Assembly (NCBI GenBank): GCA_947627205.1
Contig: CANQVE010000014.1
Coordinates: 1 to 46,419 of the forward strand
Source of the DNA: an uncultured Clostridia bacterium
Lineage (GTDB): Bacteria > Bacillota > Clostridia > Oscillospirales > Ruminococcaceae
DNA length: 46,419 nt
Reading direction: 5' to 3'
Below are positions 1-46,419 of this stretch, one piece after another. Position 1 is the first letter of the stretch. Each line of letters opens with the position of its first letter. The notes under the pieces were generated by a model. That model had not been told where the DNA came from and did no database searches. It worked only from the letters and a program-made list of their open reading frames with translations. The position numbers and the translations under genes are program-made.

Positions 1-75
1 TGTGACAACTTTATTTTAACATATCTCAACCACTTTTTCTATACCTTTTGTCTCACATCTATTGTAACATAACAC
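1..75. repeat. Terminal inverted copy of a repeat, left
   Basis: These 75 bases match the reverse complement of 46343-46417 with two mismatches. Reading outward from the window, both copies run in the same sense and contain a TATAAT-like box close to the edge. The simplest reading is that the window stops inside two copies of one mobile element or other multicopy repeat. No transposase is visible because the repeat body lies outside. The family cannot be named from what is here. Confidence 0.85.
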
Positions 76-103
76 GGGGAATTTTTTTCTTTCAAAAAAA
101 CAC

Positions 104-132
104 TTGACATTCAGGAATAAAAATGCTATAAT
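104..132 (+). promoter_or_regulatory. Strong sigma-A promoter of the left-end transcript
   Basis: TTGACA at 104-109 and TATAAT at 127-132 are separated by exactly 17 bases. Transcription should start near 139. No open reading frame follows for 280 bases, so the first product is an RNA or a leader. Confidence 0.8.
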
Positions 133-138
133 AAAAAT

Positions 139-265
139 ACAATAAAGGTGCAGCATGCTGTGCCTTGGCTTGGTCTTATGATCTGGGCCACCGCAGACGG
201 GGACATTTCCCCGTTTAGAAGTTAGATGTTAGAGGTAAGATGTTAGATTCTTACCTCTTGTTTTT
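139..265 (+). ncRNA. Candidate small structured RNA ahead of ppa
   Basis: The stretch follows a perfect promoter and holds three short hairpins: a CAGCATGCTG core near 151-160, a GGTC/GATC stem near 172-183, and ACGGGGA/TCCCCGT at 197-203 and 208-214. It then runs into a heptad-repeat hairpin, AGAGGTAAG (231-239) pairing with CTTACCTCT (250-258), followed by five T. I do not recognise the family. It lacks the SRP RNA apical motif and there is no coding frame. It could be a stand-alone RNA or a leader. Confidence 0.4.
217..258 (+). repeat. Heptad repeat array, AGARGTW family
   Basis: Four head-to-tail heptamers are visible: AGAAGTT, AGATGTT, AGAGGTA, AGATGTT. They are followed by an inverted partial copy (TTCTTACCTCT) that closes a hairpin. 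Other members of this degenerate 7-base family lie in many gaps of the window. Confidence 0.8.
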
Positions 266-284
266 ATACATTCAGCAAAACTTC

Positions 285-317
285 CCCCCGCTCCCAAAAA
301 GAGCGGGGGAATTTTTT
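285..317 (+). terminator. Intrinsic terminator
   Basis: CCCCCGCTC (285-293) pairs perfectly with GAGCGGGGG (301-309) and is followed by AATTTTTT. It insulates ppa from the upstream transcript. Confidence 0.85.
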
Positions 318-349
318 CTCCCCGGCTGTCGGCGGTAATAAAAAAACCC

Positions 350-378
350 TTGCAAATTCCGTAAAAATATTGTATAAT
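350..378 (+). promoter_or_regulatory. Promoter of ppa-maf-rhomboid operon
   Basis: TTGCAA at 350-355, a 17-base spacer and TATAAT at 373-378 stand about 40 bases before the ppa start. Confidence 0.75.
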
Positions 379-416
379 AAATTCTATAAATAACTATTTT
401 CTGAAAGGACATAATT

Positions 417-992
417 ATGAACGTATGGCACGACATAAATCCGGATAAAATAACACCGAATGATTTCCTTGCTGTCGTTGAGATAGAAAAGGGAAGCAAG
501 AAAAAGTACGAGCTTGACAAGGAAACGGGGCTTATCAGACTTGACCGCATTTTGTACACCTCTACCCACTATCCCGCAAATTACGGCTTTATCCCGCGCA
601 CTCTTGCAGACGACGGCGATCCGCTAGATGTGCTTATTCTCTGCAACGAGCCGATAGATCCGCTGGTGCTTGTAAGGTGCTACCCCATAGGCGTTATTAC
701 AATGATCGACAACGGCAGGAACGACGAGAAAATAATCGCTATTCCCTTTGACGATCCGACCTTTAATTCTTACAGCAAGATAGAAGATCTTCCCCGGCAC
801 ATTTTTGAGGAAATGCGCCACTTCTTCAGCGTATATAAACAGCTTGAAGATAAGGAAACGGCTGTAGATGAAGTTATGGGGCATAACGCGGCTGTCGAGA
901 TAATAAGACAGTGCATTGAAAATTACAACGATATCTATGCCCCGATCCACCCGTTTACCCCCAAGCATAAAACCGAGGGCTTAAAGAAATGA
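417..992 (+). CDS. ppa: Inorganic pyrophosphatase (family I)
   Basis: This cytosolic enzyme hydrolyses pyrophosphate to two phosphates and pulls biosynthetic reactions forward. The 191-residue protein has the family I signature DDGDPLD near residues 65-71, the THYPANYGFIPRT segment before it, and the second acidic set MIDNGRNDEK, which together bind the divalent metals. The length is normal for the family. AAAGGA lies 8 bases before the ATG. It is first in an operon: its TGA overlaps the ATG of maf by four bases. Identification is secure. Confidence 0.95.
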   Translation: MNVWHDINPDKITPNDFLAVVEIEKGSKKKYELDKETGLIRLDRILYTSTHYPANYGFIPRTLADDGDPLDVLILCNEPIDPLVLVRCYPIGVITMIDNGRNDEKIIAIPFDDPTFNSYSKIEDLPRHIFEEMRHFFSVYKQLEDKETAVDEVMGHNAAVEIIRQCIENYNDIYAPIHPFTPKHKTEGLKK

Positions 993-1540
993 TACTTGCA
1001 AGCCAGAGCCCGCGCAGAAAAGAGCTTTTGAGCCTTATAACGGGCGATTTTGAGATAATCCCCGCAAAGGGAGAGGAGCGGCTCCCCGAGGGGATAACTC
1101 CCGAAAATGCCGTGCTTTTGCTTTGCGGACAAAAGGCGGACGAGGTTTTTTCCGCGCATAAAGGACAGCTTATAGTTGCGGCGGATACCGTCGTAGCCGC
1201 AGACGGGAAAATACTCGGAAAGCCGAAAGACGAAGCGGACGCGTTTTATATGCTGAAATTGCTTTCGGGGCGCGTGCACAGCGTTTATACGGGCGTCTGC
1301 ATTATTTTTGAGGACGGCGAAAAAAAGACGTTCGCAGAGCATACCGAAGTTGAGTTTTATCCGCTTTCCGATGAGGAGATACGCGCTTATGCCGCTACGG
1401 GCGAGCCTATGGACAAGGCGGGCGCATACGGCATACAGGGCAAAGGCGCGCTTTTGGTAAAGAGGATAAACGGCGATTATTACAATGTTATGGGCTTGCC
1501 CGTGGCAAGACTTGCTAGAGAGCTGAAAGGAAAGATATGA
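989..1540 (+). CDS. maf: Maf-like nucleoside triphosphate pyrophosphatase
   Basis: Maf proteins hydrolyse non-canonical or modified nucleoside triphosphates to the monophosphate, a house-cleaning role also linked to septum control. The N-terminal ASQSPRRKELL (residues 4-14), AADTVV around 65-70, the K of LGKPKD and the GYGIQGKGA-type segment (here AYGIQGKGALLV near 148-159) followed by GDYYNVMGLP are the family hallmarks in order. At 183 residues it has full length. The start overlaps the ppa stop and the stop overlaps the rhomboid start, so the three are translationally coupled. Confidence 0.93.
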   Translation: MILASQSPRRKELLSLITGDFEIIPAKGEERLPEGITPENAVLLLCGQKADEVFSAHKGQLIVAADTVVAADGKILGKPKDEADAFYMLKLLSGRVHSVYTGVCIIFEDGEKKTFAEHTEVEFYPLSDEEIRAYAATGEPMDKAGAYGIQGKGALLVKRINGDYYNVMGLPVARLARELKGKI

Positions 1541-2115
1541 GTAAACCGAAATTCAGGCTGACGTATAATTCGCCTGTCATTCTTACATTTGCCGCTATAT
1601 GCGCGGTGTCGCTGATTTTAAATTACATAACGGGCGGCGCGTCAAACAATCTGCTTTTTATTTGCTATGGTCACCCGAACTTGCTCGATCCGCTGACTTA
1701 TCTGCGCGTTTTTATGTATGTTTTCGGTCATGCAGGTTTCGCCCATTTTGCGGGGAATATGACAATGCTCCTGCTTGTCGGTCCTATCGCAGAGGAGCGC
1801 TACGGAAGCTGGAATATGTGCATAATGATATTCATAACGGCTGTTGCGGGCGGAATACTCAATATGCTGTTTTTTGACACGGGCATAATCGGCGCTTCGG
1901 GAATAGTTTTCCTGCTGATAATACTAAGCGCGTTTACTAATATGAAAAAAGGCGAGATACCTATAACGCTTATTCTTATCGCGGCAATATATCTCGGGCA
2001 GGAGATATACAGCGGCATAACGGCAAACGACAATGTTTCGCATTTCGGACATCTTTGCGGAGGCGTTTCAGGGCTTGCTTTCGGAACGATCTTTTATAAG
2101 AAAAAATTTTCATGA
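1537..2115 (+). CDS. Rhomboid family intramembrane serine protease
   Basis: The protein cuts transmembrane substrates within the membrane. It has 192 residues and about six hydrophobic segments. HAGFAHFAGNM matches the conserved His/Asn motif of the second core helix. IGASGIVF supplies the GxSG nucleophile and SHFGHLCGG the catalytic His, so the Ser-His dyad is complete. There is no extra soluble domain. The start ATG overlaps the maf stop by four bases. The substrate cannot be inferred. Confidence 0.9.
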   Translation: MSKPKFRLTYNSPVILTFAAICAVSLILNYITGGASNNLLFICYGHPNLLDPLTYLRVFMYVFGHAGFAHFAGNMTMLLLVGPIAEERYGSWNMCIMIFITAVAGGILNMLFFDTGIIGASGIVFLLIILSAFTNMKKGEIPITLILIAAIYLGQEIYSGITANDNVSHFGHLCGGVSGLAFGTIFYKKKFS

Positions 2116-2130
2116 AAATGGGAGGTAATT

Positions 2131-2901
2131 ATGGTAGCACTTGTAACGGGCGCAAGCTCGGGGATAGGCAGAGATATTGCGCGAAGCCTCGCGCGGCACG
2201 GCATAAACGTTATAATAACCGCGCGCAGGCGCGACAGGCTGATGGAGCTTAAAGAAGAACTTGTCCTTAAATACGGGGTGAGGGTAAAGGCGATAACCGC
2301 CGATCTTGCGGACGAAAAACAGGTATTCGGGCTTTATGAAAAGGTAAAGAAGCATAACATTGACATTTTCGTAAACAATGCAGGCTACGGGGTTTTCGGA
2401 GCGTTTACGGACACCGACCTTGAAAGCGAGCTTGATATGCTGGACGTCAATATCCGTGCGTTTCATATACTGTTCAAGCTGTTTCTTAGGGACTTTACAA
2501 AGCGCGATTTCGGGTATATCCTTAACACTTCGAGCATTGCGGGATTTCTTCCCGGACCGTATTTCTCGTCATATTACGCTTCAAAGGGATATATCGTAAG
2601 AATGTCGCAGGCGGTAGAGCAGGAGCTTATTGCCAAAAAGAGTTCGGTTCATCTTTCGGTGCTTTGCCCCGGACCTGTAGAAACGGAGTTCAGCAAGGTA
2701 GCGAAAGTAAAATTCCTTATTCCTCCGGCAAACAGCGCGCAGGTCGCGGAACACGCCGTCCGCGAGATGTTCGGCGGAACGTTCCTTATTTGCGACAATA
2801 TCGCGGCAAAAGCGGCGGTTTATGCCTCGAAACTCATCCCCGACTCGCTGCTGGCATTCGGCGCAGGGCTGTTCCAGAAGCATAGAAAGCAAGACAAGTG
2901 A
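2131..2901 (+). CDS. Short-chain dehydrogenase/reductase (SDR)
   Basis: This is an NAD(P)-dependent oxidoreductase of the classical SDR family. GASSGIG near residues 7-13 is the Rossmann glycine motif; NNAGYG, the catalytic Ser in NTSSIAG and YYASKGY (YxxxK) are all present. An Arg-rich start to the second strand (ITARRRDR) suggests NADP(H) preference. GGGAGG stands 6 bases before the ATG and only 15 bases separate it from the rhomboid gene. The closest general group is the YqjQ/DltE-like reductases; the substrate is unknown. Confidence 0.88.
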   Translation: MVALVTGASSGIGRDIARSLARHGINVIITARRRDRLMELKEELVLKYGVRVKAITADLADEKQVFGLYEKVKKHNIDIFVNNAGYGVFGAFTDTDLESELDMLDVNIRAFHILFKLFLRDFTKRDFGYILNTSSIAGFLPGPYFSSYYASKGYIVRMSQAVEQELIAKKSSVHLSVLCPGPVETEFSKVAKVKFLIPPANSAQVAEHAVREMFGGTFLICDNIAAKAAVYASKLIPDSLLAFGAGLFQKHRKQDK

Positions 2902-2909
2902 TCATCAAG

Positions 2910-2970
2910 AAGAGGTCAGAGCTTTTACGGAAAACCGCTTTTCCGCTTAAACTCCGACCTCTTGCTTCTT
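2910..2970 (+). terminator. Long hairpin after the SDR gene
   Basis: AAGAGGTC (2910-2917) pairs with GACCTCTT (2956-2963). The inner GAG/CTC and GGAAAA/TTTTCC segments extend the stem. The arms resemble the AGAGGT heptad family found elsewhere. The T tract is weak, so the terminator role is probable rather than certain. Confidence 0.6.
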
Positions 2971-3012
2971 ATATCTGACAACGCGGCGTTTTCTGCTTTT
3001 GGAATTTTTATA

Positions 3013-3041
3013 TTGACTATCTCGGAATAAAGTGTTATAAT
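3013..3041 (+). promoter_or_regulatory. Promoter of glmS
   Basis: TTGACT at 3013-3018, 17 bases, TATAAT at 3036-3041. The predicted leader is only about 43 bases, too short for a glmS ribozyme. Confidence 0.8.
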
Positions 3042-3090
3042 GAGATTTATAAGAATATAATAATGCCATAACTAACAGGGGGAAATATAT

Positions 3091-4917
3091 ATGTGCGGAA
3101 TAGTCGGTTATCTCGGAAAACGCGACTGTACCGAGGTGCTTATGGACGGTCTTGAAAAGCTGGAATACAGAGGATATGACAGCGCGGGCATTGCGGTATT
3201 TGAAAACGGCAGTATAAAAACAGTGAAAACGCGCGGCAAACTAAGCTGTATGCGCGAAAAACTTTCCAAAGAGGGCAGTCCCAAAGGTTTCTGCGGGATA
3301 GGTCATACCCGCTGGGCAACTCACGGCGAGCCGTCCGATATAAACTCTCATCCTCATTCAAACGGAAGAGTAACTATCGTCCATAACGGCATTATCGAAA
3401 ACTATACGGAACTAAAAGCCTTTCTCACGGAAAAGGGCTATACTTTCGTGAGCCAGACCGACAGCGAGGTCGCGGCTTGCTTGCTTGACTACTATTATTC
3501 GGAGCGCAACCCTCTTAAAGCTATAACCGAAACAATGAAAGAGCTTGAGGGAAGTTTCGCGCTCGGAATTCTGTTCAAGGATTTTCCCGACAGGGTATAT
3601 GCCGTCAGAAAGCAAAGTCCGCTTATTGTCGGCGAGGGTGAGGGAGAATATTTCATAGCGAGCGATATTCCCGCGTTCTTAAAATATACGAAGAATTATG
3701 TCTTGCTTGAGGACAACGAGATAGTGTGCATGAAATCAAGCGGAACGAGCTATTTTGACGTCCACGGGATACCGATAAAAAAGGAAAAGCAGGTCGCCGA
3801 ATGGGACGTTGAACAGGCGCAAAAATGCGGTTTCCCGCACTTTATGCTGAAAGAGATACACGAACAGCCCGATGTTGTAAACAAAACTCTCGAAGATATA
3901 GTAAAGGACGGAGTACCCGATTTTTCGGAGCGCGGCATTTCCGACGAGCTTTTAAAGAATGTCGGGAGAGTGTTTATAGTTGCCTGCGGAACGGCAATGC
4001 ACGCGGGCATTATCGCAAAGTATGCGATAGAAAAACTTGCGCGTGTGCCCGTTACTGTAGAAGTAGCGAGCGAGTTCCGCTATATGGAGCCGATAGTCGG
4101 AGAAAACGATCTTGTAATACTTATCTCCCAGAGCGGAGAGACTGCCGATACAAAAGCGGGGCTTGAACTTGCAAAAGAAAAAGGAGCGAAAACGCTTGCC
4201 GTTGTAAATGTCAAGTATTCGGCAATTGCGCGCGCGGCGGATATGTGCATACATACCCTTGCAGGTCCCGAAATAGCCGTTGCCAGCACCAAGGCATATA
4301 TGGTGCAGATAACGGTTATGTATCTTTTAGCGTTCAGGTTCGCTTTTGCGAGAGGGAAAATATCGCTTGAAGAGCTTAAAAAGCTGACGGAAGAACTAAT
4401 GCTCTCGCCGAAAGCAATTTCCGACGTTATAGAGCGCAAGGGCGAATGTCAGTTTATAGCTTCGCGCCTTGTAAATGTTGAAAAGCTGTTCTTTATCGGG
4501 CGCGGGTTTGACTATGCCCTGTCGCTCGAGGGCTCGCTGAAGCTGAAAGAAATTACCTATATCCACAGCGAGGCTTATGCCGCGGGCGAGCTTAAACACG
4601 GAACTATTTCGCTTATTGAGGACAATATCCCCGTTATAACGGTTGCGACGCAGGAGAACATTCTTGCCAAAACAATAAGCAACATGGAAGAAGTAAAGGC
4701 TCGCGGCGCGTATATTATCGCGCTTTGCAGAAAGGGCACGGAGTTTTCGGAGAACACTGTTGATCTAAGGTTTGACATTGATACAGAGCTCCCCGATATG
4801 CTTGTACCGCTGCCGACGGTGTGCGCGCTTCAGCTTATCGCTTATTATACAAGCGTACTTCGCGGAAACGATCCCGACAAGCCCCGAAACCTCGCCAAAT
4901 CGGTAACAACGGAGTGA
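3091..4917 (+). CDS. glmS: Glutamine-fructose-6-phosphate aminotransferase
   Basis: GlmS makes glucosamine-6-phosphate from fructose-6-phosphate and glutamine, the entry step to UDP-GlcNAc for peptidoglycan. The start is fixed by the MCGIVGY motif, because Cys2 is the glutaminase nucleophile. TRWATHG and the HNGIIEN segment complete the N-terminal amidotransferase domain. Two SIS sugar isomerase domains follow, with SQSGETADT near 345 and the C-terminal LAKSVTTE tail. The length of 608 residues is standard. A GGGGGA site precedes the ATG. It is transcribed alone from its own promoter. The gene is not preceded by the glmS ribozyme, so control by GlcN6P self-cleavage is not expected here. Confidence 0.97.
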   Translation: MCGIVGYLGKRDCTEVLMDGLEKLEYRGYDSAGIAVFENGSIKTVKTRGKLSCMREKLSKEGSPKGFCGIGHTRWATHGEPSDINSHPHSNGRVTIVHNGIIENYTELKAFLTEKGYTFVSQTDSEVAACLLDYYYSERNPLKAITETMKELEGSFALGILFKDFPDRVYAVRKQSPLIVGEGEGEYFIASDIPAFLKYTKNYVLLEDNEIVCMKSSGTSYFDVHGIPIKKEKQVAEWDVEQAQKCGFPHFMLKEIHEQPDVVNKTLEDIVKDGVPDFSERGISDELLKNVGRVFIVACGTAMHAGIIAKYAIEKLARVPVTVEVASEFRYMEPIVGENDLVILISQSGETADTKAGLELAKEKGAKTLAVVNVKYSAIARAADMCIHTLAGPEIAVASTKAYMVQITVMYLLAFRFAFARGKISLEELKKLTEELMLSPKAISDVIERKGECQFIASRLVNVEKLFFIGRGFDYALSLEGSLKLKEITYIHSEAYAAGELKHGTISLIEDNIPVITVATQENILAKTISNMEEVKARGAYIIALCRKGTEFSENTVDLRFDIDTELPDMLVPLPTVCALQLIAYYTSVLRGNDPDKPRNLAKSVTTE

Positions 4918-5019
4918 CTTGTAAAATGGGCGGAAGCTCGCTCTGACAATGACGATCCTTTCCCGATAGAAAAACGGGCAATGTTAAAGTAACCCCATTT
5001 GTGGGGACGTCATAGGGAT

Positions 5020-5690
5020 ACGATCCCCCGCGAAGTCCGAAATGACCATTTGATCGGTTGTTTCGGACTTTTTGTGTGTCGGGCTTGATTCGCCCAACGC
5101 TGTTGAAATAAACGTCGATCTTCTGTTGGCAGTCGAAAGCCTATAGTGCGTGACAAGTTTCGTGTCGCTTTCGGTGGATTTTATCGGATCGTAACAAAGA
5201 GTAGAAGTTTCCGATGATCCTGTAGACAAAAAATCCGCGAAGTGGATACCTACTGTTCATTATGCCCTATCAACTGTAAACTGCCGGCAAACCTCACGTT
5301 GTTCTATGGGAGCAGTATCTCGGTATACAAACCCGCCTGTATGTGATTACGCCCGAAACAGCTCATATCCTTGACGATAACCGTCTTGACTTCGCCGCTC
5401 TGAACGTCGTTCATCATTTGCTTTAAACTGTCACGCTTGAAAGCAGTTTCCTAAATACCGCCGTCAACGTAAAACCGTGCGTTGAAAAAGCCTTTTTTGT
5501 CGGCGTAAGTCTCGCATTTCAGATGATCCTAATCTTCGTTAAGGTTTTAAAACGGCAAGATACATTTTTCCCGTATCCACCGCAGAAACAAATACCTGAA
5601 AAGAGATCAATTCCCTCAATTTTGGGCGGTCTATGCTTATGTTTGTAAAACTTCTTCACTAGATTGAACTCCTGCTGAGTAACGATAAAA
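5020..5690 (-). pseudogene. Scrambled remains of TnpX-type large serine recombinase(s)
   Basis: Three blocks on the - strand match parts of Tn4451/TnpX-like recombinases. Block 1 (5683-5561) reads like the zinc-ribbon region: FNLVKKF, RRP-like HRPPK, then LFSGICFCGGYGKN, with the second CxxC pair damaged. Block 2 (about 5520-5290) reads like the catalytic domain, with ADKKGFFNARFYVDGGI, a TAG at 5453-5451, then FKRDSLKQMM and VKTVIVKDMSCFGRN; a second TAG follows ILLP. Block 3 (about 5140-5060) reads CQQKIDVYFNSVGRI, like the C-terminal DUF4368 region. The zinc-ribbon block lies ahead of the catalytic block, the wrong order for one gene, so this is either a rearranged gene or the join of two. 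It marks past mobile-element activity. Confidence 0.75.
5033..5075 (+). terminator. Terminator-like hairpin inside the recombinase remnant
   Basis: AAGTCCGAAA (5033-5042) pairs perfectly with TTTCGGACTT (5061-5070) and is followed by TTTG. It could stop read-through from glmS. Confidence 0.55.
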
Positions 5691-5717
5691 TGATATCTGA
5701 AATAGCGCTGTCCTCTA

Positions 5718-5746
5718 TTGACAATCATTAATGATTATGATATAAT
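5718..5746 (+). promoter_or_regulatory. Promoter and palindromic operator of the STAND operon
   Basis: A consensus promoter, TTGACA (5718-5723), 17 bases, TATAAT (5741-5746), drives the two-gene operon. The spacer holds a perfect 14-base palindrome, AATCATTAATGATT, at 5723-5736. A protein bound there would cover both promoter boxes, so it is a good operator candidate. Confidence 0.7.
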
Positions 5747-5813
5747 ACTTATAGTTGTTATAGTTTGATTTGAGGGCGAACACAATACATAATTGTTAAA
5801 TGGAGGTATTATT

Positions 5814-8800
5814 TTGCCTATTAATAATAAACAAATACGAGAGCTGTTTTCTGATATCCGGATCGGAAAAGCAGCTTTGCTACTAGGGCAGGAGTACTTT
5901 AAAATTGATGACGATTATTATAAAATGGTGCTTGATGGACTTGGAATATCATACGAAAAACCTAGTTTAAATGATTTGTGGAAGTCATACGATCCTCCGT
6001 ATGAAAAATTAAAAAAATCCATGATTAATGCTGCAGAGAAGTCTGCTTATAAGCCGTGGCTCAGAACGCTTTTTTCTCTTGGATGGAATATTATTCTTTC
6101 TTCATCAATTAACAATGAGTGGATAAAAAATGGTGTGGGCAAGAATTTTAGTTTAAATATCAAGACACAGGCTGAACTTCCTGAAAATGTGTCTTTTTAT
6201 AAATTATTCAGCAAAAAGCAGCCGCAGTATATTTCGCTTTATTCTGATGAAATGTCGATCCCTGATAAAAACGCTCTTATAAAGCAAAAAAATAAAATTA
6301 CTCTTCTTAATATGATTCGTGATAATATGCTGTCTAGCTATGACGGCCGCTTAGTAGTTGATGGTATCGCTGAGGACGATTGGTTTGATATCAGAAGACT
6401 TGCAGAAAATGCTGACAATTTCCCGTACGGCTGTATTTTCATCTTTGGAATGAATAACGCTAAGCTGGAAAAGGTTTGCCGTGATGAAGACGACTTGGAG
6501 TTACTGCAGGGGTATATCCAAGAAGGCAAGATTATTTTGTGCGATAGCAATCTAAGGAATGTAATAATCGAGAACGGATTGATTACAGAAGATGACGAAG
6601 AAGATGATGATGACCATGAAAACGAGGTTAGAATAAGCCTTGCTAATGATGATTCATTATGGGTGTCCAGAAAAGAATGCAGTCAGTTAAATAGGATCAA
6701 TATCACTTTAATGAGAGATGAGATACTGAGTCGGCTAATATTAACGGATGATAACAAGGAACGATATTTTGCTGACTTTTTACAGCAGCGTGACAAAAAG
6801 GATTGGCGATATTTTGATATATCATATAAAGGTGAAAATATGTCATTCCATGTTGATCGTCAACCTGTCGAAGGAATGCTGATTAGTGCTGTCGCCAAAC
6901 AATTAGGAGCATCTAACAACAGACGTGAGATAATACTTCTCAAGGGGAATTCCAACAGCGGAAAAACTACCTCGCTAAGTTGGTTTGCATGGCACGCTGT
7001 AAAATGCGGTTTCAAAAAGAAGAACGAAAAAAATATTGTGTTATATATAAGCGGCGATCCTTCATATTACGATGATGAATGGCAAGATATCTTGTATGAA
7101 TTTATTAAAAACAGTATAAACAACAAAGTTACTACTAAAGGTGACAGAATTAGAAATGTTATAATTGTTTGGGATAATTACAACAGCAAGAATAAAAAGG
7201 AAGACTATGTCAGCCTATATAATAAACTGAATGAATGTAACACAATTATTATAGGAAGTATTTATTCTTTTGAGTCAATAAACAGCACTGCATCTGTTGT
7301 TCAGGGAGTTGCCTTTAATGAATTAATGCCGTTGCATTCTACGCTTGACGAAGAATCCAAAAAATCGTTTGAAGAATTGTTGAGAACCATTGATGCTGAC
7401 TGGGTATCTAAGGCTCCACTTTCAAAAGACGGCTATTTATTTGAAAAAATTATCAATTTTGCAAAGTTCAAGTATTCTCCTGAATGGGATCAAATCAGAA
7501 TTTCTATGAAAGCAGCACTTTCCAAGGAAGCTGTTCTTTCTGAGGATACGTCCAACAACCTGTTCAGCATTTTTATGAATAAAAATGCTGATGATTTTAC
7601 TGATGTAACTAAAACGATATCTAGACTTGGTATAGGTGCAAAGATTCAGTCCCAATTTATAAATGCAGATAATGATAAACAGAACAAAAACATTCCGTTT
7701 ATTAATTCGATCCGCGAAATGAATCTTATTCTTGCTGTTGCAGGACAGTTCAAAAAAACTGTACGCCTTCCTTTATCTGTTTTGCTTCGGACCATACTTA
7801 AGAAAACTGAGTATAAGGGTGATTACCAGAAACTCAACAGAATACTTCGGAGTGACAGTATGGTTGAATATGATGCCAACACATCTACCGGCAACATACT
7901 TGTTTCATTCAGACATCCCAGTGAGGCTATGGCTTATCTGGAAAGTAACTACGGATCTGATAGAATAGAAGAAGAAGTAAAAGTAGTTGTCAGACTTATA
8001 GAGTGTTGCAATTGGGAAAACTACGAAGAGGCTCAAGCAGTTGTTGCTCTTATTCGTTCATTCGGCTCGAATTCATACGGTAAATATGGTGAAGAAGAGC
8101 AAATTAGACGTGGACATTACAACGTATATTCAAAATATTGGTGGAGAATTGTTGATGAGCTTCGCAGGTACGCTTCAAGTAATGCTGAAGCTATGCTTGT
8201 TGCCGGTCATTTTATAAGAGAACATATTGAATATATTGAACAGAATGAACAGAATCATCCGGAAAATGATTTGGATTGTCTTAAGTATGCTGTTGATTTA
8301 ATGGAAAAATCTGTTGATTCCTGCGGTTCAAAACCTACTCGTTCAAGGCTTTATGGTGAAATATGTCGTAACTTGCTGCAGCAAATTAAAATAATAAAAG
8401 ATATCAATATAATTGAGGAAATTTCTTTCGATTTTGAAGACTATTTTAAATTGGCTGTTGAAAACGGATTGACCTCAAAACGTAGCAATAATAGCATATC
8501 AATGATCCAGCTTCTTGATATATGGCTCAACTATGTATTATATGATATAACAAAGCGAAGCCACCTAATTCCGGATACACTTGAATATATCGACATGTTA
8601 TTCTATAGCGAATCAAATTTAATTGATGATAATGAGGATTACGTCAATGTGATCTCAAATATCAACAGAATATATGAGATCGTAAATGAACAAGAATCTA
8701 ATCTCAAAGAAATATTCAAAGACTCTAAAAATGATTCTTATATTTACTGTATTGCTAAGCAAGTGCTTGTTAAAGTTTATTTTAAGTTTAGGGAAAAGTA

Positions 8801-9536
8801 TGAAAAAATGTTTGTTCGTAATACAACTGGTCCTGTTCGTTCAAGCCGGGTATTCTTTTTGAATGAAAACGCTGTTGAAGAATTCTATCAAGAAGTTGAA
8901 ATACTTGCGGAAATAAAGCAAGAACTGCACAGCTCTTCTGAAGAGATCATAAAAATCCTAGAAGAAGACAATGCGCTGGAAGATATGTCTTTCCGCTGCC
9001 TTGTATTATATCTAAAGGCAAAGTGGATGTTCTATACCAATAATCTTTTGCTTGAGCATGGACAGACTCCTGCACTAAGTGACACTCAGTGGTTTGAGTT
9101 GAATAAAATATGTAATTTTATTTTGACGAAAAAGAGTGACAATGATATTGTCCCTCGTTCAGTTGAATTTATACAGAATATTTATGGATTTGTATTTGAA
9201 AAAAAGAAATGGAGTCAGAAGAGATATTTATCTGAATCACCAAACAGCCTGATATGCCTTTGCACAGATGCCGGTGCTCCAAGAACATTTAGACTTTCTT
9301 TTAAAGAAGACTATCACAATCACAACAAACTCAAAGCTAGCGTTGATTATGAAGTCGTAAATGGTGAAAGGTTAAAAACTAGTATTGTAGGACAGGACAA
9401 TATATATGTTCCTGAAAACATCCGAAATTACAGAGAACTTAAAATAAACAACCTAAATATCGATCGAGATTTCTTGATTTGGTTTAACCTAGGTGGACCT
9501 TTGATTCAGGACAACAAAAACAAGGAGGAGATGTGA
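5814..9536 (+). CDS. Large STAND-like P-loop NTPase, SIR2-like N-terminus
   Basis: I place the start at TTG 5814, seven bases after GGAGG (5802-5806); an upstream in-frame TTG at 5793 would put that site inside the gene. The protein has 1240 residues. Residues about 1-255 look like a degenerate SIR2 fold: GKAALLLGQ (18-26) for the glycine loop, ILSSSINNEW where SIR2 has TTNYD, FYKLFS where it has KLHG, and VVDGIAEDDW for the GxSxxD segment. The catalytic His of KLHG is absent, so NADase activity is doubtful. An acidic linker follows (DDEEDDDD). GNSNSGKTT (378-386) is a Walker A motif and VIIVWDNYN (about 450) Walker B. The rest is helical, with a FRHPSEAMAYL winged-helix-like piece, as in STAND/NLR-like defence proteins such as Avs5. 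Base composition is much more AT-rich than the flanks. The role in phage defence is inference. Confidence 0.7.
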   Translation: MPINNKQIRELFSDIRIGKAALLLGQEYFKIDDDYYKMVLDGLGISYEKPSLNDLWKSYDPPYEKLKKSMINAAEKSAYKPWLRTLFSLGWNIILSSSINNEWIKNGVGKNFSLNIKTQAELPENVSFYKLFSKKQPQYISLYSDEMSIPDKNALIKQKNKITLLNMIRDNMLSSYDGRLVVDGIAEDDWFDIRRLAENADNFPYGCIFIFGMNNAKLEKVCRDEDDLELLQGYIQEGKIILCDSNLRNVIIENGLITEDDEEDDDDHENEVRISLANDDSLWVSRKECSQLNRINITLMRDEILSRLILTDDNKERYFADFLQQRDKKDWRYFDISYKGENMSFHVDRQPVEGMLISAVAKQLGASNNRREIILLKGNSNSGKTTSLSWFAWHAVKCGFKKKNEKNIVLYISGDPSYYDDEWQDILYEFIKNSINNKVTTKGDRIRNVIIVWDNYNSKNKKEDYVSLYNKLNECNTIIIGSIYSFESINSTASVVQGVAFNELMPLHSTLDEESKKSFEELLRTIDADWVSKAPLSKDGYLFEKIINFAKFKYSPEWDQIRISMKAALSKEAVLSEDTSNNLFSIFMNKNADDFTDVTKTISRLGIGAKIQSQFINADNDKQNKNIPFINSIREMNLILAVAGQFKKTVRLPLSVLLRTILKKTEYKGDYQKLNRILRSDSMVEYDANTSTGNILVSFRHPSEAMAYLESNYGSDRIEEEVKVVVRLIECCNWENYEEAQAVVALIRSFGSNSYGKYGEEEQIRRGHYNVYSKYWWRIVDELRRYASSNAEAMLVAGHFIREHIEYIEQNEQNHPENDLDCLKYAVDLMEKSVDSCGSKPTRSRLYGEICRNLLQQIKIIKDINIIEEISFDFEDYFKLAVENGLTSKRSNNSISMIQLLDIWLNYVLYDITKRSHLIPDTLEYIDMLFYSESNLIDDNEDYVNVISNINRIYEIVNEQESNLKEIFKDSKNDSYIYCIAKQVLVKVYFKFREKYEKMFVRNTTGPVRSSRVFFLNENAVEEFYQEVEILAEIKQELHSSSEEIIKILEEDNALEDMSFRCLVLYLKAKWMFYTNNLLLEHGQTPALSDTQWFELNKICNFILTKKSDNDIVPRSVEFIQNIYGFVFEKKKWSQKRYLSESPNSLICLCTDAGAPRTFRLSFKEDYHNHNKLKASVDYEVVNGERLKTSIVGQDNIYVPENIRNYRELKINNLNIDRDFLIWFNLGGPLIQDNKNKEEM

Positions 9537-9539
9537 TCA

Positions 9540-10427
9540 TTGTCAAGTACTATTCCTATCCCATTATTCCTCCAACCCGGAAAAGCTCAAGAATTAAACA
9601 ACAGCCTAATCAAAAATAATCAATCATTCTCGTTCCTTGGTGAACCGGCAGAATTCATAAATAAAACTCCTTCAACATATGCTGAAGCATTTGATCAATA
9701 TATATCTGCTCTGTACGTTCTATACCATGATCATGGTATGTTATTTTTACAAAGTTATACAAATCAATCAATAGTGATACGTAATGACTTTAAATACAAG
9801 TCTCATATATGTTTTGTTTTTAATTCAAGAGGAGCCATTATGCATGCTGATGATTATGAAACCCGAGGCAGGGTATACAAAGCTCTAAAAAACTATTTTT
9901 TTCGTGATGATATAACATTTACTTTTTCTGATTGGCAGGAATTCTGGCTTAAAGCAGATAATAAACATTGGAAAAGGATTGTTGATAAACTCGTCAATGA
10001 CAGCGATGGGCTTTATAAAGATTATATTAAAAAAATAGCGGAGCATGATCCGTCATTACGATCAATATATGAGAGCATATCTGAAATATTCAGAACAGGA
10101 GAATATGTCAATAAGAACGGCGATCATATTAAAATGTATAATAGGTCTTTTGATGAAAGGTTTTTAAGGAACATCAAAAATAAGATGAGATACATTTTTC
10201 CGGGTTCATGGAGCAATCAGATAAAAGCTGAAGCTGAAAATGAATTGAAAGAATTAGAATTAACGGGCTTACAGCAAGCCGGAGATGAGATGAAAAAATA
10301 TTTATTGGGAGGATGTTGTCAAAACTCTGGAGATTTGTTTCAATATTTGTGTCAAATCATATTTGAACAGATTAAAAATAAGATTGCTTCAGAAATCATT
10401 AAAGAAACAGATAATATGTTGGATTAA
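9540..10427 (+). CDS. Unknown partner protein of the STAND-like NTPase
   Basis: A 295-residue, mainly helical, soluble protein that starts at TTG 9540 behind AAGGAGGAG and only three bases after the NTPase stop, so it is co-translated. I do not recognise the family. One segment, FNSRGAIMHADDYETRGR near residues 94-111, contains R-x4-H, the spacing used by HEPN ribonucleases, but the residue after Arg is Gly rather than the usual polar one. An aromatic-rich stretch (WQEFWLKADNKHW) follows. It shares the AT-rich composition of its neighbour. It may be an effector or regulator of the NTPase. There is no signal peptide or membrane segment. Confidence 0.6.
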   Translation: MSSTIPIPLFLQPGKAQELNNSLIKNNQSFSFLGEPAEFINKTPSTYAEAFDQYISALYVLYHDHGMLFLQSYTNQSIVIRNDFKYKSHICFVFNSRGAIMHADDYETRGRVYKALKNYFFRDDITFTFSDWQEFWLKADNKHWKRIVDKLVNDSDGLYKDYIKKIAEHDPSLRSIYESISEIFRTGEYVNKNGDHIKMYNRSFDERFLRNIKNKMRYIFPGSWSNQIKAEAENELKELELTGLQQAGDEMKKYLLGGCCQNSGDLFQYLCQIIFEQIKNKIASEIIKETDNMLD

Positions 10428-10454
10428 ATTCACAGCGTATCTCATTGAATTAGC

Positions 10455-10493
10455 AATAGTCACATGGTGTTTGTAACCATGTGGCTATTTTAG
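10455..10493 (+). terminator. Terminator of the STAND operon
   Basis: AATAGTCACATGG (10455-10467) pairs with CCATGTGGCTATT (10477-10489) with one mismatch, followed by TTAGTT. It sits between convergent genes and reaches the stop of the DHOD-like gene. Confidence 0.75.
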
Positions 10494-11341
10494 TTACTCA
10501 GCAACAAATTGTTCCCTCTGTCCGGATATCTCGTCAAAAACGTCGCTGACTGAACCGTGACTGCCCCTGCCGCCAGAAGCTTTTGCACGTCATCCGCACA
10601 GGTGATCCCACCGCCCGCACAGACTTTCAGACCATACTTTGCAGCCGTGTAGGTGTAACCGATTGTCAGTGGAAGCTGCCAGTGACCAAAGCATGAGGTA
10701 GTTTCAGCGTCAAGGCAGTCACTGATGTGGTATGCGTTATCCGTTTTCCGGAGATACGGCGAGCGCACGGAATCAAGCAGCGATACATACTGTACACCGC
10801 CCTCCACGAGCAGTGGCATAATGTAATCTTTCGGCAGACTGATGTTCAGCTTCGGCATGACAGGAATGTGAAGCACAGAGTTCAGTTCTCGCAGTAGTGT
10901 CACAGTGCGTCTGCTCAGCCCGTCGGTCCCGATGAGATTTCCCATATAGAAGAAATCGAGTTGGATGCCGTCGGCGCCGGCTTTTTCTAATTTCCTGCAA
11001 GCAGGTATCCAGTCCTCCGGCGAAAGACTTGCCGCTGTGACGCTTGGTATCAGTAGAATTTCTGTCAGTGAGCGGAGTTTCTGCATCATTTTTAGGCATT
11101 CTTCCATCGTTAGGATTTCAGCCTTGAATGGCGAAGATGCGTAGGTGTATCCGGTCGTGGGATCCACTGCAAATTCTCGCTTGCCGATAACCTCACCTCG
11201 CTCATAATCGGCACAGGATTTGAGAATTGCCCCCTGCACGCCGTTTTCAGCAAGTCGAAGCACATTAGCAACGTTTTCGGTTGCAAAGCAGGATGATGCG
11301 ATCAGTGGGTTTTTGAGTTGCTTTCCCATGAATTCAATCAT
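10490..11341 (-). CDS. DHOD/PreA-like TIM-barrel flavoprotein, unknown substrate
   Basis: The 283-residue protein has the dihydroorotate dehydrogenase-like layout: KNPLIASSC at the first strand, GAILKS (the FMN-contacting Lys), MPKLN, and the phosphate-binding GGGIT (about 245) then LLAAGAVTVQSATF. The start is ATG 11341 behind GGGAGGAAAGGATC; an upstream frame extension to 11488 overlaps the next gene and is rejected. The active-site NxSCPN loop of true DHODs is replaced by DFFYMGN, so neither the substrate Asn nor the catalytic Cys/Ser is conserved and pyrimidine synthesis is unlikely. It is the last gene of a four-gene overlapping operon and starts 8 bases inside the SPL-like gene. Confidence 0.75.
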   Translation of the reverse strand: MIEFMGKQLKNPLIASSCFATENVANVLRLAENGVQGAILKSCADYERGEVIGKREFAVDPTTGYTYASSPFKAEILTMEECLKMMQKLRSLTEILLIPSVTAASLSPEDWIPACRKLEKAGADGIQLDFFYMGNLIGTDGLSRRTVTLLRELNSVLHIPVMPKLNISLPKDYIMPLLVEGGVQYVSLLDSVRSPYLRKTDNAYHISDCLDAETTSCFGHWQLPLTIGYTYTAAKYGLKVCAGGGITCADDVQKLLAAGAVTVQSATFLTRYPDRGNNLLLSN

Positions 11342-12164
11342 GATCCTTTCCTCCCTTTCTGATCTTGGCATGGTAGAAATAGTTGACGAACGGAACGGCA
11401 TATTCTTTTGACAGTGCATTGATCTCTGCTTCAAGCTGTTCCCAGTAAGACAGGTCGCCCTTTTGGTAGATTGCCTTGTAGCTGTCAAGGTACTGCGGAT
11501 ACTTCTCAGTAATGTAATCCATGATCACACCCTTTGCTGCACCGCGCAGATTCAGATTTTCGAAACAGATCTGGTCAACATGACCGTTAACCGCATCGAC
11601 AAGTGCACGAATATTCGAAATATACGGGAAAATCGGCGAAACAAAAAGATACGTCGTGATCCCGGCATTATGCAGTTTTTCCAGAGCTTTTAAACGGCGC
11701 TGAACTGATGTAGCCCCCGGTTCCATATCTTTCCTGAATTCATCGTCGAGAGTGTTCAGCGAGATACCAACAGACAAGTCCGGTATCTGCCGAAGTAGAT
11801 CAAGATCCCGTATCATGAGATCTGACTTGCTAAGGATCTCGACGTGCGCTCCTGTTCCTCGCAGATGTTCCAGAACTTCCCGACTCTTGTGGTATTTTGT
11901 CTCTAATGGATTATAGGGATCTGTCACGGAAGAAAGCAGGACGGTCTTACCGGTGAGGGATTTTGGAAGTTTATCTGATTCATACTCCTTGACATCAAGA
12001 AATGTTCCCCAGTCTTCGTTGTGACCGGTGAATCGCTTCATAAAGCACGCATAGCAGTAGCGGCATCGATGCGTGCAACCATTGTAGGGATTTGCCACAT
12101 AGTCAGATGCGGGAAGATTTGACTTGACAAGGATAGATTTAGCTTTGATCGTGGACAGCTTCAT
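11334..12164 (-). CDS. Radical SAM protein, spore photoproduct lyase-like (SplB/Rv2578c group)
   Basis: A 276-residue radical SAM enzyme with CTHRCRYC at residues 30-37 (CxxxCxxC holding the [4Fe-4S] cluster), preceded by NPYNG and followed by the LLSSVTDPYNPLE segment typical of the SPL-like COG1533 group. ATG 12164 is preferred over ATG 12170 because AGGAG lies seven bases before it. It lacks the C-terminal parts specific to true spore photoproduct lyase, so DNA repair is not assured. It overlaps the MFS-like gene upstream and the DHOD-like gene downstream, which implies joint action with a second radical SAM protein. Confidence 0.85.
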   Translation of the reverse strand: MKLSTIKAKSILVKSNLPASDYVANPYNGCTHRCRYCYACFMKRFTGHNEDWGTFLDVKEYESDKLPKSLTGKTVLLSSVTDPYNPLETKYHKSREVLEHLRGTGAHVEILSKSDLMIRDLDLLRQIPDLSVGISLNTLDDEFRKDMEPGATSVQRRLKALEKLHNAGITTYLFVSPIFPYISNIRALVDAVNGHVDQICFENLNLRGAAKGVIMDYITEKYPQYLDSYKAIYQKGDLSYWEQLEAEINALSKEYAVPFVNYFYHAKIRKGGKDHD

Positions 12165-13173
12165 GGTCATTCTCCTTTCCAGGAATCAGCAACATCGTGA
12201 GTACAGCAAGCAACGCACTGGCGGAACCGAATAATAGCATGATCTGCGGAGAGCTCCTGCCAAAAATTGCAGCCATTCCGACTGCTGTCAGAAGCCCCAG
12301 CGTATGACCGATATTCTCGGCGATCGTCATGGAGTTTTTCTGATAGCTACCTGTGGCTTTTGCTCTGGCGGAAATGGTGTATACTACACCGCCGCCAAAT
12401 CCGGTCACGAGCCAGAGTACGATGAACAGCGGCACTGATGTGACGCCGTGCATAACAAAGAGCAGGATTCCAATGCCGATGTGTCCGGCGTAAAACACGG
12501 GCAGGATCCGGTTTGTCAACCGAGAAACAATGGGTTCAACAGACATGTACGTCACCCATGTTCCGCAGAATATAAGTGCAGTATACACAATGCCGACTGT
12601 GCTGTTATGTGAGAGCAGCAGGCTCATGGCAGCAAGAGTTATATGTGCGTAGAAGAAGTAGTGGAGTTGATGGAAGATCATCACGAGCGAAAAGCTGTTC
12701 TGTCCTGTCATGCATGTGATGCCGGGTTCACCCTCGTATTCATGTAGTGCCAGAAAAGCAACGATGGATGTTAGCACCAAAATTGCCGAAGGGACCACCG
12801 CTGCAAGCGGCGCAAGGGCAAATCCTCCCACACGAAATACACGTTTGAGCAGGCGGTTGTTATCGCTTTTAAGCCCGCTACGCACGGACTGGATCGCCGC
12901 TGAGAGCAGAAACAGGGTAATGCACGTCAGTACAAACGTAGTCTTTTCCGAAGACCGCACTGTAAATGTGAAGATCCCTGCCATAGCGGACAGAATGCAC
13001 ATGATCCTCAGTACACTTCGGCTAAACGAAAACGGCTTTGGGAAAAGGTTGCCGATATGGTAGGCAAGCGGATAACACAGGATTTGCCAGAGCGGAAGAG
13101 AATGCGCCGCACCGAAAGCGATCCACCCACACTCCAGAACACCTGTCAGTAAAGTCAGCAGATAGAACATCAT
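12139..13173 (-). CDS. MFS-like integral membrane protein
   Basis: The 344-residue protein has about ten hydrophobic helices. The C-terminal half, with WLVTGFGGGVVYTI, then AENIGHTLGLL and two final helices, resembles an MFS carrier. It is shorter than the usual 12-helix 400 residues, and no substrate signature is visible. AGGAG stands six bases before ATG 13173. Its 5' end overlaps the radical SAM/SPASM gene by four bases and its 3' end overlaps the SPL-like gene. The context suggests import or export of the substrate or product of the two radical SAM enzymes. Confidence 0.65.
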   Translation of the reverse strand: MMFYLLTLLTGVLECGWIAFGAAHSLPLWQILCYPLAYHIGNLFPKPFSFSRSVLRIMCILSAMAGIFTFTVRSSEKTTFVLTCITLFLLSAAIQSVRSGLKSDNNRLLKRVFRVGGFALAPLAAVVPSAILVLTSIVAFLALHEYEGEPGITCMTGQNSFSLVMIFHQLHYFFYAHITLAAMSLLLSHNSTVGIVYTALIFCGTWVTYMSVEPIVSRLTNRILPVFYAGHIGIGILLFVMHGVTSVPLFIVLWLVTGFGGGVVYTISARAKATGSYQKNSMTIAENIGHTLGLLTAVGMAAIFGRSSPQIMLLFGSASALLAVLTMLLIPGKENDHEAVHDQS

Positions 13174-14129
13174 GCAACACTCCTTTCCGTATCACCCCCG
13201 GAGCTGAGCTCACAGCAGTGCTCGCAATCAGACCAGTAGTGAGCTTTTTCACCGTTCAGAATTTCCAGCAGGGATTTGTCTTTCACGTTGCCGAGGAGGA
13301 ACTTGGAGTCAACTGCACCTGTGTTGCTGTCAAGTGCCCAGAAGCAGGCTACGACATCACCGTTCGGAAGGATACCTATCGAATGACGCACGCAACGGCA
13401 GATATTGGTATGCTTCTTGTGGCCCGGCATGAGATAGTGGAAGTCCACCTCAGGCTTATAATCTACAGGAAGGGAATCTACCATTTTCTGCACCATGTGA
13501 ACATAATCCTCGCACTGTGCATCGGTCATGGTTGCTTCCGGATAGGCAGCACCTCTGCCGGAGGGGAAGAAGCGCAGTATGCTCCAGTTGTTTACGCCAT
13601 TGGTACAAGCCCATGCAAACACAGCCAATGCATCGGCATAGCTGTTGTTGTATGTACTTGCGACAGTCTGGAGCCCGACTTCGCAACCCGCTTTCTTTAA
13701 CAGCTCAACTGCTTTGGCAGCAGCCACGCTGTAAGCGGTAGGGCGAAGTTTGTAGGGATGATGCGGAACAACGTCCATTGTCATCTCTACATCGTGTACG
13801 GTTTTGCCAAGGAAATCGGCAAGTTCGCTGTCGATCCCATAGCCGGAACAGCTCACGCCGAGCTTTTCCTTGCCAAGGACTTCAGAAAGTGCGGTTAGCA
13901 GATCAGTGTGCGAAGGAATGTCGGTGAACAGCTCTCCGCCGGAGAGATCCATTCGCACATCATAGCCGTTCGCTTGCAGCTCCTGTACTTGATGAGCAAC
14001 ATCCAGCTTTTGCACCTGAGTTAGCTCATTGCTTCTGCAAGACTTGTCCGAGGTTGCACCCATACAGCAGATGGCACAATTCCAGGGACACAGAGCGGTA
14101 ACATCATAAATGATAGACAGCTTTTTCAT
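13170..14129 (-). CDS. Radical SAM/SPASM-like protein
   Basis: The first gene of the cassette encodes 319 residues. The cluster motif CPWNCAIC lies at 14-21, followed by the SAM-binding DLSGGELF near 62-69. The C-terminal region (about 240-310) has a SPASM/Twitch-like set of Cys: CRCVRHSIGILPNGDVVAC, then CEHCC, which would hold an auxiliary Fe-S cluster, as in peptide-modifying enzymes. No small precursor peptide gene is visible within the operon. AAGGAGGAA lies before the ATG. Transcription comes from the - strand promoter at 14186-14214, back to back with the WYL regulator. Confidence 0.85.
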   Translation of the reverse strand: MKKLSIIYDVTALCPWNCAICCMGATSDKSCRSNELTQVQKLDVAHQVQELQANGYDVRMDLSGGELFTDIPSHTDLLTALSEVLGKEKLGVSCSGYGIDSELADFLGKTVHDVEMTMDVVPHHPYKLRPTAYSVAAAKAVELLKKAGCEVGLQTVASTYNNSYADALAVFAWACTNGVNNWSILRFFPSGRGAAYPEATMTDAQCEDYVHMVQKMVDSLPVDYKPEVDFHYLMPGHKKHTNICRCVRHSIGILPNGDVVACFWALDSNTGAVDSKFLLGNVKDKSLLEILNGEKAHYWSDCEHCCELSSGGDTERSVA

Positions 14130-14185
14130 AGTGATTCCTCCTTAAAGTAGGTTCTGTTGGTTGGACGGATTTTGTTTACAAACAT

Positions 14186-14214
14186 ATTATAGCACAATAT
14201 TGGGTAGGTATCAA
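14186..14214 (-). promoter_or_regulatory. Promoter of the radical SAM cassette
   Basis: On the - strand, TTGATA (14214-14209), 17 bases, TATAAT (14191-14186). An imperfect dyad lies just upstream at about 14217-14239: TGACATC, AAAAT, then ATTTTGTCA. It resembles the operator at 14287-14307. Confidence 0.75.
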
Positions 14215-14255
14215 TTGACATCAAAATAAAATTTTGTCAGTAATTTCTTCAGGTA

Positions 14256-14307
14256 TTGACATAATATATGGGTTTATGCTATAATATTGTCAGTGAAATA
14301 CTGACAA
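14256..14307 (+). promoter_or_regulatory. Promoter and operator of the WYL regulator gene
   Basis: TTGACA (14256-14261), 18 bases, TATAAT (14280-14285). A perfect inverted repeat, TTGTCAGT-N5-ACTGACAA, spans 14287-14307 across the transcription start. A further TTGTCAGT half lies at 14234-14241, between the divergent promoters. This layout is what a regulator that controls itself and its neighbours would use. Confidence 0.75.
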
Positions 14308-14330
14308 AGCAGCAAAAGGAGGATTAAAAC

Positions 14331-15323
14331 ATGGGGGAATTATTTGATGTAGGAACACTATCTAGATATGATATGAGTTCCGGTACATATCACCAGCTTC
14401 AGCGGGATCATATTAGGTTTGAGGAAAAATATACTGAGAAATTTGGAAATGGCTTTATCTGCAGAATTCTAATCAACTATATGTGCTATGCACAGGAAAA
14501 CTTTTTAGAACAATTTGAAAGTGATGTGGTCTCAAGATTTGTAAATGTGAAATACGATGATTATATAAAAGATGACCGTATCAGCCTTACAAAGAAACTG
14601 ATAGAAAAAATATCTGAGTTTGATTTTTCAATCAATACAGCATTTAAAAAACGTGTTGTGATAACATATTTGTTGGAACAATTTACTCAGCTGCCTCTTT
14701 CGGAACGGGAAAAAGTTTATTGTTATCATCAATATATGTCCATTATACAGGCTATGGATAAAAAAGAACTTCTTATTGTAAAACAACTCACCGGAAAAGA
14801 ATACGAGGTCAAGCCATTTGACATCAGAATAGACGAAAACACGTTATCATACTATCTTATAGGTTATTCAAGACTGAAAGGAAGTGAGAGTGATTTTGAA
14901 AGCCATTCATTCAAGTTAAGCCGTATTAAAGAATGTCGGTCAAAGCACAAAGAAACCAAATTATCATATGCAGAAATAAAAACAATAAAAGAGATCAATG
15001 ATAAATTTGGGAGTGCATATATTGCAAGAAATCTTGTAAAAAAAGATATAGAAAAAACTATTGTGCGCTTAACAAAAAATGGGTATGAAAATCTATATCT
15101 AAGAATTGTTTCTCACCAAAGACCTATTCCGATTACGTCCCCTAAGCAGATCAGTTTAAACGGTGATGATTATTATGACTTGACTTTTGATTGTTCGTAT
15201 CAGCATATTAGAAACTATTTCTTCTCATTTGGTTCAGAAGCTGAGATCATTTCCCCTTTATTGCTAAGAGAAATGTTTATAAATGATTATAAGAGATCAC
15301 TTGAAAGATATCAAAGTGATTAG
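14331..15323 (+). CDS. WYL-domain transcriptional regulator
   Basis: The 330-residue protein has an unassigned helical N-terminus, which should hold DNA-binding elements although a clear HTH is not obvious by eye. A WYL domain follows around residues 155-200: YEVKPFDIRID, LSYYLIGYSR, SFKLSRI. The C-terminal WCX-like region ends with YYDLTFDCSYQHIRNYF, FGSEAEIISP and LLREMF. WYL proteins sense nucleic acid or nucleotide ligands and often control accessory operons. AAGGAGGA precedes ATG 14331. It faces away from the radical SAM cassette across a shared region with TTGTCAGT dyads, so it is the likely regulator of that cassette and of itself. Confidence 0.85.
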   Translation: MGELFDVGTLSRYDMSSGTYHQLQRDHIRFEEKYTEKFGNGFICRILINYMCYAQENFLEQFESDVVSRFVNVKYDDYIKDDRISLTKKLIEKISEFDFSINTAFKKRVVITYLLEQFTQLPLSEREKVYCYHQYMSIIQAMDKKELLIVKQLTGKEYEVKPFDIRIDENTLSYYLIGYSRLKGSESDFESHSFKLSRIKECRSKHKETKLSYAEIKTIKEINDKFGSAYIARNLVKKDIEKTIVRLTKNGYENLYLRIVSHQRPIPITSPKQISLNGDDYYDLTFDCSYQHIRNYFFSFGSEAEIISPLLLREMFINDYKRSLERYQSD

Positions 15324-15330
15324 TTTTTAC

Positions 15331-15381
15331 ACAACGAAAAAGACAGATACCTCAAATATGAAAGTATCTGTCTTTTGTTGT
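15331..15381 (+). terminator. Terminator after the WYL gene
   Basis: AAAAGACAGATAC (about 15338-15350) pairs with GTATCTGTCTTTT (15364-15376). Flanking ACAAC/GTTGT lengthens the stem. It could work in both directions. The 135 bases from here to 15516 show nothing else. Confidence 0.85.
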
Positions 15382-15516
15382 TATAGCCCGCCTTATTGGC
15401 ATTTGCTCAATAGTCGTTTAAAAACTCCTATATAAGTATTGATCTAAAAGACGGGATTTTTCATCTGAACTATTCTTCAAAAAACTTCCTTGCGCCGCCC
15501 GTTTTGCGTTTTGATT

Positions 15517-16365
15517 TTAAACGTTGTTCGCCGCTAAAAACTTATTCCAGCCTCTAGTCTCTAGATGGGTTTTCCCCCTTGTGCCTAACAGTCTCTTCGC
15601 ATTCCCAGAGAAAATATTCTCCCTCTCCTTGTCCGTGTACAACGGATTAAGTGCTAGCTCGCCTATGTACATTGCGGGCGAGCAGATCGGAAAGTCCGAT
15701 CCGAACAAAAACCGCTCCGAGCCGCACATGTCTATCCCGTGCCTTAAAACTCCGTGGCGGAAAATTCCCGTACCCGAAAGGTCAAGATAATAATTTTCGC
15801 TCATCTTCATTCGCTCAAAGTGCCTTTGCGGGTTCTCCCCGTCACCGGGGTGCGCCGCAACGAACGTCACTTTCGGGTGTTTTTTTACCATTTCATCTAT
15901 CTGGTCATTGTCAATAGTGTGGAAATTTACGATCATGTCATACATCTGCGCAACGTCAAGTATCTCGTCAAATTCTTTGCAGGAATAGTCCGACCATTCG
16001 CACATATACGGCACAAGCTCGCCTATCAGCTTTACGCCCTTTTTGCTCATTTTTTCGATTTCCTCACAGCTCTCGCGGACATACTTCGGGTGAACGTGAA
16101 AACCCGGAGTGTAAAACCCTTTGTATTGCTCGGCAAGCTCCAGCGCCGTCTTGTTTGAAAGCGCTATCTTGTCCCAGAGCGTCGAGCCCTCGGGAAATTC
16201 CCTCAAAAGGCTAAGCGCCGAACCGCAGATATGCGAAATACCTAGGCTTTTCATATATTCGGGAGTATTCTCTGCGGACATATTGCAATATTCCTTGTGC
16301 CTGCAAATATTCTCCTCGGGAATTTTAAAAGGGTGCGTGTGAAAATCAATTATCTCAAATTCCAT
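15517..16365 (-). CDS. Amidohydrolase family 2 (TIM-barrel) protein
   Basis: The 282-residue protein has metal-dependent hydrolase motifs in order: DFHTHP near residues 7-12, GFHVHP near 88, VAAHPGDG near 170 and FGSDFP near 222. It belongs to the amidohydro_2 group (ACMSD or resorcylate decarboxylase-like). The substrate is unknown. The last 22 residues look like an add-on: the bases coding LETRGW are an AGAGACT-AGAGGCT heptad array of the intergenic repeat family. The gene is followed by nothing and lies 12 bases after a DUF4085-like gene in the same direction. Confidence 0.85.
   Translation of the reverse strand: MEFEIIDFHTHPFKIPEENICRHKEYCNMSAENTPEYMKSLGISHICGSALSLLREFPEGSTLWDKIALSNKTALELAEQYKGFYTPGFHVHPKYVRESCEEIEKMSKKGVKLIGELVPYMCEWSDYSCKEFDEILDVAQMYDMIVNFHTIDNDQIDEMVKKHPKVTFVAAHPGDGENPQRHFERMKMSENYYLDLSGTGIFRHGVLRHGIDMCGSERFLFGSDFPICSPAMYIGELALNPLYTDKERENIFSGNAKRLLGTRGKTHLETRGWNKFLAANNV
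15545..15566 (-). repeat. Heptad repeat inside a coding 3' end
   Basis: The - strand reads CTAGAGACTAGAGGCTGG, two AGAGNCT heptamers. It codes residues close to the C-terminus of the amidohydrolase. Confidence 0.55.
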
Positions 16366-16377
16366 TTCTTCTCCTTT

Positions 16378-17163
16378 TCAGCGTATAAACTCCGTGGCTT
16401 CGCACCTGAGCGTAAAATATTTCAGATCTTCTCCCGTTAAAAGCGCATGAATTTCAAGTCCGTTTTCGGCTTTGTATATCTCGTCATACAGCCAGACCGC
16501 GCCGATCAGATCTCCGTCCTGCTCGACTATTTCGGCGTTTTTGAAAATAACGCCCTTGCAGTCGGTAAATCCTCCCGAATTGTCAAATCTTACGGCAATA
16601 TCACCGCCGTCTTTTTCGACCGCCGTTATCTCGCAGTCGTGGAGGCTCTCTTTTGTAAATTCGGGCATTTTATCGCCGAACTCGCGCTGTTCTTCTTCCA
16701 TAAGCTCGTTCATCGCCCGCTCGGTCTTTTCTTCATTTTCCCTGCAATAATTTTCAATAAGCCATTTGACCTCGTTCGTACAATAGTCCAGCGCCAGCAC
16801 CCTAATATCCGCAACCTTTTCGAGTATATATTCGGGGAGCGACCTTTCGAGCAACTCTATATTATACTCTTGAGCCTTGGCAAATTTTGCCTTTATGCCG
16901 TCGGGATCGAATTTCGGAGGGGTAAATTTTTCTCGGGCTTTGTTGTATTCATCTAAGGTTGCAAAATCAAGCTGATCGAAATAATCCTCAAACCTTGCCT
17001 TTGATGATTCTTCGGCAATCATAAGCTGTTCTTTTTCCCTTTGAGAGTAAACATAATTGTAAAACTCCTCGGAAAACTTCTCCGCTTTTTCGTCTGCCGT
17101 TAAAAGCAGATGAAATCCCGTTTTCTGCGTCAGTTCATACCATTCTTTGGTACAGTATTTCAT
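16378..17163 (-). CDS. DUF4085-like protein of unknown function
   Basis: ATG 17163 is chosen over the in-frame GTG 17172 because AGGTGA then sits properly upstream and the protein begins MKYCTKEWYELTQ, the typical opening of DUF4085 proteins. At 261 residues it is highly charged, mostly helical in the first 175 residues, then a beta-rich part with KESLHDCEITAVE and a FKNAEIVEQDG strand. It has no signal peptide or membrane segment. No catalytic residues are evident. It lies between an amidohydrolase and nth; co-transcription with the amidohydrolase is likely, 12 bases apart. Confidence 0.65.
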   Translation of the reverse strand: MKYCTKEWYELTQKTGFHLLLTADEKAEKFSEEFYNYVYSQREKEQLMIAEESSKARFEDYFDQLDFATLDEYNKAREKFTPPKFDPDGIKAKFAKAQEYNIELLERSLPEYILEKVADIRVLALDYCTNEVKWLIENYCRENEEKTERAMNELMEEEQREFGDKMPEFTKESLHDCEITAVEKDGGDIAVRFDNSGGFTDCKGVIFKNAEIVEQDGDLIGAVWLYDEIYKAENGLEIHALLTGEDLKYFTLRCEATEFIR

Positions 17164-17228
17164 TGTGTTCACCTATATAGTAAATTAAATCATCGGCAAG
17201 TTCGGATAGTAAAACCGCCGCTTGGTTT

Positions 17229-17268
17229 TCATTTCTTACTTCTTACCTCTAATTTCTTATCTCTGTTT
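17229..17268 (-). repeat. Heptad repeats at the nth 3' end
   Basis: The - strand reads AGAGATA, AGAAATT, AGAGGTA, AGAAGTA, AGAAATG in register, five heptamers. They code the last residues of nth and pass its stop codon. Confidence 0.7.
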
Positions 17269-17888
17269 TTGCACAAGTCTTTCAATACACACTCTCCGCA
17301 CTTCGGGTTTCTTGCAATGCAGACCTCTCTGCCGTGCCAAACGAGCCTATGGCAGAACAGCGCGCCCTCATCGGGGGGAATTATCCCGCGGAGCTGTTTT
17401 TCTACAGACACGGCGTCTTTTCCCTCTGCAAGACCTAACTTATTTGTAATGCGTATAACGTGAGTATCGCAGACAATTGCGGGCTTTCCGTAAAGGTCGC
17501 CTACAATTAAATTTGCGGTCTTTCTCCCTACTCCCGAAAGTTTTACAAGCTCCTCTATGCTGTCGGGTACGGTAGAATTGTAAATATCCCTAAGCTGTAT
17601 GCACATTTCCACAATGTCCTTTGCCTTTGTATGAAACAGCCCGCAGGACTGTATGTACTTTTCGACTTCGGAAACGTCTGCTTCTGCAAACGCTTCTATT
17701 GTCGGAAATCTTTCAAACAGCGCGGGCGTTACTATATTAACGCGCTTGTCGGTGCATTGTGCAGACAAGCGCGTAGCGATAAGCAGTTCGTGCGGTTTCT
17801 GATATTCGAGCGCGCACTTAACGTCGGGATATTCTTCTTTGAGCCGCTCGATAATCTGTGCGGCGAGTTTTTTCTTTGATACAGCCAA
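17229..17888 (-). CDS. nth: Endonuclease III
   Basis: Nth removes oxidised pyrimidines and nicks the abasic site in base excision repair. The helix-hairpin-helix ELVKLSGVGRKTAN supplies the catalytic Lys, and the Asp of VCDTHVIR is the second catalytic residue. CIARNPKCGECVLKDLC gives the C-x6-C-x2-C-x5-C [4Fe-4S] loop. The length of 219 residues is normal. The tail KKLEVRSKK is coded by a heptad-like repeat stretch (17229-17268), so the repeat overlaps the gene end. One base separates its ATG from the CorC-like stop. Confidence 0.95.
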   Translation of the reverse strand: MAVSKKKLAAQIIERLKEEYPDVKCALEYQKPHELLIATRLSAQCTDKRVNIVTPALFERFPTIEAFAEADVSEVEKYIQSCGLFHTKAKDIVEMCIQLRDIYNSTVPDSIEELVKLSGVGRKTANLIVGDLYGKPAIVCDTHVIRITNKLGLAEGKDAVSVEKQLRGIIPPDEGALFCHRLVWHGREVCIARNPKCGECVLKDLCKNRDKKLEVRSKK

Positions 17889-17889
17889 A

Positions 17890-18843
17890 TCAGTTGTCCT
17901 CTTCTTCCATTATCCGAACGGCGCGGATCTTCAGTATGTTCCTGTCCTCAACCTGTAAAACAATGAGCCTTACTCCCTCGTATTCCACGGACGGCGGCAC
18001 AAGCTCCGTTTCCTCGGGGATATATCCGAGCTTATCCGTTACAAAGCCCGCTATAGTTTCATATTCGTGATCTTCGGGAAGCTCAACGCCGAATTCTTTG
18101 AAAACGTCCTCGGGATCGGCTTCTCCCGAAACGTCATAAGTGTTTTCGTCTATGCGCGTTATCTCGCTCTTTTCGTCGTCATATTCGTCCTGGATATTGC
18201 CCATAACGGCTTCGATTATATCTTCGAGAGTGACAATTCCCGCTGTTCCGCCGTATTCGTCCACTACGACAGCCATTCCCGCCTTGAGCTTGTTCATGGT
18301 TTTGAAAATATCCGAGCAGGGGCAAGCCTCGGGAATAAAGCTGACGTCGCGCAGAAAGTCCTTTATCTCAAAGTCCGAAAGATCCTGCTTTCCGATAAGA
18401 CACAGCAGGTCTTTTACAATAATGATCCCGACTATCTTGTCGATAGATCCGTCATATACGGGTATTCGTGAAAAGCCCAGATCGAGCGCGGTATAAATAA
18501 GGTCGTCGAGCGTAATTTTGTTTACGTCAACTCCCACAATAGCCGTTCTGTGCGTCATAACGTCCGCTGCATTAAGCCCCGCAAACTCGAAGATGTTGTT
18601 TATCATCTGCGCGGAATCTTCTTCTATTCCGCCCTCTTCTTCGTCCTTTGCCAGAGCGTCTACGAGGTCCATAACCTCGTCCTCGGTAACATCGGCATAG
18701 TTCGCCCCGAGCGCTTTTTTCAGAAGCGCAGAAAGCCCCTTTTCAAGCCAGATAAGCGGAGCGAGGAAAAACCTCGCGGTTTTGTGTTCGTTTTGCTCAT
18801 TTCGTTGATTTTCCGAGCTACTTCGGGCACCGTCAGAATCCAT
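17890..18843 (-). CDS. CorC/HlyC-type CBS-pair protein without DUF21
   Basis: The product has a CBS pair (about residues 100-215, with VMTHRTAIVGVD and DEYGGTAGIVTLEDI) and a C-terminal CorC_HlyC domain (TIAGFVTDKLGYIPEE). Full-length CNNM/HlyC proteins have an N-terminal DUF21 membrane domain. Here only one weak hydrophobic stretch (FFLAPLIWLEKG) remains, as in the shorter CorC. The start is uncertain: ATG 18843 (MDSDGAR, 317 residues) lacks a clear ribosome site, and TTG 18912 is the alternative. A heptad element (AGAGGTTAGAGTTA) lies just upstream at 18921. Likely role: accessory to divalent cation efflux. Confidence 0.75.
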   Translation of the reverse strand: MDSDGARSSSENQRNEQNEHKTARFFLAPLIWLEKGLSALLKKALGANYADVTEDEVMDLVDALAKDEEEGGIEEDSAQMINNIFEFAGLNAADVMTHRTAIVGVDVNKITLDDLIYTALDLGFSRIPVYDGSIDKIVGIIIVKDLLCLIGKQDLSDFEIKDFLRDVSFIPEACPCSDIFKTMNKLKAGMAVVVDEYGGTAGIVTLEDIIEAVMGNIQDEYDDEKSEITRIDENTYDVSGEADPEDVFKEFGVELPEDHEYETIAGFVTDKLGYIPEETELVPPSVEYEGVRLIVLQVEDRNILKIRAVRIMEEEDN

Positions 18844-18919
18844 ATAGAATTTCGGAAAGGTACGTTTTCTCTCAAACCTGTTTTCAAACCCTGCAGGTTT
18901 TTTGCCGATCAAAGCAACA

Positions 18920-19060
18920 CGCTAGAGGTTAGAGTTAAAAACCAAGCCTTGTTCTCTCATTTCGGCAAACTTACTGTTTGAAATAATTTCCTTTCCTTTA
19001 CTCCTTTCATATTAAAAATAATAATAATTTGCAGGCGGTAGCGTTCCCGCCAAATTTCAC
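18920..19060. other. Gap upstream of the CorC-like gene
   Basis: On the - strand a good GAAAGGAGTAAAGGAAAGGA ribosome-binding stretch lies near 19010-18990, but the frame after it stops at TAG near the heptad repeat. Either the CorC-like gene has lost its original start to a repeat insertion or this is chance. No other feature is seen. Confidence 0.35.
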
Positions 19061-19825
19061 TTATTCACCGAAAAATAATCTCCTGCCGTTTTGGTTCGCA
19101 ATTTCGATCATTTCTTCGGTCGAAATGCCTTTTATCTCTGCCATCTTCGCGGCGGTATACCGTATCATCGAGCTGTCGGAGCGCTCGCCCCTGTGAGGCT
19201 CGGGAGCCATATAGGGGCTGTCCGTTTCAAGAAGAAGCCTGTCGATAGGTATGACCTCGCACGCCTGAACGGCTTTCTTCGCGTTCTTGAAAGTCAGCAC
19301 GCCCGTAAAGCCTATATACATTCCGAGCTTTATTACTTCCTGCGCGGTTTCCGCCGAGTATGAAAAACAGTGCATAACGCCCTTAGGCTTATATTCACGG
19401 AGTATTTCCATAGTTTCCGCACAGGCGTCGCGCGAGTGTATAATTACGGGCAAGTCCAGCGCTTTCGCCATTTCGAGCTGTCTTATGAAAACATCACGCT
19501 GAACTTCTTTTTCGGGCGCATCGTCATAGTGATAGTCAAGCCCTATCTCCCCGAGCGCAACGACTTTCGGCATTTTAAGCATTCTTCCGAGCCGTTCTTC
19601 CCAGCCGCTTGGGAGCCTCCCCGCGTCCTCGGGGTGAATGCCCGCAGAAGCGTATATCATATCATATCTCTGCGCAAGGGTTATCTCTTCTTCCGAAGCC
19701 TCTAAATTACAGCCTACCGCAAGAATGCGCTCTACGTTCTTCTCCGCAAGACCGTTTAAAACTTCTTCCAAGTCCTCGGGAAAATCCCTTTTTAAATAGT
19801 GCGCGTGAGTGTCAAAAATTCCCAT
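19061..19825 (-). CDS. tatD: TatD family metal-dependent deoxyribonuclease
   Basis: TatD/YcfH enzymes are cytosolic 3'-5' exonucleases of the amidohydrolase fold. The 254-residue protein opens with FDTHAHY, followed by AGIHPED, ALGEIGLDYHYD, LPVIIHSRDA, GVMHCFS and LLLETDSPYMAPEPHRG, all the metal-binding motifs in order. The ATG overlaps the metG stop by one base (TAATG), so the genes are coupled, the common metG-tatD arrangement of Firmicutes. Confidence 0.94.
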   Translation of the reverse strand: MGIFDTHAHYLKRDFPEDLEEVLNGLAEKNVERILAVGCNLEASEEEITLAQRYDMIYASAGIHPEDAGRLPSGWEERLGRMLKMPKVVALGEIGLDYHYDDAPEKEVQRDVFIRQLEMAKALDLPVIIHSRDACAETMEILREYKPKGVMHCFSYSAETAQEVIKLGMYIGFTGVLTFKNAKKAVQACEVIPIDRLLLETDSPYMAPEPHRGERSDSSMIRYTAAKMAEIKGISTEEMIEIANQNGRRLFFGE

Positions 19826-21762
19826 TATCTTATTGTGCTTCCATTCGGAACGTCTTTGTCAAGGAAAAGCACCCTCACATCATCTTCTCCCGCGTCGCAG
19901 GCTAATATCATTCCCTCGGACAATTCTCCGCAGAGCTTTGCGGGAGCCAAGTTCGCCACGAAAACAATCTTCTTTCCGACAAGGTCCTCGGGCTTATACC
20001 ATTTCGCAATTCCCGAAACTATCTGCCTGCCCTGCCTGCCGTCGTCAACGGTGAGCTTTAAGAGCTTCTTTGCTTTCGGTATCTTCTCGCAGGCGGTTAT
20101 TTCTCCGCTTCTGAGCTTTATCTCGGCAAATTGGTCAATGCTTATGATATTCGCCTTGTCGAGGTCCTCGTCCTCGCGTATGGTCTTTTTGGGCGTTAAG
20201 ATGGCGTTCAGCTCGTCAATTTCCTTTTCAATGTCAATTCTCGGAAACAGCACTTCTCCCTTTTTAACTGTAACGTCTGCGGGAAGTTTTCCGAATGTTC
20301 CGAGCGTGTCATATTCAACATCTTCCGCTTTCGCGCCTATCTGCTCGAATACTTTCGGCATTGTCGAGGGCATAAACGGCAAAAGGAGCGCCGAGCATAT
20401 CCTTATTGTTTCAAGCAAATTGTACAATACCGACGCAAGACGCGCTTTTCTGCTCTCGTCCTTTCCGAGCTTCCACGGCTCTGTTTCGTCAATATACTTG
20501 TTGGCTCTCGAAACGACTTTGAATATCTCTTCGAGCGCATTTGAAAGCCTTGCTTCTTCTATCAGAGGCGAAACCTTTTCGCAAAGAGCTTTTGCCATTT
20601 CTGTGAGTTCATCGTCGAGCGGTTCCGCTTCGCGCTCTGTCGGCAATGTTCCGCCGAAATATTTGTCAGCCATTGCTACCGTTCTGGAAACAAGGTTTCC
20701 GAGGTCGTTCGCAAGGTCCGAGTTTATGCGGTTTATCATGATTTCATTCGAGAAATTGCTGTCCGAGCCGAACGGCATATCCCTCATTATCTGATACCTC
20801 ACCGCGTCCGCTCCATAGCGTTCCGCAAGCATAAACGGATCTATGACATTTCCTACGGATTTTGCCATTTTCTGCCCGTTAAAGTTTATCCAGCCGTGAC
20901 CGTAAAGCCTTTTCGGAAGCGGAATTTCCAGCATCATCAGCATAATTATCCAGACAATTGAATGAAATCTTACGATCTCTTTTGCCGTTACATGCATATC
21001 CGCGGGCCAATATCTGTCGAAATCGTCATAGGCGTCGTTTTCATAGCCGAGCGCGCTTATATAGTTTGTCAGCGCGTCTATCCAGACATAAACAACGTGC
21101 TTTTCGTCAAACGTAACGGGAATTCCCCAGGTAAAGGAAGTTCTCGAAACGCAGAGGTCCTCAAGTCCGGGTTTGATGAAATTGTTCACCATTTCATTTA
21201 CGCGCGACTTCGGAGTAAGATAGTCGGTTTCGGTGAGGAATTTTTCTATTCTGTCGGCAAAATCCGATATTTTCAGGAAATAAGCCTCCTCGTGCGCGTC
21301 GATAACAGGTCTGTGACAGTCTGGACAACAGCCTTTTTCGTCGAGCTGGCTCTCCGTCCAGAAGCTCTCGCAGGGCGTGCAGTATTTTCCCGTATACTCG
21401 CCCTTGTAGATATAGCCCTTGTCATAGAGCTTTTTGAAAACGGACTGAACGGTTTTTATGTGATAGTCGTCGGTCGTGCGGATAAAGCGGTCGTTGCTTA
21501 TTCCCATAACTTTCCAGAGCTTCTTGAAATTGTCAACTATCGGATCGACATACTCTTTCGGGGTTATGCCGAGCTCCTTTGCTTTCTGCTCGATTTTCAT
21601 TCCGTGCTCGTCCGTACCCGTAAGGAACATAACGTCATATCCCTGCATACGCTTGAACCTTGCGATAGTATCGCAGGCTACGGTCGTATAACAGTGACCG
21701 ATATGAGGATTTCCCGAGGGATAATAGATCGGAGTTGTTATATAAAACGTCTTTTTTTCCAT
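19825..21762 (-). CDS. metG: Methionyl-tRNA synthetase
   Basis: MetRS charges tRNA-Met. At 645 residues it is the long form with a C-terminal tRNA-binding (EMAP/Trbp111) domain. The HIGH motif is at residues about 20-23, the zinc knuckle reads CTPCESFW then CCPDCHRP, and the KMSKS loop is present as KMAKS near 298. The C-terminal domain begins near 545 with IDQFAEIKLRSGEI. It is transcribed from its own promoter at 21861-21889. No T-box leader is present. Confidence 0.96.
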   Translation of the reverse strand: MEKKTFYITTPIYYPSGNPHIGHCYTTVACDTIARFKRMQGYDVMFLTGTDEHGMKIEQKAKELGITPKEYVDPIVDNFKKLWKVMGISNDRFIRTTDDYHIKTVQSVFKKLYDKGYIYKGEYTGKYCTPCESFWTESQLDEKGCCPDCHRPVIDAHEEAYFLKISDFADRIEKFLTETDYLTPKSRVNEMVNNFIKPGLEDLCVSRTSFTWGIPVTFDEKHVVYVWIDALTNYISALGYENDAYDDFDRYWPADMHVTAKEIVRFHSIVWIIMLMMLEIPLPKRLYGHGWINFNGQKMAKSVGNVIDPFMLAERYGADAVRYQIMRDMPFGSDSNFSNEIMINRINSDLANDLGNLVSRTVAMADKYFGGTLPTEREAEPLDDELTEMAKALCEKVSPLIEEARLSNALEEIFKVVSRANKYIDETEPWKLGKDESRKARLASVLYNLLETIRICSALLLPFMPSTMPKVFEQIGAKAEDVEYDTLGTFGKLPADVTVKKGEVLFPRIDIEKEIDELNAILTPKKTIREDEDLDKANIISIDQFAEIKLRSGEITACEKIPKAKKLLKLTVDDGRQGRQIVSGIAKWYKPEDLVGKKIVFVANLAPAKLCGELSEGMILACDAGEDDVRVLFLDKDVPNGSTIR

Positions 21763-21860
21763 AATTTTCTAATTGCACCTTTCTTTGCGGTCGCTGATAT
21801 AATTTTTTCTCAATATGCTTAATAAAGAAAACTTTTTGAAACCGCATAATACTTATACAT

Positions 21861-21889
21861 ATTATAGTACAAATCTGTTAAATTTTCAA
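21861..21889 (-). promoter_or_regulatory. Promoter of metG-tatD
   Basis: On the - strand TTGAAA (21889-21884), 17 bases, TATAAT (21866-21861). The leader is about 90 bases and shows no T-box motifs. Confidence 0.75.
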
Positions 21890-21937
21890 GGGCGGAGAAA
21901 TAAAACAAGAAAATTTTACATTTTTCATAAAAAACAC

Positions 21938-21966
21938 TTGATTTTTTTGAACATTTTTAGTACAAT
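21938..21966 (+). promoter_or_regulatory. Promoter of the PucR/CdaR-type regulator gene
   Basis: TTGATT (21938-21943), 17 bases, TACAAT (21961-21966). Together with the metG promoter it explains the 304-base gap; nothing else is seen there. Confidence 0.65.
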
Positions 21967-22066
21967 ATATTTAGACGCAAAAAAACGAGGGTTTAAACTG
22001 TGCAATTTGCTGATTAGCCCCCTAGCGTTCGGAACAAGAAGTATATTTACGAAAGAGGTAAAAGAA

Positions 22067-23155
22067 ATGTCAAACAGGCTTTTCCAAGGCATCGTGCATC
22101 AGATGAGAGATGCGGTAAACAGAGTTGTCGGCGTTATCGACGAAAACGGAACCACTATCGCCTGCAGTGATTTGGGAAAGGTCGGGAACAACGGGAACGA
22201 CTTCTTTGCGATCGAGCTTTCTGATTCTCACGAGGTCTTTATTCGCGAAGGATATACTTACAAGCCGTTCGGCATACATGTAAAGCCCGACTATGCTGTA
22301 TTTGTCGAGGGAACGGACGAATATGCGTCCAGATATGCAAACGTTATAGCCGTTTCGCTGTCGAATATCAAACAGTATTATGACGAAAAATATGACAGAA
22401 ACAATTTCGTCAAGAATATCATTCTCGACAACGTTCTTCCCGGCGACATAAGCGTAAAGGCGAGAGAGCTCCACTTCAACGGCGATATCGGCAGAGTTGT
22501 CTTTCTTATCAGCGTTATCTCGTCAAACGACGTTTCGGCGTGCGACGTTATACAAAACCTGTTCCCCGATAAGAACAAGGACTTTGTATTCAACATCACC
22601 GAAAACGACATCGTGCTTGTAAAGGAAGTCAAGAACAATATTGACGTAAAGGATCTCGAAAAGCTCGCAAGGAGCATTTCCGACACGCTTTCGGGAGAAT
22701 TTTTCACAAAGGTCAATATCGGCATAGGTACGCCTATCATCGGTATAAAAGAGCTTGCGCGTTCATTCAAGGAGGCGCAGACGGCTCTTGAAGTAGGAAA
22801 GGTATTCGACACAGACAAGAATATCGTTTCTTATGACAATCTCGGAATTGCAAGACTTATTTATCATCTTCCGACAACGCTCTGCGAAACATTTCTGAAA
22901 GAAGTGTTCAAGAAGAACTCGATAGAGTCGCTTGACCACGAAACGCTGTTTACTATCCAGAAATTCTTTGAAAACAGCCTGAACGTTTCCGAAACGTCAA
23001 GAAAGCTGTTTGTACATAGAAATACGCTTGTTTACCGCCTTGACAAGATAAAGAAGCTCACGGGACTTGACCTAAGGGAATTCGACCACGCTATTATTTT
23101 CAAGATAGCGCTTATGGTAAAGAAATACCTCGCGGCTAATCCTACAAAGTTCTGA
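22067..23155 (+). CDS. PucR/CdaR family transcriptional regulator
   Basis: ATG 22067 is used, behind GAAAGAGG; the frame is open further up but lies across the promoter. The 362-residue protein has an N-terminal sensor region (about 1-110, VGVIDENGTTIAC), a degenerate GGDEF-like middle (NIGIGTPIIGIKELARSF) and a C-terminal PucR HTH_30: SLNVSETSRKLFVHRNTL then YRLDKIKKLTGLDLR. This is the layout of CdaR, the carbohydrate diacid regulator. No sugar acid genes lie nearby, so the target is unknown. It stands alone ahead of ftsEX. Confidence 0.85.
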   Translation: MSNRLFQGIVHQMRDAVNRVVGVIDENGTTIACSDLGKVGNNGNDFFAIELSDSHEVFIREGYTYKPFGIHVKPDYAVFVEGTDEYASRYANVIAVSLSNIKQYYDEKYDRNNFVKNIILDNVLPGDISVKARELHFNGDIGRVVFLISVISSNDVSACDVIQNLFPDKNKDFVFNITENDIVLVKEVKNNIDVKDLEKLARSISDTLSGEFFTKVNIGIGTPIIGIKELARSFKEAQTALEVGKVFDTDKNIVSYDNLGIARLIYHLPTTLCETFLKEVFKKNSIESLDHETLFTIQKFFENSLNVSETSRKLFVHRNTLVYRLDKIKKLTGLDLREFDHAIIFKIALMVKKYLAANPTKF

Positions 23156-23199
23156 TATAAAAAAGGCAGAAATAAAAGGTCAGCAAAGTATAAAAAGTT

Positions 23200-23232
23200 C
23201 GCAGCCGCGGGGGCGTTGCGGCTGCGGATTTG
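23200..23232 (+). terminator. GC-rich hairpin between the PucR-type gene and ftsE
   Basis: CGCAGCCGC (23200-23208) pairs perfectly with GCGGCTGCG (23218-23226). The T tract is interrupted (GATTTGCGTTTG), so it is a terminator or attenuator of moderate strength. Confidence 0.6.
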
Positions 23233-23272
23233 CGTTTGTTGATATCAGAGATATTTTTTGGGGGAAACTAAA

Positions 23273-23959
23273 ATGGTAGAAATGAAAAACGTCAACGTTC
23301 GATACTCGGGGGGAGTTGACGCGCTTGTTGACGTAAATCTCCGTATAAACGACGGAGAATTTGTATTTATTGTCGGGGAAAACGGCGCGGGAAAATCAAC
23401 GCTGATGAAACTGATGATGAGAGAGATAGTGCCGTCCTCGGGGAGAGTATTTGTAAACGGCTATAATCTTTCCAAAATGAAAGGAAACAAGATAGCGAAA
23501 TTTCGCCGTTCAATAGGCGTTGTATTCCAGGAGTTCAGGCTTATACAGGATTTCACCGTCTATGAAAACGTCGCTTTCGTTTTGAGAATAGCCGACCAGT
23601 CGGGAAAGTACATAAGACAGAGAGTGCCTTATGTGCTTAATCTTGTTGAACTTAACACAAAAGCAAAGAGCAAAACAAGAGAGCTTTCGGGCGGCGAGCA
23701 GCAGCGCGTCGCTATTGCGAGAGCGCTTGCAAATGATCCCGGGCTTCTCATTGTAGACGAGCCGACGGGAAACCTCGATCCGCGCCATTCTATGGAGCTT
23801 GTGGGGCTGCTTAAAGAAATAAACAGCTGCGGTACGACCGTTATTATGATAACCCACGAGCATGAGCTTGTGCAGTATTTCGGGGGAAGAATAATAAATT
23901 TCGACAAAGGCTCAATTACTTTTGACAGGGTGATCGGAGGCAGCGATGAAGACAAGTAA
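23273..23959 (+). CDS. ftsE: Cell division ATP-binding protein FtsE
   Basis: FtsE is the ATPase of the FtsEX complex, which switches on peptidoglycan hydrolases at the membrane. ATG 23273 follows GGGGGAAA; the longer frame starting at 23258 swallows that site. The 228-residue protein has Walker A GENGAGKST (about 36-44), the Q loop FQEFRLIQDFTVYENV (the FtsE-specific segment), the signature LSGGEQQR and Walker B LLIVDEPTGNLD. It overlaps ftsX by 14 bases. Confidence 0.95.
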   Translation: MVEMKNVNVRYSGGVDALVDVNLRINDGEFVFIVGENGAGKSTLMKLMMREIVPSSGRVFVNGYNLSKMKGNKIAKFRRSIGVVFQEFRLIQDFTVYENVAFVLRIADQSGKYIRQRVPYVLNLVELNTKAKSKTRELSGGEQQRVAIARALANDPGLLIVDEPTGNLDPRHSMELVGLLKEINSCGTTVIMITHEHELVQYFGGRIINFDKGSITFDRVIGGSDEDK

Positions 23960-24851
23960 TGTTAGCTACCTCGTTAAAAAAGGAATTGTGTCGGTCTGGA
24001 AGAATTTCATAATGTCGTTCGCCAGCTTTTGCATACTGCTTGTAAGTTTATTGCAAGTGAGCATTACGGTGCTGTTTATGCTGAACATAAACATCATTAT
24101 GAAGAACATTGAGAACACGAACGAGATAACGATATTTGTCGAAAAGGGCGCAACAGAAGCGCAGAAAGACCACATAAAGAACGTTCTCGAAAGCGACAGC
24201 AACCTTACGGACATTGTATATAAATCCGCCGATGAAGCGCGAAAGAAATTTGAGGAGAGTATGGGCGAAGCCTCGGACCTGTTTGATTATCTTGAGGAAA
24301 ACCCTATGCCCGAAACGTTTCTTGCGAGGGTAAACGACCTTACAAAAATAAAGTATTCCGTGGAGAGCATAGCGAGCATAGACGGAGTAGAACAGGTAAA
24401 AGCGCCCTATGATTTCGCGGCTGCGCTCATAAATATAAGAAATACGTTTTCGATAATCATTATAGCTATACTTGTGACGCTTGTAGCCGTAAGCGTAGTT
24501 GTTGTGTCGAATACGATAAGAACGAGCGTTTTCGCGCGCCGCGAGGAAATTTCAATTATGAAATATGTCGGCGCGACAAATGGCTTTATAAAGCTCCCGT
24601 TCTTTGTGGAGGGTATGTTTATAGGCGTACTCGCGGGAGGCGCGGCGTTCGGGCTGACATGGTTCATTTATAATTCGGTATTTTCACTGTTCAGCGCGGA
24701 GAACTTTTCGCTCTGGCAGATGTTCGGATTTTTCAATCTCATTCCGTTTGAAAACATCATGTGGATAGTGCTGGGAGCAAACTGCCTTGCGGGAGCGCTG
24801 CTCGGCGCGGTAGGAACGGTAGTAAGTACGGGCAAGTATCTTAAAGTTTAA
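23946..24851 (+). CDS. ftsX: Cell division permease FtsX
   Basis: FtsX is the membrane partner of FtsE. The 301-residue protein has an N-terminal membrane helix near 20-45, an extracellular domain (about 50-165, with IFVEKGATEAQKDHIKNVL) that contacts the hydrolase partner, and three C-terminal helices, with ARREEISIMKYVGAT, the coupling loop motif of this family. It overlaps ftsE and is followed by an S41 peptidase, a frequent neighbour in Firmicutes. Confidence 0.95.
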   Translation: MKTSNVSYLVKKGIVSVWKNFIMSFASFCILLVSLLQVSITVLFMLNINIIMKNIENTNEITIFVEKGATEAQKDHIKNVLESDSNLTDIVYKSADEARKKFEESMGEASDLFDYLEENPMPETFLARVNDLTKIKYSVESIASIDGVEQVKAPYDFAAALINIRNTFSIIIIAILVTLVAVSVVVVSNTIRTSVFARREEISIMKYVGATNGFIKLPFFVEGMFIGVLAGGAAFGLTWFIYNSVFSLFSAENFSLWQMFGFFNLIPFENIMWIVLGANCLAGALLGAVGTVVSTGKYLKV

Positions 24852-24857
24852 AAGAAG

Positions 24858-24995
24858 AATTTTCTTACTTCTTACATCTGAAAGTAGGAAAATAATGTTT
24901 GGTTTGAGGTCTTATTTCTTACATCTCAAAGTATGAAAATAACGGTTAGGTTCAACTCTTACATCTTACCTCTAACCTCTTACATCTAAAAGCGA
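24858..24995 (-). repeat. Tandem heptad arrays between ftsX and the S41 peptidase gene
   Basis: Three blocks of the AGARGTW family fill this gap, read on the - strand. The longest (24956-24992) reads AGATGTA, AGAGGTT, AGAGGTA, AGATGTA, AGA. Two shorter blocks near 24860-24880 and 24910-24930 share AGATGTAAGAA. Between them a GAAAGTAKGAAAATAA phrase occurs twice. The array nearly reaches the ribosome site of the next gene. Confidence 0.75.
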
Positions 24996-25003
24996 GGACT
25001 ATT

Positions 25004-26203
25004 TTGAACAAAAAAATTTCACTTGGCGTGGCAATAAGCCTTATAGCTATAGGCTGCGCGATAACATTCGTTCTGACGTGGACTATATCTTTGAACGTCT
25101 ATAATTCAAAGATAAGCAGTGTTCAGAAATACGACGGAGCATACGATAAAATACGGCAAATGGACGCGGTAATACGCAGCAACTATATCGGAGAGATAGA
25201 CGAAGAAGCCGTTAAAAACGGCATACTAAGCGGATATGTAAACTCCATAGGCGACGGGAATGCGGCCTATATGACGCCGACAGAATACTACCGCAAACAG
25301 CAGATAGAGAGCGGCGTTGTTACGGGCGCGGGCTTTGAGGCATACGAGGACGGCTCTGGCTATCTCGTGGTTTCATCTGTCTATAAGAACAGCTCCGCGG
25401 ACAAAAACGGTCTTATGACGGGCGACGTTATAACCGAGATAGACGGCAGAAGCGTTACGCAGATGGAACCCGGAGCGGCTCTCGAAAAGATTTCGGGCGA
25501 GATAGGCACGCAGATAACGATTGGCTATCTCCGCGACAGCGAAAGCTACACCGTAAATCTTATTCGCCAGCAGACGGAAATTGAATCCGTTACGGAAGAA
25601 ATGCTTGAAAACAAGGTCGGTTATATCCGCATAAGTTCGTTCAATCAGAAAACCGCCGAGCAGTTTTCGCGTTCTTTGAACACCGTCCTTTCAAATAAAG
25701 CGACTGCCCTTATAATCGACATAAGGCAGAACAAAGGCGAGGTGTTCTCGGTCGTAAAGCCTATGCTCAACCGTATTCTGCCCGCGGCAGTTGCGGCAAG
25801 CGCGGAGTATAAAAACAACGTCATAAAACCGCTTATTGAAACGGATTCGGAGCAGCAGCTCGATATCCCGATAGCCGTGCTTTTGGATTCGGGGACTTCT
25901 TCCGCGGCGGAGCTGTTCGCCGTTGCGCTTAAAGACGAGGGCAACGCGACACTTGTCGGTACAAGGACAAGCGGAAAAGCAACGGTCGTTACTACCTACG
26001 AATTCCCCGACGGAGCGGCGCTCTCCATTTCGACCGCAAAGGTCATTCCCTCAAAGTCCGACTCATACGATAAAACGGGAATAAACCCCGATTATGTCGT
26101 AGAGCTTCCCGCGGGAATGTATGTCGATTATGTGGAGCACGAGGCTGACACCCAGCTTATAAAGGCGCTTGAGGTCATTTCAGCAGGAAACAGCGCAAAT
26201 TAA
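25004..26203 (+). CDS. S41 family C-terminal processing peptidase
   Basis: A secreted or membrane-anchored protease with a single N-terminal helix (about 5-30), a PDZ domain (about 105-185, GLMTGDVITEIDGRSV) and the S41 catalytic core. GTSSAAELFA carries the nucleophile Ser and TSGKATVVT the general-base Lys. It starts at TTG 25004 behind GCGAGGAC. CtpA/CtpB-like enzymes trim cell-wall enzymes or signalling proteins. The place after ftsEX suggests a role in division or wall hydrolase control. At 399 residues the length is typical. Confidence 0.9.
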   Translation: MNKKISLGVAISLIAIGCAITFVLTWTISLNVYNSKISSVQKYDGAYDKIRQMDAVIRSNYIGEIDEEAVKNGILSGYVNSIGDGNAAYMTPTEYYRKQQIESGVVTGAGFEAYEDGSGYLVVSSVYKNSSADKNGLMTGDVITEIDGRSVTQMEPGAALEKISGEIGTQITIGYLRDSESYTVNLIRQQTEIESVTEEMLENKVGYIRISSFNQKTAEQFSRSLNTVLSNKATALIIDIRQNKGEVFSVVKPMLNRILPAAVAASAEYKNNVIKPLIETDSEQQLDIPIAVLLDSGTSSAAELFAVALKDEGNATLVGTRTSGKATVVTTYEFPDGAALSISTAKVIPSKSDSYDKTGINPDYVVELPAGMYVDYVEHEADTQLIKALEVISAGNSAN

Positions 26204-26261
26204 ACATGAAAGTTTCTGCGCTTTTGCGCGATAATTAAAAACAAACATCAGGAGGATAATT

Positions 26262-26750
26262 ATGAACAAACCTATCACAGTATTGACGAGAAAGGGAGAA
26301 GAAAAGCTGAAAGCGGAGCTTAACGAGCTTCGCTCGGTACGCCGCCGCGAGGTAGCGGAAAAGATAAAAGTTGCGCTTTCATTCGGCGACCTTTCGGAAA
26401 ACAGCGAGTATGACGAAGCCAAAAACGAACAGGGCATTATCGAGTCGAGAATTGCCGAAATTGAAGCAACGCTTGCTCATGCGCAGGTCATTGATGATGA
26501 TGATATTTCAACCGAGAAAGTCGGCATAGGAACGACCGTTAAAATTCTCGATATTGAAATGAATCAAGAAATGGAATTTAAAATAATCGGCACAAAAGAA
26601 GCCGATATAAACAACGGCAAAATGTCCGACGAAAGCCCCATAGGCGCGGCGATCATGGGCAAAAAAGTCGGCGACGTGGTAGACGTAGAGGCGCCCGTCG
26701 GAGTAATTCAGTTTAAGGTTCTGGAAATAAGAAAAGAAGACGAGGAATAA
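26262..26750 (+). CDS. greA: Transcription elongation factor GreA
   Basis: GreA rescues backtracked RNA polymerase by stimulating transcript cleavage. The 162-residue protein has an N-terminal coiled coil (about 10-75) whose tip carries the acidic pair in [14 protein letters not shown], and a C-terminal FKBP-like domain ([18 protein letters not shown]). CAGGAGGA precedes the ATG. It is followed within six bases by lysS, the usual Firmicutes greA-lysS pair. Confidence 0.96.
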
Positions 26751-26756
26751 TCATAA

Positions 26757-28271
26757 ATGACGGAAAATAACAACGAAGAAGCAGTTACGGAAATAACGCA
26801 GGAGGAGCTTGACGAACAGCACAGAGTGCGCCTCGAAAAGCTCGCCGCGCTTAAAGAAGCGGGAAACGATCCTTATACTATCACGCAGTATCCCGTTGAC
26901 ATTCACAACAGCGAGATAAGAGCGCGCTTTGAAGAGCTTGAAAACAAGGACGTCTGCATCGCGGGACGCATGATGACTCGCAGAAACATGGGAAAGGCGA
27001 GCTTTATCGACATTCGCGACAGCTCCGACAGAATGCAGGTCTATGTCAGAATAGACAACGTTGGCGAGGAAACATTCAAGGCTTTTAAAAAGTGGGACTT
27101 GGGCGATATTGTCGGAATTAAGGGCTTTGTCTTTAAGACAAAAATGGGAGAAATTTCCGTTCATGCGAGCGAGATAGTTCTTCTTTCAAAGTCGCTCCTG
27201 CCTCTGCCCGAAAAGTGGCACGGCTTAAAGGACAAGGAAGAGCGATATAGAAAGCGTTATCTTGACCTTATCGCAAATCCCGAAGTAAAGGACGTTTTCG
27301 TAAAGCGCTCGAAGATACTTTCGGAAATAAGAAAATTCCTCGACGGTCACGGATATGTCGAGGTAGATACGCCTGTGCTTTTGCCTATAGAGATAGGCGC
27401 TTCTGCAAGACCGTTCAAGACGCATCACAACGCGCTCGACATTGATATGTACCTTAGAATTGAAACGGAGCTGTATCTCAAAAGGCTTATTGTCGGCGGA
27501 TTTGACAAGGTTTATGAAGTTGGCAGGATTTTCAGAAACGAGGGCATGGACGCTACTCATAATCCCGAATTTACGTCAATTGAAATGTATCAGGCGTACA
27601 TCAACTATTTTGAGATGATGGATCTTATTGAGGAATTGTACAGGACGGTCACCCTCAATGTCTGCGGCACCGATACGGTTGAATATCAAGGACAGCAGAT
27701 AGCCGTAGGAAAGCCCTGGGAGCGCCTTACCATGATAGACGCGGTAAAGAAGTACGCGGGCGTTGATTATAACGCATGGGAAACCGACGAGCAGGCGAGA
27801 GCCTGCGCAAAGGAAAAGGGCGTTGAGGACGGCGTAAATGCAAATTCGACAAAGGGCGATGTGCTTATAGCGTTCTTTGAGAATTTTGTAGAGGACAAGC
27901 TGATACAGCCGACGATAATCTACGATTATCCCGTTGAGAATTCACCGCTTGCAAAGCGCAAGACGGACGATCCCGCGTTTACTCAGCGTTTTGAGTATTT
28001 CATAAACGGAACGGAATTCGGAAATGCGTTCTCCGAGCTTAACGATCCTATCGATCAGAAAGAGCGTTTTGTAAAGCAGGTAGCCGCAAAGCGCGCGCAG
28101 GGAGGAAACGACGCGCAAGTCGACGACGATTTCATAACCGCGCTCGAATACGGACTTCCCCCAACGGGCGGTCTGGGATTTGGATTTGACAGGCTTGTAA
28201 TGCTGCTGACAAATTCCGCAAGCATTAGAGATGTTCTGCTGTTTCCGACAATGAGACCGATAAATGATTGA
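26757..28271 (+). CDS. lysS: Lysyl-tRNA synthetase, class II
   Basis: LysRS charges tRNA-Lys. The 504-residue protein has an N-terminal OB-fold (about 60-150), motif 2 with FRNEGMDATHNPEF near 262-275, and motif 3 GLGFGFDRLVMLL near 472-484. Class II, not the class I archaeal type. It is co-transcribed with greA. The stop overlaps the TTG of the frame of the ATP-pyrophosphatase gene. Confidence 0.97.
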   Translation: MTENNNEEAVTEITQEELDEQHRVRLEKLAALKEAGNDPYTITQYPVDIHNSEIRARFEELENKDVCIAGRMMTRRNMGKASFIDIRDSSDRMQVYVRIDNVGEETFKAFKKWDLGDIVGIKGFVFKTKMGEISVHASEIVLLSKSLLPLPEKWHGLKDKEERYRKRYLDLIANPEVKDVFVKRSKILSEIRKFLDGHGYVEVDTPVLLPIEIGASARPFKTHHNALDIDMYLRIETELYLKRLIVGGFDKVYEVGRIFRNEGMDATHNPEFTSIEMYQAYINYFEMMDLIEELYRTVTLNVCGTDTVEYQGQQIAVGKPWERLTMIDAVKKYAGVDYNAWETDEQARACAKEKGVEDGVNANSTKGDVLIAFFENFVEDKLIQPTIIYDYPVENSPLAKRKTDDPAFTQRFEYFINGTEFGNAFSELNDPIDQKERFVKQVAAKRAQGGNDAQVDDDFITALEYGLPPTGGLGFGFDRLVMLLTNSASIRDVLLFPTMRPIND

Positions 28272-28315
28272 GGATAAAGCGAAAATCGTTTGAATTTAAC
28301 CGAGGGAGTGATTAT

Positions 28316-28957
28316 ATAAAGTTTGCCATTTCATACAGTTGCGGAAAGGATAGCACTTTGGCGCTCCACAAGATGTTGGAACAAGGACATGAACCCGTGT
28401 GTCTGGTCGTTATGGTAAATGAGGAAGTAGGACGTTCCTATTTTCACGGCGCTGACAGCACAATGTTAGAGCGTTATGCAAAAGCTCTGGGACTTCCTAT
28501 GATAGCCTGCCCGGCGAATGGGGAAACCTATCGGACAGCATTTGAAACAGGTTTGTCGAAGTCAAAAGCAATGGGCGCTGAAGCGGTCTGTTTTGGCGAT
28601 ATTGATATTGAACAAAACCGCAAATGGGAGGAAGACCGCTGTAAAGCTGTCGGATTGTTTCCTTGTTTTCCGTTATGGCAGAAGGCGCGGGAAGATATTG
28701 TTTATGACCTTATTCGGCTCGGCTATAAATGCCTGATTAAAAGCGTTAATCGGAGCGTTTTGCCTATGGAACTCTTGGGAACATTTGTTGATGAAACGTC
28801 AATTTCAGTTATGAAATCGGCGGGTATTGATATATGTGGAGAGAATGGAGAATACCACACCCTTGCTGTTGATGGACCGATTTTTCGGAAACCTTTGGAA
28901 TTTCAAATCGGTGATAACATCGAATTGGGAGATTATGCGATAGCAGATATTAAATAA
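28316..28957 (+). CDS. Diphthine-ammonia ligase-like ATP-pyrophosphatase, possible ATA start
   Basis: The product belongs to the PP-loop ATP-pyrophosphatase family (MJ0570/Dph6-like). SYSCGKDSTLALHKM at the N-terminus is the PP-loop (SGGKDS type), and GEYHTLAVDGPIF near the end is the conserved C-terminal motif. In bacteria the role is unknown; diphthamide is absent. The family normally begins M-K-F-A-I-S-x-S. Here that Met codon is ATA (28316-28318), seven bases after GAGGGAG. In-frame alternatives are only TTG 28268, inside lysS and without a ribosome site. So the start is ATA, or the gene is expressed from a read-in TTG. Confidence 0.75.
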   Translation: MKFAISYSCGKDSTLALHKMLEQGHEPVCLVVMVNEEVGRSYFHGADSTMLERYAKALGLPMIACPANGETYRTAFETGLSKSKAMGAEAVCFGDIDIEQNRKWEEDRCKAVGLFPCFPLWQKAREDIVYDLIRLGYKCLIKSVNRSVLPMELLGTFVDETSISVMKSAGIDICGENGEYHTLAVDGPIFRKPLEFQIGDNIELGDYAIADIK

Positions 28958-29166
28958 TAAAGAAAGAACAACACAAAAGCAGCGAGAAAATTAACGGGTG
29001 CCTTAGCTCCTTGAAAGAGAAATTGAACTTTTTCGCGGCGGCTGACAGGAAAAGAATTGAGTTACTAAAAGAGGTAAGAGTTTTGGTGGAAAAGTTGTTT
29101 GCTGTGTGAAACAACTTTTCCATTTCAATTTTGTATATTGTCAACATACAACGGGAGAGAAAAGAA

Positions 29167-29580
29167 ATGTGGTTCATTCTTGCACTACTGTCCGCGGTAT
29201 TCGCGGCGCTTACTTCCATATTGGCAAAGATAGGAATAGAGGGCGTAAATTCAAACCTTGCAACTGCAATAAGGACAATGGTGGTAGTAGTCTTAGCGTG
29301 GGGAATGGTTTTCCTGACCGATGCGCAGGGCGGTATTACGAGCATAAGCAAAAAGAGCTGGATATTCCTTATATTGTCGGGCTTGGCTACGGGTATTTCG
29401 TGGCTGTGTTATTATAAAGCACTACAGGTCGGCGAGGCGTCGAAGGTCGTGCCTGTTGATAAAATGAGCGTGGTAATTACGATAATTCTTGCGTTCATTT
29501 TCCTGCATGAAAAAGTTACCGTAAAATCAGTTATAGGCTGTATACTTATCGGCGCGGGAACGATTATTATGGTCATTTGA
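29167..29580 (+). CDS. Small single-domain EamA/DMT transporter
   Basis: A 137-residue membrane protein with about five helices that forms one EamA half, as in small DMT proteins that work as dimers. ATG 29167 follows GGGAGAGAAAAGAA; the longer frame from 29131 has no site. Recognisable segments: LTSILAKIGIEGVNSN, GLATGISWLCYYKALQ, GEASKVVPVDK and FLHEKVT. This compact form is common in gut Firmicutes and is not a truncation. The substrate is unknown. Confidence 0.85.
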   Translation: MWFILALLSAVFAALTSILAKIGIEGVNSNLATAIRTMVVVVLAWGMVFLTDAQGGITSISKKSWIFLILSGLATGISWLCYYKALQVGEASKVVPVDKMSVVITIILAFIFLHEKVTVKSVIGCILIGAGTIIMVI

Positions 29581-29755
29581 CAGTGTACAGTAAACAGCGA
29601 ATGTGTCCGCTTCGCGGACGATATTAGATTGTTATGAAGTTTGAAGGTTTTTGAGTGCCTATTGTCCAAAAACAATCAGAATATTATCCGCCGCAAGGCG
29701 GATACTTTCGCTGTTTACTATACACTGTACATTGTCAACTGTCTACGCAACCGTC
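29581..29755. repeat. Inverted pair of ACAGTNN heptad arrays
   Basis: The left arm (about 29579-29625) reads TTGACAGTGTACAGTAAACA, then GCGAATGTGTCCGC. The right arm (about 29694-29748) on the other strand reads ACAGTTG, ACAATGT, ACAGTGT, ATAGTAA, ACAGCGA, then AGTATCCGC. The arms thus mirror each other over about 45 bases around an AT-rich centre, with CCGC hairpins at the inner edges. It lies between two convergent-or-neutral neighbours and contains no gene. It resembles a MITE-like or foldback element built of heptamers. Confidence 0.75.
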
Positions 29756-29777
29756 AGTTGACAAATTTCCGCGTGCG

Positions 29778-29812
29778 AATGGTTGACTCGCAACCATTGT
29801 TTTTGCTATGAT
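29778..29812 (+). promoter_or_regulatory. Promoter and operator of the XRE regulator gene
   Basis: TTGACT (29783-29788), 18 bases, TATGAT (29807-29812). A perfect dyad, AATGGTTG-N5-CAACCATT (29778-29798), covers the -35 box, suggesting self-repression. Confidence 0.65.
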
Positions 29813-29843
29813 GATAATATCAAAAACAAAGGAGGTCTTGCTT

Positions 29844-30473
29844 ATGAATATAGCAGACAGAATACAATTTCTTAGAAAATCCAAAGGAGTATCGCAGGAA
29901 GAGCTTGCGGAAAAGATCGGCGTTTCCCGACAGGCAGTTTCTAAATGGGAAAGTGAACAAAGCACCCCCGAATTAGAAAACATTATTATAATGAGTGACT
30001 TTTTCGGGGTAACGACAGACTATATCCTAAAGGGGATCGAGACGGAGCCGAAAGATAATAAAGAACAACAAGGCAGAAAACTTGCAGGCAATATTCTTTA
30101 TATCGTTTCAACAGCAATTGTTTTCATAGGACTTTTTTGTGCTTTCTGCGGATACGGATATGCAGAACATTCATTGATGGCTGTTTGGGGTTCTATGATC
30201 ATTCAGGCGGTCGGTATAGTCTGTTATGGTATCGGGAAAGTATTGTCGTCAAAAAAAGCTCCGTTTTGCGTTGATTTGCTGAATATAGCAGGCGTCGCCT
30301 TTATGCCTGTTTCTATGATCACGGGATATATTTCAGAGCGTATATTACACTATGGAGGAATTACTCCTTATCCGAGCGATATTATCCATTTATTGATATT
30401 CGGCGTAGTGTTTGCCGCGCTCATAATTATGAGTTGTATTTTTTTAAAAAAGCAAAGGAATTCATCACGCTGA
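29844..30473 (+). CDS. XRE-family regulator with C-terminal membrane segments
   Basis: ATG 29844 follows AAAGGAGG; the longer frame from 29808 lies over the promoter. The 209-residue protein opens with an HTH_3 domain (residues 5-60: LRKSKGVSQEELAEKIGVSR then QAVSKWESEQSTPELE), followed by about four hydrophobic helices between residues 80 and 200. This membrane-attached Cro/CI-type layout is common in Firmicutes. No obvious target operon is adjacent. The dyad over its own promoter suggests autoregulation. Confidence 0.88.
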   Translation: MNIADRIQFLRKSKGVSQEELAEKIGVSRQAVSKWESEQSTPELENIIIMSDFFGVTTDYILKGIETEPKDNKEQQGRKLAGNILYIVSTAIVFIGLFCAFCGYGYAEHSLMAVWGSMIIQAVGIVCYGIGKVLSSKKAPFCVDLLNIAGVAFMPVSMITGYISERILHYGGITPYPSDIIHLLIFGVVFAALIIMSCIFLKKQRNSSR

Positions 30474-30752
30474 CAGCTTTCAATTATTCAAGCTGACGTT
30501 TGGATACCGCTCGTCCCGACCTTTATTTGTCATCAAAAAGCGCGCGTCTTTTCGGCAGCATTTTACCTCTTGAAGATACGAAAAAGTTTCCAATAAGAAC
30601 AGATCCTGAGAAAAATTGTCAAAAACCCACAGAAAATTCCGAAATAAACTGCAAAATATTTTAATTTCTGCATAAAAAGAAGTTTACAAAAAGTTTAAAT
30701 TTAAGTGTTAGTATAATTACAAGTAAAAATATCAGCATTTAAGGTGATAACT
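30474..30752. other. Gap between XRE and patatin genes
   Basis: About 280 bases without a gene. A -10-like TATAAT lies near 30712-30717 with a poor -35 (TTTACA 23 bases before). No stable hairpin or repeat is evident. Confidence 0.5.
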
Positions 30753-31613
30753 ATGAAAACAGGACTTATTCTCGAGGGCGGCGCTGTTCGCGGAATATTT
30801 ACGGCGGGCGTTCTTGACAGACTTATGGAAGGCGGAGTTTATTTTCCGTATGTTATAGGCGTTTCGGCGGGCGGCGGAAACGCAATGAGCTATGTTTCAA
30901 GGCAGAACGGACGCACAAAGGATATGCTAAACGTTCCGCGTTCGGAGTCTTATTACGGCTTCAGGCAGTTTTTGGGAACAGGCAAGATAATAAACCTTGA
31001 CAAAATGGTCTACGAATACCCGTTCAAGCAGTTCCCGTTCGATTTCGATACATATTTCCACAGCGGAATTGAGACCGAATACGTCTGCACCTGCTGTGAA
31101 ACGGGAGAAGCGGAATACTTTTCCGAAAAGCGCGACGCAGACCGCCTTTTAAAGATAACAAAGGCTACCTGCTCTGTTCCTATGCTGTGCGATCCTGTTG
31201 AAATTGACGGAAAGCATTATCTTGACGGAAGCATTGCGGATTCGATACCGCTTGAACATGCGCTTGAAATGGGCTGTGACAAGCTCGTTGTTGTACTGAC
31301 AAAGCCGAGCAGCGACACACCTCCGACCGATTACAAGAAATTCCATGCGGTAATTCACGGCATGTACAAGCGCTATCCGAAGTTTGAAGAGGCTTGTATG
31401 ACGCGCGTTGAGCGTTACATAGAGAATGTAAAGCTGATGAACAAGCTCGAAGAAGAGGGAAAGATATTTGTTTTCAGACCATCGCTCCCCGCTATCTCAA
31501 AGTTTGAAAAGGACAGCGAAAAGATCGGCGAATCTTACAACGACGGCTATATGCAGGCAGAAAGCAAAATAGACGAGCTTTTGGACTGGATAGACGTGAA
31601 GCTGGTAAGCTGA
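30753..31613 (+). CDS. Patatin-like phospholipase
   Basis: A YjjU-type lipid acyl hydrolase of 286 residues. LEGGAVRG near 7-14 is the oxyanion hole, GVSAGG near 36-41 holds the nucleophile Ser (GxSxG), and YLDGSIADSIP near 152 the catalytic Asp of the Ser-Asp dyad. ATG 30753 is chosen over GTG 30744 because AAGGTGAT then serves as ribosome site. It has no signal peptide, so it acts in the cytosol or at the inner membrane. It is transcribed alone. Confidence 0.92.
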   Translation: MKTGLILEGGAVRGIFTAGVLDRLMEGGVYFPYVIGVSAGGGNAMSYVSRQNGRTKDMLNVPRSESYYGFRQFLGTGKIINLDKMVYEYPFKQFPFDFDTYFHSGIETEYVCTCCETGEAEYFSEKRDADRLLKITKATCSVPMLCDPVEIDGKHYLDGSIADSIPLEHALEMGCDKLVVVLTKPSSDTPPTDYKKFHAVIHGMYKRYPKFEEACMTRVERYIENVKLMNKLEEEGKIFVFRPSLPAISKFEKDSEKIGESYNDGYMQAESKIDELLDWIDVKLVS

Positions 31614-31630
31614 TAATAATAAAATGGGGC

Positions 31631-33535
<1,905 letters not shown>

Positions 33536-33541
33536 ACTTAT

Positions 33542-33570
33542 ATTATACACGAAACAAAAAAATTTTGCAA
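33542..33570 (-). promoter_or_regulatory. Promoter of guaB
   Basis: On the - strand TTGCAA (33570-33565), 17 bases, TATAAT (33547-33542). The start near 33535 gives the long leader described separately. Confidence 0.75.
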
Positions 33571-33675
33571 GCATAATTAAAAAGAAAAATAGACAAATAT
33601 CTTCAATTTTTTCTTTTCTGTTTGGAACATTTTAACGCACTTGTACAAAAAATGCTAAAAAACATCTTTTTTCAC

Positions 33676-33704
33676 TTGACTTAAAGGGCTGTTTATTATA
33701 AAAT
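33676..33704 (+). promoter_or_regulatory. Promoter of rpe and the Rnf-like triad
   Basis: TTGACT (33676-33681), 17 bases, TAAAAT (33699-33704). The leader of about 115 bases is AT-rich without a clear hairpin. Confidence 0.65.
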
Positions 33705-33824
33705 ATATTTGTATGGTGTAATTTACTATAAGTGGGAGTATAATTTTAATTTAAAATTTGTATTCAGACTGTATAAATAGAGAAGATTATGAATGTTGAT
33801 AAAAACCGAAAGGAATGATAATTT

Positions 33825-34481
33825 ATCAAAAAGACGATAATTTCCGCGTCGCTTCTTGCGTGTGATTTTGCGAGCCTTGCATACGAAAGCGAACGCTGTG
33901 CAAAAGCGGGAGTAGATTGGATACATTTCGACGTTATGGACGGGCATTTTGTAGAGCAGATAACCTACGGTTCGCCTGTCCTCAGATCAATAGACAAGGT
34001 TACGGACAAGTTTATGGATGTTCATCTCATGGTGGACAACCCCGAAAGGCAGATACCGCTTTTCGCGCGTTCGGGCGCGGATCTTATAGACGTACATATC
34101 GAAAGCAGTAAAGATGTTTTCGGGTGTCTGGAAGAAATACGCGCGTTCGGGCTTAAATCGGCGGTCGCTGTAAAGCCGAACACTCCCATAGAAGAAGCAT
34201 ATAAATATCTTCCGCTTTGCGATATGGTGCTTGTTATGACGGTAGAACCCGGCTACGGCGGGCAGAGCTTTATGACAGAAATGATGACAAAAGTAAGAAA
34301 GCTCCGCGATTATGCCGACAAAAACGGCTTTGCCGACCTCGACATACAGGTAGACGGGGGAGTGAATACCCGCACGGCAAAGCTCGCGCGCAATGCGGGA
34401 GCAAATGTTCTTGTCGCGGGAACGGGACTTTTCGGCGCCGCTGATATGAACGCCGTATGCTCCGCTCTGAAAGGAATTTAA
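33825..34481 (+). CDS. rpe: Ribulose-phosphate 3-epimerase, possible ATC start
   Basis: Rpe interconverts ribulose-5-phosphate and xylulose-5-phosphate in the pentose phosphate pathway. The frame runs from KKTIISASLLACDFASL through WIHFDVMDGHFVE, MDVHLMVDNP, VEPGYGGQSF and QVDGGVNTRTA, so all metal and catalytic residues are there and length is near 218. No ATG, GTG or TTG lies in frame before residue 37; an in-frame TAA (33819-33821) is followed directly by TTT ATC AAA AAG. AAAGGA (33809-33814) is 10 bases before ATC 33825, which I take as the start. ATG 33936 would remove the conserved first strands. A frameshift from ATG 33815 is the alternative. It ends two bases before the RnfD-like gene. 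Confidence 0.85.
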   Translation: MKKTIISASLLACDFASLAYESERCAKAGVDWIHFDVMDGHFVEQITYGSPVLRSIDKVTDKFMDVHLMVDNPERQIPLFARSGADLIDVHIESSKDVFGCLEEIRAFGLKSAVAVKPNTPIEEAYKYLPLCDMVLVMTVEPGYGGQSFMTEMMTKVRKLRDYADKNGFADLDIQVDGGVNTRTAKLARNAGANVLVAGTGLFGAADMNAVCSALKGI

Positions 34482-34483
34482 CT

Positions 34484-35593
34484 ATGGCGGAAAATGCCAA
34501 TAATTTGCCCGTGAGGGCTTATGCCGAAAGATTTGTTTTTATGGCGGCAGTCGTTGTGCTGGCGGCGTTTATGCAGGGACTTAGAGCCGCGGTGGTCTGC
34601 GCCGTAGCGGTCGTTTCGGCAATGGCTGTAGACGCGCTGTGCTGTCTGGCGAGAAAACAGCGCTATGCTCCGAAAGACATGGCTGTGCCGTTCTGGGGGC
34701 TTTGTTCGGGAATTATGATGCCGATAAGCGCTCCGATCTGGGCGGCGATATTGTCTGCGGCGGTCTGCATAATTGTCGGAAAGCACTTTTTCGGTTCTTC
34801 GGACAATATCCTGTTCTGCCCGCCCGCTATATCTACGGCTTTTATGATACTCTGCTATCCCGCGCAGATGCTGTATTTTCCGAAATACGGAGAGACATAC
34901 CCCGTTTTCGGGAGCTATAACGGCACGCTTATACACTCCGCAGAATATTCTCTGCGCATAGGCTATACGCCGTCCGAGGATATCTGGGATACGCTCCTCG
35001 GATTTACAAGCGGTGCAATAGGCACAATTTATATCCTTGTAATACTTGTCTGCGGGATTTGCCTTGCAGTCCGCAGAAAGGCAAGTCCCGCCGCAATGCT
35101 TTCGTGCATAATAACGGTAGGCATAATGGCGTTCTTTTTCCCGAGGGCGAAATACAGCGCATGGAACTCGGTATTCTACGAGCTTTCTTCGGGATATCTG
35201 CTTTTCGGAACGGTTTTTTTGTGTGCCGAGCCGTACCGTATGCCGAAAAGAACTTCCGCGCGCATAATCTACGGCGCAGTTCTGGGATATATAACCATGA
35301 TGTTCCGCGCATACGGAAGAACAGAGGGCGGATTTATATTTGCACTTTTGGTAGTGAGCGCGCTTACGGACTGTTTTGACAGGTTTGTGGACAATTTAGC
35401 ATATTGGAGAAAGTCTTATCTTTCTTCTTTTGAAAAGAACAAAGTTAGCGTACAGAGCGGGGATATGAAGCTCACGGACACGCAGGAAATAATGATACCC
35501 GAAAAATACCGCTATAATACCCCGCCCATTGACGGAAAGATAAAGAAACATAAAGGACGCCGCAGAAACAGGAGGGACAATGGAAAACAATAA
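34484..35593 (+). CDS. RnfD/NqrB-like membrane protein lacking flavin site
   Basis: The 369-residue protein has about nine to ten helices and aligns with RnfD/NqrB: FWGLCSGIMMPISAPIWAAI (family: G-LP---P-W), IVGKHFFGSSDNILFCPPA (family: IGK-VFGG-G-NPFNPA), LLGFTSGAIG (family: G---GSIGETS) and EGGFIFALLVVSALTDCFDR at the end. The SGAT motif that carries covalently bound FMN on Thr is replaced by HSAE before YSLRIGYTPS, and the ATDPVTSP loop by CAEPYRMP. So it keeps the fold but not the flavin site. A charged tail (KKHKGRRRNRRDNGKQ) is added. ATG 34484 follows AAAGGAATTTAACT. It overlaps the RnfE-like gene by 14 bases. Confidence 0.8.
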   Translation: MAENANNLPVRAYAERFVFMAAVVVLAAFMQGLRAAVVCAVAVVSAMAVDALCCLARKQRYAPKDMAVPFWGLCSGIMMPISAPIWAAILSAAVCIIVGKHFFGSSDNILFCPPAISTAFMILCYPAQMLYFPKYGETYPVFGSYNGTLIHSAEYSLRIGYTPSEDIWDTLLGFTSGAIGTIYILVILVCGICLAVRRKASPAAMLSCIITVGIMAFFFPRAKYSAWNSVFYELSSGYLLFGTVFLCAEPYRMPKRTSARIIYGAVLGYITMMFRAYGRTEGGFIFALLVVSALTDCFDRFVDNLAYWRKSYLSSFEKNKVSVQSGDMKLTDTQEIMIPEKYRYNTPPIDGKIKKHKGRRRNRRDNGKQ

Positions 35594-36185
35594 CAAGCCC
35601 TTAAGTTACGACGGGCTTTTCAGACAAAATATAGTGCTTGTGAGCGGACTTGTCTCCGCCCCGATAATAATAGCCTGCACGACGCTTATGCATGCGCTTG
35701 TCCTTTCCATAGGCTTTTTTATGATATCCTACCTGTCCATACTGATATGCAGGTTTATCCCGTCAAAGATAGCCTATACTTTCAGGATAATGCTCTATGC
35801 GCTGGTGGCGGCGGCGCTGTATATACCGACGGTATTGCTCCTCAATAAACTGTTTCCCGAAGCCGCAAATCAAGTCATGCTGTATATCGGGCTTATGACG
35901 GTAAATTCACTCTTATTCGCAAAGACCGAAAGCCGATTTTATCTTATCCCGCTTGGGAAAATGGCAATAGACGTTCTGGTTTATATTGCGGGATTTGCAC
36001 TCGTTGCGTTTGTTGTCGGCTTTATAAGAGAGATCTTGGCAAACGGAACGCTTTTCGGAACAGAGATTTGCCCCGCGATTATGCCCGCGGCTAGCTCTCC
36101 GTTTTTCGGGTTTATACTTGTGGGATTGCTTGCGGCGCTGTGCAGGGCAATTTCCGAGCGCCGAAAGGAGCGCGGAGATGGCTGA
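35580..36185 (+). CDS. RnfE/NqrD-like membrane protein lacking Fe-S Cys
   Basis: A 201-residue, six-helix protein. QNIVLVSGLVSAPIIIAC matches the family start QNP-LVQLLGLCP-LAV, with Ala in place of the cluster Cys before Pro. MTVNSLLFAKTESRF matches VNC-ILGRAEAFA with Ser for the second Cys. GFIREILANGTLFG is the strongly conserved RnfE/NqrD motif (GF-REILG-GTLFG), so the family call is firm. Both ligands of the intramembrane [2Fe-2S] cluster are thus missing. A good AGGAGG site lies inside the end of the RnfD-like gene. It overlaps the RnfA-like start by eight bases. Confidence 0.85.
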   Translation: MENNNKPLSYDGLFRQNIVLVSGLVSAPIIIACTTLMHALVLSIGFFMISYLSILICRFIPSKIAYTFRIMLYALVAAALYIPTVLLLNKLFPEAANQVMLYIGLMTVNSLLFAKTESRFYLIPLGKMAIDVLVYIAGFALVAFVVGFIREILANGTLFGTEICPAIMPAASSPFFGFILVGLLAALCRAISERRKERGDG

Positions 36186-36774
36186 AGTTTTTGCAAGAAT
36201 GATAAGCCTTGCGATGATCGCGATTTTTTCACAGAACGCGGTATTTGACAGGGCTTTCGGCGTGGACGTAGCGATATACGCTTCAAGAAAAAATCACCAC
36301 ATAATCGGCTTTACCGTTGCCACAACTATTATGACGACGCTTGCGAGCGCGGCGGCGTATGTTTTCGACATAATGCTTCTGCCGACGAAATACGGATATT
36401 TGTTTATGCCGCTTATTTATGTGGCAATTGTGAGCATACTCTATATGATAGGGCTGTTCGTGCTTTGGAGAGCTTTTCCGAAAGTGTTTTACAGAGTAAA
36501 ACAATATGCCCATCTTGCGGTATTCAACCTCGCGGTATTCGGAGCGCTTTTCCTAAACTACAATTTCGGAAAGGGCTTTGCGGGTTATGTAGGTTACGGT
36601 TTCGGTACGGGAATAGGTTTTTTCCTTGCCTGTTTCCTGCTGAATATCGTACACGAAAGATTTAACAGCGAAAAGATACCCCGTATGCTCAGAGGTTATC
36701 CCATAACGCTTATTTTTATAGGAATAATTTCTTTGGCATTAAACGTTTTAGTGGGATATATGACGGAATTTTAA
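36178..36774 (+). CDS. RnfA/NqrE-like membrane protein lacking Fe-S Cys
   Basis: A 198-residue, six-helix protein starting at ATG 36178 behind GGAGCGCGGAG. FSQNAVFDRAFGVDVAIYAS matches the family NN-VL--FLGICPFLGVS, with Asp at the Cys position. FMPLIYVAIVSILYMIG matches LPLI-VNCAVLG with no Cys. The C-terminal PRMLRGYPITLIFIGIISLA matches P--L-G-PI-LI-AGI-ALAF. The two remaining cluster ligands are absent, so with the RnfE-like protein all four are lost. It ends the D-E-A triad. No RnfB, RnfC or RnfG gene lies in the window. Confidence 0.82.
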   Translation: MAEVFARMISLAMIAIFSQNAVFDRAFGVDVAIYASRKNHHIIGFTVATTIMTTLASAAAYVFDIMLLPTKYGYLFMPLIYVAIVSILYMIGLFVLWRAFPKVFYRVKQYAHLAVFNLAVFGALFLNYNFGKGFAGYVGYGFGTGIGFFLACFLLNIVHERFNSEKIPRMLRGYPITLIFIGIISLALNVLVGYMTEF

Positions 36775-36832
36775 GCATATAATATATTTATAGTTATTTT
36801 ATTACAATTATTGGGAACAGAGGTCACGGGCG

Positions 36833-37996
36833 TTGAAATACAAAAAGACAAAGATAAAGATAAAACGAAGTAAAGTCAACCTTTACAACAAGAGAAAAAA
36901 CAGAAAAAAACAGATCGCGGCTATAATAATAACCGCCGCGGCGGCGTGCGCACTGTGCATTCTGGGATATGGGATAGGAAAGCCTCTTATAGATTATTTC
37001 CGAAACCGCGATTCGATAATTTCGTCGTCTGCAATGTGGACGCCCGAGGGCTCGGAGACACAGGAAAGTTCTTCGGGCAATTCAAGCGCTCCCGCTCAAA
37101 GCTCGTCATCTGCTCCCGTTGAACAGCCCAAGCCCGTTATGACAAAATCGGCTTATTTCCTTTCGGGAGAAGCGGCGTTAAGCTCGGCTACGCTTAATTC
37201 GGAAATATCTGCGGCAAAATCCTTGGGGCATTCAGTCATAGTAGTAACGCTTAAAGACGGCGACGGAATGTTCCTTTATAAGACTGCAATTGAAAAGGTG
37301 CAGACAAAAGGCACGCTCACCGCCTCGCAGATAGCGTCTGAAATAGAAAAAGCGGGGCTTATCCCCGCTGCAATGATAAGCACTCTTAAAGACAAGACAA
37401 ACGGAGTTGCTCTGGGGTGCTGTTATAAGTTTGAGAGCGGCGCGACGTGGCTTGACGACCGCCCCGGAGTGGGAAAGACATGGCTCTCGCCCTTTGACGA
37501 AAAGACGGGGGAATTTATAAAGGCTATTACCTCCGAGCTTTCAGCGGCGGGATTTAAGCGCATTGTCGCGGTAGGGACGATGTACCCGAATTTCTATTCA
37601 ACGGACATTTCGGAAAACCTCGCCCATTTACCGCTAAAAGACAGGACAAAGCGCGCAGAAGCGCTGTGGAATGTTATAGCTTCGGCGAAAGAGGGCTGCG
37701 GCGAAGCAGAGCTTTATATAGAAATGGACGGCTCAAAGCTCATAGCGTCAAGAAAAGACGGAACGAACGCAGAAATGGCGTTCACTCCCGAACGGCTCAA
37801 AACCGCGAACCTTATTGTTGATTATTCTCCGTCGGAGTCCGATCCTTATGCCGAAGCGCAGAAATTCATTGAAAAACTGAAAACGGCTCTTGACGGCGCA
37901 GAATGTGTCGTAAGAATAAAGGGAAATTCTCAGACGGCGATCGAAAGTGTCAAAAAAGCATTTGAAGAGGCAGGAATTGAAGCCTTTTCACAATAA
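36833..37996 (+). CDS. Membrane-anchored exported protein, TIM-barrel-like
   Basis: It starts at TTG 36833 (ribosome site AGAGGTCACGG). The 387-residue protein has a very basic cytosolic N-terminus (about 30 residues of K/R), one helix (about 30-52), a Ser-rich linker (about 66-98) and an extracellular domain of about 280 residues. Segments such as GHSVIVVTLKDGDGMFLYKT and GFKRIVAVGTMYPNFYSTDI, and a final strand VVRIKGNSQTA, suggest a degenerate glycoside hydrolase-like barrel (DUF4015-type), but I cannot name catalytic residues. It follows the Rnf-like triad by 58 bases, perhaps in the same transcript. Confidence 0.55.
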   Translation: MKYKKTKIKIKRSKVNLYNKRKNRKKQIAAIIITAAAACALCILGYGIGKPLIDYFRNRDSIISSSAMWTPEGSETQESSSGNSSAPAQSSSSAPVEQPKPVMTKSAYFLSGEAALSSATLNSEISAAKSLGHSVIVVTLKDGDGMFLYKTAIEKVQTKGTLTASQIASEIEKAGLIPAAMISTLKDKTNGVALGCCYKFESGATWLDDRPGVGKTWLSPFDEKTGEFIKAITSELSAAGFKRIVAVGTMYPNFYSTDISENLAHLPLKDRTKRAEALWNVIASAKEGCGEAELYIEMDGSKLIASRKDGTNAEMAFTPERLKTANLIVDYSPSESDPYAEAQKFIEKLKTALDGAECVVRIKGNSQTAIESVKKAFEEAGIEAFSQ

Positions 37997-38012
37997 TTTC
38001 AAAATTATAGGC

Positions 38013-38041
38013 TTGATTTTTAAATCATAAAGCTATATAAT
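38013..38041 (+). promoter_or_regulatory. Promoter of yajC
   Basis: TTGATT (38013-38018), 17 bases, TATAAT (38036-38041). Confidence 0.7.
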
Positions 38042-38085
38042 ATATTTAATTACCAAATAATGAAAAAATGGAGGACGATTTATTT

Positions 38086-38490
38086 ATGATGAATTTACTT
38101 ATGCTGACGGCTGAAGCAGGCTCGAGCACGCAGGTCGCAGGCGGAGGGATCACTGTTGCCTCGCTTTTGTCGCTTATACTTCCGTTTGCGGCGGTCATTC
38201 TTATTTTCTATTTCCTTATTATCCGCCCCGAAAAGAAGCGCAACAAGGAAATGCAGGAAATGTTAAGCAACATCCAGGTTGCCGACGAAGTCATAACGAC
38301 AGGCGGAATTATCGGGCGCGTTCTTTCCGTAAAAGAGGACACCGTTCTTATTGAAACAGGAAGCGACCGCACAAAGATCCGCGTTATGAAAAGCTCTATA
38401 GCTAAGAACAACACCGCCCACGAGGCTCCCGAAGAAGTTGCCGAAACAAAACCCGCAAAGAGCAAAAACGGAAAGACCGAGATAAAATGA
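38086..38490 (+). CDS. yajC: Preprotein translocase subunit YajC
   Basis: YajC is the small SecDF-associated membrane protein. ATG 38086 is used; an in-frame ATG at 38068 would put the GGAGGA site inside the gene. The 134-residue protein has one helix (about 25-47), then FYFLIIRPEKKRNKEMQEM and a soluble SH3-like part with VITTGGIIGRV and VLIETGSDRTKIRV, the family hallmarks. The Lys-rich tail is unremarkable. secD and secF are not in the window. Its stop overlaps the TetR-type start (ATGA). Confidence 0.93.
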   Translation: MMNLLMLTAEAGSSTQVAGGGITVASLLSLILPFAAVILIFYFLIIRPEKKRNKEMQEMLSNIQVADEVITTGGIIGRVLSVKEDTVLIETGSDRTKIRVMKSSIAKNNTAHEAPEEVAETKPAKSKNGKTEIK

Positions 38491-39038
38491 AGACCGATCT
38501 GCGCGTTGTAAAAACCCGCGCCGTCATCAAAGACACTCTTATTTCCATAATGTCCGAAAAGGAACTGTCGAAGATAACCGTTTCGGAGCTTTGCGAAAGA
38601 GCAAGGATAAACCGAAAGACGTTCTACCGCCATTACCGCGAGATAAACGACGTAAAATCGGAGCTTGAAAACGAGGCTTTAGAGGAGTTTTCAAAGAGCT
38701 TTAAAAACGGAAGCATACTCGACATAAGAAATATCATTACGGGGATAAGCGATGTTCTGAAAGACAGGCGGGATTTTTATGCGAGAATGTTTAAGTCAAA
38801 CCCCGATCTGTTCAGCAAAGGCAGGCTAAAGACAGCTCTTTCGAGGGCTCTTGCCGCGACGCTCCGCAAATCGGGCGCAAAGGAAAACGAGCTTATGTCC
38901 GCCGCGGAATTTACAGCGGCGGGAGTTTTTTCGCTGTATTCCGAGTGGCTCGAAGAGGGCGGAGATATAGGCTTTGTGACAGAAATCTCCATAAGGCTCG
39001 TAACGGGCGCGCTTTCGGATCTTATTCGTAAAAGCTGA
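38487..39038 (+). CDS. TetR/AcrR-type regulator
   Basis: The 183-residue protein has a TetR N-terminal HTH (residues 10-55: ISIMSEKELSKITVSELCER, then ARINRKTFYRHYREIND) and a helical C-terminal domain of the TetR_C_7/DhaS-like type. The four-base overlap with yajC suggests it is made from the same transcript. The AEC transporter 17 bases downstream is a likely target or partner. No operator dyad is evident nearby. Confidence 0.88.
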   Translation: MKTDLRVVKTRAVIKDTLISIMSEKELSKITVSELCERARINRKTFYRHYREINDVKSELENEALEEFSKSFKNGSILDIRNIITGISDVLKDRRDFYARMFKSNPDLFSKGRLKTALSRALAATLRKSGAKENELMSAAEFTAAGVFSLYSEWLEEGGDIGFVTEISIRLVTGALSDLIRKS

Positions 39039-39055
39039 ACAAAGAAAGGTAAAAA

Positions 39056-40003
39056 ATGGAGTCGGTTTCAATAATCGCTTTTCAGTCGGTCGTTATGCTT
39101 ATACTTATCATAACGGGATTTTTTCTCAGAAAAAAGAACTTTTTGAACGACGAAACGACGAAACAGCTTTCAAATATTATCGTCACTGTTATAAACCCGA
39201 TACTTATTTTTAATTCATATCAGACCGAATTCAATTCAAAGCTGATACGCGGGCTTTTGTCCGCGGCGATACTCGCTTTATTCGCGCACGTTCTGTTTAT
39301 CTTTGCGGCAAAAGTCCTTGTGAGAAAGACACACAGCGACTTTGAAACAGAGCGGTTTTCGCTTATATACACAAACTGCGGATTTATGGGAATTCCGCTT
39401 GTAGAAGCGGCGTTTGGTCAGGAGGGCGTGTTCTATCTGACGGCGTATATAACCGCGTTCAATCTGTTTATCTGGACGCACGGCGCGGCGCTTATGAGCG
39501 GAGAAAAGCCGACGCCCAAAGGACTTTTGAAGATAGTTTTGTCGCCCGCAATAATCGCCATTTGTCTGGGACTTGTGACATTCTTTACGGGGATAAGGCT
39601 TCCGCAGATAATACAGGAGCCTTTAAACTATCTCGGCTCTATGAATACTCCGCTCGCAATGATAGTTTCGGGATCGACCATAGCGGGCGCGGGACTTAAA
39701 GCCGCATTTACAAACAAGCGCGTTTATCTTTATCAGGCGTTAAGGCTCTTAATATTGCCCGCAGTAACTGCCGGAGCATTTGCGCTGACGGCGTTTGCGG
39801 GAGTTTCGCCTATGGTGATAAGCGTTATGACTATTGCGGCGAGCGCGCCGACTGCCTCGCTAACAATAATGTTCGCCCACAAATACGGACGAAACGCAGG
39901 GTATGCTTCGAGCTGTTTTGCGCTTTCGACATTGTTCAGCATGGTGACAATGCCGTTAATTTCAATGCTGTCGGGGTATTTCGGTGTACTGACGGGCTTG
40001 TGA
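39056..40003 (+). CDS. AEC (auxin efflux carrier) family transporter
   Basis: A 315-residue membrane protein with about ten helices. YTNCGFMGIPLVEAAFG and the repeated half with APTASLTIMFAHKYG are the broken-helix motifs of the AEC/BART fold. Bacterial members move small organic acids such as malate or malonate. AAAGGT precedes the ATG. It is likely co-transcribed with the TetR-type regulator. Confidence 0.9.
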   Translation: MESVSIIAFQSVVMLILIITGFFLRKKNFLNDETTKQLSNIIVTVINPILIFNSYQTEFNSKLIRGLLSAAILALFAHVLFIFAAKVLVRKTHSDFETERFSLIYTNCGFMGIPLVEAAFGQEGVFYLTAYITAFNLFIWTHGAALMSGEKPTPKGLLKIVLSPAIIAICLGLVTFFTGIRLPQIIQEPLNYLGSMNTPLAMIVSGSTIAGAGLKAAFTNKRVYLYQALRLLILPAVTAGAFALTAFAGVSPMVISVMTIAASAPTASLTIMFAHKYGRNAGYASSCFALSTLFSMVTMPLISMLSGYFGVLTGL

Positions 40004-40046
40004 AAATTGCCCAATAAACATAACTTAAATTTGTAATAAATTATTG

Positions 40047-40075
40047 TTGCAAATTATTGAAAATAATGGTATAAT
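40047..40075 (+). promoter_or_regulatory. Promoter of the attenuated zinc-ribbon transcript
   Basis: TTGCAA (40047-40052), 17 bases, TATAAT (40070-40075). The transcript should begin near 40082. Confidence 0.75.
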
Positions 40076-40081
40076 AATATT

Positions 40082-40243
40082 GCTAAGATTTTTAAAAGCG
40101 TAGGATAGTATAAAGTCCTAAGGACTTCTATACTTCTTATATATTTTCCCCAATTATTTTTTTGCCGAGAAAACTGTTTTCCCCAAACAGTCGGCGCATG
40201 ATTTCGGTTCCCGCGAACACCCCCTTGTTCGCGGATTTTTTTT
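40082..40243 (+). ncRNA. Structured leader or small RNA ending in a strong terminator
   Basis: After the promoter come an AGTATA-AAGTCCTAAGGACTT-TATACT hairpin (about 40107-40133), a GCCGA-CTGTTT/AAACAG-TCGGC stem with a GAAAA bulge (about 40163-40195), and the terminator CCGCGAACA (40211-40219)/TGTTCGCGG (40226-40234) with T8. The 160-base RNA ends before the downstream gene, the layout of a riboswitch-attenuator or a free small RNA. The shape does not fit 6S or SRP RNA. The class is unrecognised. Confidence 0.55.
40211..40243 (+). terminator. Intrinsic terminator within the leader
   Basis: A nine-pair perfect stem with a CCCCCT-type loop and ATTTTTTTT. It lies 52 bases before the zinc-ribbon start codon. 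Confidence 0.9.
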
Positions 40244-40294
40244 GGTAAGACGGCGAAAAATCGCCTATAATAAATAAACGGAGGTATAAATAAT

Positions 40295-40594
40295 ATGAAC
40301 TGTCCAAACTGCGGAGCGCCTATTGATGAAAAGACCGTCGGAGCAGCAAACGAGTACAAGCCGATATCCATGTGGGGATATTTCGGCTATGAAATTCTCT
40401 TTTCGATACCTTTGATAGGGCTTATTCTGCTTATTGTATTTTCGCTGGGAGGAACGAAGAACGTCAACCTTAAAAATTTTGCGCGTTCGTATTTCTGCTA
40501 TACCATAATCGTTTTAATTTTGATAGGTATACTCGCTGCGGTACTTACGGGAATGGGAGTAACCGCAGGGATAGGTTCCTTGTTTGATCAGTGA
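40295..40594 (+). CDS. Small zinc-ribbon membrane protein
   Basis: The 99-residue protein opens with MNCPNCGAPID, half of a zinc ribbon (one CxxC pair only, so two chains or a partner must complete the site). Two hydrophobic helices follow: FSIPLIGLILLIVFSLGG and TIIVLILIGILAAVL. Between them lies an NLKNFARSYFCY loop. Such zinc-ribbon plus membrane proteins are common in gut Clostridia and of unknown role. The GGAGG site is clear. Expression is probably controlled by the terminator 52 bases upstream. Confidence 0.8.
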   Translation: MNCPNCGAPIDEKTVGAANEYKPISMWGYFGYEILFSIPLIGLILLIVFSLGGTKNVNLKNFARSYFCYTIIVLILIGILAAVLTGMGVTAGIGSLFDQ

Positions 40595-40619
40595 CGTAGT
40601 CGGAGTTTAAGCCGTGTTT

Positions 40620-40687
40620 GCTGAATATAACATATAAAAAGAAAAAAGAGGCCGGAGTTTAACTCTAGCCTCTTGCTTCTGTTTTTC
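40620..40687. repeat. Composite element copy 2 with terminator hairpin
   Basis: GCTGAATATAACATATAAAA is followed by the stem AGAGGC-CG-GAGTT / AACTC-TA-GCCTCT and GCTTCTGTTTTT. It lies between the convergent zinc-ribbon and yitT genes and can end transcription from the former. Confidence 0.75.
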
Positions 40688-40747
40688 TGCCTGTAGAAGT
40701 CAGTGAATGCCGTTAGACAGCGTAATACTAATAAACAACGTATCGGA

Positions 40748-41608
40748 CTATTTATTCTGTTTAAACACGTCTGCTACGTCGGTTATTGTGATATACGCTG
40801 TTTTGTCTATCTCGTGGACTATGTTTCTCATTTTTCCTATCTGAAAGCGGTTCATGACAAAATACACGACGGTCTTGGGCTGTCTTAAATATCCGCCCTC
40901 GCCCTGCATAATTGTCATTCCCGTTCCGAATTCCTCTGAAAGCCTTGCGCATATCTCGTCCGCTTTGGATGTTATTATCATTGCGGATTTCGCTCTGTCA
41001 AAGCCCTCTACTATAAAGTCTATCGTTTTCAGTCCCGCAAAATAAGTGACAATGGAATAAAGAGGGAGTATCCAGTTGTTTAAAAGTATACCGCACAGTA
41101 TGTAAAGCAGGACGTTGTAGATCATTACAAATGTTCCGACCGTTATGCCTATCTTTTTCGCAAAGATGACCGCCATTACTTCTATGCCGTCCATTGCGCC
41201 GCCGAACCGTATAGCGACTCCGCTCCCTACGCCCGAGATTATTCCGCCGAACAGCGCACATAAAAGCAGGTCCTGCCCCGCAAGAGGGGAAGCCATGTCA
41301 ACGTCTATCGGAAGAACGTCGGTTATCAGCCAGGCGGCGACAGAATAAACTGCGACGGTATAAATGGAATAAACTGTAAACGCCTTTCCCTGTTTTTTCA
41401 GACCGAACGCGAAGAGGGGAACGTTGAGAATTATAAGGAGCATTGAAAGGGAGATATAGTCGGGGGTTATCTGGGAGAGGAGCATAGAAGTTCCCGAAAT
41501 ACCGCTGTCGTAGAGCTTAACGGGGGCTAAGAACACAGTTATGCCGAAAGCGTTTATAATGCCTGCGGCAGTGAGGGCGAGGAAGTTTGTGAATTTCAGG
41601 TTTTTCAA
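40748..41608 (-). CDS. YitT family membrane protein (DUF2179)
   Basis: The 286-residue protein has five to six helices (DUF161, two repeats: GIINAFGITVFLAPVKLYDS then GISGTS, and FGGIISGVGSGVAIRFGGAM then DG) and a C-terminal soluble DUF2179 domain with MTIMQGEGGY and YFVMNRFQIGKMRNIVHEID. The function is unknown in general; membership is clear. It is transcribed alone from the promoter at 41642-41670. Confidence 0.92.
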   Translation of the reverse strand: MKNLKFTNFLALTAAGIINAFGITVFLAPVKLYDSGISGTSMLLSQITPDYISLSMLLIILNVPLFAFGLKKQGKAFTVYSIYTVAVYSVAAWLITDVLPIDVDMASPLAGQDLLLCALFGGIISGVGSGVAIRFGGAMDGIEVMAVIFAKKIGITVGTFVMIYNVLLYILCGILLNNWILPLYSIVTYFAGLKTIDFIVEGFDRAKSAMIITSKADEICARLSEEFGTGMTIMQGEGGYLRQPKTVVYFVMNRFQIGKMRNIVHEIDKTAYITITDVADVFKQNK

Positions 41609-41641
41609 ATCGTATCATCCTTTTCGTTTTGTGCTGATTTT

Positions 41642-41670
41642 ATTATACACCGAAAATGAGATTATGTCAA
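41642..41670 (-). promoter_or_regulatory. Promoter of the yitT-like gene
   Basis: On the - strand TTGACA (41670-41665), 17 bases, TATAAT (41647-41642). A consensus site. Confidence 0.85.
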
Positions 41671-41803
41671 GGGAAACAAGGGAAACTATTTAGCTTGTAC
41701 ACAAACTGTTGTCTGTCGTTCAAAAATTAAGCTCCATTTCAATGTAAACCATTTTCATAAAAAAGTTTGTGCAATTTATTGTACTGTATATGTTTAAATC
41801 TGG

Positions 41804-41832
41804 TTGACTTTGGGGGAAAATAATGTTATAAT
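41804..41832 (+). promoter_or_regulatory. Promoter of the EAL protein gene
   Basis: TTGACT (41804-41809), 17 bases, TATAAT (41827-41832), about 30 bases before the ATG. Confidence 0.8.
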
Positions 41833-41862
41833 AAGAATGGATTATTAGCAAGGGGTGATAGT

Positions 41863-43791
41863 ATGCGTAATATTTCATTCGATGTTGTTGCGCTGCTTAT
41901 ATTTGTGCTTCTTATCATCTCTGTTTTTTCAAGAAAGATGACAGTAAGCAGAAGCAACAAGTTGTTTCTGATATCTTTGTTCGTAGGCTTTATCGCTACT
42001 GCTTTCGATATATGCCGCGCTTTTTCGGAATTTTATGCACCGGCAAACGAGGCTATGTGCGAAACTTTCCATATAGGCTATCTTCTGTTCCATAATCTTC
42101 AAGGTCCTATCTACTCTATGTTCGTCATCAGCTTTATGGATATGTGGCATAAGCTTACACAGAAAAAATTATATGTCATAGCGCTCGGTCTGCCGTGGGG
42201 AATAGTAGCAGTCTTGCTTCTGACAAATCCCTTTACGCACTTTATGTTTTCGAGCGCGGGCGGATATGCTCACGGACCGCTTTTCTATTTCGTCTATGTT
42301 TCGGGAATTTTATACTTCCTCGTTGAAGTCTGCCTTATCTTCCTCGGACGAAAGAACTTCAGCCGTATGCAGATATTTGCGATGTTTTCGGTTATACTGC
42401 TTTTGTGTACGGCGATGATACTCCACAGAGTTTTCAATTCACAGCTCCTCGAATGCGTTGCAGTCGCGCTCGGCTGTTATATTCTGACCACTACCGTCCA
42501 GCGCCCCGAGGAATATATCGACACAACGACGGGACTTTTCAAGCTCGGCGCTTATGCCCGCGACGCGAAAAACTCTTTCAGAAATCAGAAACACTGGCAT
42601 ATAGTTATGCTCAATATCGCAAATTATGACAGCGTTGTACGAATGATAGGCTTTGAACAGTCAACGGATCTTCTGAAAGTGATAAGCGAAAAGATATCTT
42701 TCATAAATAAGAGCCTCGGAAAGAAAGGCATTGCTTATTATCTCGACACGGGCAGGTTCAGAATAAATTTCCCCGACAAGCACAAGGACGACGCGGAAGT
42801 TTATGCGAATATGCTCAACACCGAGCTGAAGAAAAAGATATGTCTAAACGGACTTGATATCTCGCTTATTCCGTGCATAGTGGTTGCACATTGTCCCGAG
42901 GATATTGAGAGCTTTAAGTCGCTTATGTCATTCGGACAGGATTTTCATACAAAGGTCGTTCATTCGGGAATTGTTCTTAGCGCAAAAGAAGTCTACAATC
43001 CCGACGAATTTAAGGTATCGAACAATATCGACGCGATAATAGAAAAAGCTCTCGCAAACCACAGTTTCCAGGTCTATTATCAGCCTATCTATTCGATTGA
43101 GAAGAAAAAGTTTATTTCGGCAGAGGCGCTTTTAAGGCTCTATGACGAAGAACACGGCTTTATCTCGCCCGAAGTTATTATTACAGCCGCCGAGAAAAGC
43201 GGGGCTATCCACAAGATAGGCGAGTTTGTGTTTGAAGAGGTCTGCAAGTTTATTTCGGGCGGAGAGTTCGAGAAACTCGGTCTTGAATATATCGAGGTGA
43301 ACCTTTCCGTAGCGCAGTGTATGCACGGCGACCTTGCGGACAAGATACTGCTTATCATGCAGCAATACAATGTCCCGACCGATAAAATTAACCTTGAGAT
43401 AACGGAAACCGCCGCGAGCTTTGCGCAGCGCGTTATGACCGAAAACTTAAACAAGCTCTCGCGCTCGGGTGTTTCATTCTCGCTCGACGATTACGGCACG
43501 GGTTATTCAAATATGAAGCGGGTTATTTCACTTCCGCTGAAAATAGTAAAGCTCGACAAATCGCTTGTTGATGAACAGCACAACCCGAAGATGTGGATAC
43601 TTCTGCGCAATACCGTTCAGATGCTGAAAGCTATGAATATGCAGATAGTGGTAGAGGGAATAGAAACGCGGGAAATGGTAGACTTGTTCTCCGAGTTAAA
43701 GTGCGACTTTATCCAGGGGTATTTCTTCTCAAAGCCCCTGCCCAAAGCCGAATTTATAAAGCTAATTGAAAATTCTTCGGAAACGGCATAA
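41863..43791 (+). CDS. Membrane c-di-GMP phosphodiesterase with degenerate GGDEF
   Basis: The 642-residue protein has seven or so N-terminal helices (1-205), a GGDEF-like domain (about 230-370) and a C-terminal EAL domain (about 390-635). The EAL domain keeps EALLRL, the Asn in VNLSVAQC, the ITETAAS Glu, DDYGTGYS, VKLDKSL and VVEGIET, so it should cleave c-di-GMP. In the GGDEF position the chain reads LDTGRFRINF, so no cyclase activity is expected; it may sense GTP or only pack. The N-terminal helices may sense a membrane or external cue. Transcribed alone and ended by the hairpin at 43812. Confidence 0.92.
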   Translation: MRNISFDVVALLIFVLLIISVFSRKMTVSRSNKLFLISLFVGFIATAFDICRAFSEFYAPANEAMCETFHIGYLLFHNLQGPIYSMFVISFMDMWHKLTQKKLYVIALGLPWGIVAVLLLTNPFTHFMFSSAGGYAHGPLFYFVYVSGILYFLVEVCLIFLGRKNFSRMQIFAMFSVILLLCTAMILHRVFNSQLLECVAVALGCYILTTTVQRPEEYIDTTTGLFKLGAYARDAKNSFRNQKHWHIVMLNIANYDSVVRMIGFEQSTDLLKVISEKISFINKSLGKKGIAYYLDTGRFRINFPDKHKDDAEVYANMLNTELKKKICLNGLDISLIPCIVVAHCPEDIESFKSLMSFGQDFHTKVVHSGIVLSAKEVYNPDEFKVSNNIDAIIEKALANHSFQVYYQPIYSIEKKKFISAEALLRLYDEEHGFISPEVIITAAEKSGAIHKIGEFVFEEVCKFISGGEFEKLGLEYIEVNLSVAQCMHGDLADKILLIMQQYNVPTDKINLEITETAASFAQRVMTENLNKLSRSGVSFSLDDYGTGYSNMKRVISLPLKIVKLDKSLVDEQHNPKMWILLRNTVQMLKAMNMQIVVEGIETREMVDLFSELKCDFIQGYFFSKPLPKAEFIKLIENSSETA

Positions 43792-43811
43792 GGGCTGACA
43801 AAAAAGTTAAT

Positions 43812-43855
43812 AAAAAGCGCTTGTGGTGTAAAACATACCGTTAGCGCTTTTTATA
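43812..43855 (+). terminator. Terminator of the EAL gene
   Basis: AAAAAGCGCT (43812-43821) pairs perfectly with AGCGCTTTTT (43843-43852). Confidence 0.85.
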
Positions 43856-43895
43856 TATTCAAAAGAAATTTGAAAAATATGGGAGGTATTAAATT

Positions 43896-44876
43896 ATGTG
43901 TACGGCTGCAACTTATTTAACCGAAAAAGGTTTTTATTTCGGAAGAACTCTTGATTATGAGTTCTCTTACGGTGAGAGGATATGCGTTGTTCCGAGGAAT
44001 TTTGCTGTCGGTTTAAGGCACGAACAAGCGCTCGCAAAGCATTATGCAATTATCGGAATGGCAACTATTGCTGACGATTATCCGCTGTTTTATGACGGTG
44101 TAAATGAAATGGGGCTCGCTATGGCGGGGCTTAATTTCGTAGGCAATGCCTGCTACAACGTCGGCGAAGAGGCAGGGAAAACCAACATCGCCGTGTTCGA
44201 GTTTATCCCGTATATTCTCGGAAAGTGCGCGAATATTACAGAAGCGAAAAAGGAGCTTGAAAGCCTGAACCTTATAGGCGAGGCGTTCAGCGAAAAACTG
44301 CCCTGCGCACAGCTCCACTGGCTGATATCCGACAAGAGCGGTTCAATAACGGTCGAATGTACCAAAAACGGAATGGACGTTTATGACAACCCCGTCGGAG
44401 TTTTGGCGAACAACCCGCCGTTTCCGCAGATGATGAACGCGATAAGCGACTGTGCAAATCTTTCGCCGAAACAGCCTGAAAGCGTATTTGACGGCAAAGC
44501 TCCGTTTTCGTCATATTCGCGCGGAATGGGCGGGATAGGGTTACCCGGAGATCTTTCTTCAAAATCGAGGTTTGTTAGAGCGGCGTTTGTAAAGCTGAAC
44601 TCAAAGAGCAACGGCGAAAAACTGTCCGAGATATCGCAGTTTTTCCATATTCTGGGTTCTGTTGACCAACAGCGCGGGTGCTGTGAGGTAAAGGAAAACG
44701 ATTATGAGATAACGATCTATACGGGCTGCTGTGACTGCGATAACGGAGTTTATTATTACACGGGCTATGACAATCACCAGATAAACGCCGTGGATATGCA
44801 CCGCGAGGATCTCGATTTGTCGGAACTTAAAGTATTTGAGCCGATATTTACGGAGCAGATAAACTTTATGAACTGA
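43896..44876 (+). CDS. bsh: Choloylglycine hydrolase family, bile salt hydrolase-like
   Basis: The 326-residue Ntn-hydrolase would remove glycine or taurine from conjugated bile salts. After loss of Met1, Cys2 is the nucleophile. Arg17 and Asp20 (GRTLDYE), the Asn in GLNFVGNACY, the Asn in VLANNPPF and the Arg in SRFVRAAF match the six catalytic residues of bile salt hydrolases. The family also holds penicillin V acylase and N-acyl-homoserine lactone acylases; GLNFxGNA favours the bile type of Clostridia. There is no signal peptide. GGAGG precedes the ATG. It is a single-gene transcript between two hairpins. Confidence 0.85.
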   Translation: MCTAATYLTEKGFYFGRTLDYEFSYGERICVVPRNFAVGLRHEQALAKHYAIIGMATIADDYPLFYDGVNEMGLAMAGLNFVGNACYNVGEEAGKTNIAVFEFIPYILGKCANITEAKKELESLNLIGEAFSEKLPCAQLHWLISDKSGSITVECTKNGMDVYDNPVGVLANNPPFPQMMNAISDCANLSPKQPESVFDGKAPFSSYSRGMGGIGLPGDLSSKSRFVRAAFVKLNSKSNGEKLSEISQFFHILGSVDQQRGCCEVKENDYEITIYTGCCDCDNGVYYYTGYDNHQINAVDMHREDLDLSELKVFEPIFTEQINFMN

Positions 44877-44895
44877 AAGAGCAACAAAACGTAAA

Positions 44896-44935
44896 AGGCA
44901 AGAAGCTGTTTTTAGCGGGGAACAACTTCTTGCCT
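44896..44935. terminator. Bidirectional terminator between bsh and metA
   Basis: AGGCAAGAAG (44896-44905) pairs perfectly with CTTCTTGCCT (44926-44935); A/T-rich flanks on both sides serve the two convergent genes. Confidence 0.75.
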
Positions 44936-44941
44936 CTGATT

Positions 44942-45859
44942 TTAAACGCTCTTTGAGATATCAAACGGCGTTGTCTGATAAACAAAATAGTTCAGCCAAT
45001 TTGTGAACAGAAGTGTTGAATGCGCTCTCCACTTGAGTTCGGGCTCTTTTGAGGGATCGTCGTCGGGATAATAATGCTTCGGTATCTGAGGGCTCATTCC
45101 CTTTTCAAGGTCACGGCGATATTCGCTGTCAAGCGTTTTCGCGTCATATTCCGAGTGTCCCGTTATAAAAAACCGCGAGCCGCTTTCGTTTCCGACGGCG
45201 TAAACTCCTGCTTCGTCGGAAACCGCCATAAGCCTTAGATCGGGATGTTTGAGGATATCCTCGGCGCGCGTTTCGGTGTGGCGCGAATGAGGCGCGCAGA
45301 AAACGCTGTCAAAGCCGTGGAAAAGACGCGACTTCGGCGTGAGGAGCTTATGCATAAAAACTCCCGAGCATTTTTCTTTGAGCGGATATTTTTGGATACC
45401 GTAATGGTGGAACAGCGCCGCCTGCGCTCCCCAGCATATATGGAGAGTAGAATGGACGTGTGTCGTTGTCCAGTCCATAATTTCGCAAAGCTCCTGCCAA
45501 TAGTCAACTTCTTCAAATTCAAGATGTTCAACGGGCGCGCCCGTAATAATAAACCCGTCGAAATTTCTGTCCTTTATATCGGCAAAGGTCTTGTAAAATT
45601 CAAGAAGATGCTCCTGTGGAGTGTTCTTGTTTTCATGAGTGGACATTCCAACAAGTTCTACTTCTATCTGGAGCGGAGTATTCGACAGACATCTGAGTAT
45701 CTGCGTTTCGGTAGTAATTTTCGTGGGCATAAGGTTTAAAAGACCTATTTTAAGAGGTCTGATATCTTGATGGAGCGCGCGGTATTCGGTCATTACGAAT
45801 ATGTGTTCATCTTCGAGCACGCTCTGCGCGGGCAGTCCGTCCGCGATCTTTATCGGCAT
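44942..45859 (-). CDS. metA: Homoserine O-acetyltransferase (MetA type)
   Basis: This cytosolic enzyme acylates homoserine for methionine synthesis. The 305-residue protein has [13 protein letters not shown], the nucleophile Cys in [10 protein letters not shown], and His/Glu in ITGHSEYD, the triad of the MetA (HTS) family. In the motif [11 protein letters not shown] the residue equivalent to position 111 is Glu. In this family Glu there favours acetyl-CoA and Gly favours succinyl-CoA, so acetyl transfer is expected. The leader is about 30 bases with no SAM riboswitch. Confidence 0.93.
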
Positions 45860-45894
45860 TTCACATCGTTCCTTTCATTTGTCGTACAATATAG

Positions 45895-45923
45895 ATTATA
45901 TAAAAAAATTTTGATTTTGTCAA
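45895..45923 (-). promoter_or_regulatory. Promoter of metA
   Basis: On the - strand TTGACA (45923-45918), 17 bases, TATAAT (45900-45895). Confidence 0.85.
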
Positions 45924-45938
45924 GTAGAAGCAAGCATT

Positions 45939-46064
45939 TAGAGGTAAGATATAAGAAGTAAGAGTTTAAGACGGGATGTTGTTTGCTGAATATAACGCAT
46001 AAAAAGAAACAAGAGGTAAGAATCTAAAATCTTACCTCTTACCTCTAACCTCTTACTTCTAATG
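45939..46064. repeat. Heptad arrays around composite element copy 3
   Basis: 45939-45970 reads AGAGGTA, AGATATA, AGAAGTA, AGAGTTT. GCTGAATATAACGCATAAAA begins at 45985. 46012-46064 holds AGAGGTAAGA and, on the other strand, AGAAGTA, AGAGGTT, AGAGGTA, AGAGGTA, AGATTTT. AGAGGTAAGA and TCTTACCTCT form a hairpin. This is the densest heptad site in the window; no gene lies in this 300-base gap. Confidence 0.8.
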
Positions 46065-46110
46065 GTCTAACCTTTACAAAAAAGATTTTTTTGGTCGAGC
46101 TAAAAGAAAT

Positions 46111-46134
46111 CGTCCCGCAGCAGCGTGCGGGACG
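46111..46134 (-). terminator. Terminator after tRNA-Ser
   Basis: CGTCCCGCA (46111-46119) pairs perfectly with TGCGGGACG (46126-46134). On the - strand it is followed by ATTTCTTTT. A second hairpin, GCAGGGCA/TGCCCTGC, lies at about 46143-46159, next to the CCA end. Confidence 0.7.
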
Positions 46135-46159
46135 TATTAGGTGCAGGGCATTGCCCTGC

Positions 46160-46249
46160 TGGCGGAGAACGAGGGATTTGAACCCTCGCGCCGGTTACCC
46201 GACCTACTCCCTTAGCAGGGGAGCCCCTTCACCACTTGGGTAGTTCTCC
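46160..46249 (-). tRNA. tRNA-Ser (anticodon GCT)
   Basis: A 90-base type II tRNA with encoded CCA. The acceptor GGAGAAC (46249-46243) pairs with GTTCTCC (46170-46164), the discriminator is G and CCA follows at 46162-46160. The anticodon loop reads CTGCTAA, giving GCT, which reads AGC/AGT. A long variable arm (GTAGGTCGGGTAACCGGC) fits serine. The T arm has GGTTCAAATCC. Confidence 0.95.
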
Positions 46250-46342
46250 GAATGATGACCGTTTATATTCAATCACAAATAGTATTATAACATAACCGCT
46301 TTGATTTGTCAATAGCTTTTTTTAAATTAACATATATGCAGT

Positions 46343-46417
46343 GTGTTATGTTACAATAGATGTGAGACAAAAGGTATAGAAAAAGTGGTTGAGATCTGTT
46401 ATAATAAAGTTGTCACA
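46343..46417. repeat. Terminal inverted copy of a repeat, right
   Basis: The partner of 1-75, in inverted orientation, with two mismatches. It ends two bases before the window edge. Confidence 0.85.
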
Positions 46418-46419
46418 CC

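What the first reader, a model, noticed from the sequence alone, without database searches (positions are those of the whole stretch)
34484..36774. Rnf-derived D-E-A membrane triad that has lost all redox cofactor residues
Three overlapping genes keep the order and fold of rnfD-rnfE-rnfA (or nqrB-D-E). Seen in sequence: by motif alignment, each of the four Cys positions of RnfA/RnfE is replaced (Ala in LVSAP, Ser in VNSLLF, Asp in FGVDVA, no Cys in PLIYVAIV), and the RnfD SGAT flavin site reads HSAE. Established: in Rnf/Nqr these Cys hold a [2Fe-2S] cluster in the membrane and that Thr binds FMN. RnfB, RnfC and RnfG are absent here. Yet all three frames are intact, overlapping and hold other family motifs (GFIREILANGTLFG, PRMLRGYP). 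Inference: the module has been kept for a non-redox job, perhaps ion or small-molecule transport, possibly with the exported protein encoded just downstream. I know of no description of such a paralogue.
Basis: partly seen in the sequence, partly recalled or inferred. Interest (0 to 1): 0.82.

Follow-up and report, generated by a model that had tools for sequence, protein, structure and literature searches.

The report
Cofactor-stripped copy of Rnf membrane core
Many gut Clostridia carry a second, conserved set of Rnf energy-pump membrane proteins that has lost the membrane parts needed to carry electrons but keeps much of its ion path, so it probably does a different, non-redox membrane job and should not be counted as a second Rnf pump.

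Summary
Window genes D' (34484-35593), E' (35580-36185) and A' (36178-36774) are RnfD/E/A homologues. The host has a separate intact rnfCDGEAB operon. It is no local oddity: 38 of 40 opened same-family loci have D'-E'-A', with three of the four sites Cys-free throughout. The module forms one clade (52 tips with the window, support 1.0) in six families of the order. Its fullest form is rpe - [RnfC-like C'] - D' - E' - A' - [DUF4015]. C' keeps eight [4Fe-4S] cysteines but not the nucleotide loop, and is lost in the window's lineage. Canonical rnfCDGEAB sits beside DUF4015 in two loci of families f4 and f7, so the module probably arose from an rnf operon at this place. Genes are under purifying selection. 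Six genomes at least 90% complete have the module but no canonical RnfA/E/B found. Ion-path residues are mostly kept (RnfE R67 87%, RnfA N112 90%, E115 55%) while cofactor residues are gone. Best reading: a repurposed, non-redox, ion-gated membrane complex; that function is inferred. One paper lists an 'rnfDEA' and counts it as working Rnf.

The parts
34484..35593 (+). D': RnfD/NqrB-like membrane protein, 369 aa, with a conserved extra C-terminal tail (DTQEI...PPIDGK)
35580..36185 (+). E': RnfE/NqrD-like membrane protein, 201 aa
   Evidence: PF02508 1.7e-22; PDB RnfE/NqrD chains
36178..36774 (+). A': RnfA/NqrE-like membrane protein, 198 aa
   Evidence: PF02508 3.9e-18; PDB RnfA/NqrE chains
34937..34945 (+). 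D' Ser152-Ala153-Glu154 at the RnfD covalent-FMN Thr site (no Thr)
34817..34819 (+). D' Cys112 where RnfD N123 binds riboflavin
   Evidence: N123 role from a PMC11889175 passage
35228..35230 (+). D' Glu249 where RnfD D249 binds riboflavin
35658..35660 (+). E' Ala27 at first RnfE cluster Cys
35907..35909 (+). E' Ser110 at second RnfE cluster Cys
36265..36267 (+). A' Asp30 at first RnfA cluster Cys
36529..36531 (+). A' Leu118 at second RnfA cluster Cys (the correct place; PLIYVAIV is not the site)
35784..35786 (+). E' Arg69 = RnfE R67 of the Na+ path (kept)
   Evidence: role from PMC11889175 section 8 part 1
35928..35930 (+). E' Glu117 = RnfE E115, ion-pair partner of R67 (kept)
36526..36528 (+). 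A' Asn117 = RnfA N112, Na+ ligand (kept; numbering mapped by a +4 offset, my inference)
36833..37996 (+). DUF4015 (putative glycosyl hydrolase) protein with an N-terminal hydrophobic stretch, frequent neighbour
   Evidence: PF13200 6e-7; in 37 of 39 opened family loci L036-L074 and 59 of 64 named loci
33825..34481 (+). rpe (ribulose-phosphate 3-epimerase), conserved upstream neighbour; probable ATC start
   Evidence: PF00834

Best explanation
The triad is the membrane core of an Rnf complex that was stripped of its redox parts and kept for another job. Shown: common descent with RnfD/E/A; loss of the [2Fe-2S] Cys set, the FMN Thr and (in this host) the riboflavin-pocket residues; no RnfB or RnfC at the locus; purifying selection; wide conservation; persistence in genomes where no canonical RnfA/E/B was found. 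Inferred: A' and E' still form the alternating-access ion gate of Rnf (Na+ or H+), and D', whose fold resembles Amt/urea channels, sits beside it as a second conduction or docking unit. Switching would be driven by ion binding or by partners rather than by electron transfer. In many relatives an RnfC-like subunit with two [4Fe-4S] motifs probably docks on the cytoplasmic side and could act as a redox or oxygen sensor; in the window's lineage it is gone and the core works alone, usually beside the envelope protein DUF4015. Identity and non-redox state in this host: about 0.93 likely. The ion-gated transport mechanism: about 0.45.
For: Homology and fold. Cofactor sites lost while ion-path residues are mostly kept: over 53 E' and 52 A' (window included), RnfE R67 kept 87%, RnfA N112 90%, RnfE gates L22 68% and L103 72%, E115 55%, against Cys 4%, 0%, 0% and 54% and the RnfB-contact lysine 8%. 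In the named window-like loci R67 63/63, E115 63/63, N112 61/61, and Cys 0/63, 0/63, 0/61 at three sites. dN/dS D' 0.08-0.15, E' 0.08-0.21, A' 0.04-0.12 against five relatives. One clade of 52 tips, support 1.0. Genomes with the module and no canonical RnfA/E or RnfB found: G153, G177, G195, G238, G340, G102. Own genome has an intact rnfCDGEAB.
Against: No transport assay or substrate. E115 is kept in only 10 of 32 loci that have C', and L22 and L103 in 35 and 29 of 63 named loci, so the ion path is not uniformly preserved. Conservation of R67 or N112 could be structural. The canonical reference for these percentages is four sequences. DUF4015 was not found beside seven of eight opened f24 loci. 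Where C' is present some electron flow is not excluded. An open pore in D' was not shown: only a single-chain model was made.
Confidence: 0.5

Rival explanations
1. Residual redox sensor: the RnfC-like C' with two [4Fe-4S] clusters passes electrons to riboflavin in D' and gates A'/E' or signals; the window's lineage is a secondary loss of this.
For: All 8 Cys kept in 18 of 18 C' aligned and in 32 of 32 C' rows. Riboflavin residue N123 kept in 31 of 32 loci with C' against 11 of 21 without (Fisher 1.5e-4, not corrected for shared ancestry).
Against: None of the 32 C' rows keeps the GGAGFP nucleotide loop, and 16 of the 18 lack the N-terminal domain; FMN Thr, RnfG and RnfB are gone, so no through-membrane path is seen. 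The window has neither C' nor the riboflavin residues, and its genome has no second C'.
Confidence: 0.22
2. D' acts as an Amt/urea-type small-solute channel, with A'/E' as accessory subunits; ion pumping is no longer involved.
Confidence: 0.15
3. Alternative subunits that assemble with the canonical RnfB/C/G into a hybrid Rnf, or regulate it by competition.
For: The host has both sets. 121 of 148 family genomes have a match over the rnfD cut-off; some single hits over the cut-off are D' by their places.
Against: Genomes keep the module with no canonical RnfA/E or RnfB found. The lysine that meets RnfB's last cluster is kept in 8% only.
Confidence: 0.06
4. A decaying remnant without function.
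For: Loss of subunits and residues across the clade. flags one in-frame stop within the D' match in G011, G008 and G087, not examined further.
Against: D', E' and A' each gave a full-length open frame in 38 opened loci; dN/dS is well below 1; genomes of 0.7-1.0 Mb that lack canonical Rnf keep D' and E'.
Confidence: 0.02

Closest known systems
Rnf complex (rnfCDGEAB), e.g. Acetobacterium woodii 9eri, Clostridium tetanomorphum 7zc6
   Same: D, E, A subunits homologous, same relative order D-E-A, same fold for D', ion-path residues R67/E115/N112 kept in the window; C' of relatives is RnfC-derived
   Different: no RnfB, no RnfG found at the locus, no membrane [2Fe-2S] Cys set, no FMN Thr; C' lacks the nucleotide loop or is absent
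Na+-NQR (nqrBDE core)
   Same: homologous core (NqrB, NqrD, NqrE)
   Different: sequence matches are below every nqr cut-off; no cofactor residues; nqrA/C/F were not searched for
'rnfDEA' of Faecalibacterium duncaniae A2-165 (CG447_09840-830), PMC10781979, one passage seen
   Same: same three-gene composition, listed apart from a complete rnfCDGEAB
Amt/Rh and urea channels
   Different: 7-14% identity; no functional residue tested

Membership tests
Rnf complex (functional, redox) | D, E, A membrane subunits homologous to RnfD/E/A | tested here: met
Rnf complex (functional, redox) | two Cys in each of RnfA and RnfE for the membrane [2Fe-2S] cluster (ligand pairing recalled) | tested here: not met
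   A, S, D, L in the window
Rnf complex (functional, redox) | Thr in RnfD for covalent FMN | tested here: not met
   Ser152-Ala153-Glu154. The exact column is uncertain by a few residues, but IHSAEY has no Thr; Thr stands at the aligned column in 3 of 53 sequences
Rnf complex (functional, redox) | RnfB, RnfC, RnfG in the same operon | tested here: not met
   (RnfG only by its absence among the neighbouring proteins); the canonical set lies on contig C30 with its own D, E, A
Rnf complex (functional, redox) | NCBIfam rnfD/rnfE/rnfA cut-offs | tested here: not met
   87.5, 48.4, 67.4 bits against 207, 213, 229
Rnf complex (functional, redox) | Fd:NAD+ oxidoreductase activity with ion pumping | not testable with these tools
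   bench test needed
Rnf-type ion path (A/E) | RnfE R67 and E115, RnfA N112 | tested here: met
   all three in the window; 63/63, 63/63, 61/61 in named relatives, but E115 only 10/32 in loci with C'
Na+-NQR | NCBIfam nqrB/D/E cut-offs | tested here: not met
   nqrB 64.5 of 349.9 bits, nqrD 39.8 of 244.9, nqrE 46 of 247.6
Na+-NQR | NqrA, NqrC and NqrF subunits | not tested
   no search was made for them
Amt/Rh/urea channel superfamily (D') | shared fold | tested here: inconclusive
RnfC (for C' of relatives) | two [4Fe-4S] motifs | tested here: met
   8 Cys in 18 of 18 and in 32 of 32 rows
RnfC (for C' of relatives) | GGAGFP nucleotide/FMN loop and rnfC cut-off | tested here: not met
   loop in 0 of 32 rows; TIGR01945 151, 130 and 184 of 246 bits for three C'; the C of L116 scores 295, over the cut-off, but has also lost the loop

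The most novel reading that the evidence does not exclude
Bacteria of this order have turned the Rnf pump into a new kind of membrane transporter: the A'/E' pair keeps Rnf's alternating-access Na+ gate but is run by something other than electrons, and D', freed of its flavins, is again an Amt/urea-like conduit. It is a natural separation of ion translocation from redox chemistry, kept even where Rnf itself was lost, and it may at present be annotated (perhaps in Faecalibacterium) as a second Rnf.
Probability: 0.3. Interest if true: 0.88.

Novelty: new variant of a known kind. Interest (0 to 1): 0.74.

Why it matters
Where Na+ crosses Rnf has been disputed; one structural study puts the channel in RnfA/E, contrary to earlier suggestions (PMC11889175, passages and section 8 part 1 seen). 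A natural Rnf core that dropped its cofactors while keeping most of the proposed A/E ion residues bears on that question independently and offers a system for uncoupling ion movement from electron flow. It also warns that genome-based energy budgets of gut Clostridia may count a non-redox module as an Rnf pump, as one paper may do for F. duncaniae (its sequence is unchecked).

Tried and rejected
Rejected: (1) sequencing error or pseudogene: frames and dN/dS say otherwise. (2) A single odd genome: recurrent in the family and in five further families of the order. (3) Presence throughout the class: of 196 class genomes searched with the E' profile, 30 loci were opened; besides the window, one f24 locus and the G165 locus, the 27 best from outside the order all have four Cys and RnfB. 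Weaker hits were not opened. (4) DUF4015 as an obligatory partner: not found beside f24 loci L109-L113, L118 and L119, found in L120. (5) The N-terminal basic motif of DUF4015 as proof of a functional link: strict K[IV]KR in 74 of 102 cofactor-less loci, 0 of 2 canonical-adjacent loci and 0 of 30 loci outside the order, there tested only in the first 45 residues after the first Met. Basic N-termini are common before a membrane helix and shared ancestry can explain it, so it is only a hint. (6) Complementation by rnfB/C/G elsewhere: see rivals. Led nowhere: the DUF4015 structure prediction did not finish (ticket, last asked); scans of genome contigs with wide alignments were not possible. Rfam gave only a tRNA. 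Promoter and repeat scans were not run. Literature: no paper describing a cofactor-less Rnf paralogue turned up in the searches, 86 of the held library, of which I saw the listings; subscription papers are not covered.
Full report
Observation. They match PF03116, PF02508 and PF02508 and, by sequence, solved RnfD, RnfE and RnfA chains. They fall far below the NCBIfam cut-offs for rnfD, rnfE and rnfA. At the RnfD FMN Thr the window has Ser-Ala-Glu; the pairwise alignment shifts this by some residues, also without Thr. RnfD N123 and D249, reported to bind riboflavin in Acetobacterium woodii (PMC11889175, passage), are Cys112 and Glu249.

The host. G000 has 2.25 Mb in 54 contigs, 99.8% complete. 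PF02508 finds four proteins: the two of the window (80.5 and 66.1 bits) and two on contig C30 (228 and 187 bits). C30 carries rnfC-D-G-E-A-B with all Cys, the flavin Thr and the RnfC nucleotide loop. No second RnfC-like gene was found. Relatives whose D' is 54-93% identical are MAGs labelled Clostridia, Oscillospiraceae or Ruminococcaceae, several named after deer gut samples.

How widespread. With the window's D', 138 of 148 same-family genomes gave a match, but this includes canonical RnfD. By my count of the list 103 genomes have a match of 100 bits or more, a range in which at least one canonical RnfD (G014, 103 bits) also falls. I opened 40 loci, chosen mainly from the top of that list: 38 have D', E' and A' together, L041 is cut by a contig end after E', and L075 has D' alone. 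In the alignments, which include the window, Cys is absent at both E sites (0 of 40 each) and the first A site (0 of 39); at the second A site 25 of 39 keep Cys. Among 64 named loci, 57 show rpe-(MecA-like)-D'-E'-A'-DUF4015 in order and the other 7 a part of it; Cys is 0 of 63, 0 of 63 and 0 of 61 at the same three sites and 44 of 61 at the fourth.

The fuller module. In 21 of 39 family loci (L036-L074), and in 11 of 13 cofactor-less loci of other families, an RnfC-derived gene (C') stands just upstream of D' (similarity). All 32 keep the eight Cys of two [4Fe-4S] motifs and none keeps the GGAGFP loop, mostly DERDGxP or similar; 16 of the 18 aligned lack the N-terminal domain. The window and all 64 named loci have no C'. 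On the tree C' is absent from one half of the family except L069.

Where it came from. In L125 the canonical rnfCDGEAB lies after rpe and before DUF4015, and in L124 before DUF4015: the same place as the cofactor-less module. DUF4015 also follows rnfB in L271 and L281, outside the order. L126 (genome G165) has all six genes but Cys at only two of four sites, while another operon of that genome is fully canonical at these sites; it branches just below the cofactor-less clade (support 0.99). The 52 cofactor-less tips, window included, form one group (support 1.0), though long branches make attraction possible. Within genus g129, four genomes (G153, G177, G195, G238) have only a low-scoring PF02508 pair (64-97 bits) and a fifth (G211) only a canonical-scoring pair (211 and 206 bits); the Cys sites were read in full for G153 and G238 and for E' only in G177 and G195. 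I infer decay or replacement of an rnf operon in place.

Independence from Rnf. G153, G177, G195, G238 and G340 (90-99% complete) have only the weak PF02508 pair and no rnfB over cut-off; of the 11 genomes tested for rnfB only G000, G211 and G377 do. G102 (1.0 Mb, 94%) has a C'-like gene, D', E' and A' with no Cys at the four sites and no canonical Rnf found; G087 and G068 (0.9 and 0.7 Mb, both 97%) have D' and E' in separate places, A' not found. The genomes are not closed, so a missed gene is possible in any one of them. Taken together the module is not an accessory of Rnf.

Selection. Against five relatives (Nei-Gojobori), dN/dS is 0.077-0.148 for D', 0.077-0.212 for E', 0.038-0.119 for A' and 0.089-0.134 for DUF4015; IMPDH of the same window gives 0.019-0.045. 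Many dS values exceed 1 and are rough.

What is kept. In A. woodii Rnf the Na+ path is placed in RnfA/E, with RnfE R67 and E115, RnfA N112 and leucine gates, and RnfA K32 meeting RnfB's last cluster (PMC11889175 section 8, part 1). Numbering was carried over through the host's canonical proteins; for RnfA I used an offset of 4. Over 53 E' and 52 A', R67 is kept in 87%, N112 in 90%, L22 and L103 of RnfE in 68% and 72%, E115 in 55%; the Cys sites in 4, 0, 0 and 54%; K32 in 8%. The mean over columns invariant in four canonical sequences is 38% (E) and 35% (A). In window-like named loci R67, E115 and N112 are invariant (63/63, 63/63, 61/61), but in loci with C' E115 is only 10 of 32, which weakens a uniform ion-path claim. 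N123 of the riboflavin pocket is kept in 31 of 32 loci with C' and 11 of 21 without.

DUF4015. It is present in 37 of 39 family loci L036-L074, the other two (L041, L049) being cut by contig ends by my reading, but was not found beside seven of eight f24 loci. The nearest solved relative by sequence is 4s1a (E 1.6e-16). One paper shows DUF4015 fused to a YkyA domain that also occurs with polysaccharide deacetylases (PMC12700454, one legend passage), which fits an envelope-glycan role. Its function here is unknown.

Literature. One paper names a triad rnfDEA in Faecalibacterium duncaniae besides rnfCDGEAB and gives both as energy-conserving (PMC10781979, one passage; the only hit for 'rnfDEA'). 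I found no account of cofactor loss in the searches listed under Tried and rejected. PMC12174285, PMC4014512 and PMC9600882 were read in passages only.

Verdict. The finding is real and larger than reported: a cofactor-stripped descendant of Rnf in at least six families of one order, under selection. Its job is not known; ion-gated transport is my best inference.

Noticed in passing
window 33819-34481 (rpe): No ATG, GTG or TTG lies between the upstream in-frame stop and the conserved N-terminus of rpe; ATC at 33825, about 10 bases after AAAGGA, is the likely start. Relatives L149 and L150 have ATC too, and L155, L158, L162, L164, L166 also lack ATG/GTG/TTG there, while other relatives have ATG: a possible non-AUG start in this subclade.
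   Followed up: partly
between rpe and D' in many relatives, e.g. L041:5485-6072 (-): A MecA-like adaptor gene (PF05389, 9e-23) lies antisense between rpe and the module in many relatives, not in the window.
   Followed up: partly
L126 (G165:C9), L234, L238: A complete rnfCDGEAB whose RnfE/RnfA keep Cys at only two of four cluster sites, in a genome that also has an operon with all four: a possible transitional form.
   Followed up: partly
L118:5418-6222: An exported CAP/SCP-like protein appears to be encoded between D' and E' in one f24 locus in which no DUF4015 was found (the family name is from reading the sequence, not from a search).
   Followed up: no
window 35471-35593 (D' C-terminus): A conserved tail (DTQEI...PPIDGK) is present in the window's subclade and extends beyond the end of the host's canonical RnfD domain match.
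   Followed up: no
L116, L117 E' gene: E' carries an N-terminal extension of about 300 low-complexity, charged residues in two genomes of genus g129.
   Followed up: no
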